A stretch of 64,000 bases of DNA, from NCBI RefSeq assembly GCF_000165425.1, contig NW_001799566.1, forward strand, positions 248,001 through 312,000, in the 5' to 3' direction. The notes beneath the pieces were generated by a model, which made no database searches, was not told the DNA's origin, and was given only the letters and a program-made list of their open reading frames with translations. The DNA is from Paramecium tetraurelia. Taxonomy: Eukaryota > Ciliophora > Oligohymenophorea > Peniculida > Parameciidae. Below are positions 1-64,000 of the stretch, in pieces (position 1 is the first letter of the stretch; every line of letters begins with the position of its first letter). Made by a program: the position numbers and the translations under genes.

Positions 1-587
1 TTTGTTGTTTACTTTAAATTATCCATTAAATTTTCAGGAACACAATTATGAGTAACAATGGTATAAACTTTTTTTAATTATTTTTGCTATTTAATAATTA
101 GTTTGTATTTTATTGATACATATTTTTGCATTTTCTAATTAATTACTATAAAATCAAAATAAGATTTCTGATTATTTTAATGTATATTAAAAAACTAGTC
201 AAAAAACGTCAGCAGATATCTCTTTAAAATACATTAGGTATTTAGAATCACTTTATTCCTGCTTGATCAATATTTTATTAAATTTTTTAAATCTGAACTG
301 CTTTGATTCTACAATTTTCATCCATCTATACTTTATTTCTTACCCCTATTTTTTACAATAAACATATTTTAAGATTTAAAAGTTGATAAATTAATTTCTA
401 ATTAAAAAATTAATTCTATTTATTCACTTAAATATTAGTAAATATTGTCTATAATTTGAAAAGGAATCTTTAATATATTACGTTAATTCATTTATAGATG
501 CAAGGCTCCTTTCATTTAAGTAAATATATATTGACTTACTCAAAAAATTGAAAATATAAGAATTGCATATATAACTAAGATCTGGTT
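1..587. other. AT-rich stretch, no gene seen
   Basis: I read both strands and found no reading frame with protein-like composition or an exon pair joined by a short GT-AG intron. It may be intergenic, or it may hold the 5' part of the doubtful frame that follows. Confidence 0.4.
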
Positions 588-881
588 ATGTTTAAAACTT
601 AAGACTTCGCTGATTATAATATAAACTGAGACACATTTGAATTGGTTTAAGTTAAAAACGTAGCAGAAAAGTTGTAGGTTTGTAACAATACTTTCAATGA
701 TCATGCAATAATTTATTCTTAGAATTTACAAACAAATAGGAGCAAGAAAAAGTTAGCAGAGAATTCAAGCTACTTAGAATCAAAGAGAAACGATTAAGAA
801 CAAGCAAAGGTTAAAAAAGATCAAGAAAATGCCATTATTGAAAAATGGATAATAATTTTTAAGAAATAAATGGTTTCATGA
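588..881 (+). CDS. Doubtful small ORF, possibly the 3' part of a gene or a relic
   Basis: From an ATG at 588 the frame runs to a TGA ending at 881 (98 codons with the stop) but contains one internal TGA at 627-629. After it the translation is hydrophilic and Lys/Gln/Asn-rich (DTFELVQVKNVAEKLQ, then KVKKDQENAIIEKW), which looks coding. I do not recognise it. It converges on COMMD4 with a 53-nt gap, normal for this genome. It could be the last exon of a gene whose upstream exons I could not connect, a pseudogene, or chance: with only TGA as stop, long frames arise easily. Confidence 0.25.
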
Positions 882-934
882 TAAGGAAGGTGAAAATGAG
901 TTCAATATCATTATTAAATATTTGGTAAAATCAA

Positions 935-1591
935 TCACAATTGCATCATTAGTTTCTATGCTTTCTTAAAACTATTGAGCATATCTTCAAATTATTCAGG
1001 AAACATAACAAATTGGCAACATTCTTGTTTCCCATTGTCATGCTGGAACGTTATGTTTGTATCTATATATCTGTTCCCCTCGATTTATTTTTGAGGGACC
1101 ACACTCTCTGATACTATAAATTTACTAATTCCATAATGAAACTCTACAGCCTTTCCAACTTTGAGAATCATAATTATTAATACTTTTTATTATTTAGTTT
1201 TCATAGACCTATTGTAATTTGTCTTTGTATTATTTAAAGGTCTTGCTCAATTATTCACAGTTTTCTTTTGGCAGACCCAAATCAATTAGCTCTTTTATTA
1301 ATATCTATTCTGAAACATCATATTTGGCAGAGTTTTCAACGATAAATGATACGCAAGCAATAGTTGAATTGATTTCTTATTGATTAAAACCAGATCCTTC
1401 CAGCATCTTAAATATCTTAGCTGAAGTGTCTATACCTTCGACAATATTCTATAGAATATATTAGGTCACTAATTTCATCTTCACAGAAGCCTATCCTTAT
1501 ATTTTAATTCTAATACAATTTTTGTCAGAAGTGCTGATTCAGCCAAAAACCATTCTGGGCAATTGCTGTCTCCACAAAATAAAAATCTCAT
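935..1591 (-). CDS. COMMD4: COMM domain-containing protein 4
   Basis: About 201 residues, close to the ~199 of animal COMMD4. COMMD proteins pair up and form the Commander complex, which recycles membrane cargo from endosomes. The start MRFLFCGDSNCPEWFLAE aligns with the COMMD4 opening (RFCGDLDCPDWVLAE), followed by the helical N domain (FKMLEGSGFNQQEINSTIA, then ELIDLGLPKENCEQL). The COMM domain holds VEFHYGISKFIV and ends QFEDMLNSFKKAQKLMMQL. Two introns are needed: 1491-1516 (26 nt) and 1159-1183 (25 nt, ending AAG). Its ATG shares ATGA with the stop of the upstream small ORF. Confidence 0.9.
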
Positions 1592-1935
1592 AATTTTAAT
1601 ATTTATTCATTATTTAATATTCTATATTCCCTTTAGCTAAACACGATAATTGTAGAGGATTATAATACACAAATTCTATCACTTTTTGATAATTTTATAA
1701 ATATATCAGATGTGTTTGGCCTGATTTTTTTAAATGAATGAAGAAAAAAATGGAAATAACATATACTTAAGTATCCCAAATATTCTTTATCAATCATCAT
1801 CTTATCTCCTCTCTCAAAAACCTCAATATGAACATAGGTATCAAATTGTTGATTAAATAGTTGTAAATAATCAGTTTCTAATTTTGCAAATTTGGTTGCA
1901 TAGGATATATTATAAATAATAATACTCTAAGGCAT
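1588..1935 (-). CDS. Hypothetical protein (115 aa)
   Basis: An uninterrupted frame from ATG at 1935 to a TGA that overlaps the COMMD4 start codon. The first 55 residues look coding (QFDTYVHIEVFERGDKMMID, then KEYLGYL); the rest is Ile/Phe/Ser-rich and less convincing, and an intron may be hidden there. I do not recognise a family. The position directly upstream of COMMD4 on the same strand fits either a compact neighbour gene or a long COMMD4 leader. Confidence 0.35.
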
Positions 1936-2252
1936 AAAAATTAAATGAGAATACAAAATATCAATTTCTTATGCATTTATTTCAATTTATTAAATGTTGT
2001 GGCTTTGATTAAGTAAAAAGTTTAGTTAGTATAGATGTGTTAATATTTTCAATAAATTTTGATATAAGCATCAATAATATCTTGTACTTTGTTAGAATTA
2101 AAAAAAAATCTTCATTTTATTATATTAATGATTACAGAGTATCAAACTTAATAAAGAACTAATAATAATATATTGATCTTGTTCTTTATGTAAATAATGA
2201 TCAAAAAATAAATTACAAATTGAATAATTATTAATAAACAAAAAAGTTTATA
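1936..2252. other. Intergenic, AT-rich
   Basis: No reading frame of interest. It lies 3' of the SECIS element and presumably holds the end of the selenoprotein W transcript. Confidence 0.5.
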
Positions 2253-2322
2253 ATCAAAATCATATCATTATCAGAGATCAATTTTAATGTATTTGAATTA
2301 ATCTCTTCATTTTAATTTCGAT
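2253..2322 (-). promoter_or_regulatory. SECIS element of the first selenoprotein W gene
   Basis: On the minus strand the core reads ATGA (2310-2307), an 11-bp stem AGAGATTAATT / AATTGATCTCT (one G-U pair), a 12-nt apical loop CAAATACATTAA, then GA (2272-2271). This is the eukaryotic SECIS layout: UGA/GA non-Watson-Crick quartet, ~11-bp helix II, unpaired As in the loop. A lower helix pairs ATCGAAAT (2322-2315) with ATTTTGAT (2260-2253). It begins 46 nt past the stop codon and would direct Sec insertion at the internal TGA of the gene just upstream. Confidence 0.88.
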
Positions 2323-2356
2323 CATTCCTTTTTATTTATCATATTTATATTGGATT

Positions 2357-2674
2357 TCATTTTTCAACAAATGCAATCAACTTCTCTAAGGCTTTTTAAG
2401 CTGATTAGTTATTGAAAGGTCCATCGCCATTCAATTTAGAATGAACCAATAAAGAAGTTCCATCATTTTTGGTGACTGTTATTTCCATTTCACCTGTAAC
2501 TTTTTCACTTGGTTTACCAGAGGCTTGGACTTTTGGATATAATTATTTTATATAGGAAGCAGCTAGGTTATATTATGGTTTGTATCCTCATCCTCCACAA
2601 TAAGTGATGTGAACTTTGAAGGTTAGGTCTTTATTTGTTGGCAAGGCAGCAATGTTTTCTGGAATTTTCTACAT
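2357..2674 (-). CDS. Selenoprotein W-like protein, TGA read as selenocysteine
   Basis: 105 residues from ATG at 2674. SelW/Rdx proteins are small thioredoxin-fold redox proteins with a CxxU active site after the first beta strand. Here KVHITYCGG-U-GYKPQYNLA matches that signature: Cys26, then TGA at 2590-2588 as residue 29, then GYK. The rest fits SelW (KPSEKVTGEMEITVTKNDG, LLVHSKLNGDGPF, QKALEKLIAFVEK) and ends at TGA 2359-2357. Reading the internal TGA as a stop would discard a clearly homologous 76-residue tail. A SECIS follows at 2253-2322. No intron. The gap to the upstream MORN gene is 43 nt. A paralogue lies at 25494-25845. Confidence 0.9.
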
Positions 2675-2717
2675 TAAATTAATTATGATTAGGATAAAAA
2701 AATTTAGATTAAAAATC

Positions 2718-3716
2718 TCATTTTTTAATTTCTTTTATCAAAGTACCCATATTCCAAATTCCTTTTTTATACAGTTATCCATTTTTATAGATTTCGCCAT
2801 CTCCATTTTATCGACTTGATCTCCAATACCCAATGAAAACCTTTCCATCTGGATATGTCATTTATCCTTGGCCTTCGAATTCATCTTGTAAGAATTCTCC
2901 TTTGTACTCCTATCCAGTAGGCCAAATCATTGACCCTTGGCCTTCTTTGACTCCATCTCTCCATTCGCCGACATACTTCTTGCTATCATTCCAAAAGAAT
3001 GTCCCTTTATCTTAGATTAAAGGAATTACACATACTGTTAAAAGTGTCTCTAAGGAATTCTCCTTCATAATACGAGTTATCATTAAATATCATCTTGCCT
3101 TAGCCTTCTTTCGAGCCTCTCTTGAATTATCCTTGATAAGTGATGCCATTGGGCCATATTTCTTTGCCTTGACCTTGTTTTTCTCCATTATACCATTCGC
3201 CTTCATAATAAAAGGTAGAACTATACACACCGAACCCATTAAATAGATTGCTTTCAAATTCCCCTTCATAATAGTCTCCATCATGATATATCAATCTTCC
3301 AATGCCATAATATTGATCCTATTTAAAAAATCCTTCATAAAAACTTCCATCCAGATTCAAAACCTTGCCATAGCCATGTCTCATATCATCCAGCCAATCT
3401 CCAGAATACAGAGTCCCATTCTTTAATCTCTTAAGATGTATATAATTATTACATAACACCCCTTCTTATTTCCCATTAAGGCAGTCAAATCTTATGTTTT
3501 GAAATGAGGAGAGTCTTTAACAACAAGCTTTTTTAGCTTTTCCATAGTAGCCATGATTAATGGATTCAAAATAATAAATTACTCCTAAGTTTCATATACT
3601 CGAGGAGTGATAGCATTGATTAATTAATGAATACTCTCCTCAACACTCAAATGATCAGGCGTGTTATGGTTACTAAGATATGCGGGGGGATTTTAGTATG
3701 AGCAGCAATTACCCAT
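2718..3716 (-). CDS. MORN-repeat protein with acylation-type N terminus
   Basis: 316 residues. It begins MGNCCSYQ, a textbook N-myristoylation (Gly2) plus palmitoylation (Cys4, Cys5) signal, so it is probably membrane-anchored. After ~80 residues come about nine MORN repeats, each with a YxGxW/F core (TLYSGDWLDDMRHGYGK, YYEGEFESNLFNGFGVY, YVGEWRDGVKEGQGSM, EYKGEFLQDEFEGQGQ). MORN proteins bind phospholipid and organise cortical and membrane structures. Introns: 3430-3452 (23 nt) and 3011-3035 (25 nt), both ending AAG and both required to keep the repeats in frame. It ends KEIKK at TGA 2718. The exact partner or membrane is unknown. Confidence 0.88.
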
Positions 3717-3765
3717 TAAATATAATTATTTATTGACAGATATTTTTAATGTATATAATAATTTA

Positions 3766-4234
3766 TCAGGCAATGAGTATACATGCTCCACCAACAGCCT
3801 TAATTCTTCTTTCTGCAGTTTTGCTAAAGAATTTAGCCTTGACCACAACTGGTTGATTTGGCAATCTTCCCTTACCCAAGACCTTAAAATAACCTGCCTT
3901 AGTAACGTCAATCACTGCAGCCTTATCTTTAGATTTGGAATATTTTTCTCTGGTTTCATCTGTAACAAGTGACCACAATTTGTCAATGTTAACAACTGGC
4001 TTATGAAGTGTATTCTTTTTTAAATGGAAATGTCTCATTCCAGTCTATGATTTAACTAATCAGATGTACTTTTTGGAAATATCCTGGATGGTATTTATTG
4101 AAATTGATTCTATGATGTGTCAAACCTCCTGAAACACCTCTACCACTTGGATGTTTTCTATGCTTTCCAACTCTACCATAACCATGGCAAACATGTCCTC
4201 TCATTTTTCTGCATTTTCTTAATCTGCTGACCAT
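3766..4234 (-). CDS. RPL27A: 60S ribosomal protein L27a (uL15)
   Basis: 147 residues, as in other eukaryotes. Opening [20 protein letters not shown] then [20 protein letters not shown] and KYHPGYFQK is the conserved uL15 N terminus; after the 25-nt intron at 4045-4069 comes [32 protein letters not shown] and the C terminus [16 protein letters not shown]. Cytosolic large-subunit component. Arg and Lys use the AGA/AAG codons typical of a highly expressed ciliate gene. Its stop is 49 nt from the MORN gene start on the same strand. Confidence 0.97.
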
Positions 4235-4422
4235 TTTTTTTATATTTTAAAAAGATTTTAATATGTGATTATTATACAAACTCATTACCTAAACAAATTA
4301 TTTATATCTCTTCTAAAAACGTGTGCTTTTTTATCTTTGTACATTAACTAATTTCGAATGAAAAATAACAACAAAAAACCAAATACAAATTAATGATCAC
4401 AGTTCTAAATTGATTTAGTAAC
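4235..4422. other. Upstream region of RPL27A
   Basis: Gap of 188 nt between the seven-helix protein stop and the RPL27A start, very AT-rich. It must carry the RPL27A promoter; I see no recognisable motif. Confidence 0.45.
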
Positions 4423-5484
4423 TCAATTTGCTGATGTTTCATTTTGATTATAGATCAATGATGCTTCATTACTTACGCTCGAAGATTTATCATCTTCCAT
4501 GCTAATCTCTTTCTTTCTTTGCTAAACAATTAGTTAAAGTTCTTACATATGAAAAATAAAAGGTTACAAAATTAATTTGAACTAGAATATTCAATAAAAA
4601 CCTAAAACAAGGAGACAAGTTTTGGTATAGATGATCTTGAAAACTATAAAAATAAAATTGTGCATAGCATAATCCCAATAGTTAAACAGGAATCATAAAC
4701 AAAAATAATATTATTTAGGCTGGTTTCCATTTTAAATTTTCTAAAGCGTACTCTTCAAATAATTTTACAAAAATATTAATTGTCCAAAATAAAATTACAA
4801 AAATGAGCAATATTTAAATCTTTAGGGCTTTTATGGAATTCAAATTTTAGTGTAGTCTTATTTATAATTATAGTATTGAATTTCGCAAATTTTTATATTG
4901 GATTAATCCAAATACTAGCACAACCAGATTTATCATTAATTAAAATATCCACCATATCATCCATGGACCATCTACCAAATCTAAATTACAAATATATAGA
5001 ATAAGTTCATTATTATATTTAATGCCATAATGTCGAAATTTAGCAAAACAAGAACCAAAATTGCATAGAATTGTTAGAACAACAATAAGAATTAAGTATT
5101 TACTAAATTTCTTTTTTATTTAGCGTTGTTTTACAATTATTTCAGAGATTGCATGGCAAGATAAATAAGAGAATAAAGAACTAGCAAACCAAGCTCCATT
5201 ATTAGTGATTCCTTAAAATTTGCAATCTAATTGATATTTATATTGATTTTACATCCATCTGTCATGCAGTTTTACTAATTAGGATTACTTTCTTAATTGA
5301 TTTCCTCTTCCTTTTTTGAAAATTAACAATATTCAAGTGAATCAGCACTATCAATTTTTTCTGAGTAAAAGAAAGGTCCAATAGTTTATGGAACAAAAAA
5401 AATGAGCAAAACTATCACTTAGAAGAAATATAATCTATAAGCTTGATTAATAAGCATACTTTTATATTAAGTATTTGCTACCAT
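4423..5484 (-). CDS. Seven-helix membrane protein of unknown function
   Basis: 334 residues with seven evident hydrophobic segments: FFQVIVLLIFFVPQTIGPFF, LGLLVLYSLIYLAMQ, YLILIVVLTILCNFGSCFA, MIWWIFQLMINLVVLVFGLI, ILLIFVILFWTINIFVKLF, a sixth around FLFMIPVQLLGLCYAQFYFY, and FLLNILVQINFVTFYFSY. Between helices 1 and 2 is a polar loop with Cys residues (EYCQF, NCMTDGC) that may be disulphide-bonded outside the cell. The tail is acidic and Ser-rich (MEDDKSSSVSNEASL). The topology suggests a receptor-like protein but I see no motif of a known GPCR class. Introns of 25 nt near the 3' end (~4509-4533) and 32 nt (~5110). Start MVANTQYKS follows an in-frame TGA by 21 nt. Confidence 0.75.
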
Positions 5485-5852
5485 TTCCAACTATGTAAAA
5501 TAGGATAATCAATAATAAAGAGATTATGCTTGTTACGTTGCATATAAAAATAGTCAATAGGAATCCATTATGATTGTAATCATAAAACATTTCTTGAATT
5601 AGTTCTGTTAATATAAAGATTAAAAATTTACATAGTTTAATAATACATCAGATAATTAATTGGGAAAAATTGATGATATCATAAATATAATAAGCCTTTA
5701 ATTTATTCTTGGAGTTATTCATCAAATAACAACATTTCTAAATCTCAGACTGTCAAATTATAATATGATTAAAACATAGCCAAAATAGATACTTTTAATA
5801 TCTCTTAATTATTATTCCTAATCATAATTAGTTAATTCAAATATTTATAAAA
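5485..5852. other. Intergenic, nothing recognised
   Basis: 368 nt between two minus-strand genes; no coding signature on either strand. Confidence 0.45.
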
Positions 5853-8800
5853 TCAAATATTTTGGTACTCTTCAGTTCGAAAATATTACGCTTTTTGTTT
5901 GATTATCTACTTTAAATAATAAGATATACATCTGATCGAAGAGGATTAAATGATTAAGCTTATGAAGGTGATTTATTTGAATATTAGGATTCTTTAACTG
6001 CTGAACTGTAATTAGAGACATCAGATCTGTGTTAAACAGTGTTCACTATTGACTTAATTTTTTTAGAGTCCTCAAAATTAAAACCTGAAACCAATCCTGT
6101 TGCATTATTCGCAACATCTCCTGTCCTTTGTACTTCAAAGGTTTTTGAAACAAAATATGCATTGCTTGCATTATTTGAGCTTAATCTTTTTTGGGTTTTA
6201 GAGAGTTCATTCCTTAACATATTAATTTCTGATTCGTATTCTGTTGCCTAATCATTAATATATATATAATACTCTTTCAATTAATTTATCGTGTTTAAGT
6301 TAAATTTAATCCTTGAGCATCATTTACCTTTCAATTTCTGCATTCAAACCTTCAATTCTAGTCTCTAATTCAACAAGTTTTTAATTACTAAATAGATACA
6401 CAAATAATTTACTTTTATGTTTCTCTTATGATAATCTATTGTTTGCTTTATTGCTCTAAAATCGATTCATGCTCCATTCTTAATTGTCTGATTGTTGTTG
6501 ATAATTCTTGAACCATCTCATGCAATTATTCAATTTCAAGTTCTTTTTCTTATAACTAATTTAGTAAATCTCTAACTTTTGTTTCATTCTTCTTCTCATT
6601 TTCTAAATTTCTGATATGCGTTTATGATTGCTAAATGACTTCAATTTTCCTTTTAATTTCTAATTCTAATCGATTTAATTTTTCAAAATCTATAGATTAA
6701 TATCTATCTTAATAGTCCTGATTTTCACGATTTAATTATCTTATTTTTAGTTCAAGTTCATTATTTTTTGATTTATATTATGTTAATTCATTTTAACATT
6801 AAGGATACATCTTATTAACTCTATCTAATTCAGCTTTTATTGTATCTCTACTTTACTCTGTTGATTTTAATTACATTTTTATAGACTCAAATTCTCCAGA
6901 AGTAGTGCTAACTTCAGTTGACAATGCAATAAATTTCCTCTTCCATTATTCATTCTCTTCATTTTTACATCTCATTGATCTATAATTTTTTGATTTTCTT
7001 TCTGCAATAGTTCAATTTATTATTTGTATTCTTTAATTTCCCTATTTTTAGAGTTCTCCAAATATTGCAACTCTGATTTACATTACTCTATTACTAAGTT
7101 TAAATAATTGTTATCTCCTTCTTAAATTAGCTTTCTTGAATACTTATTCTTTCTTCATATTATTTCTTTTAAGTTTATATTTCTAATTTAAGCCTCTCTA
7201 TTAGTTTCTCATTTTATAACTACTCCTCCTTGTAATAATTCAATTTTCTTTCATATTCTGAATATCTTTCTCTTTCTTGTCTAAATTCCTCATTTCTTCT
7301 TTCCAACAACTTAATTTATTCGATAAATTCCTATTCCCTTCTTTCATATTAAAATTAAATTTATTTTGATTTTTGCCCTTCCTCTATTTTTATCTATATT
7401 GAAGTTAATTATTCTTAATATTCCTAATTAGACTTTTAAGTAGTCCTAAGTTATATCCTTAAGTTTTTTATTTCTTATTCCAACTCAAAGCTAGAGTTCT
7501 AATATTCTTTTAATTATTTTTCATAGATTTACACTTCATTTTACAATTAAAGCAGCTATCTTTCTAAATTTTAGATCTTAAATAAATCCTCTTACTTACT
7601 GACTTATACTGTTTCTTTTATTATTTGAACCTCTTGCTTTTATTTCTAAATAACAGTAAGATTATCTCTTAATGTAGATAATTGCTATTCCAATTACCTA
7701 ATACGATATTAATCCGCCTCTGAAGGCACTTCAATTGTCACGGTTTCTTTAATTACTTCTTATTTCTTTTAATTTAAGGAAAAGTAATCTTATTATAATG
7801 AACTAATTTATTATTCTAATTATCTAATTCTAATTCGATCAGATTCAACAGGGACTTCTACTACTTCCCTGACAATCTCAGCTTTTCTAGATTATAAAAC
7901 CTAATATTCACTTCTTATTTACGAAAGCTACATTTCTAATTATTGAATTTTGAATTTATCAGCCTAAGACGGTACTTCAATTGTATAAGTTTCTTTGATT
8001 ACTTCTTATTTAGTCTTATTTAATGCAATATAATCTTATTGTAATTTATTTAAGTCTTGTTCTAATTCAATGATTCTTCTTTTATCAGACTCCTTTGGAA
8101 CTTCAACCCTTTCTGTAATCACTTCTCGTATAGTCTCTTACTTCTTTTTAGATATTATTTATAACTCCATGGTCAAATTACTTAATTAGGATTCTAATTA
8201 TGCAATTCTTTATTTATCTGCAGGAGAAGAAACCTCAACCCTTTCAGTAATTACTTCTTTTATCACTTCCTACTTTTTCTTACTCACAATCTCATAATTA
8301 TTTTGTAAATTTAAATACTCCATCTTCATTTATTGCAATGACTACTCCAATTATTAAATTCTGTATTTATCTGCTTATGAAGACACCTCTACTGTTACAG
8401 TTTCCCTTATGACTTCTTATTTCTTCAAATTCAATTAATTATAATCTCTTTATAATTACGAAAACTGATCCTACAATTATCTTATTCTAATTTTATCTGA
8501 TTCCACAGGCACTTCCACTCTCTCTGTAATTATTTCCCTAATTACTTCCTGCTTCTATTATTAAATTATTAGTAATTCTGACTTTAATTACTAAACCTAT
8601 GATTCTAATTATTAGATTCTAAATTTGTCTGCCTATGAAGACACTTCTACAGTTACTGTTTCCTTAATAATTTATTGTTTCTTTTAATTAAGTTAGTAAT
8701 AGTCCTGAGTTAATCTTTGTAATTCCTATTCCAATTATTAAATTCTTAACTTATCTTTTTATGATGGGACTTCAACTGTTTCTGTTATGGTTTCTCTTAT

Positions 8801-11800
8801 TACTTCTTATTTTTATTGTTGTATTATTGATATATTTTACTTTAATTGAACCACTAATGACTCCAGCTATTATATTCTTAATTGATCTGATTATTAAGGA
8901 ACTTCTACTGTTATAGTTTCCTTTATTATCTCTTGCTTTTTTTAATTCAATAGATAATACTCTTGTTATATTTTTTATAATTAACTTTCCAATTATTAAA
9001 TTTTGATTCTATCAGATTCTAAAGGTACTTCAACTCTCTCTGTTATGTATTCAGTGATTATTTCTTATTTTTTTTAGGAAACTATTTGCAATTCTTTCTT
9101 AATTTACAATAACTAAGATTCTAAAAGTTAAATTCTTGATTTATCAGCTTAAGAGGGAACTTCAACAGTAATGGTTTCTTTGATAATTTCTTATTTTTTC
9201 AATTCTAAGTATTAATAGTCCTTTTGTAGACGCTAAAGCTGGGTTTATAATTATTAGATCTTTAATTTATCAGATTCTGAAGGGACCTCAACTCTTTCAG
9301 TAATTATTTCTCTTATAACTTCCTATTTACTTTTAGAGACGAATTCCAATTATGTCTTTAATTTGACTATCTCAGATTCTAATTATTAGATTATTTATCT
9401 ATCAGCTTAGGATGGTACTTCAACAGTGATTTGCTGTGTTATAACTTCTTATTTTCTTTAATTTAATAAATAGATCTCTTATCTTAAATTATTTACTTAT
9501 ATTTCCAATTATTAAATTCTAATTTTATCTGCTTCTACAGGAACTTCAACAGTTTGAGTTATAAATTCTCGAATAATTTCTTATTTTTTTGCTGATGATT
9601 GTTTAACCTAATGTTCTAGTTCTTAGATTCTCAACTTATCACTTTCTGATTATTACACTTCTCTTATAGTTTCTACAACAACTTAATTCTTTCGTCTATC
9701 TAATTCATAGTATTTAGTTTTCCACAATTATAATTCCTCCTCTAAATTAGCGATCAATTTAATATCTTCTTGACTTCTGACTTAAACTGTTTCCCTAATA
9801 GTTTCTCTAATAACTTCCTATTTAGATGCTGACACTTATTGAGATTGTAATTTTAATAGAGATACTTGTTATTCCAATTCTTATATTTTTAATTTTTCTT
9901 ATTTTGAAGGAGTTTCAATTATTTATTTAACTATCTCAGGTTTCCTTTTGAGAAGTACATCATTAGAGGCCTTTAATTCTGTAATTTTCTATTTATCTAG
10001 TTCCCACTCACTTTTTAATAAATTAAATTCGTTTCTTTTATCTAATAATTATTTTTCTAAATCTCGGCACTTCGATTTCAAAGTCTCAATATCCAATTCT
10101 AATTACCTAACCTTTCTAGATTGATCTTGATTCTATTTGATATTCTCTATAGTTACAGAGTAAGTTGAGATTTACTCCTTATAGGTTTCTTCTCTGATTT
10201 GTAGAACACGGACTTCTTCTTATAATTCAATTAATTGTAACTCTAATTATTGAATTCTATGTTTATCTTATTCGGTCTAAGTGAGAATATAGGTGTGAGA
10301 TTCATATTAGGTCTTAACATCAATCAACAATTATCTAGCTTCTTGATGTTGCAATTATTCATGATAGAATTTCTCTTTCCATAGTTTGACTTAGACTTCC
10401 ATCTCATTATACAATTATTCAATTTATCTGAATTCTCTTCTTAACTTTTCAATTTCCTTTTAATGATTTTCAGCTTCGTATTAATATTAAGTATACGATT
10501 AAATCTCAATTCGTTTTTCTTATTGTTACACAATCATTTATTCTTATAATTGTTTAATTTCAACCTTATAATTGTTGATTTATTAATTCAATTAATTAAC
10601 TTACGTTTTATATCTATCCAATTCTACAGTACTTTTACTTTATTTTTCTAATTAAGTGATACTCAATCTATATCCATTATTTTATTCTTAAATTGATTTG
10701 AATTCAGTGACTAATATGTCCAATTCCTCCTTTACACGTTCATTTTCTATTCTTAAATGATTGTTCTGATCTTCTAATTATTTGATTCTTAACCTGTGAG
10801 TCTCACTATCCTTGGTTTTAATTTCTAATTATATATATTTTTATTTCCAATTTTCTAATTCATTCTATATTGTATGAACTTGCCAACTATCCCTTTGTAT
10901 TCTTTCATTTTATTGAAGTTCTATTTGTTTTTTGGTCTCATTGACTCTAATTTCCATTTAGATGATTCTCCTCTCACTTTCTTCTTTTTGTAATTCAAAC
11001 ACTTGACATTTCTCCTGCCATTGTTTACATTAAGTTTAATAGAAATTGACCTCTTATCTTAGTTGATCAATCTCATATTACATGTTACCTTTCGACTCTG
11101 CCATAGCTGACTCCAATTTAAATTGATTCTAGTTATGTGCCTCTATTAATATTTGAATATCATTATCCATCTCTTTAATTTTGTCCTTTAAGGTTTAAAT
11201 TGTTCTCTCGTAAAATTCCTTATCTGATGTTCTTACTTAAGCCTCAGATTAATGCCTGGCTAATTCCTACATCAGTCTAGTAATTTCACTTTAGGTAGTA
11301 GAATTCCTCTATTCCTTAACAGATCTGATCTCTAATTCCAAGGTAGACGCCCTATTTTTATAAGTCTATATATCTTGTTCATATTTGCTTTTTATCCTCA
11401 AATACTCTTCTACTTGCTTTCTCTGCTCTGTTAACAAGGCATTGAGTTGAGTAATCTCTAAAATGATTAGAACTGATATGGAATACCCTATTAAGATTTG
11501 ATCTATTGTTGAGTCATTGAAGAAATGTCTTATTTGTATCTGGCAACTAGACTAGATGATTCAGCATCTGAAGAATTTCTCATTAACAATTAAGAGCGCA
11601 ATTTTGCCAATTCTTACTGAGCTGCTTCCAGTTCAGCTTGGTTAATCATGTACTTCTGCTTTAGATTATAATTTTCTCCTGACATTTGCTTTAATTATTA
11701 ATTGTCCTTGTCCAATTGTTCGATCACTTCTTTCAATTTTCTATTGTCCTGCAGCAGTTCCTCATAACGTCTATGAATAGGATGAGTTATTTACTTGTCT

Positions 11801-11945
11801 TCGAACATGAGACTCTTTCTAGTACTCTAATTGATCTCAATCACACGTCTAATGTAAAATTTAAGATTTACTTTTCAGCACTCGAAACCACTCCGGAAGT
11901 AGTTTAGTACTTATCATTAGTGAATGACTATCTACTTTGTGCCAT
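5853..11945 (-). CDS. Giant coiled-coil protein with 42-residue repeat array
   Basis: About 2,000 residues, almost entirely heptad coiled coil. It starts MAQSRQSFTNDKYQTTSGV; a 23-nt intron lies at 11849-11871. After a long ordinary coil (RYEELLQDNRKLKEVIEQLD) the middle carries ~18 tandem repeats (7690-9930, listed separately). The tail leaves the coil for a Ser/Asn-rich end (FEVQRTGDVANNATGLVSGF), with the last exon tentatively ending at 5853 after a 23-nt intron; the total length shows that at least one more intron is unmapped. Proteins like this build cortical fibres, rootlets or basal-body links in ciliates, but no family name can be assigned. It is divergently arranged with DES1. Confidence 0.8.
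7690..9930 (-). repeat. In-gene array of ~18 repeats of ~126-133 nt (42-residue unit)
   Basis: The core motif recurs at plus-strand positions near 7726, 7852, 7972, 8098, 8231, 8375, 8508, 8640, 8766, 8898, 9025, 9150, 9278, 9414, 9540, 9656, 9788 and 9908, a mean step near 128 nt. Each unit codes for roughly LxxLKKQEVIxExxTxxVEVPS followed by xADKxRIQxLE. Two subtypes largely alternate: ET(V/I)TVEVPSQADK and TERVEVPxESDK, giving a higher-order unit of ~84 residues. 42 residues is exactly six heptads, so the array keeps coiled-coil phase. The last copies are more diverged. Confidence 0.85.
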
Positions 11946-12220
11946 GGGGACTTGGAGATATTGTTAATTCATAAATTTGAATTTATATTAAAAAGTTTGT
12001 TTGTTTTAAGTTCTAATTAAAGGAATAGTAAAATTATTATTAAATATAATCGATTATAATTTGTACCAATTTTTAAGAATCAAATAATTTCTGATTAGAT
12101 TTAGCATTAAAATTCAAATTATATATGAAAATTTTGAGATCATTTTTTTCGGACTTTCCGAATTCTTTTCAAAGTATTTAAGTTGTTTTTTAAATTAAGT
12201 TAAAAATATTAATAATTGAA
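11946..12220. promoter_or_regulatory. Divergent promoter region, coiled-coil gene / DES1
   Basis: 275 nt between the two start codons on opposite strands, strongly AT-rich with T- and A-runs. It must serve both genes; no specific element is recognised. Confidence 0.5.
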
Positions 12221-13362
12221 ATGAAAAAGAATCAATTTGGACTTTTGGAAGATTTAACAGAGCCAGGACTAGTTAAAAAAAGTAACGATGTTTCATGGAA
12301 GAATGAAGATATTTATAAATAAACCAATTTTGAAAAAAATACAACCTATTTCCATATTATGGGTAATTTGTAATTCAAGAATATTAAGGTCATGAGGAGT
12401 CTCATGCAGTCAGAAGAAGAGAAATATTGAAAAAACACCCAGAAATATAGGTTTTATTTGGGAATGACATCAATTCTGCTTGGTTAGGAATCACCTTTGT
12501 TCTGGTGTAATTCTTTTTCATAAGTCTTTTCTCCTAATTAAGTTGGTTTTGGTTTGTGATAACTGCTTATGTGTTTGGGGCAACCTTGAGTCATGCTCTA
12601 CATGTTTTGGTCCACGATTTTACCCATTTCACCTGTTTTGAAAGTATTCTCTTGAATAAGTTGATGGCAATTTGGGCAAACTTCGGATAGGGAGTACCCT
12701 CAGCCATCACTTTTGGTAGGTATAAAATACATATTTAAATATGTTTAGATATCATGCAGATCATCATACCTTTCTGAACTTGGAAACCCTAGATCCAGAT
12801 CTTCCATCAAGATTAGAGTTAAAGTATATTAAAGGACCAATACTTAAATTTTTGTTTGTGGCTTGTCTCCCCTTCTTTTATGGCTTGAGGCCTGTTATTG
12901 TAAGACCATTAAAGCCAAACGCCTATGAAGTAATTAATGTAGTCTCCGTCTTTTTTGTTGATTATTTGATTGTCAACTATATTGGGGTACAAGGACTAAT
13001 TTGGCTTTTGCTCTCCACTTATTTTGGTTTGAGGTATCAATATTATTCAATGTAGTGTGCATCCATTTGCAGTTCATTTGATAGCAGAACATTACGAGTT
13101 CGTTAATAGAATGGAAACATATGATTATATTGGTTGGGCTAATTTCTTTGTTCTGAATATTGGATATCATACAGAACATCATGATTTTCCCATGATTCCC
13201 TGGTCTAGATTGCCTTTACTAAGAAAAATGGTGCCAGAGTATTATGAGAATTTGCCTTGCCATACAAATTATGTGCATACCTTATTGGCTTACATTTTTG
13301 ATGGATATATGGGACCCTTCTCTAGAATTGTTAGATCTTCGCCTGTATATTTCAAAAAATGA
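12221..13362 (+). CDS. DES1: Sphingolipid delta-4 desaturase (dihydroceramide desaturase)
   Basis: 354 residues. DES1 inserts the 4,5-trans double bond that turns dihydroceramide into ceramide in the ER. Diagnostic parts: the N-terminal ESHAVRRREILKKHPEI (compare PHADRRREILAKYPEI in animals); three His boxes, HDFTH, YHADHH and YHTEHHDFP; and YYENLPCHTNYV near the end. Four to six membrane segments surround the boxes. Introns at 12363-12388 (26 nt, AAG), 12721-12749 (29 nt) and 13034-13055 (22 nt) are all needed to keep frame. The first box HDFTH replaces the more usual HExxH-type but keeps both histidines. About 30 residues longer than the animal enzyme at the N terminus. Confidence 0.93.
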
Positions 13363-13439
13363 CTTTTTAATTTAAATTGTACAATTCAATTGGGCAATAT
13401 ATGCCTATTTCATAATTATTTATATTTATTTGTATAATC

Positions 13440-15022
13440 ATGTAAAGTAGCACAAATTACTCTTAAATCGAAAAAAGGGAGAACTCCGATTGGCCTATTT
13501 TTTAAACAGCGGAGAATATTAACAACCTCCCATTTTGGGATAAGAGACCCTATTTATTCTTTGATGAAAATCAAATAGTAATAAAAGGGACCTTGAAGAG
13601 AATTGGCAAGAACAAACAGATACCAAAATCATACATGTTTATACTATTGAAAACAGGTTAACTTATATACCTAGACACAAATTAAAAAGGGAAAATATAG
13701 TTGGATCTATCAATTGTTCTCAAAAAAATAGAGTTGACTAATGAGGAAAATGAAGACAAGCAAAAGATATCTGCAATACGAATAGAAAGATTTTAGAATT
13801 GTTCAATTCATATTTGGAATGAAGACAACTCGTATTATTTTTAATTAATTTCTAGTTTAGAATCAGCATTAATGTTTGGTATAACAGATTAGCTCAGTTT
13901 TGCATTAGTTCAAATTTTGAAGGCTTCTTTTAGTTACATGAAAAAATAGACGAGGGAGCCTTCAGTTCTGTATTCACTGTTACTTCACAATCTCAAGAAG
14001 AAGTCAAGAATTAGAAATATGCTGCCAAAGTATACTCTAAAAGTCTACAATCAAAAATACCTGCTTAATAGATGAAGGTAAATATTTGAATAAATTAGGA
14101 TTTTATTTAAGCAGAATGTTCAATACTGAAAATAGTAAAATCCTAATACATTGTTAAGCTATTTGAAATAATATAATTAGAAGATGTAGTCATTTTAATT
14201 CTTGAATATGTATCTGGAGGAACCTTGTATCAAATCCTTCAATAAAATGTGTTAAATGAATTGATGTCCTTAGAGATACTCAATTAGATAATGTTAGCAA
14301 TCAAAGAAGTTCATCAGTATTATATATGAATATTATAATAGCCATGGCTTTGTACACAGAGATATTAAATTAGAGAATATCATGTTTCAATCTTTGAATC
14401 CAATTGAAATTAAACTTATAGATTTTGGCTTTGCTGAGAAAATCAATAGAAATAAATTATTAAATGGTTCTGGAACTGCAGGATATATTGCACCTGAACT
14501 CTTCCAATTAGCTCCCTATACAGAAAATTGTGATATGTTTAGCTTAGGAGTACTTTTCTATTTACTTCTATGTGGGAATTCCCCTTTTGGTACCTAGAAT
14601 AAAGAATGTAATTTCGATTATCTATTTAATTAGTACTTTTGGAATTAAATAAGACATGCAATCTGCAATATCTATCAAAGGAATGGTAGAATATTTCTTC
14701 TTCTACTTAAAAAATTGTCTAAAAGATGCTAGATAAAGATCCTACTAAAAGAATTACAATTTTAGAATTAGAACTACTATTAGATATACACATGAATAAT
14801 TTGCGATTTAATTAAGCTAATTCTCGATAAGCGCTTAATCAATTGTAAAATTGCAACAATGTTATAATGCAAAACTAAAGACCTGCAGTCAGGACAGTTT
14901 CGAATAATAAAAAATGCGATGATGACGATATGTCAATAGAGGAAAAAAGCATAGATAATACAAATCTAATCAATTTAAAAAATTCCCATCAATATTACAA
15001 TAAATCTAAATGGGTATCTTGA
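13440..15022 (+). CDS. PH-domain serine/threonine protein kinase
   Basis: 493 residues. Residues ~35-150 form a PH-like domain ending in the expected Trp helix (INVWYNRLAQFCI). The kinase follows: glycine loop IDEGAFSSVFTV, lysine YAAKVYSK, catalytic loop HRDIKLEN, DFGFAE, then GTAGYIAPELFQ and DMFSLGVLFYLLLCGNSPFG, as in the CAMK/AKT-like part of the kinome. All catalytic residues are present. Introns: 13832-13860 (29 nt), 14078-14098 (21), 14317-14341 (25), 14608-14633 (26). PH + kinase suggests recruitment to phosphoinositides. The C-terminal 80 residues are polar and disordered (CDDDDMSIEEKS). Confidence 0.88.
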
Positions 15023-16195
15023 ATTTGTTAAATAAACATTGAATTATAAAATTTACAAAGTTATGATTAATTTAATTTATTTATAATTCTATCACATTAT
15101 AAATGGAAGATGAAATATATATTGTTATCAATGATGAAATACGATTTCACTAGAATAAACATTATAACATAAATATAGAAATAATAAGAAGAATACAACT
15201 TAACTAATTTTTAATGTTAAGTTACATATAATCAAATAATCAATATAGGTGATAACCAAAAAATCATAAATCAATAAATTTTAAAATAGAAACTAACAAC
15301 AGAATTAAATTAAGTCATGCTTTATTTATAGATGATGATGTAGCTTGAAAACTCTAACATAAAATATTATTATTTTATAGATTAATTTCAATCTATTATA
15401 AATTTTTATAAGGAATTTATCCATTTGAGTTTAAAGTTGTGACTATTTATTTACTTAAATATAAATCATAAATCAATTATTGATATGAGAAAAAAATAAT
15501 GTGATAATGATTAAGTTATAAAAAGATCAAATGAATCTTATTAATTTAGTTATCCATTATGATAGATTTAGAGTGATTTTAATTTAATCATATTTCAATT
15601 CCTTATTTCTTGGAGTTTTAGTTCTCTAGTAAAATTATTAAAGACATTAATTATTAAGAAAGATTCATAAAATTTGATCAGAGGTATTTTCAGCATCACA
15701 AAGAAGAATTTCATTTTTTAATAAATCTCAAGATATCCATAAAAGATATCATTCTAAATGAACCTAAATTCAATAATAGTCCTCTAAAAACTCTACTTAT
15801 TAAAAACTACAGTTTTATAAGGAATAAGAGGAATATAATTATTATCTTAAAGTACTTCTGATTAATAAAATATAGATTTATTAGATTATTTTATCTCGAT
15901 TAAAAAATAAATGAAGCTGTGGTTGATTGAATTTTTCGACTATAACTAGTCATTATTTTTGCAGATCTTACTAAAAAATGAAAGTATATTTTAAATACAT
16001 ATATAAAAATTAATTAAACTTTAACATATTATATTTGAGCTTAAAAAAATCATATTGCTATTATAAATTTATGACGTATTTTCATAATTTTTTCAGATAT
16101 TTTCCTCCATTAATCATATAATAATACGTATGAAAACTAGATTTTTTAGTTGAATACATTATGTTAAAAATATATACAAATAAGGAATCACTTCA
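15023..16195. other. Long AT-rich gap with one weak coding trace
   Basis: 1.17 kb without a supported gene. Near 15650-15870 on the plus strand one frame reads like protein (FDQRYFQHHKEEFHFLINLK) but has no start, no connectable exons and ends quickly; it may be a relic. The rest shows no signal. Confidence 0.4.
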
Positions 16196-16480
16196 TCAAA
16201 ACAATTAAGAATCCTCTTTATTTTCGGGTTTTCTGATTAAAATAGGAGAATCAAAATTTGGAACATCATTTATAAATTTTGTTCTGATACCAGTTAAAAT
16301 TTAACTACTATCACTAGAGTCATCATCGGAGGAAAGTATGTCAGCGAATGGCAATTTTATTTTGAGCTTTTCCTCTATTTTTACTTTTTTTTTAATTGGA
16401 ATTTCATCATTTTCTTAGTCTTAAAATTTCTCTTTTGTTGTTTCCTTTTAAGAAATCTCTGACAATTTTGGACTACTCAT
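16196..16480 (-). CDS. Small acidic/basic disordered protein (94 aa)
   Basis: Intronless frame from MSSPKLSEISQKETTKEK to KPENKEDSQLF. Lys/Glu-rich N half, then an acidic Ser cluster (ILSSDDDSSDSSQIL) typical of a casein-kinase-2 target, and a conserved-looking FINDVPNFDSPILIRKPE stretch. I do not recognise it; likely a small nuclear or regulatory protein. Confidence 0.6.
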
Positions 16481-16929
16481 TTTGTTTAAAATATTAATAT
16501 AAATTATTCTTATAAATTCACGAATAAATTTTCCAAAAATTATAATAATTAGCAAATGTAGTCCTGCATCGTCTTGTATTAGATCTAAATTCTAGTTTGC
16601 AAAACGTTATTGCAGTAGATTTCTCTATTCTCTTCATTTAAAGCAAAGAAAATAAATTTAATTCACCAAAATAATCTTTACTTAAACAATTGTTAAACAA
16701 AATTTGATTTTATGCCAATAATATTAAAAAATTCTTTAACGCTTCAAATTTATAATAATTAGAAGGACAACACTAACAATAAAATAAGAATATCAAATTT
16801 TTTAAAATTTAGATAAATTTGAGCACAAAAGATGAACTATATCTAACTTACTTAAGGATGTATTTAAATAAATTGTTTAATAAAATAAAAACTAATATAT
16901 ATAAAATAAGAACAAAAAATTAATAATTT
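16481..16929. other. Intergenic, nothing recognised
   Basis: 449 nt separating two minus-strand genes; no frame with protein-like composition. Confidence 0.45.
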
Positions 16930-17678
16930 TCATGGCTTAGGTTATCTAATTAATGTCATTTTATCATCAAGATCTTTAATCAAAGCTTATATTAAAGTCA
17001 GACTTTTGTTAAATCCAGCTGCATTTGCTCTTAAAGAATCAATCTTAGGCATTTTTACAACTTCTGGAATTGAAGTTGTTATACTAACTCTAGAGCTTTT
17101 TGCTGCAAACAATTCGTCTTGATTTTCTAAGATTGATGAAATATTTACCTTTTAATGTTTGCCTTAGACGCTCAATCTCTTCCTAAGATTGAAGTTTGTT
17201 ATTCTCTAAATCGGTTTAAGCCATTGCTAATTACTCTAAAACTTTATCTAGTTTAATTTCTAAATCTTTATTGGTTTCTTCCAGCTACCTATGTTTAATA
17301 ATATGAATACCTAATCTTATTTTTATTTAGATCTTAATCAACTTCTAAGTCGATGATCTATATTTTCAGAGATTGCACAATTTTTTAAAACTCTTAAATT
17401 TGAGCTTCCTTTTTTGCTAATTGTTTTTCTAATTGATTTTGAATCTATTATAGTTCATTCTAAAATAATGATAAATAATTTAGTACTCTTGCTTTTTGTG
17501 TTTCTTCTTTTTGTTACAATAACTAATTTTAGGTTTGCGCTAGTTGTTTGTTTAAAGTCTCAATGTTCTTCTATTATTGATCTTCCAAAATTTGACTTTC
17601 TTCAATAAACTGATTATATTCTTCCTCCATTTACTGGTATTTTTGGCACATTTCATCATATAATTGCTTAAAGTCCAT
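16930..17678 (-). CDS. Coiled-coil protein (~225 aa)
   Basis: It starts MDFKQLYDEMCQKYQQMEEE and is heptad-rich for ~170 residues (LNKQLAQTQNQLLQQK, ELQQIQNQLEKQLAKKEAQI, DLEIKLDKVLEQLAMAQ), then a short non-coil tail (SITTSIPEVVKMPKIDSL) ending IRQPKP. Three introns: 27, 22 and 22 nt. The 27-nt one is a multiple of three with no stop, so it could be read through; I treat it as an intron because it begins GTA and ends TTTAG. No known family; possibly a centrosomal or ciliary component. Confidence 0.75.
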
Positions 17679-18180
17679 TTTTGGTATTATAAATATATAA
17701 TATTATATTTAATGAAATTACATTACGCAATTCGAATAATCATTCTTTTTAGTGAAGCTTAATTTATTGAGAATCAATTCAATTCATTAAATAAGGTTAT
17801 TTTATTTAAGGATTTCTCAAATGATATATGAGTGAAGGAGTTTTTGAATTAATAGAGAGTTATCATATGTTATTGATCTTGTTATGATCAGCTCGTATAA
17901 TTTAATAAAATTGTTAAAATCTTTGTTTCCTATTTAATAAAAGGTTTATCAAATATCTTACCTAATAACTTGACATCGAATAAGATTATATAGAATGAGA
18001 ATATATTGAATTTTTGTTAATTTAGACTTTAACCTCTTTATTCTAAAAGATTGTTTAAAATTATAATAAATTTAATAAAATATTGTCAAATTACATAAAT
18101 AGACACAATGTTGCTTATAATTATTAATGAGAAAAAATGAGAATTTGCTTAAAACTTTTTTGATATCTATTAATTAAAAA
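17679..18180. other. Intergenic, nothing recognised
   Basis: 502 nt, AT-rich, between two minus-strand genes. Confidence 0.45.
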
Positions 18181-19050
18181 TCAATATAATTGATCAAATC
18201 TAAGAATAGTTTTGCGATGATCTTCTAATTTTTCACAAGATGAAAAGTCTAATCTTCTAATCGTATTTCTATATGAATCACGATCTCGCTGATAGAATGC
18301 TCTGTTTGCATAGCTTTCATACATTTGTTTTTTCTAAAACACATTGTTGCAATCCCGTCTTAGTTAATTTACATAATGCTATTCAATTTCTAATTCAAGT
18401 TCTCGGAGTTTTTCTTTAGTTGAGACTTCTTCTCTGAAATTATTGCCTACATAATATTTAACCTTTGTTTATAATAATATGTTACTTATAGCGTTTTAGT
18501 TGTTTAAGCAGTAGGGTAATCATATGACCTTTAAAAGGAATAGATAGGAGCTGACTAAAACAAATTCAAAAACCCTGATGAAGAGAATAGAATCAGCATT
18601 ATAATTGGTAGTAATTAAAGTAATTACATATTACCTTATCCATTATTTTGCTGTCTATTTGAATTACGAGGTCTTGGATTGCCAAAGAATGCCCTAAAGA
18701 TATCCTAATCTTTATTATTATATTGCTACATTTGCAAAGTCATCACCATTGAATTATTCGTAATAATATCCATTTTGATCTTAATAGTGATGCTAACGTT
18801 GTGGTTCTGGTCTTTCTGTTCCGTATTGATCATAAACTCTCTTTTTATCAGGAATTGAAAGACAATTATATGCCTATGCTACACGTTTGAATGCTTCTTG
18901 GGCTCCTTCATTTTAGTTTTTATCAGGGTGGAATTTCAAAGCTAGTTTTCTATAAGCTTTTTTAAGCTCATCTTCAGTGGCTGATTTTGACACTCCTAGT
19001 ATTTCATAATAATCCTTCTTTTTAAGAAATTCCTTAATTTCTTCAGCCAT
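18181..19050 (-). CDS. ER-membrane DnaJ protein, DNAJB12/DNAJB14 type
   Basis: 273 residues. J domain at residues 12-75 ([25 protein letters not shown]; the HPD triad that stimulates Hsp70). Then a Phe/Gly-poor linker with [14 protein letters not shown], one membrane helix ([20 protein letters not shown]) and the DUF1977 C-terminal domain ([53 protein letters not shown]). This order is diagnostic of the DNAJB12/14 family, which works with Hsp70 in ER-associated degradation. Introns of 25 nt and 23 nt. I chose MAEEIKEF as start; an upstream in-frame ATG gives 16 unlikely extra residues. Confidence 0.92.
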
Positions 19051-19179
19051 AATTTTATGTTTTAAAAAGAAACTTTTTTTAATTTGAATGAAAGACAACT
19101 AATTCCAATACACGCAATATAAATTAGATTAATTACATATATATTCATTTTTCTAATTCATTTATTGGTTACTCAATTA

Positions 19180-20110
19180 ATCAAGGGCATTCCTCATATC
19201 TATTCGACCAACCTTAATATTATTAAGTTTTTTTTAATTCGATAAACTTTTCCTTACAGTATTTTATTGTCTCCTCTCAGTGTCTGTAACACAACTAGCA
19301 TATTAATATTTTACTATTTGAATACTTATCTAAATTTTACTTACTCCTTATATATTTATAATTATTCAGCATTGGTTTTTACTCTGACTAAAGCCTATAA
19401 TATTTTGATTCTTAATCTACATGATTTTATTTAATTTAGTTATGAATAATGTTATCAAAATTTTAGATTTTCTTATATAACTTTGATTCTATCCTCTAAA
19501 TTATTATTTTTGTTTAATTATGCTTAATTTTGCATTCTTTAATTTTTTGATTGTTTGCTCCTAAAATATTTTTTATTTAATTTTTCTGTTCTTCAGTTTC
19601 TTAATTTATGAAATTAAAATTGTAGTTTCCCTATAACACATGCGTGTCCTCTTATCAAATACTTTATGTGATATATTGAAATTGTTAAATCAAATAAAAC
19701 TTTGATTAAAAGTATTTAAAGGACTAATCAATTTAAGATTTCATTTAATCTATGAAGCTATTTGTAACCTTACTCTCAATTAAAGAAAATTTTTAAACAG
19801 TTTCGATCTTATTTATTTTTTTCTATAAATTCCTCAAATTAAGCCTGCAAGTTATTATTAATTAAATCCCTTCATTTATTTTATGAATCTGCTACTTCTA
19901 AATTTGTAAATTAAGTATACTGATTTACTATTTCTCATACTGGCGATATTATATTCTATATCTTTAAGATTCCAAAAAACCCTTATTTTTATCATCCTCT
20001 AAATAATTCAAATGAAATTATTAAATACTCTATTGATATTAAATTATAGATACAATTTTTAGATAAGACATAAAAAAACGAAAAAGCTTGAATCTACTCA
20101 TTAGTTAAAG
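19180..20110 (-). CDS. Probable coiled-coil gene, exon structure unresolved
   Basis: Several minus-strand stretches read like a Gln/Lys-rich coil: LEDDKNKGFLESQRYRIQYR upstream of an intron-like GTA...TAG, KFSLIESKVTNSFIDQMKSQ, ETEEQKNQIKNILGANNQK, KYYRLQSEQKPMLNNYKYI, and at the 3' end VTDTERRQQNTVRKSLSNQK followed by DMRNALDQLSNQQMNQK. I could not join them into one model, and the AT bias makes more than one frame look plausible at places. It is either a gene with several small introns or a decaying one. Confidence 0.4.
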
Positions 20111-20648
20111 TCAAAAATAACTAGTTGCAAACTCAAGATTATCATTAATATTAAATTCTATATCTTAGATTAAGAGAAAGTAAAAAACAATAATGTTGAA
20201 ATTACTAAATAATCATAGTACCAAATAATTATTGAGAGATTTACATATATAAATTTTTGAATTTAAATGAAAATCCTTAAAATATAACAAATTTAAATAT
20301 TTATTCCCAATAATTGCAAGTTATTTACATTATTCAATTTATACATATATTAAAACAGATACGTATATTTTATTGCTTTTTTATTCAAATTTTTAAGAAT
20401 ACTATTTGTTTGGCAATTAGTTATTATTTAAATCTGTGTTGGTTTTAACAATAATTAATGCAACTTCAAACGGGTGTCTTTTGTAGTTTGTAATATGAAA
20501 AATACAATTATAGATATCAGTAGTGCGAAAGTTGAGTTCATGTAAAATTATCGTACTCATTAAAATTCATCATTATATATTAATTTATATTAGGGAATTA
20601 TAAATATATTCGTCGTATCAATTTTATATATGGGTTAATTTTTTTAAT
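20111..20648. other. Intergenic, upstream of the second PH kinase
   Basis: 538 nt, AT-rich, no gene seen on either strand. Confidence 0.45.
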
Positions 20649-22228
20649 ATGCAATCTGTCAATAAATTATTTGTTAAGTGCCAATAAGAACCAGCGAAGG
20701 AACAAATCATTTTTAAGACTGAATTCTTCAAGTTCACAAATCATAAATAGGTTCTGTTGCTATTATGCAGCGATGAAAACATTTACAAAATAAATGTAAA
20801 TTGTCAATTACTAAGTTTGTAGAAATAGAAGATTTATAAGGTTTCCCTGTAGTCTTTGCGATTCAGTGTAAAAGCGGAATAAGCCAACAAGCAGACTTAG
20901 AAGTAGATGAAGGGTGATGAATTCCACACTTAAATATACAAATTTACTTTGGAGAGAGATGACACAGATGCTAACGAATTTTACAACTTTAACTTCCAAT
21001 CGATGTATTGGTTTGACAATTTGAGGAACAAACTAAATATGCTTGATTATTAGGTGAACTATGACATTTCTAAATTAATCGGTAAAGGGACCTTTGCATC
21101 AGTTTATGAAGCAAAATCCAAGTTTGATAATCAAATGTATGCAGCCAAAGCATTCTATAAGAAAACACTCTTTCAAGATCCAAAAGGAAAAGTATTTTAA
21201 AAAAATATTTGGTTTAGGAACAAGTTGAAAATGAGATCAGAATCATGAGACAACTCAACCATCCAAACTTAATAAATCTGCATGAAGTTTATGAAAATAA
21301 GGCATAAATCTATCTCATAATTGATTTGGCCAGAGGAGGCTCCCTTGAATATGCACTCAAGGTGTTAAATGGACCTGTGCCATTCTTATCGGCAAAGGTG
21401 ATCTTCCGTTAAATAGTGGAAGGACTCAGTGGATTACATGAAAAGAACATAATGCATAGAGATTTGAAACCAGATAATATCCTCTTCAGAGATTTCGTTC
21501 CCTTAAAGAGATACGGATTGATTCACATGGGACCCAACATCATGGTTAGCGATTTCGGTGTTTCAAGTGTGGTCTAAGAAAAACTGAATGTGTATCAATA
21601 CACTGGAACACCAGGATACATGGCACCTGAAGTGTTTGAGACAGAATAAGATCCCACGAAAACCTACAATGAGAGATGCGACATATTCTCTTTAGGTTGT
21701 ATTTTGTATTACTTACTGATTGGCAAACCACTTTTTGCAAACAAATAAGCAAATATGGAAATGAAAATCGATTGGGTCTCAGTTGAATAAGAATTGAATT
21801 CGAGCCATTCCCTTACTATGTTATTATAAAGAATGTTATCTCCGAATCCTTAGGATAGACCATCTTGCAAAGAGATCTTGGAAAACAAGATATTGGAAGT
21901 CGAATATGGAGAAGACGGAGTGCCATTATTCAAAGATTTCTAAAGACCTAAAAGCAGTCCTCCGAAAAGGTTGATTTAAGAAGATCCCCTAAAAAACAAA
22001 GGTAAGAGAGGTAGTGTTTTGATGAACAACAAGGCTATCAATATGATGCCCATTATGGAGGAGAAATAAAGAGATTCGGGTAATCACAAATTCACCAAGA
22101 GGAATACTAATATGGATAACTAAGAGATGAAATCGAGTCAAATAATCGTGAATCCATAATCAGTGAAACAGGCACGACGTTCGTCAGCTATCGTTCCTGG
22201 AACTGTTAAAAGACCATCGCAATAATGA
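20649..22228 (+). CDS. PH-domain serine/threonine protein kinase (second)
   Basis: 508 residues from MQSVNKLFVKCQQEPAKEQI. PH-like domain at ~20-120 (TEFFKFTNHKQVLLLLCSDE ... FNFQSMYWFDNLRNKL, the Trp helix), then kinase: IGKGTFASVYEAKS, MYAAKAFYKK, EIRIMRQLNHPN, HRDLKPDNILF, SDFGVSS, TGTPGYMAPEVFE, CDIFSLGCILYYLLIGKPLF. Fully equipped for catalysis. The tail is basic and Ser-rich (KRGSVLMNNK, ARRSSAIVPGT), likely phosphorylated. Introns 20796-20822 (27 nt) and 21192-21217 (26 nt). Same architecture as the kinase at 13440 but clearly diverged. Prefoldin 1 begins only 22 nt after its stop. Confidence 0.9.
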
Positions 22229-22250
22229 TTAAATTAAATTAAATTTTAAT

Positions 22251-22644
22251 ATGTAGCACATTAGTAAAGAGAAAGAGTAGTAGTATCAGTAATATATGGA
22301 GTTGGAGAAGGAGGTTATGGGCACTCTGGCCAAAGTCAGACAATATGAGGCTTCAATGACTTAACTAAAAAAAAATATTCAGAAATGTCAAATTACATTG
22401 AAGGAACTTGGAAGTATTGAGGAACAAAAGACCTATCAGCCTGTAGGTAAATGGTAATAGATTTCACTTAACTAACAGTTTTATTCTTAAACCAAAAAAA
22501 GATATTGCAAATGAGGTTTTAGAAATTATTAAATCTCACGAAAAAGACATTGATGAGTATGAAAAAGTCAGATAACATCTAATTACGAAAGGAAAAGAAA
22601 AGGAAACATAATTACAAGAAGCAATGAAAGCATTAAAAATTTGA
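22251..22644 (+). CDS. PFDN1: Prefoldin subunit 1
   Basis: 122 residues, normal for a beta-class prefoldin subunit. Two long helices (QQYMELEKEVMGTLAKVRQY; IKSHEKDIDEYEKVRQHL) flank the beta hairpin region QPVGKCFILKPKKDIANEVL, which matches YVGVGRMFILQSKEAI of PFDN1. Prefoldin captures nascent actin and tubulin and hands them to CCT. One intron, 22454-22478 (25 nt, ending CAG). It starts 22 nt after the kinase stop, so its promoter lies within that gene's 3' end. Confidence 0.88.
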
Positions 22645-22731
22645 ATTATACCTTATTAATTTTATGTATAACAAAAGCATTTGTTAATCTAAGAAATAAA
22701 TTTACTAAACTTTTATTATCAAAATTGTTAA

Positions 22732-23896
22732 TCAGAATTAAGTTGGCTTAGCTACTTCCTTATATTACTAAGAATAAATTATCATTTATTACAAAAAAAT
22801 CAGCAGTCTTTCTGGGAATTTAATTTCCATCTTTTCTAATCTATAAAACTGTGGATTTGCTCTGCATCAAGGACTTTAGATTTTTGTATAATTAAACTGC
22901 TTCCTCTATTTGTGCTTCGACGCACTCATTTTATTATAAATTAACTTAACTATTGTATGATTCTTTGTGATGATGAAAATCCTATTGTTTATTAAAGCAT
23001 GCTGAGGATGAACTTTTATTTTTAGTAGAATTGGATCCAACAAGAATTGAATTAAATTATACTTTCAACATAGTTTTAATGGGAGTTGACTTCTTCTCAA
23101 CCAAAGGAGAATATTATTTGGTTTAGCTTCTATTAATTGTTGGTCTTTGAGTTTTGCGTTCGCTTTATGAAATCTTATTTGTTGATGGTTCTTTATTTTC
23201 TGATTCAATTGTTACTGTTCTATTCACAGATTGATTATTTTTTTTTTCGGATCCCTTTATTTATTAAGAAAATTTGTATTGTTATTATTGTTGAGGTAGC
23301 TTCTTTAAACTTTAACTCCTCACAACTCCTTTGAAGAATTCAACCTTTTTTTAATATGAGGAGTCTGAAATATGGGATTCCTTGCTTGATGGTCTTTGCC
23401 TTGATTCATTAAATCCTTTTGATTGTTGCTATTGTGAAGATGAATTCTATCTAGGATTGTTCCTTGCAGCAACATTATTGGTGCTCGATGATTAATAAGA
23501 AAATTATGATTTATTCGCTAATTTATCCATTTCGAAATCCTTTGTTTCTCTAGTTAACTTTTGTATTTCCTAATCTATATTGCCTATATCCTTCAATAAT
23601 ATTTTCTTTAGATTAGCACTCTTACTTTTCACAATGGAGGGAGGTTATGCTATTGGAATTGGTTGCATAATTTATTGTGTTTATTCATCATCTGATTTTG
23701 GTGAAGGAGTGGAATTCTATTGGGGAGACTCTTCTTTAACGAGTTTTAATTATTTGGAGTCCTTCTTCGAATTCTTTAATATTGGCTTCTTTTCTTTGAA
23801 CACAATGAATTCCTACTAACTTATTGATGCTTTAGGTGTCTTGGATGTCTTTTTGTTTTTTTGACTATTCTCGTATTATTCTAGCAAATTACCCAT
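22732..23896 (-). CDS. Disordered Ser/Gln-rich protein with possible N-myristoylation
   Basis: About 379 residues, starting MGNLLEQYENSQKNKK (Gly2, so possibly N-myristoylated). Mostly Ser/Gln/Lys/Pro-rich and without predicted fold (ESPQQNSTPSPKSDDEQTQQ, QRPSSKESHISDSSYQKK), with many S-P and R-x-x-S sites. Two short helical islands look conserved: KILLKDIGNIDQEIQKLTRE and, at the C terminus, EAQIEEAVQLYKNLKSLMQS. A 25-nt intron just before the end (exon tail QYKEVAKPTQF) gives a stop at 22732. It is convergent with prefoldin 1. No family recognised. Confidence 0.7.
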
Positions 23897-24352
23897 AATT
23901 TATTATTTTCTTAAGTAAATCACAATCAGTACCTCAACTCAAATTAAGCAGCAGCTTCCTCTTCACTTAATTTACTATACCTGCCTTATTCCTTCATTCA
24001 GTTAAATAATTTAATAAGAGTATTTATTATGTGCTAATTAATTTTAGAAAGCTGTTCTTCTCATAAAAAATTTATCAAATAAATAAGATTTCAATTGTAC
24101 ATCTAAAGTACCAGATTTACTATATTTGTTTCATAGACCATATAATTAATTTTATACCATTATATGTAGAAACATAAGATTTAGTAAAAATTAAATGTAT
24201 ATATATATATGGAATCTCAAATTCAGATTATGTTCTACTTAAATGTCTTGGATTTTCTCAATTGAATTTAGGGAACAATTATTTTACGATGAAATTGGAA
24301 TGAGAATTTGACAATTTTAAGATTTGTGATCCATATGAAAAATAAATTAATT
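23897..24352. other. Intergenic, nothing recognised
   Basis: 456 nt between minus-strand genes; contains a short (AT)n run near 24200. No gene seen. Confidence 0.45.
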
Positions 24353-24747
24353 TCATGGCTGAACCATGGTTTTAATGGATTATTCGAGTCCTTGAGTGAC
24401 CTTGGTTAGCTTGACATTCTGTGGTAGTTGCAAGCAATAAATTGTTACAGCTACCATGTTTGGATTAGATCTTGGATAAAAAAAGGATTGCACTCCACAT
24501 GTCTTACAAAAGTAATGTTTAGCCTTAATGTAAGTTAAATGCTTACTTGTTTGGTATTAAAAGTGTATAAACTAAGTTCTTCCATGCTTGTCAACAACTT
24601 GAACTTAGACTGAGGAATTAGAACATGATGGTTTTGTTTCATACGACAAATAGAACAAATACACTAGATTACTTCCATTTCAAGAGGTCCATTGAATTCG
24701 AATAATACTTTGCAACAATGACAACCACCTTAAAATAATTGTTCCAT
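24353..24747 (-). CDS. CENPV/GFA-type zinc protein
   Basis: 123 residues of the GFA domain (glutathione-dependent formaldehyde-activating fold; CENPV and bacterial Gfa). Zinc ligands: GGCHCCKVLFEF (CxC), then CICSICRMKQ (CxxC), and after the intron HYFCKTCGVQSFFYPRSNPN (CxxCG with the typical xxFY.PRSNP). The end VAVTIYCLQLPQNVKLTKV fits the family. One 23-nt intron ending AAG. Function is uncertain: some members act on C1-thiol adducts, animal CENPV is a microtubule/chromatin protein. Its length matches a single compact GFA domain. Confidence 0.88.
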
Positions 24748-25058
24748 TTTCCTAATTTTTATAAATAAATTAACGCGTAATATATTATGATATATATAAA
24801 CTATGATAGTTAAATCGCATAAGATTACAATACCAATTATTCAAATTATGAGTATAAACAATTTGTATTATTGATATTTAGAATAATTGTTTTGGGATCA
24901 AATATATTAATTTACATTAAATTTGTTTTATTAATGAAACTTAGATGTCATAAAGACTGAAAATGTAATAAATTTGGAAAATACGCAATAGCTATTTATC
25001 AATATAAGAATTATAGTACACGTAGCCAAGACTCTACTAATTTCTTTGTCCTTTTCAT
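24748..25058. other. Intergenic, nothing recognised
   Basis: 311 nt, AT-rich, between two minus-strand genes. Confidence 0.45.
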
Positions 25059-25472
25059 TCATTCTAAAATTGAGTGTTTGTGAGTTGGAATGTAAAATAG
25101 ATTCCTCCTAATAATTTTCTCGATTTCTGAAACCACTTTAATCTCGGTATGTCGATGTTTTTGTCTTTTTAACTATAATAACGCATTCCTCTGGAGCAAT
25201 TAAGGAAAAGCATGCTATTCTGACCAGTCTTCCCTTTTTCTCACTGATTCATTGTTTTATAACTTTTTAGTCAATACTCGAGGGGAAATATTACTTAATT
25301 TAAGTCTAGGTAATTCATTTCTCCTTTCAGAGTTGATTTAATGAGTTAGATGATGAACATCTTTGATATCACTATTATTTTTATTTAATGAGCTTGTGTG
25401 TGAGTTATTACAACGTGACCTTGGTCTAATCTCATCATTGTCCCAAGGACCAATATCTTGGTCATAATACAT
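25059..25472 (-). CDS. Hypothetical basic protein with DxGPW motif
   Basis: 137 residues, no intron. It starts MYYDQDIGPWDNDEIRPRSR, then an Asn/Ser/His-rich stretch and a basic C half (LLQRNALLQLKRQKHRHTEI, SEIEKIIRRNLFYIPTHKHS) that looks conserved. The D-(I/V)-GPW motif recurs in the protein at 53426-55372 (DDVGPWSDIN), which also carries a basic tail with Ile-Arg pairs. I do not recognise either. Its start codon is 21 nt from that of the divergent selenoprotein W gene. Confidence 0.65.
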
Positions 25473-25493
25473 TTTATACTAATATTATTTTTA

Positions 25494-25845
25494 ATGCGTA
25501 AATTCTTCACTCAAATTCCTAAAGCTGTTGAATTATTGAAAGCAAACCCTGCCCTGCCAGTTAGAGCTCATATTGAATACTGTTCAGGATGAGGATATCG
25601 TTCATAAGCTATTTTAGCTGAAGTGTGCTTGAAGCATCTCTATCCAAAAAGTGAAGTCACTTTAAATTCACCGGATTCAGTATCATTATTTGACTATTCA
25701 TTAGAGAACAGGAAATATTGAAGTGACCATTTTTAAATCAGATGGATAAAAAGAATTGGTCCATTCTAAAAAAAGTGGCCAAGGAAATATCACACCTGAT
25801 AATGTGGCTGAAATCATGTAAAGAGTGATCAAGTTTGTTGAATGA
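25494..25845 (+). CDS. Selenoprotein W-like protein (second copy), TGA read as Sec
   Basis: 108 residues from MRKFFTQIPKAVELLKANPA. The redox motif is HIEYCSG-U-GYRSQAILAE: Cys30, TGA at 25590-25592 as residue 33, then GYRS, as in SelW/Rdx. A 25-nt intron follows SPDS; the second exon gives TGNIEVTIFKSDGQKELVHS and ends IMQRVIKFVE, collinear with the paralogue at 2357-2674 (EITVTKNDG, LVHSK, KLIAFVEK). Its stop is 25843-25845 and a SECIS begins 29 nt later. The conserved protein on both sides of the internal TGA, plus the SECIS, makes Sec insertion the best reading. Confidence 0.9.
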
Positions 25846-25873
25846 AAAGTCAATATTGAATATAATAGGTATA

Positions 25874-25951
25874 TTAAAGAGATAAAATGAATGAAGAATT
25901 GGAAAGAAAATACGGATTCCAATTTTGAAAAAGGAATTTTAATCTGTTTAA
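25874..25951 (+). promoter_or_regulatory. SECIS element of the second selenoprotein W gene
   Basis: Core: ATGA (25891-25894), 10-bp stem AGAATTGGAA / TTCCAATTTT with one G-U pair, 12-nt loop AGAAAATACGGA, then GA (25927-25928). Lower helix: TTAAAGAGAT (25874-25883) with ATCTGTTTAA (25942-25951), one mismatch. The quartet starts 46 nt after the stop codon, the same spacing as in the first gene, and both loops are 12 nt with AAATAC in common. Confidence 0.88.
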
Positions 25952-26857
25952 ATGAAACTATTATATTTATCACACATAATTTTAAATATAATTCATTAAG
26001 AATTTTAGAGATATTTAATTAGACAAGAATTGGAACCCTTAAAAACCCATTAATTACTTTACAAATTACATAGTTTAATACCTTTATATTAGATTTATTG
26101 GATCTAATTACTTTTAATTTTCTTACTCCTTAGTATTTTCTGTATTTCTAATAATGTAGAGAAATAATTTTGAGATTGTTGAATCATATGTAAGTTTTGA
26201 ATGTACTTTATTATTTTTAAGGTGAAAACTTTTGTGTAAAGATCTATTATCATATTTCTAATAACACATATTTGTAATCTTTAATAATCATTTTTATTAC
26301 AGGGTATATTATCTTAAATATTAAACTAACTACCTTCTAACTTAATTCTAATAAAATAAATATAATTTCATTATCCTAACAAATTTAGGTTTTAAATTTT
26401 AAGATAAATTTAATTCGATGAATTTTATAGTATTTTTCATATTCTTAAGAGAGTGAGTGTGAGAGAGTCTTGATAATACGATAATTTATATTGAATTCAT
26501 CATATGATTTTGGATATTTCATATTTTATTTTAAGCTTTGCATTGAGTTCTTCTTGTTCGACAACAGAGGGTATTATTGTGATTAACAACCTAAATAGTT
26601 CTAAAAAGGGATCTTCTTTGAATCACAATTAAAGGGTTAATTAATAATTTATAATTGTTAAAATACAATATTTTAATAAACAATAAGTTACTTAATTCTA
26701 TCCTTATGTCCAATTGAGTTTCATAATTTTATATCATAAGTAATTGATTCTTAACATATTATTCTGACTAATAAGTAGAAATAAAAATTTATTAAACAAA
26801 ATAAAATGAATAATTAAATTAATAATAATAATAATTTTCCGCTATTTTTAATTTAAA
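25952..26857. other. Gene-poor AT-rich stretch
   Basis: About 0.9 kb downstream of the second SECIS. Both strands were read; no frame with protein-like composition, only short runs such as a GTGAGTGTGAGAGAG purine tract near 26453. Confidence 0.45.
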
Positions 26858-27381
26858 ATGTGTATAGAAGAAATCTAAATAGACAAGGGATTGGAAAAGT
26901 TTTTAAATGTAGCTATGAAATAGTATAGAATAAATACAATATAAGCTATTCTTGCAGATATGGAACAGCTAGGGATGATTGGAGAGCAAAAGCCGAAGCT
27001 TAATGGAATGGCCTACCTTTGTATAAGGATAAAATGAAAGTCTTGGAATTTATGCAAAGCAAAATCAAATAATTGGAAGGGCCTTCGATAAAAATTACCA
27101 AGTTCTTTAAGCAAATTCCTCATTCAGATCTCTAAAAATAAGAAATTAAAATTGCTTAGATTGAACAATAATCTGATATCGAAGAGCAAGCAGGAATGTC
27201 GACAGTTTAAAAATCTAAGAAATCTAGATATAGTAGGTTTTTTGAGGAAAATTATTGGAAAATGAAATTAGAAAATGAAATTCTCAGTCACGAAGAAATA
27301 TAATTGTTGATAAAGAAATTATGGGAGGAAAATGAAGAAGATAGAACGCACAATATGAGTAAATAAAAATTAAGTTTTTGA
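26858..27381 (+). CDS. Small HMG-like protein
   Basis: 166 residues from MCIEEIQIDKGLEKFLNVAM. A 23-nt intron (ending AAG) joins MKYYSCRYGTARDDWRAKAE. The C-terminal part SRYSRFFEENYWKMKLENEI followed by LSHEEIQLLIKKLWEE resembles an HMG box (aromatic FF..Y near the start, then S-x-x-E-I and K-x-L-W), though basic residues are fewer than usual. The N half has no known fold. An HMG-like assignment is tentative; a better HMG box is in the gene at 32388. Confidence 0.6.
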
Positions 27382-27526
27382 TGCTCTAGTTTTGATTGTT
27401 ATTTTTATATTAAATTTATTAGATGTTTATTTCTCACTATTAATATTTAATATATATCTAGAGTATAGAGTACTTAACTTATAAGTATGGACGTAGGATT
27501 CTGAAATATATTGAATTTCTATAAAA
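27382..27526. other. Intergenic
   Basis: 145 nt, AT-rich, between two plus-strand genes; nothing recognised. Confidence 0.4.
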
Positions 27527-29394
27527 ATGAACTAATTTTATAGTTAGGCAAAATATTAAGAAATCATAAAAATTTACTAATGGTTCTTTAAAATAAAGCA
27601 GAAAATAAATGAATTTGATAATCCTAACCAAGGTGGGGTGTTGTGAGGATGGTCTTTACCCCAAAATCCAATTTTCATTTAAACTACATATTGGAATTGC
27701 TTTATTGATAAGTTCTAGAGAACAAATTAGTAAAATTTGGAATACTTAGTGGAACTAGATACATAAGAGGGTATTGCTGATAGAAAGAACCAAATTACTA
27801 AATTAATGAAATTTACACTTATCACAAAGGAAAAAATACAAATTATGATAATTTTTATATGTTATAATCTAGTAACAATGCAACCACTATTTAACAATAT
27901 AAGGAAGTGGTTCAAAAGTTTTAACATTTCTTGGAGGAGAGAGCTAAGCAAAAGCAAAAATAAGACGATAAATTGAGTATTGCAATCAAAAGAATCAATC
28001 TGCATTCTCTCTTGCCTACATTATAATCAGATAATCACCAATAGAAAAATAGAATTAGTAAAAGGCTGTCCACTTTATAAAAAGAATAGTATTCTCAATT
28101 TAAACAGGAATCAATAGATTAAATAAACAACAATATTTAAAAATCAATAGTCACTCCTTATTCAAATTATGTTAGTTAATTTAAGCATGGGAAATCACAA
28201 TCCAATTTAGATGCATTCTAATAATTAGGATTCCTTCATGGACTCTACAAATGCGATAAACTTGAACATCAATCTAGATATATTTCAATAAAGGACTTAA
28301 ATCAGAAATAAAGAAAATAATCTGATGAGTGCTAAGAAAATCACATTCATTTGCCGACTCTATAATAACCACATAATGAAATTCCTAGGTAAGTCTCTAA
28401 GAAACATACGTCTAAAAAGGCTTCACATGAAGAAATCCTATATACCAATAGATGGGAAAGAGACAGGGGTAATAATGTAGTGAGGATTGACAGATTTGAA
28501 GTTGACAAGCTAACAAAGGATGTTGTTGATTATATCTTTAATTAAGATATAATCAAGATATTTTTTGAAAACAAAAATCCACAATAATTGTATAATATGT
28601 TGTAGGAATTACTTAAGGGGGTGTATTATGAAAGTTTAATCAATTTCGAAGAGATGATTTAATATTTTACTTCTCTTCAATTCTCTTATCTAGAATTCTT
28701 TTACATTAAGTATGCCATAGCTTAGGTATTGATTAACGCTAACTACAACTATCTCTTTGTCGAAAGAGCTCTCAATCAATTTGAAGAGTATAGGTATTTG
28801 ATTTAAAAACCTATTCCATTTATTACTCAACTTTTTGATAACACCTTCTACTCCACCATAGTCAAAGATCTGATGATGAGATTGCTGAGAAGTGCTGCCT
28901 ATAATAAGTTCTTATAAACCCAGAAATTTGAAAGTGAATAATTTATTATGGCCATTAAAAATGGGCTTTTCCCCTATTTGGTTGGAGATTATGTGGCATT
29001 GCCATTACATGCAAGGATAAAGGATGTTAAGGCGGAATAATTTAGATAATAAACACTTAAGCCATTTATTAATTCAACTTTTGTTATCTATGTCAAAAAC
29101 ATATTAAAAGAATACAACCTGGAAGATTTATATATAAATGATGTAGAAAGAAGACTAATATTTCCAAAGGCCAGATCCAATTAAATGGAAGATAGTAATT
29201 TCCCTATGCATTACATATATTCTTATATTCAATGTTAGAATATTCTCATACCTTCTTATGACATTAAAGCTTTGATTAAAGTTATTAAAATAGATCCAAT
29301 TGTTTCCGAATCGGATTCTACCATTTTTGAAGACAATTTAAGTTATCTTTCCAAATTTGAATAAATATAAGATGATATTTAACCATTCTTATGA
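27527..29394 (+). CDS. Large hypothetical protein with one internal TGA
   Basis: If read from MNQFYSQAKYQEIIKIYQWF, about 611 residues; one in-frame TGA at 27644-27646 (codon 40) interrupts a frame that looks coding on both sides (EFDNPNQGGVL before, GWSLPQNPIFIQTTYWN after). A 32-nt intron ending AAG then leads to EVVQKFQHFLEERAKQ. After a Gln/Ser-rich middle, the C half (from DRFEVDKLTKDVVDYIFNQD) is globular and helical: MLQELLKGVYYESLINFEEM, SYLEFFYIKYAIAQVLINAN. I do not recognise the fold. The true start may lie after the TGA with an upstream exon I cannot place. Confidence 0.6.
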
Positions 29395-29496
29395 AATCCT
29401 AATTGATCTCTTTATTCAATTGTATTGCCAAATATTCATTGAATTTATAATTGAGTATAATAAAACAAATGAATAAATTGAATTATTTTTATAATT

Positions 29497-29773
29497 ATGA
29501 AGAAATTTTTAATAATTGGAGCACTCCTCCTTTTGCTATAAATAACTTAGGTGAATGCAAGTATTAATCAAGTTTAAACTAGATTGCATGTAATTGGCTC
29601 AAGATTTCAAATGCACATACATGCATTTATAATGTTCAGATAATCTCAATGGTGAATGCTCTTGCGAAGATGGTTCTACTTGTAGATGGAAAGATGGCAT
29701 TGGTGATGATAATTGTCCTTGTGGAGGAGCCAAGCCTAGAAGGAGAAGAAGAAGAGTACACGATGGTCTGTGA
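29497..29773 (+). CDS. Small secreted Cys-rich protein
   Basis: 84 residues: a signal peptide (MKKFLIIGALLLLLQITQVNA), then a mature chain with eight Cys in ~45 residues (CMQLAQDFKCTYMHLQCSDN, ECSCEDGSTCRWKDG, DNCPC) and a very basic end AKPRRRRRRVHDGL. A 22-nt intron at 29561-29582 falls at the signal-cleavage boundary. The pattern suggests a disulphide-rich secreted or trichocyst/mucus peptide; I know no exact family. Confidence 0.75.
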
Positions 29774-30790
29774 ATACATCCTGCATAATAATAATCAATC
29801 AGATTAGTGTTAATTTGTCATCTAATCTCTTAATTTCATTGATTTCATCTGAACAATAATAATTGGATCTAGATCTACCTTGTGATTGCATTTCCTCTCC
29901 TTCTCATTTATTACAATATTGATCATTCAAAAGATATCAATAATTTATTTCAACTTAGGTTGTAGCTGACAGTGTATCACTGAGTTTGCATATTCGAAAT
30001 GATTAGTATTTAATATACGCAGCTACAATTCTTTTATAAAGAAGTTTTGATATTTTAAGAAACTTAGCAATCTATGGAGATTCTTTTCCTTTTTGTTTTA
30101 TTATACAATTTCTTATCTAATATAAAATAGTGCTTGTAAAACATTATCAGATCAGATTGATATAGACTTAAAGAAAATATAACATTTACTCAAATTATGA
30201 AAAAACCTTTAATCTCTTGTGATAATAAATAAATATTTTTCATTAAATTTATGTGTCTAAGAATCTAACAATAAATGATTAATTAAAATAATGGTTATTA
30301 AGATATTTAAAAATTGAAGTGTTTTATTTAATTCATTCTTTTTACTACTGGAACAGAAGATTAACACGTTTGAATTAATATTGGCTTGATACTTTAATTT
30401 AAAACAAATATAACAAATATAACAAAGTTATGAACCATTTTTTTTATTCATAATTTGATTTATATTTCTAAATTTATTATCTGCTTTAAAAAATATATAG
30501 AACGATAATATGAAATTCAAATTACAATAACTTCAAGAAGTCTAAAAGAATTAAAACACCCTGAAACTTCTTTATTACAAACACTCAAAATTCTTTAGCT
30601 ATGGAATATCCAAATTCTTAAAAATAGAACTAGTTTTTGTTCAAGTTCACTTTTGAACTAAATTCAGAAATCATAAAATATAATTCAGTAACTATGCTGT
30701 GATGCAAAAGAGCAAAGAAACCACCTTATTCTGGGTGTTCTTACATATAAAATTAGAATTCAGTTTTCAATATTATTGATATTTAATAAA
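29774..30790. other. Gene-poor stretch
   Basis: About 1 kb. A 31-codon minus-strand frame at 29799-29891 (MQSQGRSRSNYYCSDEINEI) is too short to call. Nothing else supported. Confidence 0.4.
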
Positions 30791-31279
30791 ATGCAAATTC
30801 CAACCAACAATGGTAATCCCTACCCTCAATATTCTTATCCCTAACAAGGTTATGTGCAATATCCATAAGTTTACCCTCAATAATAATATTAATAATACCC
30901 TGGATATCAGATTCCATAGTAATAATATGCATAATAACCAAAACCAAAGGCTGTTGTTCCTGCAAAGAAACCAGCTCCGTTTTCTTTTGAACCAGGAAGC
31001 AATAAGGAGTTAGATGATGCCTTGAATAGTATAGATACAATGTATAATGATATGTTTGACACAGTGGATAATTAGAAACAGAGACAAGAATCAGGTATAT
31101 TTAAATGATTACGTATAGGACAGGAGAAGGAAGAGGAGTATTGTATAGGCATTCCGATTGATTAGAAAAATAATGGTCCACAGATTTAGTTAAATTAAGT
31201 GCCAAACAGCTTTGGAAACATACAATAGGATCCAGAGAAATGGAATTATTATAATGGAAATCGTAATTCCTTCTATTGA
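30791..31279 (+). CDS. Gln/Tyr/Pro-rich low-complexity protein
   Basis: 154 residues. The first 55 are a PYPQ-type low-complexity domain (NPYPQYSYPQQGYVQYPQ), of the kind that drives self-association in prion-like and RNA-granule proteins. Then PAKKPAPFSFEPGSNKELDD and an acidic helical stretch; after a 24-nt intron (31095-31118) the end is NSFGNIQQDPEKWNYYNG. No known domain in the C half, so the role is unknown. Confidence 0.65.
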
Positions 31280-31391
31280 AATATGGATATTCATTATATA
31301 GAACATTACTAATACATTAATATATTATAATTCTCATGCTAGTGCATAAGCGAGATGCAATTTTATGGTTAATAATAAAAATTAATAATCG

Positions 31392-32148
31392 ATGGCTAAT
31401 GGCGTAACTACATAGTGGGAAGACATCCATGTGAAGCATGGGAATTACGTGGAAAGAGAGAAGGTGACAACACTTGCTGAAACCTACCAATAAGCAATTT
31501 AGAAGTTGGATGAAAAGCAAGACAGCGATGAGGATTTCTTTGATGATGATGAATTCACCAAACAATATAAAGCTTAAAGGTATGGGTCATCAACAAAAAT
31601 AGACTCTAACAACTGATGGAGTAGGCTTAGAAGAAGCTTTATGGCGAGGTATATGAGATATCAAGAGACGAATATGTTAAATAAGTGACTGAAGCATCAA
31701 AGGATCGATTCGTTGTCCTGTCCCTTTATTAAGATTACATCGTGGAATCTTTGAAACTCATAGAAGTCTTGTAGGAGTTAGCCAAACAATATAAGGAGAT
31801 TAAATTTGTTAAGATGGTAGCAACCAAATGCATCGAAAACTTTCCAGATGACCAATGTCCCTGTTTCATTATTTATAAAGACACTAAGGCAGTCTCAAAT
31901 ATTCCCTTCATTCACAAGCTCAGAAAGATTACATTTGCCTCCATTGAGGATTTGCTGATCAGTCAAGGTTGTACATTTAAATATTCTATGTAGGTGTTAT
32001 TCCCAAACCAGTTGAAGAGGATGAGTAGTACGAGGAGATCAAGGATAAAATCAAGCATCCATACAAGACCAACAATGTAAAGGATGTGGATGATGAAATA
32101 GATGACAGAGAATACTCTCATTAAGTTCAATTCTAGAAACCTAAATGA
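31392..32148 (+). CDS. Phosducin-like protein, PDCL3/VIAF type
   Basis: 236 residues. N-terminal helix MANGVTTQWEDIHVKHGNYV, acidic DEDFFDDDEFTKQYKAQR, then the thioredoxin-fold domain: YGEVYEISRDEYVKQVTEAS, FVVLSLYQDYIVESL, KFVKMVATKCIENFPDDQCP, CFIIYKDTKAVSNIPFI, ending in an acidic tail. This order matches PDCL3/PhLP2, a co-chaperone that helps CCT fold tubulin and actin. Two short introns: 23 nt after KAQ and 23 nt (or 26 nt, same frame) after ISQG. Prefoldin 1, which serves the same folding pathway, lies 9 kb upstream. Confidence 0.88.
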
Positions 32149-32387
32149 ATTGCTATCAATTTTATGGAATTTAATAATTATATTTTAATTATAAATTTAT
32201 ATATGTTGAGATTTAAATATCAATTAATATAAATAATTTACACTCTAAAGTTTGGACACGACTTCAAATTTAAATACAGACTTTAATAATTAATGTATTT
32301 AACGTCTTTTATAATGATCGTTATCATATTGACTTTAAATACATTTAAGAGCCATTACAGTCCTTGTGAGTTTATAATTAATAAAAA
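32149..32387. other. Intergenic
   Basis: 239 nt, AT-rich; contains the promoter of the HMG gene. Nothing recognised. Confidence 0.4.
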
Positions 32388-33203
32388 ATGTAAAATTCCA
32401 AATAGAAGGAAATGTTTTGTAGCTAATTCGATTTATACAAAGACAAGAAATTTTAGTTCATTCCTTCATTAAAAGTATTCTATTATCATTCACAATAGTA
32501 AGTTAAAGTTGAAGAGAGTAATCATCCATAATTACTGTTTAATGAATCAAGTGCTGAGGACATTTTTGAACAGATGGGAAATCAAGCTTCCAATCAAGTA
32601 TAAATAAAAGAGGCAAATAGAGAAAATAAAATCAAAAAAAATGATGATTGGAATGCCTATTATAATTTGAGATTGAAAGAAATCAAACTAGAAAGACCTG
32701 AACTTACTCACAATCAAATGACACAACTAATATCAGAAGAATGGAAGATTATCAAAAAATAATTTAAAAAATATCCTTAATCTTTAAATCCAGATGAAGA
32801 GCCAATATGTAAAAAGAGAATAAAATCAATTAAAGATACCTAAAAGTTCTCTTAAGAGATCATGTTTCAAAAATAAGAATCTGAAGTCGAACTAGATTTT
32901 AATCCCTTTCAATGTGCTAAATTTATTGAAAATTTGAGATCAAAAAAATTCAAATTAGTTATTAATGATATAACTCATGAACTTCCAGGAATTGCTATTA
33001 TAGAAGCAGTCGACAGTGACTCTGTCCTCATATACTTAAATCAAAACACCAATAACAATAACACATACACAAATACTACATAGGGTACACCAAACGAAAA
33101 GGTTAATGCCATCCTAGAAGATATAGGAAGTGATAGTGAATTGAGCATTTGCAAAGGAAATGAGGATTTTATTTTATAAAACAATATTAGATCATTTCTA
33201 TGA
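32388..33203 (+). CDS. HMG-box protein
   Basis: 271 residues, no intron. An HMG-box-like segment sits at ~85-140: NDDWNAYYNLRLKEIKLERP then ELTHNQMTQLISEEWKIIKK and QFKKYP, with the expected WxxY start, P-E-L-T, and I-S-E-E-W. The C half has an EFNPF..LRSKKFKLVINDITH stretch and an Asn/Thr-rich low-complexity patch before an acidic end. HMG boxes bend DNA; this one is probably a chromatin protein. Which subgroup (sequence-specific or not) cannot be told. Confidence 0.7.
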
Positions 33204-33415
33204 TCACAATAACGATTCTATCAAATTATAATAAAAAAAAGTATTATCATCTTCTACTATTCAAACAGTAGCTGCAAATACAACTAAATTAATGTGCTTA
33301 TTAAATAGTAATCATTTAATTGCTTTGGTTTTCAATTTATAATTGTTGCAAAAACATATCAAATTATTGTGAATATAATACAATTTTTTAAACTAAATTG
33401 ATTTATATATATAAA
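33204..33415. other. Intergenic
   Basis: 212 nt, AT-rich, upstream of the K+ channel; nothing recognised. Confidence 0.4.
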
Positions 33416-36400
33416 ATGGATTTGTAATTGGAAGAACAACAATTCTTCGCTAATCACTCACTATCAAGTATATTCCTTTTATTTAGATAGTCTCAAGTAG
33501 ATATACAGAAAGAAATAATCCTTTACATCTTTATCATCCTACTCATTAAATTGGAATTAAGCAAATACCTGACATTGAAAATTAGGAAATCGCATTTGAA
33601 GAAGCCAGTATCTAGGAGTAGGTCTCACAACACAACCTGTCTAATCCAATAACATCATCTGAGAAGAAAAGCCAGATTCAGCACCAACCCAATGAAGTTA
33701 AGGAACCTCAAATTAGACTACTGTAAGAAAGGAAGAATTAATACATTCCTGAAATCGAGGATCAAAAAAACATTTTGCATTTAATTAGAAGGAAAAAAAT
33801 ATTGTAAAAATTTATAACAAAAACTCGATCCAAGGCATACATTTTCTCATAATTATTAGCAGATTAATTTAAGAAATTATAATTCGAATAATACATTCTT
33901 CAGAATAAACAAAATACTTAAAGTGTAAATAATAATGAAAAGTTGAAAACAAGTAAGCTAAATTTCATCCCTTTGTTTTATTCGCAATAGCCGTTTCTAA
34001 TATTCTGGGAATTCTTAATATTTATTCAGACTTTATATGTAACTTGGTGGGGACCATTTACTGTAGTGTTCGAGAACAATGTTCACATCAATACAATATA
34101 TTAAAATATAGTAATATATTTTGGAATATTTGATATCTTAATGACGATGAATAAAAGCATAGTATATTAAGGGTAGATTTTAGATGATAGGGGGATTATA
34201 ATAAAATAGTATTTGTAAAATTAATTTGCATCCGATCTTATTTCATTATTTACAATTTGCTCTATTGACAATAGAAATTACGCCTAAGAGCAAGAATTAA
34301 TCTTCATAACTTTGGCAATCATCTTGATCTACATAAATTAGAAAAGAATAATGAATATCTTGGACAAGATACAAGAGTCCTTTGATGTGCAGTAGGATGC
34401 ATTGGATTTGATCAAGGTGTTATTGATTATTGGATACTTTGCACATATCAGTGCATGCATCTGGGCAAGGATATCGATGATTAGTGAGAAATCTGGTTAT
34501 ATGTCTTGGATGAAGTATTACGAGGTTGACAACCAATCTTCATGGATTCAATACAATTTTTCATTCTATTGGGCTACAATGACAATGGTAACTGTTGGGT
34601 ATGGGGATATCACTCCACAAAATCAATACGAGATGTTGTGTGCTATTCTAATAATGTTCATCGCAAGTATCATATTTGGATATTCTTTAAATTCTATTGG
34701 GATAATCTTGAAAAATATCAATGATAGACAATAGAAATTTAGGTATTGATATATTTTAGATAGTCAGAAAATCGTAATTGCTAATAAATTCTTATATGAA
34801 CAAAAACTAAGTGAGTCTTCAATTGCAGTGCAAAGTGAGGAACTATTTGAAATATTACATTGAATAGGATAGCGTTCAGAATGACGAAGAAGTAGTGTAA
34901 TGTTTAAATATGAGTAGTTGAATTGTTTGCTTTCTAAATTGTCTCCAGGGTTGAGGGAGGAATTGCTATATGATATTTAAAAGAAACCGTTGAAGTCGAT
35001 GGACTTTTTCCTGAAGGATTTGTCTCCGCAGGTCTAGAAACAAATAGCGTATTAGTTGCAAGCGTAACATTTTGCTCCTTTGGATGTAATCTACAATTAA
35101 AACAGCTTCGATAATAATGCATTGTATTTAATTGTTGAAGGGAGAGTGCAGTTGATTGATGAAAGAAATAATGAGGTTGTGCATTAGTATGAGAAAGGAC
35201 AATGCTTTGGTAAATATGAGTTTTTTACTGGTTCGAATAGAGAATTGTAGGCAAGAAGTGAGACGTTCTCGCATGTGTATAGTTTGAAAAGAGATGATAT
35301 GATAAGGATTTTGGAGGATTCTACGGACGACAGGTAAAAGTTTGCAAACATCAAAGATTAAATAATAATACTAAATAACTTTTAGATTATCAATTTGAAT
35401 TGCTATTTTTGTAATGAGTTTACTCACTCCTACATCTAATGTCCTTATTTACAGTACAAGCCAGATTTGGAGAGACTGATAAAGAAGGAAGGTTTTTGTA
35501 AATAGAGTCGATCCCGATTTCTGAGATACAAATTAAGATCAGGATCCGCCTTGAACCTATTGATAGTATTCTATTATAGTGATTTAATTAGATAAAGAAG
35601 GAATAGCATGAGAAGTTTCTTAAAGACATAGGGGTTGAATTCGATTCCCAATCCTCTTCATCTAGTGACTAGAAGGAATAATCTCAATAATTATCAAATT
35701 AGCAGAGCAATTCTATAGAGAAGAATTAAGCTAAGGAAGAGTTCCCATCTGGCAAGAAAGATTACTTACAGACCTTAAATCTAGAGAACAAGTCTTTAAA
35801 TGTGATGGCTGAGAGATTTATGAGGCAAAGAAGGAATCAGAGACAGAACTCTCATCATACCCATCAAATGTAGACACAAGCCATTAAGACTATGCAAATG
35901 GATTAGGAGATTGAAAACACAAACTTTTCAAAAAGAAAGCGATCTTAATCTATAAAGGATGTCACAACAAAGAACAATAGAAGAAGGAACAGTCAGGATT
36001 CATAGAGTGGAGGAGGAACAACTAGTCAAAATAAGATTACTCTTTCGATAAACAATACAACGACTAAGTTAGTGAATAGCAACAATTTGAATAGTATCAA
36101 GTCGATGATTGAATAGCAGTTAGATTTTGTGAAGATGACAGAGGAGTTAGATCAATATAGATTGCAGTTTTTGAATTGTGATATGGAGAGGAGTTAGCAA
36201 TTCAAATACTATTTGCCTTAAAACAATTTGAGTCAGATTTTATTGTAGTATCAACTCCAGTAGAAAAATAACAAGTTCAAGGGGAGATCTGAATCCAATA
36301 GATATTCGATATTCTTCAATGTGAAAAAGTAGACTCAAGCCAGTAGATCTCAAAAGCAGGCTAGAGGAAGCCGAGCTTATTCTCCTGGTTCGAAGAAATT

Positions 36401-36482
36401 GATTGGGAAAACATAAAAAAAATCATTTATAATTAATCCTTAGTAGCTTATTGTTAGAGTAGCATAGAATGAAACTTAATGA
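33416..36482 (+). CDS. Cyclic-nucleotide-type K+ channel with zinc knuckle
   Basis: About 989 residues. A polar N terminus, then six membrane helices (S1 near PFLIFWEFLIFIQTLYVTWW; S5 VLLIIGYFAHISACIWA), a pore WATMTMVTVGYGDITPQNQY with the K+ selectivity filter VGYGD, S6 IIFGYSLNSIGIIL, C-linker, and a CNBD-like fold (YNQNSFDNNALYLIVEGRVQ, KGQCFGKYEFFTGSNREL). The usual phosphate-binding Arg region is degenerate, as in EAG-type channels. Directly after it comes a CX2CX4HX4C zinc knuckle (35401-35442). The long tail is Ser/Gln-rich. Four introns are needed (23, 25, 23, 26 nt); the third starts GTG. Such channels set membrane potential and ciliary reversal in Paramecium. Confidence 0.88.
35401..35442 (+). 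other. Zinc-knuckle motif CX2CX4HX4C in K+ channel 1
   Basis: Codes for CYFCNEFTHSYIQC, exact retroviral-type knuckle spacing, followed by PYLQYKPDLERLIKK. The second channel (57511-57552) has the same motif and same following P-x-x-x-Y-K-P. Confidence 0.8.
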
Positions 36483-36599
36483 ATTAGTTGTTTCTTCATA
36501 TTTATTATATTCTATCTTCTTATTGTGGTATTTATTTTGATTTTTAAAATTGAGTTATTTACCCGTTTTTTGTGGAAATATATTATTAATTTTATTGAG

Positions 36600-37830
36600 A
36601 TGAATAAGTTCATAACCGTAGCTTTGATTGCTTTAGTTAGTGTTCAAGCCTTCGATATTGATTTCGCAATGTTGTTGTAGGTAAAAATAATCGCCATCAA
36701 TTTCAAAGACAGGATCACAATCCAATGATGCTGTACAAGCAGTCTATGATTTATTGAATGATTTAAAGACAAGCAACATTGAAGCATAAGGACTTGCAGA
36801 TGAGAAGAACATTTCAGACGAGGAAATTGGATAATCCAGAATTGCTGCCTTATCAAAAGTCAATGAATTGAACTAAAAGGCTTGGGCAAGTGCAAAGGCA
36901 AGAAGAGAATAAATTGGAGTTGAATATAGAGTAATTCACTTAATATCATTATTCAGGAAGCAACAGACTACATTGCTTGGGCTACTTAAAGATTAGCTGA
37001 TATTGACAGAAGAGAAGTCGAATTAGAAGAATTGAGATGTTTCTCTAATGGACTCTTCGTAAGAGCCATCAAATAACACAATGATGCTTTGGGAGTCATC
37101 AGAATATTAAAGAATGATTTGAGGTATACTATATATGGAAATGCTTAGCGGATACTTAACAGGAGCTCCATCTTCAATGGTTGAATTGAAAGTCGAGAAT
37201 GTTGCTGACAAATTGAAACAATACAGTCAATTGTTTAATCAAGATGCCATGAGCAAATTCGCCTAATTGGCTGCAGAATAAGCCTCAGGAAATGCTGAAT
37301 TACATGCTTTGGGAGAAAGTGAAAGCACAACTGGAGGAGACAGACAACCAGGAGTCAATGTTGGTCAATTAGTCTATAATGCCTTGAGTGATTTGGAAGA
37401 TCAATTGAAAACAGCCTTGGCTGCTTTAGAATAAAATGAAATTGCCGGATACTATCAATTAGCTGATTGGTTGGCTGACTCTGAAGCTGAGAAGGTTCAT
37501 TTGTAAGATGAAATCTAAAGAAAGACTCAACTCCAAGACAAATTAGTCGTGGTAATTATGTAGTGTCTAATCTCTTTTAGTAAGAACAAGCTGCTCTCGC
37601 TGTTTAGGCCAAAGCCAATTCAGTCTTAAAGGATTCATAAAATGCCATCAATGCTGCCACAGCCAGTTTACAAGAGTTGAGAGAACTCTATGACACAGAA
37701 TTGAATAGAAGAAATGGTATTCATCTTAACTATCACTTTAGAGGAGAACGCCATCATTGATGAAGTGATCCACATCTTCAAATAACAAGTTTTGGAAATG
37801 GCTAACTAAACCTCATTTGGCAAGAAATGA
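36600..37830 (+). CDS. Trichocyst matrix protein (TMP)
   Basis: 365 residues. Signal peptide MNKFITVALIALVSVQA, then a pro-region and two helical modules typical of Paramecium TMPs: AVQAVYDLLNDLKTSNIEAQ, NELNQKAWASAKARREQIGV, CFSNGLFVRAIKQHNDALGV, then a linker (ESESTTGGDRQPGVN) where processing probably occurs, and VGQLVYNALSDLEDQLKTAL with EQAALAVQAKANSVLKDSQN. TMPs are cleaved and pack as the crystalline core that shoots out at exocytosis. Five introns of 25-29 nt. Codon use is richer in G/C than its neighbours, as expected of a strongly expressed gene. Best single marker that this is Paramecium. Confidence 0.93.
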
Positions 37831-37843
37831 AATATTAAGATTA

Positions 37844-39708
37844 TCAATTTAAACTGAATATTTTATATTAAATAGACATCACCCTCTTCAACTAACCCAC
37901 TTATTAAATTATCCATTACTCCAAATCCCCTCTCTCTCCTTCCCCTATGGATTGTATTGAATTCCTTTCCCATGCTGCATCCCGCACTACCACTATCCCT
38001 TATACATCCACTAATCTGGCCTAATTCACTATCAAACTACTATTTACCACATAAACACTCCATCCCCATGTTCCAAATCATTTTCATATTGTCCTTCATA
38101 CTTTCTAGAGTCCACCCATAAATAGATACCTTATCCATTCCTCTTTATCTGCCCATCCACTGTAATGACTTGTCCAAAATACTTGTCCCCATTTTTATAC
38201 TCAATAGTTGTCTATCCTTGTAACTAATCATTCTGAAATTCCCCTTGATACACATTCCCTGTTAATAAATCAATCAGTCTCCCTTCTCCACATTTCACAT
38301 TATTCTTAAAATCTCCCTTATACTCATACTTCCCATTTAATAATTCCTATCCTTTCCCCTGCTTTAAATCATCCTCCCAATCTCCTTCATACGAATAACC
38401 TCCTGAACAAAACAACCCTCTTCCATTCGCCTTACCATTCTAAGAGGTCCCCTCATAATAGTCTCCTGATCCCATAATTATTCTCCCAAAACCAAAAGGC
38501 AATCCACCTCTCCAGTATCCCTCGTAATAGTCTTGTCCTATGATTGCTCTCCCCCAACCAAATCTCTAATTGTTCTATATCTGACCTTCATAAATAATCC
38601 CATCAGGAAATTAGCAAGGTGGCACAATTTCGATATTACTCAATAATGAATCTGCCTGAGGAGGTGACAAATGACCTATTTTATTCAGTATTTATTAGAT
38701 CGTTGGACTCAAAGGAGGGAACACCTCAAGAGTCTTTACACTCATAATTTAGGATTAACTATCTAACCTAAAGAATCTTTGACTTTGGTGTCCAGTGCTT
38801 ATTAACTAAGATGAACCCAACGATCTTTAAACTACTTATGATTATTTTAATGATTGAGATCCATCTAATGATCCGAATTAATACAAACTACGCTTCATAT
38901 CTTCGACTGACTGAAATTCTTATGTGAGATCTGTTAATTTCTAGAATAGACAATTCAAACTTTGTATGAAGTCATTTTTGAGTAGATTGAATTATTACTA
39001 TTGATTCTAGGTGTTCTTGTATCGAATTCTATTACTCGTTGGTTATAATGTATTAACTACGCTATTTAAGCAATTGAGAATGTCACATCGCAGTTAGTTC
39101 AGGTTGCCATTTCTTCATATTACAGTATTTTATACTTGTTGATAATCTAAATCAAAGATTATTCAGATATAGGTAATTCTTTATCTTGGTCTTTAGAAAA
39201 TATAGTATTGAATAAATAATTGTTATTGTCAATCCTTTTTTATTCATTAGACTGAATTTCTTGTAGTTGCTATTTGAAATTTAGATTTTTTGCTTGCTAC
39301 TCACATAAATCACTTCTAATTATCTCCTAGATCTATTTCTTTGCTTTCTCTGAACTCTCATAAAATATCTTAAATAATTGTGAGATATCAGAAACAATCT
39401 CCTAAGCCTCTTTGTCGATCAGAGCATTATACTCTTTCAATCTTTTGTCTAATTCTTAAAGTGTACTATTAATATTTGGAATCAGAACTGTTTTTGTTTT
39501 CCCATTCTACTGAAAGATGAATTCATTAAGCTAGTTCAAATAATTTTTGTGTTCATTTTTATGCTAAACATTCCCATTTATGCCTTATATTTGGATAATT
39601 GCATTTACATTACTAGCAAAGAAGATTACCGTAATTGCAATTCACTTTAGTGCACACAAAAGATACTTAATTACCCGGATGCTTGCGGCATTAAAGTCCA
39701 TATTACAT
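37844..39708 (-). CDS. B-box-type zinc finger + coiled coil + MORN-repeat protein
   Basis: About 598 residues. It starts MQYGLQCRKHPGNQVSFVCT; the finger is CRKHPx8C, CNYGNLLCQQC, then H-x-x-x-H (B-box-like). Next a coiled coil (TLQELDKRLKEYNALIDKEA, ESSEKAKKQIQEIIRSD), a polar linker, and from residue ~350 about eight MORN repeats (IYEGQIQNNQRFGWGRA, YYEGYWRGGLPFGFGRI, SYEGDWEDDLKQGKGQ, KYEGQYENDLEHGDGVF). Introns of 25, 23 and 20 nt are required; two end AAG. The stop is 13 nt from the convergent TMP gene. The last ~45 residues after the final intron are less certain. Likely a cortical or membrane scaffold. Confidence 0.85.
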
Positions 39709-39846
39709 TTTATAAAATATTATTTTATAATTTCTCATTATTCATAAATTCTATAATTTCTTTTGACAATCCTTATTATATCCTAATCTATACATTAGAT
39801 GAATATCTCTAAAGTATCTTTATCATTGAATGAAGGATTCGTTTTA
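39709..39846. other. Intergenic
   Basis: Short AT-rich gap; nothing recognised. Confidence 0.35.
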
Positions 39847-40190
39847 TCAATAACATAAGGTCATTCTGATTTAACCCTCTTGTACTTTCATATCTCCTTT
39901 AAGAATCACTTCAAATTTATATCCATTATTGTAATCATTTATAATTTATTCATTGTTATGAAATAATTAATAATTTCCTCATGTTTCATCTACTCTCATA
40001 GAAGTATTTAATTAGGTAGCAGTAATTAAAACATAATAAAAACTAGGTTTAAATTCTTTGTAAAATAAATTTACATAAATATATTCTAATTTGATTTAAT
40101 TAATCCAAATTACCTTTTTGAATATAAACATTAATAGAAGGATTTTATTTCTTTGCACTCAATAAAGTTAACAACAGCTGAATAATGAAA
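39847..40190 (-). pseudogene. Relic or fragment of a secreted-protein gene
   Basis: Minus-strand exons look coding (FDFIIQLLLTLLSAKKQNPS like a signal peptide end; after a 28-nt intron YIYVNLFYKEFKPSFYYVLI; then EQIINDYNNGYKFEVILKGD) but the frame holds an internal TGA after MRVDET, no start codon can be placed, and a 16-bp tandem duplication (around 40199-40230) occupies the expected 5' end. I regard it as a decayed host gene. Confidence 0.4.
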
Positions 40191-40565
40191 TCAAAAATAT
40201 AGATGTGTTATACTATAGATGTATTATACTAAAAAAATGTAAAAACTTAATTTCTAATTGATAATTTAGATGGCGTAATTTAATTCTTGAAAAGTCTGTA
40301 CAATTCAACTGTTTTAATTCTATGTTTATAATTTACCTATACTTAAAATTCTACATTCTAATTAATTTTCAAAATCGATTTATGAATAAAGTACATTTAT
40401 GAAGGGAAGAATTAATTGTTTTAGAAATTCAAAACAAAAATTTCATGATATCACCTTTGAGATGCTACTGAATTAACGTATAAACGATTAAAAGGAAAAT
40501 AAATAAAGTTTCTTTTAACTATTATTGATAGCAGGTTAGTAAATTAGATCATTCCATTTTTACTA

Positions 40566-40631
40566 TAGAATTTAAGTAGAATTTATATAGAATTAAAGTA
40601 GAATTTATATTGAATTAATATAGAATATTAT
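40566..40631. repeat. Six-copy 11-bp tandem repeat
   Basis: Consecutive 11-mers: TAGAATTTAAG, TAGAATTTATA, TAGAATTAAAG, TAGAATTTATA, TTGAATTAATA, TAGAATATTAT. The period is exactly 11 bp across 66 bp. It ends 57 bp upstream of the start codon of the TMBIM-like gene, so it could be promoter architecture. Confidence 0.8.
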
Positions 40632-40688
40632 ATTATATAAAGAATACGAGATTTTGAACTTTATGTTTATTGTATTAATACTTTTGAT

Positions 40689-41626
40689 ATGGAAACAGAA
40701 CGCTTTAACAATAATGATTCCTTAATAAAATTCAAGGATGCACAAATCTCACCCTTTTTTTGTAATGAAATGAATTAATTTAGGGAAATCCTAAATAGTA
40801 TTTGATGAAGAACATCCTGAATACACTTTAAATTAGCTTCTTGGCTTTCTGCTTAAAATGATATATGTTTAAGCAATTAATTTAATTTTTGTTTATATTA
40901 TAGCCTTTTTAACTTTTTATTTGGGAGGCCTTTAGAATTTCCTAGTGGAACGTGATGATGGTATTATTTATACACTTTACTGGTTTATCCTAGTGATAAT
41001 ATTTTATATTGCAATATGCGCAAAAAAATTGAGAACTTCATTTAAGTTGGTAGTATATATTGTCCTGTCATTAATGGTCATATTACTTTTTGGAAATCTT
41101 TTGGGATTGATGGCACTATATTTCCCTTACGAATAAAGAGTCATTTTTTTAATCTATCCGATCCTCTTAACTTCGACGATGATAGTATCATTCATTACAA
41201 TATTGAAAGTTGTTCCAATTCAAAATTTTAGTTTTGAAAGTAATTATATAAAATAAAGTAGAATTGGTGGCTACATCAACTTTAGCATAATTAATTATAT
41301 TTATAATATTTATTTGTCTTTTCAATGAAGAGTGGCTTTTTATTGTATTTGTCTGGCTTTATCACTACTTATATTGTGTATGTTTTACTTATCATCTCAT
41401 TTAAATATCAACAGGAACAAATGTATTTTATAATAAATTAATATAGAATGCTTTTAAGGGAGATCAAAATATACCTCTAGATTACATGATAGCAGGATTA
41501 ACTATTTATATAGGATCAGTTTGTTTTACTCTAAGTTTTGTTCCAATATTGACCTTTATACTCATTTTAGAATCCTTTTTAATAATGTGTTGTAAAACAG
41601 ATGAAAGATATTTTGATATTGTTTGA
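40689..41626 (+). CDS. Multi-span membrane protein, TMBIM/Bax-inhibitor-like
   Basis: 297 residues: METERFNNNDSLIKFKDAQI, then after a 22-nt intron HPEYTLNQLLGFLLKMIYVQ and about seven hydrophobic helices (AINLIFVYIIAFLTFYLGG, YWFILVIIFYIAICA, VVYIVLSLMVILLFGNLLG, IFLIYPILLTSTMIVSFIT, LIIFIIFICLFNEEW, ...). The start K-M-I-Y-V-Q-A and the Pro-Leu-Asp-Tyr-Met-Ile-Ala-Gly-Leu-Thr-Ile-Tyr segment near the end resemble the lifeguard/TMBIM fold (KVY...; SPEEYxxAALxLY), which conducts Ca2+ out of ER and Golgi. Similarity is by pattern only; another small 7-helix family is possible. A second intron of 22 nt. Confidence 0.6.
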
Positions 41627-42130
41627 TTACGAATTATTCAATTTTATCATCCAGGCAGTTTATTTCTTGAACATCTGATCAAACAATAATCATTGAATTT
41701 CTATAAGCATGTGTGTCAATCTCATTTATATGTTTTCTCTAGAATATTTACTAAGAATGTCAAGTTTCCAACCTTTTGTCTCGAATCTTCCCTCAATCAA
41801 AATATAAAAAAAATAATAATGGATTTATTATGTGATTTTTAAATGATAATAACTCTTATTTTAAAAACTCCTCTGCAAATAGGGGCTTAGTATTATTTTA
41901 AGTATAATTAGATTTATCTAAATTTTATACATTTCTTGTTTGATTTGCAAAATTTTTTATAGATAATTTCTCATCTGTAATTAATAAGATTATATATTTC
42001 CTCAAACATATAATACACCTTAGAATTTCCTACTTATTTAGATGAAAAATAGACATTTACTCAGAGATCGTTTAAAGGGTGAATAGATACGCTTTTTGTT
42101 CATACGGTGGAGCATGCAGTCTCATGATTT
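41627..42130. other. Gene-poor stretch
   Basis: About 0.5 kb, no supported frame; possibly the 5' part of the next, poorly resolved gene. Confidence 0.35.
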
Positions 42131-43155
42131 GTTAAGGTAGATATGAAGTTTTAATAGAAATAATCAACTTGTTATCATTTCAAAATTATCTTAAATACAT
42201 CATGTGAAATTTTCTTAATAATCTACTTCTCTATTTTGAATCTTATGACTTGTTATCTACTGAAGCAATATATGAGTTACTAAATGTTCAGTAATTATAA
42301 GGAGTGTTGTTTTACAATAAATTCAAAGAAGATTCAGGAAAATTCCAATTTTATTAATAAAATACTGATTTATTAGCAAATCTTGAATGGAAAATAATCC
42401 AATCTTTATTTTATATACTTTTGATTTTATTATCAATTGGGACCAAGAAAATCATTCTTTCTAATTATTTCAGAACCAGATTATTAGTAAATGGATGGGA
42501 TCTGATTTTTAAAGCAATGCTTTACTTGAAATATTTGTTTGAGAATGAATACAGAGTTATTTTTCTTTTGTATTAGTTTTAGTCCTAGTATTTTTTTCTA
42601 TAATTTTTATCCTTAATTCAAACAATTTATACCCAGGAAATAATTTGATTAAAATTAAGAAGTTAAAAGAAAAACGACTTGAAGTTTTTAATACAGGAGT
42701 TTCATTATGTTTCATAGGCATCTTGATTTTCTTAGAAAGTTCAGAAATAATATAGTTAGGAATGATTTCCTTAATTAATCTTATTTAATTAAAATTAATC
42801 TATAATTATAAGATCATTTGTTATACAAATGGCAATTTAAAGTTCAGTATTGATTTTTACATTAACCTCCTTTGTTTATATATAAGTTGCAGCTAAATTT
42901 ATTAACGAAGATTTCAAAATAAAATGCGGTTGGTTCCATATGTTTTAATTATCTTTTGCCGTATTGATTGAAATATCCTAGATAATTATTGAGTAAAATT
43001 TAATAATATTTATGGAGATGTAACGAAAAGTAACAAAACCAGACCCAATAAGATTATTTCATTATTATGAATTTGATAAAATGAAAAATTATGATATATA
43101 AGGTTAATTTTATTTTCATGATTCTGATTTTCTCATAATCAAAGCAATCTATTGA
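42131..43155 (+). CDS. Membrane protein, 5' exons unresolved (possibly a relic)
   Basis: Three plus-strand stretches look clearly coding: YDLLSTEAIYELLNVQQLQG..NKFKEDSGKFQF; a hydrophobic run (VLVLVLVFFSIIFILNSNN, then LKEKRLEVFNTGVSLCFIGI); and the C terminus CGWFHMFQLSFAVLIEISQI then RKVTKPDPIRLFHYYEFDKM ending at TGA 43155. They sit in different frames, with GT-AG joins I could not fix, and no start codon upstream. The composition (helices alternating with polar loops) is like the C-terminal part of the large Paramecium surface membrane proteins. Confidence 0.4.
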
Positions 43156-44264
43156 AATAATTTACTTAATGATCACTAAAGGGTTTTCTAAAGCAAAATT
43201 TAATTAAAATTTTAATATTTCTTATGATTAGCTTTTTCCAATATTTTGTAATATTTTCTAAATATTTTATTTTTATCATTTTAGTTATGTATATCGTATC
43301 CTATTTGAAAATTAAATAGCATTTTCTGAGTATTCTTCATTTCATTTCTTATAATATCAACTTGAAAATTTTTTTTGTTATAAAATAAATCCATAAAGAG
43401 ATCATCATCAAACTAAAGCCTTTAATTAAATAATTTAAATGAAAGAATAGACACCCATAAATCCTCTTACAATTGAAATGTTTTGCTTTAATTTAATGCC
43501 ATTTTAGCTTAATCAATATTGATCCGATAATATCTGCATAGACTACTGATTATGAATATAAGAATACTACTGACCTTAAAAATAATTATGGGAAAATGAT
43601 TAGAATAAAACAAAAGTATTACTATTAAAAATTATTAAATACTATAAATTAATACAATACTCATTTATAAAAAAAATTAATTATTATCTCAATTCAATCA
43701 ATATACAATTATATTATTAATTTAATAATTTATTAGGATAATTATTAAAAGAACAGTTATTGATTAAAAGTCTTAGAAGTATATATTTCATAAGGGGTTT
43801 AAATAATCATAATATCTTTCACTAAAAGATATAATATACAATCTTTGTTGTCTTAAACAATAACTTAGATTCAATCGTCTCTAAACAAGAAATTTCTGTT
43901 TAAGTCCCCTCAAATTAGTCTTCATCATTAAGTGAAAAACATTGCCTCGACAAATTAATTTCAATTAGTTTAGATAAGTCATATATCTAATAAAAAATGG
44001 TTAATGTTTTTGTTGATTGAATAAGTAAAATTTTTTCGTAAAAGTATAAGGTACTAGTATATTTTGATTTTGAAAATAAACAAATAACGTATAAATGTTA
44101 ATAAATTAAAGAGAAGTTTTTATATCACCTCGATATTAGAATTGGAGTTTGTTATTTATTCAATTTTATTTTTTGAGATTATCTTTAAGTATTAGCGGTG
44201 CAAGAAGTTTACTATAATTCTTAAGTCTTATATTGTGGTTAAGATTTAAATAATAATAATTGAT
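43156..44264. other. Long AT-rich gap
   Basis: 1.1 kb at very low GC. No gene on either strand; many A/T runs and short palindromic AT words, nothing that stands out. Confidence 0.45.
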
Positions 44265-45618
44265 ATGAAATATTATAATCTTTCATTTTTCCTATCCATA
44301 CTAATAGCAACCAACCTTGGATTCATCACATATGATACAGGATTCGCATCTTAATTCCATTATGAAGATGGATTTCTCGGATATCCTAACACAAACTATT
44401 TGAAAGAGTTTTCGTTTTCTGGGACATTTGAAAGACCTCCTTAGGTTGCATTTGTAATATACAAATATAATTATGATTATTACTAACCCAATGGTTATGA
44501 TATAGAAGTAACCGAAATAACAACAACTAGTAAAAATTTTTTCATTATTTTTAGAGTTTAAAGTCTTACTCAGATGTTTATATCAGCACAGAGTTTGGGA
44601 TACTCCCTTCAATTGGTATGCCTATGACGATAGAAGAATCCAAGTCATAAGTGTAGTCAATTATGATATTTCCTAATCAAGTGCTAGTTTTTCTACCTAA
44701 ATAACTCACCCTCATTTTAATCCTAATTTCTCAAAGGGAATCATACATGTGACATCATTATGTTACACTGGTCCCATAGAATTTGAACTATCTGTATCAA
44801 TTAATTCCTACTTTAGATTGTTAATATCAATTTTTAAGATGTAGTAATTTAAATCAAATCAAACAACTTTAATTTAATAAAACTTGGCTATTAGATATTT
44901 CTATCTATTGATGATGCCATTGACGTAGAGAATCAAATAGTCTATAATGGTGATTTGTATACTAGTCCAACATTAACTTTTCCAAGCGATAAAGATTGGG
45001 CTATTGGATTATAAGGATTGATTTGGGGTTAAACTATAAATCTTAGAGTTAAGAGGATTTAATTTTCAAATTATTACACTTATGGCAAATGTATAAATAC
45101 ATTTTATTAATTTAGGGGTAGGAGGTGACAATAATGTTTCAAAACTAAGATTTACAAGTATTTATTTCCATAGAAGTATCACATAAACTTTTTTACCTTG
45201 GATTATTAGAACAGTCAGAGTCAGTCAAACTGAGTATTATGCCTTATAGCCAGCACCTATTTTTACTGTAGTCATAACTGAACTTAATAAGGTTTACGCA
45301 ACTCCAGTTACTGAAACACTTTATGTGTAGTAATAAACTTAACTTCATGTTCAGATTCGATTTTAATGTGATTAACTAAAGAAAAAACTTTACACTGAAT
45401 TCTTTATGTGCAGCTCCTGTAATATAAAGAAGCTATATTACTATTGTTTAAGAAGTGTAAATGCTATTTCAATTTATGCTTTATTAAACTCTCAAATGAC
45501 TGCGGTTAATGTATTTACTATTTCAGTTTCTAATAATGGTATCACAATAATTCAAACAATTTAAAATCAGTTAGAGCAAATCTAATAAATATTAAAAGTA
45601 GAAGTTTAGAATAATTGA
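44265..45618 (+). CDS. Secreted H-type-lectin-like protein
   Basis: 426 residues with signal peptide MKYYNLSFFLSILIATNLGF. The first ~110 mature residues match the H-type lectin pattern: FSFSGTFERPPQVAFVIYKY (strand plus P-x-V), YDIEVTEITTTEFKVLLRC and the closing W-x-A (TPFNWYAYDDRRIQ). A second, related module follows (GYQIFLSIDDAIDVENQIVY, FTSIYFHRSITQTFLPWIIR), then a Cys-rich patch (FMCSSCNIKKLYYYC) and an Ile/Gln-rich end. Introns of 25, 23 and 25 nt are all required. Such lectins are common surface or secreted proteins in Paramecium, perhaps for recognition or food capture. Confidence 0.75.
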
Positions 45619-46015
45619 AATTGACCTCATTTGTATTAATTATATCAAATTATATATATTTTAAATACATAATTTAAGATTTCAAAAATTCTTAAATTTA
45701 TGATAATTCATTTATGATTACTTTTAATGTTACAGAAGATCCAAAGAAAAAGATTACATTGTTTACCTTAGAAAGAAGCGATTAAATACATATATGAATT
45801 TCTATAAGACTTAGAATTTAGTACTATTATGATAAAATATCATGATAATATGATGAGTAAAAGAATATAGCCTCTGAATTTACATCTTAGAAAATAAAGT
45901 AAATTACATTTTTTAACATGCTATAATAGAACTCAATAAAATTGAAAGTACAAACGTTCTCAATATCATTGTATTTTGATGAAATAAACTATTAATTTAT
46001 TAATAAAATAAACAA
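45619..46015. other. Short gap with weak coding trace
   Basis: A frame near 45715-45800 (MITFNVTEDPKKKITLFTLE) and another near 45940 look protein-like but cannot be joined. Probably intergenic or a relic. Confidence 0.35.
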
Positions 46016-48945
46016 TCATTCTAAATTTCCTAAATTAATTTTAACCGTTGCAATATCAATAATACAGATTGAATTACATTGTAATTGTTACAATATCTCT
46101 TCATCATTGACATATTCTTCGGTTGTTGCCAGAAGTCTAAATGCAATTGTTTTACAAGAATCATCAGGACCTATATATTTATATTCATTAAATTAAACTC
46201 CAATATCTTCTTCAGAATAAATTACTTCAAGATTCTTATTAATATTTGTAATTAAGCAGGCAATATGTGAGTCTGTTTATGCAATTAGAATGAGGCTGTT
46301 CACCTTCTCCTTAACTTTGCTCCATCTAATTTCAGGACGTCTACCTGGTTATAGTAATAATCCATCCTTAACATCAGATTTATTCTCCTTTGTAAATTTG
46401 ACCTCTAAATTAAACTAAGTATAGTAATCAATAGCTCTTGCTAATAAATTACCACCTGCTCCTCCCATAAAACCTCCAAGAATACCGCCAACCACAACTC
46501 CAACTGGACCTCCTGCAGCTCCTAAAGCCATTCCACCTTCAATTCCTAAGTAACCCAATCCTATAGCTCCTCCTGTTTTTAGAGCAATAAATAGAGAATT
46601 ATAGGTTTTTTCACTCTAACTTAAGAAATCAGACAAAACTACTCCACCTACAGAAATACTAGTCATCAAAGTAGTTAACCCTATACCAACATAAGGTACA
46701 AATTTTCCCAAAGATTGTACACTTTAAACATATATAATTCCTCCTTAAATTGCTGTTGAAAAAGCAAGACCTTTGACTAACTTTTCTTGATCCACTCCAT
46801 CCAAAATACAGTCAACTGTTAAACTTCCTACTGTTCCTGCAATAATGCCTCCAATCTATCCATTTATTTTGGCTTATTAGATTTAATAATTCAATTCTTA
46901 AGCTTGTATACCTTTCATGTTAAATTTCTCGCTCTAACCTTTTATTGATTGTGAGACTTCTTGAACTGTTACTGATTTAGTCTTAATTGGTTCTCCTACC
47001 TTTTCCCATTTATTTGAATATCCATTTTTCCCAGTTGCATCAATTTTTTTAGTAAATGTTAGTTCATTATTGTTATTTGGATTGTGATGCATCAGCAATT
47101 TATTCCCATCAGAAAGAGTTGCTTCGTATGCAAATTTACCATTTGTATGTTATACTTGTTGTAATGAAGTTATTTTCTGGGCTTTTAATTATTGATACGA
47201 CAATCCTGCAGTATTCCCTTAATAAGCAGGCTATTATTATAAAAATGAACTATTTGTTCCCTAAGAATTAGTAGTTTATATGATTGAATCCTTCTTTTAT
47301 TTTTCTTTAAATTTATTTTACAAATTCTGCAAATATTCCTTCCAATAATCAATATCTATTATTCCCTTTATTATTAAAGTGCACATATTTTGTCTTAAGG
47401 ATTTCAAGACTTTATCAATATGTTCTTCAAACTATTAAAAGAAGCAATCTACTGATTAATTTTGATAGTCAATTTTCATTACTTAGGTATATATTGTAGT
47501 GAGATTTTCAATTTGATTCAAAATATTTGTGTATCTAGAGTGACTTAAAATTTTTGTTAATTAAATTTGCACCTATTGAAAAAGAATTGTCATTTCATTT
47601 TCAATAACATATATAATTTCTTCCATATATATTTCTTTATCATAGACATCTTCGACAAAAAATGATAACAATTCAAAAATTCTTTTACCGTGAAAACTCG
47701 CCAATGTTTCTATTTTAGGCTTTATTTTCTCTTCAACTATTGAGTCCCAATAAATCTTTCTCATCATTGGGTCAAGTGCAAATGCATAATTATTCTTTAC
47801 TTGTTTGATAAATACATAATAGAATTATTAATCATTCATTTTCCCGACGCTAATTTCTTAAACAATAAATTGAAATTATGGGAATAATATTACTTCTTCT
47901 TAAGGATACTGAGAGTGATAAATTCTAACTTAAAGCAAGGGTGAGGAACATCTTCATCTAATTCGATTTTATAAATTATTCCATAAAAATTATTCTATGC
48001 AAAAGTTTGTGCAATATCAAAATTCATCGATGTGCTAGTCAATGTATTCCAGAATAATGATGTCCCCTCATTTTTGGAAGAATTTAGATCTCTAATTATT
48101 TATTCAAATATTCCTTTATCATCGAAGTATATGCTTCTAAAAAGAGATTTAATTTCACCTTTTTTGCAATTATTTTGTTTAAATCCTTAATAAAGACATA
48201 AGATGATATTTTTCACTTATTAATAATTATGCTAAGCAAACTGTTAGTTAAATGTTTAAGAAATCTCTTCTCTGCGGCAGAGATATACTAATTTCTCAAA
48301 TAAATCGAATGATTGCTTTTTAAGATTAAACTTTTCATTTTCTTTTTTTTTTAAATCTTCAAAAATTGCGTTCTTCTTATTCACATCAATATTTTGAATA
48401 TCAAGCATATACTCTATTTCAGAAAAGACATCTTATTCTTTAGGTTCTTTGTTTTTTCTTAATTCTTCTATAACAACTAGAAATTAGATACTCACATGAT
48501 CTTTTGAATGTTGATATTATGTAGCTTAATGTTAGGGTGGTGATAATAGGTTGAGGAATTTTTTTAAAATATCCGATTAGTTCATACTCATGATAGCATT
48601 TTCATGAGCTGATTAAAATGAATCAGAAACTATTGACTTGATCTGGGAATTGTTAATGAATAAATCTAAATGGTATAATCTTTCTTCACAAAACACTATC
48701 ATGTTTTATTTAGTATGCTTAACAAGTTCATAAGCACATTTTGCACTTGTTATAATAGTTACATCTCTTTTATCAATTTTTTATAATATTCTTAAAGCAT
48801 CATCAATATTATCGAAAGCTTGGAATAAGCCTTAGTAATCATTCTGTAATTGTTCACGATATAAAGTATTCTCCATACTCTAAATTTTGTTGTCAACCCA
48901 AATTAAAATTGGAAATTCTTCACTATCAATTTCAATTTAATTCAT
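46016..48945 (-). CDS. ADP-ribosyltransferase-domain protein with glycine-zipper region
   Basis: Close to 950 residues. N-terminal module (MNQIEIDSEEFPILIWVDNK, CAYELVKHTKQNMIVFCEER) resembles a response-regulator-like fold. Residues ~250-370 fit the R-S-E ADP-ribosyltransferase fold: KSLFRSIYFDD (Arg), SLFWNTLTSTSMNFDIAQTF (STS), and HSQYPQEEVILFPQF (Q/E-x-E region). A helical middle follows (MRKIYWDSIVEEKIKPKIET), then a C-terminal part with an EKVGEPIKTKSVTVQE linker and a Gly-rich hydrophobic hairpin. The N- and C-terminal halves are in different frames around 47.93 kb; I could not settle the join. Typical role: mono-ADP-ribosylation of proteins or nucleic acid. A PARG gene is 0.76 kb upstream on the same strand. 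Confidence 0.65.
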
Positions 48946-49709
48946 TTTTGAGTCCTTAATTTAAGAAATATAATGTATAGATTTATATTTTTTCAATAAT
49001 CAAACCTTTTTTATTTGTATTTTTCTCCGCCTTATAATGGTATGGTGACAATGCATTTTATTGATTAAATGAAAGAAAACAGAAGAATTAGCTAGAAATA
49101 ATTACTAAAAAAATGAAATTTTGGATATTGTTCTGTTGACACTAGAAAATCAAAATTAGTTAAAATTGATAAACACTTTGAATTATTATGATTTTTTAAT
49201 TTGAGAAATTTAACCAATTTTTCTAAGATGATTTAAAGGAAATAGTGGAATATTGATGCAAATAAAAAATAAATTTCTTTTTGAAAAGCACCTTAAGTAA
49301 AGCTAATCATTTCTAACCATCAATTGCAAATACAATAAGAACTCAATAGTTTTATTCAATCAAAGGATGAAACATTTTACTTTGGCATTATAATATGGCT
49401 ATTGAAAAAGAATAGAATTAAATTTAAATTGATAAATTACAATTTTATTTTGTTATAATATCAATGTTTAGCTATGATTCTATAGATTTCCTAATGATAT
49501 GAATTGTCATTTAGAAATGAATTGCTTGAAAATTCTAATTTTGAATAGTTAAATCACTTTCCCTATATCTCAAGTTGGCTGATGATTCGATATTACAATT
49601 TCCAGCAATGATATATAAAGACAACTAGAGTGTTTACAACATCGGCAAGTCAAATAATTATCACATTTCCGATTATTATAAATTTATATAAAAACAATTT
49701 ATTATCTAT
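48946..49709. other. Spacer between ART and PARG genes
   Basis: 764 nt. Plus-strand traces near 49200-49400 (SKMIQRKQWNIDANKK; NCKYNKNSIVLFNQRMKHFT) look like fragments of a decayed gene but give no model. No minus-strand gene seen. Confidence 0.35.
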
Positions 49710-51273
49710 CATATATCAATTCTTCGCATAATTGTTCTTTTTAGAATTGACCCTTTTTGACAAATCTTCAATTAATTAATGAATATATTTTATGCTCGAA
49801 TTCTATTTAGAAAACTAAGCTTTTTATTCTGAAACCAAATATTCAAATTATTCATCATGAAATGAATTAAAAATGATACTTCTTTAAAATTAATTTTATC
49901 CTAATTGATTCTTATTTATCATATCTTAATATGCTTATGAAAATGCAAGCAGTTAGATTAGAAATTTTAAAGTAAGATCCCCATGAAAAATACCGCAACC
50001 CCATTTACCTGTAGAAATATTTTCAATTTCTAGATGTTCAAGTGCTAAAGAAAATGCAACATAACCTTTTAGTAATTCTCTTTAAATGAACGATTGATCA
50101 AACTGCGTTTACCAATTTTGATAATATAATGCGTCCATAAACTAAAATATGAAATTTAATAACTAACTAATATATGATTTTTTATGACAGCCTAATTTTG
50201 TTTTAAACTAGGTTCATTTATTTTAAAATATGCCTCTTCCTTCTATTTAAATGTTGACTCATACCCGTCATAATCATTATATTTAATAACATTCCTAATT
50301 AAAATAGCTTCATTATCTTTCATTTATTGCATAAATAACATAGCTATAAGTGCTTCTGGGTGAGTTAACATTAATACCTATAACATCTAGTATTTTATAT
50401 ATACTTCTTCCTAAGCAATATTTCTTGTGTCTAAACTTAAACCACCAACATTTTTGTCTGCAAAATTCACCAATATTGAATTCTTAATATCTTCGCATCT
50501 TCCTTTTTTAATATCAAATTAACATATTGGATCTTTATAATTTTTAAAAACTTCATCATATATTCTATATTCAGTTCTTCTAATGAAAGTAATTAATTCA
50601 TCTTCTTCATTATATTATTTAGGCATGGAATTGTTTAACTTCTGTTTCAGATTGTCTCTCTGGGTTTACAACAATAACATTATTTATTCTTGCTTTCTAA
50701 TTTAATTTTCTATATCTTGAATTTGCATCTAAATAATTGATGACTCATCTTTCTGAATAAATTTTTAGAAAAAATTTAGAAAATAAGAATGAATGCATTT
50801 GAGCTTTTCATAAGATTATTAAGAATTGCTCTATTTGATTTATTCCATGTTGATTTAATAAAATCCAGTTTACTTCATGATTTGATTATCATTCTCTATC
50901 TAGTTTGAATACATCATTAATAATAGGATAAAAACTTCTTTTCTAGTAAATTAAATCTAGTTATCTACATTGGAATTAACCTAAGTACTTTCTATTATTA
51001 GCTGTGTATACTACCTTTGTATTACTTAGTGAAGAGAGTTTATTTTTAAGCAGTATCACTTCTAACTTAAGTTTAAACCTAACTTTTAATAAAATCATTG
51101 ATCTTATTAATTAATTTGGCTTGATTATCTTTTATTAGTTAATTTGCCTGTTTATTAAATTCAACCATAAAGCTTCTATCCTTAATGATTGTTTTACTTA
51201 CTTTTGATATATTGCTAAAGTCATATAACCCATTATTCTCTCCTTTTTTTAACCTAATTTACTAGTTATTCAT
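49710..51273 (-). CDS. PARG: Poly(ADP-ribose) glycohydrolase
   Basis: 505 residues. PARG removes poly(ADP-ribose) by cleaving ribose-ribose bonds. After a helical N terminus (KDRSFMVEFNKQANQLIKD; EKLKCIHSYFLNFFQKF) the macro-type catalytic domain shows VNFADKNVGGLSLDTRNIAQ followed by EEVYI: the family signature is GGG-x(6-8)-QEE, here with GGL in place of GGG but the catalytic QEE intact. Further hallmarks: THPEALIAMLFMQQM, NDYDGYESTF, LFMDALYYQ (the I/V-D-A strand), IQRELLKGYVAF (RELNKAY in animals) and ISTGKWGCGIFHGDLTLKFL (ATGNWGCGAFGGD). Two introns (20 nt, 26 nt; the second starts GTT). Likely active, though the Gly change in the diphosphate loop deserves a look. Confidence 0.87.
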
Positions 51274-51500
51274 TATAAAATATAATTAATTAACAATAAT
51301 ATTTAGTCAAAGTTTAATATTTATAACAAAAGCTGATTATTTATTCAATTGCAGATCAAAATATATTGTGTGCTTATTGTGTCAAACTGATATATATGTA
51401 AAAACAATAGATTCTCTGAAAATTTACTGAAAAGTTAGGAATTTCTATATTATTTAATGAATTAGAGAATATATTAAAATTAATTGTTTAATATAAAAAG
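51274..51500. other. Upstream region of PARG
   Basis: AT-rich; divergent promoter region between PARG and the relic at 51501. Nothing recognised. Confidence 0.4.
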
Positions 51501-52188
51501 ATAATGTGAAAATGAAATGAGGTAAAAGATGAAATTTTCATCAATATTAAAAATAGATAGAACTTTTAGAATTTAATTCAAATAATTCTATTAGAATTTG
51601 TATTCCAAAAGGAAAACAAGATAAAGGATTAATTTATTCCATTTGAAATAAAGGGGTTAATATTAGATGATATACCCGAAGCAGTCTAATTTTTTGCTAA
51701 ATTAGTTGATTTAAAATTTATATAAAATTATTTAATAAGAGAACTTCTGTGTTTATTTAAAAAGTCATTTGAAGAAATGTCCTGTAGATAATTTCTAACT
51801 ACTTTTCGATCTGGAAGTACCTTTTATAGGTCTAGAAACTGTAGAGAATGAGAAAAACTATGCTTTCTTGGAATTGAGATGAAGATTTAATTTTTTTGCT
51901 TATTATAGAGAAGAAAAAAACGAATCAAAATGGGTGCTAATAAATAATAATTTTATTCCAAAAGAAGTTCAAGTAGAAAAACATGAATGTAAAGAATTTT
52001 TTCGAATATATCACAACCAAGAAAACATTTCTATTTTGCAGAATTTTATAATATTATCATTTATGATTTTCAATAGACTTGAAAATCTAACATGGAACTT
52101 GACTGAGAATCGAGTTAATTATTCTAGAACAGCAACTCTAACAAAACCTTATAAGAAATTTAATCCATTGTTAAACTAATTATTTTGA
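51501..52188 (+). pseudogene. Decayed host gene, family uncertain
   Basis: Adjacent stretches in different frames read as protein: LDDIPEAVQFFAKLVDLKFI then FKKSFEEM; PVDNFQLLFDLEVPFIGLET then VENEKNYAFLELR; and, after an in-frame TGA, FFAYYREEKNESKWVLINNN with KPYKKFNPLLNQLF at the end. No intron can account for all the shifts. The middle has a faint look of a ubiquitin-hydrolase catalytic end (S-K-W-V-L-x-N), but I would not name it. Confidence 0.45.
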
Positions 52189-53425
52189 AGATTTTAATTT
52201 ATAATATTTAAATCTACATATATTATCGAAATGTATTCTTATATTAATATATATTTGTCTTGTTTCTAAGAATCACAGTAGGAAAGTAATCTTGTATATA
52301 ATATTAATATAATTTTAAAAATGGTTATTTATAAAAGCTGAATTAGATTTGAATATATTTTTTGTGGCTTTTCTTAGGTTTTGCTGCAACTTCTTTTTTG
52401 TGCACTTGTCTTCAATTAATAAAAATATTAATAATCAATTTCAAGTGTAGTTTATGATTATACAATCAAAACTTAATCATTGGTTGAAACCATAAATTTT
52501 TTACCATTAGTCGATATAATTTTTTCTTTTTTTGATTGTTCTCGTTAAAAACCAATAAGATGATATAATAAAACAAAATGTGCAAACCATTTATAATAAC
52601 CCTAGTTGAATTTAAAAGAATTCCATTCTACATAAATAAATAGAAAGATTAAGTATGTTATAAAGATAAATTTAATTCAAATTTGAAAATAAAGGAATTT
52701 CGCATTTTTGTAAAATTCCTTGATTCTCAATAAATATGTTTAGAGGGATTACTAATAACTATTAGGAATAAAAAAATAGATAATAATAGTTCAAATTATA
52801 TTAAACTTTAGGTGTAGTATTATTAAATTTATTATCTTTGATTTTTTATTATAAATTAATTTGCTTTTGGTTTTATTCTAACATCTTTTATAGTAGATCT
52901 TTTTAAATTCATTAGTTATCAATTATAAATTAACGAATTTGTCTTCTTTAGATAAATTAAAAATATAAGAAATGTGAAAATATTAATATGAAAAAGAATT
53001 ACTAAATAAAAAGTATCAGAATAATTTACAATCTTTATTTTATTGTAGGATCCTTCAGGAAGTCAATAAGAGGGTTTAATAATAGTAGATATAAACTTAA
53101 TTTACTAATATTAAAACTATGATTTGGATAGTTTTTTAAAGAAACCAAAACTTATCAATTAATTTAATTATCTGAATATAGAATATAAATTAATCAATCT
53201 CAAGAATGTCATTATCCATTCTAATATAAATCAAACCATTTAATAATCATTTGGAAGCAGAAAGACGAAACCCTCCTATTTTATAGCCAATTTTATCTAA
53301 AAATCATTAAATTTAATCATAACTTTATTTAAAATTTAAAGTTGCTCTAGCAAAATACACAATTTATATATCATAATTACATTATATCTATATATTTATA
53401 ATATTCGAAACACAGATTACAAAAT
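52189..53425. other. Long AT-rich gap
   Basis: 1.24 kb with GC well below the coding average and no supported gene on either strand. Confidence 0.45.
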
Positions 53426-55372
53426 TCAGTATAGAGTGTTTAGGAAGGTCTAATATTTAGGATTCGACAATCTTTTAGCTCCTATTTCTCTAGAATACCT
53501 TTTTTATTGTTGAATAATTTCTTCCATTTTTTTGATTTACATTTACATTTATTACAATTGGGGATTAATTTCTTAAAAATTTAATGTCTTTTTTCTTTCA
53601 TTTGATTTTTTGAATTTCTAGAAAGATAAGAAATTTCTGGGTAGATTATGCTTTGGAAAATCAGCTGTATTACGATAAATTAGTAATTCTTTTGATATTC
53701 TGAATTCGCAAAATTGCTTAACAGGTGTCACTTTTAAGAGCTATCTCTAAGGTTGATCAATGCTTTTGACTCTATTTCTTATACATCTGATAGGAAATTC
53801 GCTGCATGTAGTTGTTGCATTTTGTTTATGTAACTTTGAATAGCTAGTTTTGGTTGTTATAAATTTGTTCTTTTCTTCTTTACCAGAATACTAAGTAGGT
53901 TATTGTTGGTTAAACTCCACTAATATTGATTTGTAATTTTGATTGATATCAGACCAGGGACCAACATCGTCAGTATTGAATTAATTTTAAGTAATACTAC
54001 TTTGTTACATTATTTATATTTTATATCATCTTTACATTATATGCTTTATTTAAACTTCATTGATATATCCATCAAAATTAGAGTGGTTTATTAATAAGAA
54101 TTCAAAAGTACTACCTGAATAATCAAAATGAGAATAAAATTGAATGTCTAAACTGCAGATAAATAATATTTTAAATGATATTTCAAAAGATTAGACATCC
54201 TGCATTGAATTCATGTTCATTTGCCTCGTTTTCTACAATGGCATACTCATCTTCATATTTCCTCTATGGTTCGCCTAAATTATAGTGAAACATTCTAACC
54301 ATAACTGGGTTTGAAGTTGATTTCAATTGGTTCTTGTCTATAGAGATGATCATCAGACTATTTTGCTATAGACTATTGTTATTATGATTGAGTCTGAACT
54401 GGAGTAGTAGGTCTGTATTCCATCTTAACAGATTCTTCACGTTCAGAGGGTACCTTATAGTTGGATTTATATAATATCTGCTCAGAGGGCTTTTAATTTT
54501 AAATCACAATTTCCTATTGTCGGAAGGATTCATTGATTTTTTATTTACTCAGACTTACTTACTCTGAAGGCAAGTTCATACTCGATCTGTTAAATTAAGT
54601 ATCCAAAGTAATTCGGTCTTGAGGAAATGGATTGTTTGAAGTTTATCTACATATTTAATAAAAATCCAAACATGATTGAAATATTAGGTTATGGTATTGA
54701 TCTCTGTGAAGATTGAACATCCCTTATTTTTTCGAATTGCTCATATTTAAGTGGTTCAAACTTGTAAGGTTCAAATTTCTCATAAACTTTCGGTTTTTCT
54801 TATTTTGCCATTTTATCAAAATCGTACATCTGATATTTTGGGTCAGACTTAGGAACTTCATAAGTTGTTTTGCTCTAGTAGTTCTTCACACTACCTTAGG
54901 GTTCTTAAACTTAATTGATAATAATATTTAATACATTTGTTGATATATGCTATCATAATTAGTTCAAGTACCTGTCTATATAAATGATCCGGTCTGTGGT
55001 TTTTAATAATCGATACTTTAGTAATTAAATTATGAAGTCGGTTATGCATTCACTTCTATTGGCTTATGGACTTAGCTGGTCCTGTAGGTGTCCATCTCTG
55101 ATGATTGATAGTTTGCTTGTTAATTTGGGTACTGGTGGACATTGGGGGCTGTATAAGGATTTGTATGTACAATTCATGTCCAGGGATGACACTCCTCCAT
55201 ATTAAAAAAGCATTTATTTTTGTTCAGCTTATTTTTGTTCGGTACTAGTATTTCTTATTGACCTGGTTAGTCTCTTTGTGGGTTCTGGCTCAGGACCTGT
55301 ATCGAAAATGGCTCTTGCAGTTCCCATTCTTTGACTTGTGGCTATTGGACTCTAACTTCTTCGATCTAACAT
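53426..55372 (-). CDS. Disordered Gln/Pro/Ser-rich protein with PSE and DxGPW motifs
   Basis: About 600 residues: MLDRRSQSPIATSQRMGTAR, PEPEPTKRLTRSIR, then Pro/Gln/Tyr-rich disorder (SPNVHQYPNQQANYQSSEMD; KYQMYDFDKMAKQEKPKVYE; KFEPYKFEPLKYEQF; NLPSEQVSLSKQKINES; KVPSEREESVKMEYRPTTP). Near the C terminus is DDVGPWSDINQN and a basic part (CSEFPIRCIRNRVKSIDQ, TPVKQFCEFRISKELLIYRN) ending LSNPKYQTFLNTLY. Several introns (22, 22, 25 nt and others) are needed; one join near 54.66 kb and the stretch 54.06-54.3 kb are unresolved. Cortical cytoskeletal proteins of ciliates often look like this, but I cannot name it. The DxGPW motif recurs at 25059-25472. Confidence 0.65.
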
Positions 55373-55612
55373 TTTATAATATAAATTTATTAATCTTTAA
55401 ATTTGTTAAAGTGCATTAGACAAAATATACACTTACTTAAGATCTACTAATTTGTGGTTACTTTTGTAATTGAAATAATATTAAATTAACCAAATAACAA
55501 AATACTATATTAATAATTTGCTTATTTCATTTTATGATATTGATGAAAAAATCAAATTTATCCAGTATGCTTTATTTAAACAAACAAATACAATTAATCC
55601 TATAAAATAATT
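55373..55612. promoter_or_regulatory. Divergent promoter region
   Basis: 240 nt between the disordered-protein gene (minus) and the second K+ channel (plus); very AT-rich. No motif recognised. Confidence 0.45.
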
Positions 55613-58272
55613 ATGAATAATTAAAGTGAAAGAAATATAAGTTCCAGAAGATCCAGTATTGGACCGGCTTTTATAAGAAGCCCATCATATTTATAATATA
55701 GAAAGTAAAATTCGGATTGCTCCATCTATTCTGAATCAATAGACTAGGAGGTATCAAACAAATAGGTAAAGTAAGAATATGAGGAAAGATAGTCAAGAGC
55801 TTTGTCTAATTATAGTTCATTTGCAGTACTATACTTTTTAAATTACTAGAAACTCTTTTCAAAAAGCGGAGAGAATAAAAAGTAATTTAGCGATTCAGAA
55901 AAAGTATCAAACTTTTTGAAACAAATTAAAAGCAAAGACATTATCAATAGATTTGTAACAAATCTTTTTCGAAACTCATACATTCTACCCGAAAAGTTAA
56001 AATCGGTAATTTAAGATTAGTACGTATCTAAGCACACATCTCTGTAAAGCAAATCATCTGGTACTCTTTCTTTCTATTTCATTAGATAATGGAGACGATT
56101 CTAAATTTATCAAAATATTTCAACCAGGAAGTCAACTTTTAATGTATTGGGATTTGATTGGAATTATTATCAACTTAATTTCTTTGTGGCTAAGCCCATT
56201 TTAAGCCGCTTTCACTTATCAATCTCCACTTTTTTTAATCATCACCATAATTTGGTATTTATTTTTGGAGATTTTGGTAAATTTAAATCGATCAACCATT
56301 TCATTTGGAGATATCATAAATACGAGAAGTTAAATTGTTAAGCATTATTTATAAGGATAGGGCGCGTAAGATATAATAAGTCTTATAATTTGGATAGCTA
56401 TATTCAATAAATCTTAAGAGAGTCTAATATTTGAAATTCTGTAAATGATATAAATTATAGTAACAACCAAGAAAGTCTTAACAAATTTTGACAAATTTCT
56501 TGAATCCCTCTATTCCAAAGGATCTTTCTCGAACTTGATAGATTTATTTTCTCTTGTCATAACAATCTTTTTTTTTTCTCATATAATGGCATGTATATGG
56601 TTCTACGTTGGAGAGAAGAGTGACTTGCTCTTAGATAAGTCTTGGTTGAAGAAATATGAGTTAGAGAACGAAAGTATAATGATCAAATATAACTATTCAA
56701 TATATTGGGCTACAACCACTATTGTAACAGTTGGGTATGGGGATATAACACCCTAGAATTGGATAGAAATAGTATTCACCATAATCATGATGTTTTTATC
56801 AAGTTGTGTGTATGCATATTCACTCAACTCCATTGGAATTATCTTGAAGAATATATAAGATACTAAGTATTAATATAAAAAAATGTTACTGAGAATAAAT
56901 GATTACATGGATAAGAATAATGTTGAAGTGGAGTTGTAATTGAGAGCCAGGAACTTCATAAAACATCATTTATTTCAAAATGAAAATTTAGAGAGCCAAG
57001 AGGAAATTAATAATATAATGGAGAAACTACCAGAGGATTTGAGAAACCAAATTACAAAGTCAATTTAATTAAAGATCCTAAATTAGATAACTTTTCTCAA
57101 AGATTTATTTTCAACCTAAGCAGTGACTGATATCTCAAGGTTTCTGGAGACTTAATACTTAGCATCTAATGATATAGTATTCTAATAAAATGAATATACT
57201 GATTCTAGTTTGTATTTATTTTTAATAAAGTAGATATTTTGTTTAATCAGGATCGATTGCTTTATTTGAAGAAAAATCAAACAAAACTTTAGCAACACTA
57301 AATAAAGGTGATAAATTTGGAGAATTCTCTTTTTTTACTGGACTCTATCCTAAATGTTCTGCAAAGTGCTTAAATGATGCAGTGCTCTATAAAATTTAGA
57401 GGGATAAATTCCTATAAATCATTCAATATTATTAAAAGGATTTTCAAAGGTTTCATAATATTAAAGATTAAATACTACTGAATTCTGACTACTCCAAGTG
57501 CATCTCAAGTTGTTAGAATTGCAGACTATTCACTCATTAAATCATAGATTGTCCCTTATTTTATTATAAACCAAATTTAGAATAGAGACTCAAAGCAGCA
57601 GCTTTCTAGGAGAATTAAAATTTAAGGGTGTTTCAAAAAAGGTCATTTCATAAATCCAATTGTAGAAAACTCTACAAAAACATAGAACTGTCAATTAAAG
57701 CGTTTTAAGAGGAAAATGAATCTAAAGTTCAAATCTCTGATTATTTATCTGGTTACCTATACAAAACCACTTATGAAGAAAAAGATAAATATACATCCGA
57801 TGAACCAAAATCAAGGATTGTCATAAGTGAGTAGGATCATGTTCAACCTACACATTTCGTTTCCTCTAATTAGGTTCAATAGAAAAGACATTAAACACAA
57901 TTTAGACCTTCTATTGTTGCTTACATGCCCAAATAAAGAATGTCAGTATTATAGCAAGAACTCAAATCTCAAAATTAATTATTAAATAACTCTTTCAATT
58001 CTTCATCATTCAACAAACTTTAATCTGATTTACTATTAGTATCAACTCATCAAACTAGTATGCATATTGATCAGATGATGAATTTTAAAGATTATATGCC
58101 GTCTAATAATATTTCAGCCATAATCATCTAAATTGAGAAAACTCCGAAAGGATCATCTAAACGAAGAAAAAGAGAGTTAGAGTATTTAAATAAATACACT
58201 TTCTTTCATTATGTGAAGACCATGATAATTAAAATAAGAAGATTTTAGCGTAAAACTGTTTAGTAATGGTGA
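55613..58272 (+). CDS. Cyclic-nucleotide-type K+ channel with zinc knuckle (second)
   Basis: About 871 residues, same plan as the channel at 33416: polar N terminus (MNNQSERNISSRRSSIGPAF), FIKIFQPGSQLLMYWDLIGI leading into S1, S5 LFSLVITIFFFSHIMACIWF, pore WATTTIVTVGYGDITPQNW, S6 SSCVYAYSLNSIGIILKNI, C-linker, CNBD-like (GSIALFEEKSNKTLATLNKG, DKFGEFSFFTGLYPK) and the zinc knuckle at 57511-57552. Two introns: 25 nt after SKSS and a 19-nt one (ending AAG) inside the CNBD, the shortest I had to invoke. The tail is shorter and basic (KGSSKRRKRELEYLNKY). The S4 region has fewer Arg than usual voltage sensors. Confidence 0.87.
57511..57552 (+). other. Zinc-knuckle motif CX2CX4HX4C in K+ channel 2
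   Basis: Codes for CQNCRLFTHQIIDC followed by PLFYYKPNLEQRLK, aligned with the knuckle of the first channel. Confidence 0.8.
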
Positions 58273-58300
58273 TCCTAAATATATATATATATATGTAATT

Positions 58301-58933
58301 TCATTTCATCTTTAATTGTTTAAATTTTATCTTCAATATATCAGGCGAACTGAGCTATCTTTAATTAGTTTGATTCAAATTTTAAATCTCCAAAGAGTTT
58401 AATCTAGACTTCGAATTGATTAATTAAAAAGTTTGATTTGAATTTTATTAAGTACTAGTAAAGTTTAAGGGTCTTTTTTTGAATAATCTATATGCTTTTT
58501 ACGGAGGAACAAAATAATTGGTCGATTGTTATGGTTGTTCTTTAAAGAATGGGATCTTTCCTAAGTTCTTCATTTTGTGTTTCATTCCTAATAGTTTTAA
58601 AATGTTTGATGCAATTTCATCTTAAGAAATATTATTTTAAATGAAATTATCAAATGATCTAAATCTCAAAGTATAGTTTTCAATGATATTTCCATCGAGT
58701 TGCTATTCATCATTCCAAATATTAAAAGAATCTTAAGAATTCGTGATTGTAGGGGTTTCATTGTAACCTTTGATTTTCTCTCTAATTTTTTGTTGATGAA
58801 ATGAAACAACATCTTGTGATTCATTTTCTGCTTTTTAATCGATAGACTATTAAATTTTTTGATATAATTCTAATTATTTAATAAGAAATACAGCTAATTC
58901 TGGGAGACCTGGAGGTTTCTACTAAATAAGCAT
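58301..58933 (-). CDS. Hypothetical protein (210 aa)
   Basis: Intronless from MLIQQKPPGLPELAVFLIKQ to the stop 29 nt from the channel gene. A helix (LELYQKIQQSIDQKAENESQ) is followed by IREKIKGYNETPTITNSQ, NIWNDEQQLDGNIIENYTLR, and a conserved-looking core (DEIASNILKLLGMKHKMKNL, GKIPFFKEQPQQSTNYF). The frame continues upstream beyond a TGA at 58988-58990 with protein-like residues (FLKWLKGINSTQIAFNQ), so an additional 5' exon is possible. I do not recognise the family. Confidence 0.6.
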
Positions 58934-59260
58934 TTGATTAAATGCTATTTGAGTTGAGTTGATTCCTTTAAGCCATTTTAGGAATGTTCAAAGTGATTGG
59001 TTTTAGATTCTCCTTATTGTTTTTCTTAAACATAAAATGAAGTAAAAATAGTTAAAAATTACATATATATTAGAAATTATAATTCCGCTATGTTATCCAG
59101 AGTGAATTTGAGTAAATTTTAAATTTATGTATATTAAGAATGGTTATAACAATGGTGAAATGAGATTAGGTGTATGCTGTAGGGTTGTTTTAATAGTAAT
59201 TATCATTTGATGATACTGAATTATAAATTTAATATTATTCATTTTCTAATAAATTGACAA
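58934..59260. promoter_or_regulatory. Divergent promoter region
   Basis: 327 nt between a minus-strand gene and the MFSD1 gene, AT-rich; part may be a 5' exon of the gene at 58301. No motif recognised. Confidence 0.4.
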
Positions 59261-60777
59261 ATGGGTGATTAGGATTAAAAGTAGGATAAATAGAAGATAA
59301 AAACAACAAGATTGATAATCTTAATCTTATCAGCCCTTTTGCTGTTCGGAAACAATTATTCTTTTGACAATCCACAAGCATTGCAATCTTAAATAATGGA
59401 AGAAGTGCATATTTCATTAACAGAGTTCAACTATCTTTACTCTTTTTTCAGCTTCCCAAATATCCTACTCACCTTAATTGGAGGATATCTGATAGATAGA
59501 ATTGGTATTAAGTATAATTAGAAGTAGGTAGTCGAAAGAGCATAATAATATTTGCATCCCTAGTTACCGTTTCTTAAACCATAATAGCATTTGGAGGAAA
59601 GTATCACAGCTTTCACTTGATGTTATTCGGAAGAGTATTTTTAGGTGTATCAAGTGAAAATTTGATTATCTCATAAAATGTAATCATCACAGCTTGGTTT
59701 AAAGGTCACCAATTATCTACAGTATTTATATATAAAATATAAAAAGGCAAGTGGTTGTATAGTAACATTGCCAGAAATAGCAGCAGCATTGAACTCTTAC
59801 TTTTCGCCTATGATCTATGATTATACTGGAAGCATTACATATCCGTTGTTCACGAGTGTATTTGTTTGCATTTTTTCACTCCTGTGTGCAATTTTATTGT
59901 TGTTTTTTGATAAATCAAGAGACTCTATTTTACAATAAGAACAATAAGAGAAATCGAGTATTTCTGGTAATGATGAATCACATGACACTTTAAATGATAG
60001 TTAATAAATCACATAAAACACTTTACATACAGAAAGGGCAAGATTACAAGAAATCAGAGAATTCCCTGCATTGTATTGGTATCTAACTGCAATTTGTTCA
60101 TTATGTCTGGGAATTTACATTTCCTTTATGGATGATGTCAGTGATTACTATTAGAAGAAATTCTAATTTAAACCTGTTGAAGCTGGTAAATTCATTACAA
60201 TCCCTTACATTTTTAGTGCTTTATTATGTCCATTTATTGGATATTACATTGATAAAGTAGGTCATCGCAGATTTTTCTTAATGATTACTTCATTTCTATT
60301 TATCATAGCATAAATATTATTCGGCTCTGTTCATGTTGCCAGCAATGAGAAGTGGATAGCTGCTATACCATTAATTATCTAGGGTTTGGCATTTACATGT
60401 TATTCATGTGTTATGATACCTTGTGTGTAATACATTGTAGACTAAAAATATATGGGAACTGCTTTTGGAATTCTTGGCATGTTTGAGTCAATTGCTTTAT
60501 GTTTTTTCCCTATAATCGCTGGCAAAATTGTTGAATTTGCAGATGACCCCCAAATTGGATATAAAAACATGTCGCTTTTCTATTCCATTCTAGGTATACT
60601 TTCACTTTAATTCAAGGTCTAATTTCATTGTTTCTATGCATCACCCTATACCATTATGAATCCTCAAACAAGTTGGATTTTATAGATCCCAATAACCCGC
60701 TACCCGAAGAAATACGCAAACTGAATGAATATAGCATGATAACTGAGGAAAAGTGTTCAATCTCAGAGGAAAAATGA
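59261..60777 (+). CDS. Major facilitator transporter, MFSD1 type
   Basis: 481 residues, twelve helices. Helix 1 RLIILILSALLLFGNNYSFD, then NPQALQSQIMEEVHISLTEF and NYLYSFFSFPNILLTLIGGY, LIDRIGSRKSIIIFASLV (the MFS loop 2-3 D-R-x-G-x-R/K), MLFGRVFLGVSSENLIISQN, TAWFKGHQLS. This N-terminal D-N-P-x-A-L-Q series is characteristic of MFSD1, a lysosomal dipeptide exporter in animals. The second half includes IGYYIDKVGHRRFFLMITSF and CYSCVMIPCVQYIVDQKYMG, then GTAFGILGMFESIALCFFPI. Introns 59505-59527 (23 nt), 59722-59746 (25 nt, AAG) and 60594-60616 (23 nt, AAG). The C-terminal tail is acidic and cytosolic. Confidence 0.85.
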
Positions 60778-60992
60778 TTGTGAGCTGCCATCATATTTTA
60801 TTGATATTTGAATTGTATATATAAATTATATTAATTATTAATTCCTTCTTAATGAAGAGGATTACTCTTAAGAAACCAATAATTAATATAGAGAGTAACT
60901 GAATAACTTTAGCTCTATCATTTATTTCATTTTATGTTAGAGAAAGCATTATTCGAACACATTTTATAAAATAATCACATGATAATCAAATC
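60778..60992. terminator. Convergent 3' gap
   Basis: 215 nt between two converging genes, AT-rich; must contain both polyadenylation regions. No defined signal is recognisable. Confidence 0.35.
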
Positions 60993-63900
60993 TCACTTCT
61001 TTAAAATTCCGTACTTTTTGAATCTAGCTCTTAAAGTCTTATTCTAATGCAAAATGCTATTCGGATAGTTTTGATCATAAAACTATCTAAACTTTCTGTA
61101 TTAAGAATCCATCATATTGTGGAAATAACTTTCAATTATTAAATAGTAAAACAAACAAGTTAACGAAATGAAGACAATCCTTTTGATTAATTATATATAT
61201 ATCTTACACTAATGCTTTCTCTACTTAGATGTAATCACTTAATCTAGAATTGATTTCCTTATTAAATTCAATTACTGCGAAATTTTGCAGCGAAAACAAT
61301 ATGCCTTACAACTATCCAATATATTTAATGCTTACTTCACTGAATTCCATTAACCTTTCTAATGATACCTTCTCAAATCTCGTATCACTTGAATTTGTCA
61401 AAGATATTGATATCTAATATAAATAATCATAATAAACAATCAATCCTTTGGTTAATGCTCCATTTACCAAGTATTAACATTACTATGTTTCATACGATGA
61501 TAAATCTATGTTTTGGGTGAATATATACTTAAGTTTCCATTTTAGCATTGATCTCCATAAAATAGAGATTGAACAGATTATAAATTGTTATTATAAACTG
61601 ATTTGGTTATCTACATTGATTAAAATTGATTAATTAGTTCAAGATACTGAGTTAAATTAATTTCATTTTAATAGCGCTATTAAAAACAGTAAGCATCCTT
61701 TATTGCAACAACTGCCCAAAAGGGGAGTAGGTTTTAAGTAAAAGCATTAGTCTACATGAATAATGATATTCCATCAATAATTGATTGCAGGTAGAAGTTA
61801 TAATATATTCCCATTATTAAAAGCATCGTCATTATACTGATATAAGAGAGTAACACTTTTATTGTTAGCCTAATCCAATGTTATGACTCAGTGTATTTGG
61901 TAGTTGAATAGTCCTTATCCTGTTCAACTTCCAAATTCTCTCGTTGCATAAGGTTTTCTATTTGATTTTGCGTAGCTAAGTCATTGAAATCAATTTTACC
62001 ATTTAAATTGGTGATGTTTAAGAATCTCAGTTATTGTCTCAAAGATATCTAGTATTTATATATCAAAACAAATTGTTATTTGTTTATCATAGAAAATGAA
62101 CTCAGTAATAACTTGAATAAAATATCTATTAAATACTTTAATTTTTTTGATCATTTAAAAGAGAAACATTATATTTGAAAATATAATAGTACCATTAAAT
62201 AATGAGATAAAGAGTAGGAATGCCTAGAAAATCCCTTTAATATATTCTAAATTAGCTTCTAAGGCTTAGTTAATATTTTCCATAGATTTGTTCAAAGTCA
62301 CATAAAAGTAGGGTATTAAGTTAGTTCTATAGAAAGAGATTGTCTCATTTAGAGTAATTGGATCAACATTTAATGTAACCTGTAAAAAGTTATTAACATT
62401 TGCTCTAAAAGTTCCTATTAAATCAAGTGTGGAGATATTTTCATTAAAATCTGTATTTTGAGTGAAAATTGAAATGAAATCTTAAGTTTCTAGGGTCAAT
62501 TCGTTGAGTTATGAGACAGAGCTTTGGGCAAGCTTACTTATCTGTGTCAGATTAGCCATGTGAATGTCTTTTAGAGATAGATCTAAGTCAATAATTGAAT
62601 TATAGGTTTTAGATATGATTTAAACAAATGATGTAACTAATTCGACCTTGTTAAATGAATTCTAAATAATTGAACTTATATAAAGTTAAGGTCCAAAAAC
62701 ATATTCAGTTATTATTAAAATTAGTAAACTGATTAATAAAAAACGATTCAATAATTTAATATAAGTTAGTTCTTCTAACATTTTTGGAATCTTATTTAAA
62801 TCATCCTTAATGAATTCATTTTTTATTAACCAATTCTGTTTAGAGAATCCATCATCTGATATAGCTTTTTGGTTTGAAAAATCAACTTATAATTCATTTT
62901 CAGTAATCAATGTCTTGGTAATGTTATCCCTGATTGAATCACAGTCATTATCTTAAGGCAAGGTCTATATATTATTTTATTGATTCTAAAAGAAGTTCTA
63001 AAAATAGATATCTGAATTTCTTCTTAATATAAATTAAGTGGATTATGACGATGTAGTTCGCTTTCTCTCAGATTGACTTGAACTCTAATGAACAATTATT
63101 TAAAAATTACAGTGTATTTTTTAGCTTCCTGCTCGTAAAATTCAAATCTATTAACCTTGATAATAATAGTTTTGTCAAAAGATGACTAGGTAGTGAAGAG
63201 AATGGAACCTTCGATTTTAAGCACTTTATTCAGGTTATTTGTATTGGAACAGTATTCTTCAAAAAGCTTTTCTTTATAAAATGATATTGTACTTATTTGA
63301 TGGTAATATTTCTTCTAAGACAATAATTTGTATTTCATTATCCTTCTCAATAATTCATATTTATTAAATCTAAGTAAGCCATATTCATTCCTGATTACTA
63401 TCTTCCTTAATCTCTATATTCTCATTGATTTTGTCATTTAATCATCCTGATTAAGTGATCTTATAAATTCTGAATAATCCTCATTGAGTTATTTTTCATC
63501 CAATGGAATCCTTATATGTAAAGTGATATTATTTTCATCTATTATTTTGCGGAATTTCACGTTGTTTTTACTGAATTCATACCCATTACTTACATTCTCA
63601 TCGACAAGGGCTTGATCTAGCAAATACTTAAAATTATCGCCTCGTCTATTCGTATATCTTCTGGTTTGATGAGACACAGATATGTTTTATTAACTTTAGA
63701 CATATTATGTTAGTTCTTAAATATATTATTTTTAGTTTTGTGATATCCTCAATTAAAAGAAATCATAATCATTGTCCTTCATTAGCGCTTGGTAATGAGA
63801 ATATCTTAATAATTTGGGACATTAAATTAATAGGCAACTCTATTTTTAGAATAATTTCTCTATTTGAATCGTTGTAGAATCTATTTCCCAGTTTTCATTC

Positions 63901-64000
63901 AACAATATAAAATTAGTTGGAGTCAATTTAATTATTGGTCTTATCATACATACATACTCTATACTCATTTTTTAGTTTAAAATACATTTTAGATATTTAT
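60993..64000 (-). CDS. Large membrane protein, Paramecium PAS-type sensor family (partial)
   Basis: Incomplete: the 5' end lies beyond 64000. Frames seen from right to left: LIQCPKLLRYSHYQALMKDN; LDQALVDENVSNGYEFSKNN; IIRNEYGLLRFNKYELLRRI-like RLRKIVIRNEYGLLRFNKYE; SSFDKTIIIKVNRFEFYEQE; a membrane helix near 62.75 kb (LLNRFLLISLLILIITEYVF), an extracellular-looking stretch with LDLSLKDIHMANLTQISKLA, then the end FAVIEFNKEINSRLSDYIQV, EKALVQDIYIINQKDCLHFV and DQNYPNSILHQNKTLRARFK ending KKYGILKK. This order is that of the large Paramecium proteins with a PAS-like core and C-terminal helices. A 28-nt intron near the 3' end is needed; other joins are not fixed. Confidence 0.65.

What the first reader, a model, noticed from the sequence alone, without database searches (positions are those of the whole stretch)
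2357..2674. Selenoprotein W in a genome whose only stop is TGA (copy 1)
The sequence shows YCGG-TGA-GYKPQY in frame with strong SelW similarity on both sides, and a second TGA ends the gene. With TAA and TAG reassigned to Gln, TGA must mean both stop and Sec, so the SECIS is the sole discriminator. Known: SelW/Rdx has a CxxU site. Inferred: TGA at 2590-2588 is Sec.
Basis: partly seen in the sequence, partly recalled or inferred. Interest (0 to 1): 0.85.

Follow-up and report, generated by a model that had tools for sequence, protein, structure and literature searches.

The report
Selenoprotein W in a ciliate
[quoted passage not shown] the signal and machinery for this are present, so it is a well-supported new example of a known arrangement, and related genes in the genome hint at how the cell tells the two UGAs apart.

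Summary
Confirmed. Minus strand 2674-2357 encodes a 105-residue selenoprotein W with in-frame UGA (2590-2588) at the CxxU site and a second UGA as terminator. The genome search gave six SelW loci: five intact, each with UGA at that site (one more in this window, 25494-25845, +), and one broken. Two SelT and three thioredoxin reductase (TrxR) genes also have UGA at the Sec site. tRNA-Sec(UCA), eEFSec, SepSecS, SelD and an SBP2-like gene are present. Purifying selection continues past the UGA (dN/dS 0.05 between two copies).

Sec genes in a UGA-only ciliate are known (Tetrahymena), so this is a new member. 'SECIS is the sole discriminator' is too strong: both UGAs precede the same SECIS. In SelW/SelT the stop UGA is 25-49 nt from the SECIS; in TrxR the Sec and stop UGAs are one codon apart, both over 100 nt away. 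All three TrxR genes carry a strong hairpin 6-9 nt after the Sec UGA, spaced like the SREs of SelN and SelS: the best lead. Nothing was tested on RNA or protein.

The parts
2357..2674 (-). SelW gene, 105 residues plus stop, no intron seen
2588..2590 (-). in-frame TGA read as selenocysteine (CGGU)
   Evidence: same codon at the aligned site in 5 of 5 intact SelW copies
2357..2359 (-). terminal TGA (stop), 46 nt before the SECIS quartet
2270..2310 (-). SECIS core: AUGA quartet, 11-bp helix II, apical loop with AAA, UGAU
2250..2325 (-). SECIS with its lower helix I (13 bp), -18 kcal/mol
25494..25845 (+). second SelW gene in the window, with intron 25680-25704
25590..25592 (+). in-frame TGA read as selenocysteine in the second SelW
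25843..25845 (+). terminal TGA of the second SelW, 45 nt before its SECIS quartet
25891..25929 (+). SECIS core of the second SelW

Best explanation
The locus is a functional selenoprotein W gene of a ciliate (Paramecium-like by inference). UGA at 2590-2588 is decoded as selenocysteine by tRNA-Sec(UCA) and eEFSec, recruited through an SBP2-like protein to a type-I-like SECIS in the 3'UTR (core 2310-2270). The second UGA terminates. Which UGA is Sec must come from position or local context: here the Sec UGA is 277 nt and the stop UGA 46 nt upstream of the SECIS. Shown: sequence, paralog conservation, SECIS pairing with covariation, machinery genes. Inferred: actual Sec insertion, and the role of position.
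For: Homology to SelW on both sides of the UGA. Five intact SelW copies, 5 of 5 with UGA at the site and none with TGY. dN/dS after the UGA 0.05 (dS 1.40, 75 codons) between the C182 and C203 copies. SECIS helix II over five copies: 91.1% of cells paired, double changes in 5 of 9 pairs, 0 of 500 shuffles reach the covariation score, slid registers 0.27 or less against 0.66. A core rule (ATGA, AA in the loop, TGA, 10 or more of 11 pairs) finds 9 of 10 selenoprotein 3'UTRs; among 1,197 control ORF ends the one hit is this gene's own element, seen from another frame. The one broken SelW copy (C165) has a frame-breaking deletion and has lost the SECIS TGA (TAA). Machinery. Also SelT x2 and TrxR x3 with UGA at the Sec site.
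Against: Rfam has no SECIS match here even at E<=10, nor at E<=5 in nine loci with the SelW and SelT genes and tRNA-Sec. The covariance model does not separate the SelT elements from background (20.7 and 19.0 bits; best unrelated window hit 21.0), and the TrxR element of L066 is weak (17.1 bits). The core rule was set on these same ten elements. Between this gene and its closest copy (C42) silent sites after the UGA are saturated, so dN/dS there is not measurable. The SBP2-like gene is a weak match (24.6 bits to solved SBP2); SelD and eEFSec pieces score under their family cut-offs. No RNA or protein data.
Confidence: 0.95

Rival explanations
1. UGA is read as an ordinary amino acid (Cys or Trp) by a near-cognate tRNA, as UGA=Cys in Euplotes; the SECIS is a relic.
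For: Ciliates often change stop meanings, and SECIS-like elements are reported at GPx genes without Sec in other ciliates (PMC7409322, passages).
Against: Long frames in this genome hold many TAA/TAG but no TGA: the SepSecS match has 15 TAA/TAG and no TGA, the two eEFSec matches 15 each and no TGA, five other Rdx-type matches none. A Sec machinery exists; the SECIS covaries; the only copy with a damaged SECIS quartet is a broken gene.
Confidence: 0.03
2. The UGA is a true premature stop and the gene is a pseudogene, or makes a 28-residue peptide.
For: UGA is the stop of this code; no transcript data.
Against: Five paralogs share the UGA and stay open for about 75 codons after it; dN/dS 0.05 after the UGA between two copies. 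A real pseudogene of the family (C165) looks different: frame broken and SECIS core lost.
Confidence: 0.01
3. A short intron removes the UGA.
For: Introns of 22-26 nt are read in four SelW paralogs.
Against: Only two GT..AG spans of 15-45 nt cover the UGA: 28 nt (frame lost) and 36 nt (starts GTGG, deletes the whole active-site motif).
Confidence: 0.01
4. On the stop/Sec choice: stop reading is set by closeness to the mRNA 3' end rather than by distance to the SECIS (the Condylostoma model).
For: Proposed for other ciliates with ambiguous stops (PMC4967479, passages). SelW and SelT stops lie 25-49 nt before the SECIS, hence perhaps fairly near the mRNA end, which is not known here.
Against: In TrxR the stop UGA is one codon after the Sec UGA and 106-126 nt before the SECIS quartet, so its mRNA end must be about 150 nt or more away.
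Confidence: 0.4

Closest known systems
Selenoprotein W / Rdx family (PF10262)
   Same: CxxU site, fold and sequence; best solved match mouse SelW 2npb
   Different: About 18 more residues before the part that matches mouse SelW; both Sec and stop are UGA
Tetrahymena thermophila selenoproteins (2 GPx, 3 TrxR, SPS2)
   Same: UGA is the only stop and also Sec; 3'UTR SECIS (PMC2612030, passages)
   Different: SelW and SelT are not among the six listed there; SelD here has Cys (GCGCKVP), not Sec
Euplotes crassus SelW and TrxR
   Same: Ciliate selenoproteins; Sec insertion into the TrxR depends on UGA position (PMC3737529, passages)
   Different: There UGA means Cys and Sec and is not used as stop
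Selenocysteine redefinition elements of SelN (6 nt after UGA) and SelS stem-loop 1 (9 nt after UGA, three nt into the 3'UTR)
   Same: The TrxR hairpins in this genome start 6, 6 and 9 nt after the Sec UGA (PMC3628699, passages)
   Different: Here a UGA stop lies between the Sec UGA and the hairpin; no activity tested

Membership tests
Selenoprotein W (Rdx family) | Rdx profile match above cut-off | tested here: met
   41.6 bits against cut-off 22.6
Selenoprotein W (Rdx family) | CxxU redox site after strand 1 | tested here: met
   CGGU at residues 26-29, between E20-26 and H32-45
Selenoprotein W (Rdx family) | Thioredoxin-like SelW fold | tested here: met
   Foldseek best hit mouse SelW, E 3.5e-5, TM 0.60/0.70, for a model with Cys in place of Sec
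Eukaryotic selenoprotein gene | In-frame UGA with coding constraint downstream | tested here: met
   dN/dS 0.05 between C182 and C203 copies; not measurable between this gene and C42
Eukaryotic selenoprotein gene | SECIS in the 3'UTR with AUGA/UGA quartet, helix II and AA in the apical loop | tested here: met
Eukaryotic selenoprotein gene | Match to Rfam SECIS families | tested here: not met
   no match at E<=10 for this gene nor at E<=5 for the other SelW and SelT loci; TrxR loci not scanned. Not taken as a defining feature of the gene class, but told as a result against
Eukaryotic selenoprotein gene | Sec machinery in the genome | tested here: met
   SBP2-like weakest; PSTK not told apart from KTI12
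Eukaryotic selenoprotein gene | Sec present in the protein | not testable with these tools
   needs 75Se or mass spectrometry
SRE (TrxR genes, outside the window) | Stable stem-loop about 6-9 nt after the Sec UGA | tested here: met
   3 of 3 TrxR genes found; 36-nt folds -21.9, -22.5, -15.1 against a minimum of -11.8 in 2,803 control ORF ends
SRE (TrxR genes, outside the window) | Stimulates Sec insertion | not testable with these tools
   needs a reporter

The most novel reading that the evidence does not exclude
In this UGA-only ciliate the meaning of each UGA in a selenoprotein mRNA is set by its place, with two layouts. In SelW and SelT the stop UGA is parked 25-49 nt before the SECIS, too close to be recoded, while the Sec UGA is 273-427 nt away. 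In TrxR, where Sec and stop UGAs are one codon apart and both over 100 nt from the SECIS, a strong hairpin starting 6-9 nt after the Sec UGA (0-3 nt after the stop) marks the first UGA for Sec and is already partly opened when the second is reached.
Probability: 0.3. Interest if true: 0.7.

Novelty: new member of a known kind. Interest (0 to 1): 0.45.

Why it matters
Where UGA is the only stop, every selenoprotein mRNA carries at least two UGAs with opposite meanings before its SECIS. That is a clean natural setting for the open question of how ribosomes choose. The genome offers built-in contrasts: SelW with the two UGAs 228-231 nt apart in the mRNA, TrxR with them one codon apart plus a hairpin, and a SelW pseudogene that has lost part of its SECIS quartet. 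Practically, annotation with code 6 alone would cut these genes short.

Tried and rejected
Distance rule as the general answer: SelW/SelT stops lie under the reported 51-nt minimum (PMC3737529, passages), but TrxR stops lie 106-126 nt away. A figure legend of another ciliate study says that TrxR Sec codons lie shortly before the SECIS, against that minimum (PMC4967479). So it is kept only as a partial idea.

Local structure after the Sec UGA in SelW and SelT: none clear (z -1.7 to +1.2, 7 genes). Base after the UGA: Sec UGA is followed by G in 5 of 5 SelW and T in 2 of 2 SelT, stop UGA by A in 6 of 7; in TrxR the Sec UGA is followed by G and the stops by A, G, G, so this base alone does not decide.

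Homolog search of 5.8 billion proteins: two candidates, none at E<=0.001. L7Ae profile for SBP2: 30 matches, 24 of which I read; by eye these are ribosomal, NHP2- or Snu13-like, and the C17 gene was not among the 30. A recalled SBP2 stretch then found C17 as its one match. Pattern for TrxR tails: 6 hits against 1 for the reversed control; three (L067-L069) dropped because the sequence before them is not TrxR-like. GPx family: nine matches, not followed for Sec. One search used a pairing register one base off and is replaced.

Full report
What is there. On the minus strand at 2674-2357 a 105-residue ORF reads through a TGA at 2590-2588 in the context YCGG-UGA-GYKPQY and ends at a second TGA. 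The protein is a selenoprotein W: Rdx profile 1.4e-10, best solved relative mouse SelW, and a confident model (pLDDT 88.9, five-row alignment, Cys in place of Sec) whose best structural match is the same mouse SelW. The window lies in a 69-Mb assembly of 231 contigs. TAA/TAG read as Gln, 22-34% GC in 2-kb steps and introns of 22-26 nt point to a Paramecium-like ciliate; that name is inference, no call gave it.

The SECIS. It starts 46 nt after the stop: AUGA, an 11-bp helix, a loop with AAA, UGAU (core 2310-2270), on a 13-bp lower helix. Equivalent elements follow all five intact SelW genes. On these five the helix has 91.1% of cells paired, double changes in 5 of 9 pairs, and a covariation score that none of 500 shuffles reach. 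With a simple core rule, 10 of 10 intact selenoprotein genes pass at 8 or more pairs and 9 of 10 at 10 or more. Of 1,197 control ORF ends (14 loci that hold the selenoprotein genes or overlap them left out, the window kept in), 5 pass at 8 or more, two of them the same element and one this gene's own, seen from another frame; 1 passes at 10 or more, again this gene's own. The rule was written after seeing the ten, and the control ORF ends are mechanical, mostly not genes. Against: Rfam finds no SECIS at E<=10, and the covariance model leaves SelT within background and one TrxR weak; the two other TrxR elements lead their list at 28.2 and 27.1 bits.

The family in the genome. A protein search gave nine matches in six loci, each with one in-frame TGA in the piece that holds the site. 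Five are intact: this gene, C42, C182, C203 and window 25494-25845 (+). All five have UGA at the aligned site and UGA as stop. Between C182 and C203, dN/dS is 0.06 before and 0.05 after the UGA, with dS 1.40 after it. The other nine pairs are far more diverged: after the UGA two are saturated at silent sites (this gene with C42, and with C203) and seven give 0.32-0.68, so they say little more than that the frame is kept. The sixth locus, on C165, has a frame-breaking deletion against C42, and its SECIS TGA reads TAA.

Machinery. tRNA-Sec 64.3 bits over a cut-off of 47, the only one of 16 matches over it, anticodon TCA. eEFSec in two copies, each under the bacterial-type profile's cut-off; the exon of one matches solved human eEFSec at 6e-71, 242 bits against 97 for the best EF-Tu among the 60 of 112 rows shown. 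SepSecS matches the human enzyme at 4e-108. SelD lies on one contig in two pieces, each under the family cut-off, and carries Cys (GCGCKVP) at the catalytic site. An SBP2-like gene on C17 was found with a recalled SBP2 stretch (1.8e-5); its best solved match is SBP2 itself, at only 2.2e-4. Two KTI12/PSTK-family loci were not told apart.

Other selenoproteins. SelT on C224 and C6, with YCTSUSYK. TrxR on C14, C24 and C200, with the tail EGCUG and then UGA. The upstream exon of the C14 gene matches solved TrxRs (7.7e-119); that of C24 reads alike by eye; C200 rests on its tail and its likeness to C14.

How the two UGAs may be told apart. Distances from the end of the terminal UGA to the SECIS AUGA: SelW 46, 44, 49, 49, 45; SelT 25, 31; TrxR 126, 126 and 112, or 106 if the earlier of two overlapping elements of the C24 gene is taken. 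Distances from the Sec UGA: SelW 277, 275, 301, 299, 298 on the DNA, which is 273-277 in the mRNA once the introns of three copies are taken out (lengths); SelT 418 and 427; TrxR 132, 132, 118 (terminal distance plus 6). So the SECIS sits close to the stop where Sec is far upstream and further out where Sec is the penultimate residue. That fits a minimum distance for recoding, reported as 51 nt (PMC3737529, passages); a figure legend in PMC4967479 says that TrxR of two other ciliates goes against it. Distance cannot separate the two TrxR UGAs, which are one codon apart.

The TrxR hairpin. Directly after the TrxR stop there is a strong hairpin in 3 of 3 genes found, starting 0, 0 and 3 nt after the stop, that is 6, 6 and 9 nt after the Sec UGA. 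Fold energies of 45-nt stretches are -22.3, -22.3 and -15.1 kcal/mol with z -4.7, -5.0 and -3.6, and no shuffle of 200 folds as well. Over 36 nt after the stop they give -21.9, -22.5 and -15.1 against a minimum of -11.8 in 2,803 control ORF ends, again mechanical ones. C14 and C200 differ at two stem positions, both keeping a pair through G-U, and at three loop positions. By eye C24 and C200 share a CCCUAGC/GCUAGGG stem (C14 has one G-U in it), and next to it a C-G pair is U-A in C24. The 3'UTRs of C14 and C200 are alike for some 210 nt, so these two are not independent. SelS stem-loop 1 (9 nt after its UGA, shown to promote Sec insertion) and the SelN SRE (6 nt) have the same spacing (PMC3628699, passages). 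I infer that it works like an SRE; function is untested. No clear hairpin follows the Sec UGA in SelW or SelT.

Known or new. In Tetrahymena UGA is the only stop and also Sec (PMC2612030 and PMC7409322, passages), and a ciliate SelW selenoprotein is known from Euplotes (PMC3737529, passages), where UGA is not a stop. I saw no paper on Sec-type SelW or SelT genes in Paramecium, or on a TrxR hairpin in ciliates, in the listings of searches of the open-access library; others listed only part of their papers (39 of 40, 12 of 21, 15 of 333, 10 of 17), and subscription papers are mostly not held. The finding is therefore a well-supported new member of a known kind, with the stop/Sec layout as the lead worth following.

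Noticed in passing
L065:1516-1542 (+), L070:1516-1542 (+), L066:1474-1497 (-): Strong GC-rich hairpin right after the stop of three TrxR genes (Gly-Cys-Sec-Gly-stop), more stable than after any of 2,803 control ORF ends.
   Followed up: yes
L020 (contig C165, about 455650-455900, -): SelW pseudogene: a deletion breaks the frame against the C42 copy and the SECIS TGA reads TAA.
   Followed up: partly
L034/L035 (contig C162): SelD-like gene with Cys instead of Sec; a run of N sits inside the gene, with a garbled near-duplicate of the downstream coding stretch before it, which looks like an assembly fault.
   Followed up: no
window 6959-11272 (-): A 1437-residue ORF that looks like a coiled coil, with many repeats like ETITVEVPSQADK.RIQQLE.
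   Followed up: no
window 2718-3716 (-): MORN-like repeat gene (by eye) on the same strand ends about 44 nt before the SelW start.
   Followed up: no
L072-L077 (contigs C156, C157, C177): GPx-family matches with TGA in the later pieces; not checked for Sec, intron or frame effects.
   Followed up: no
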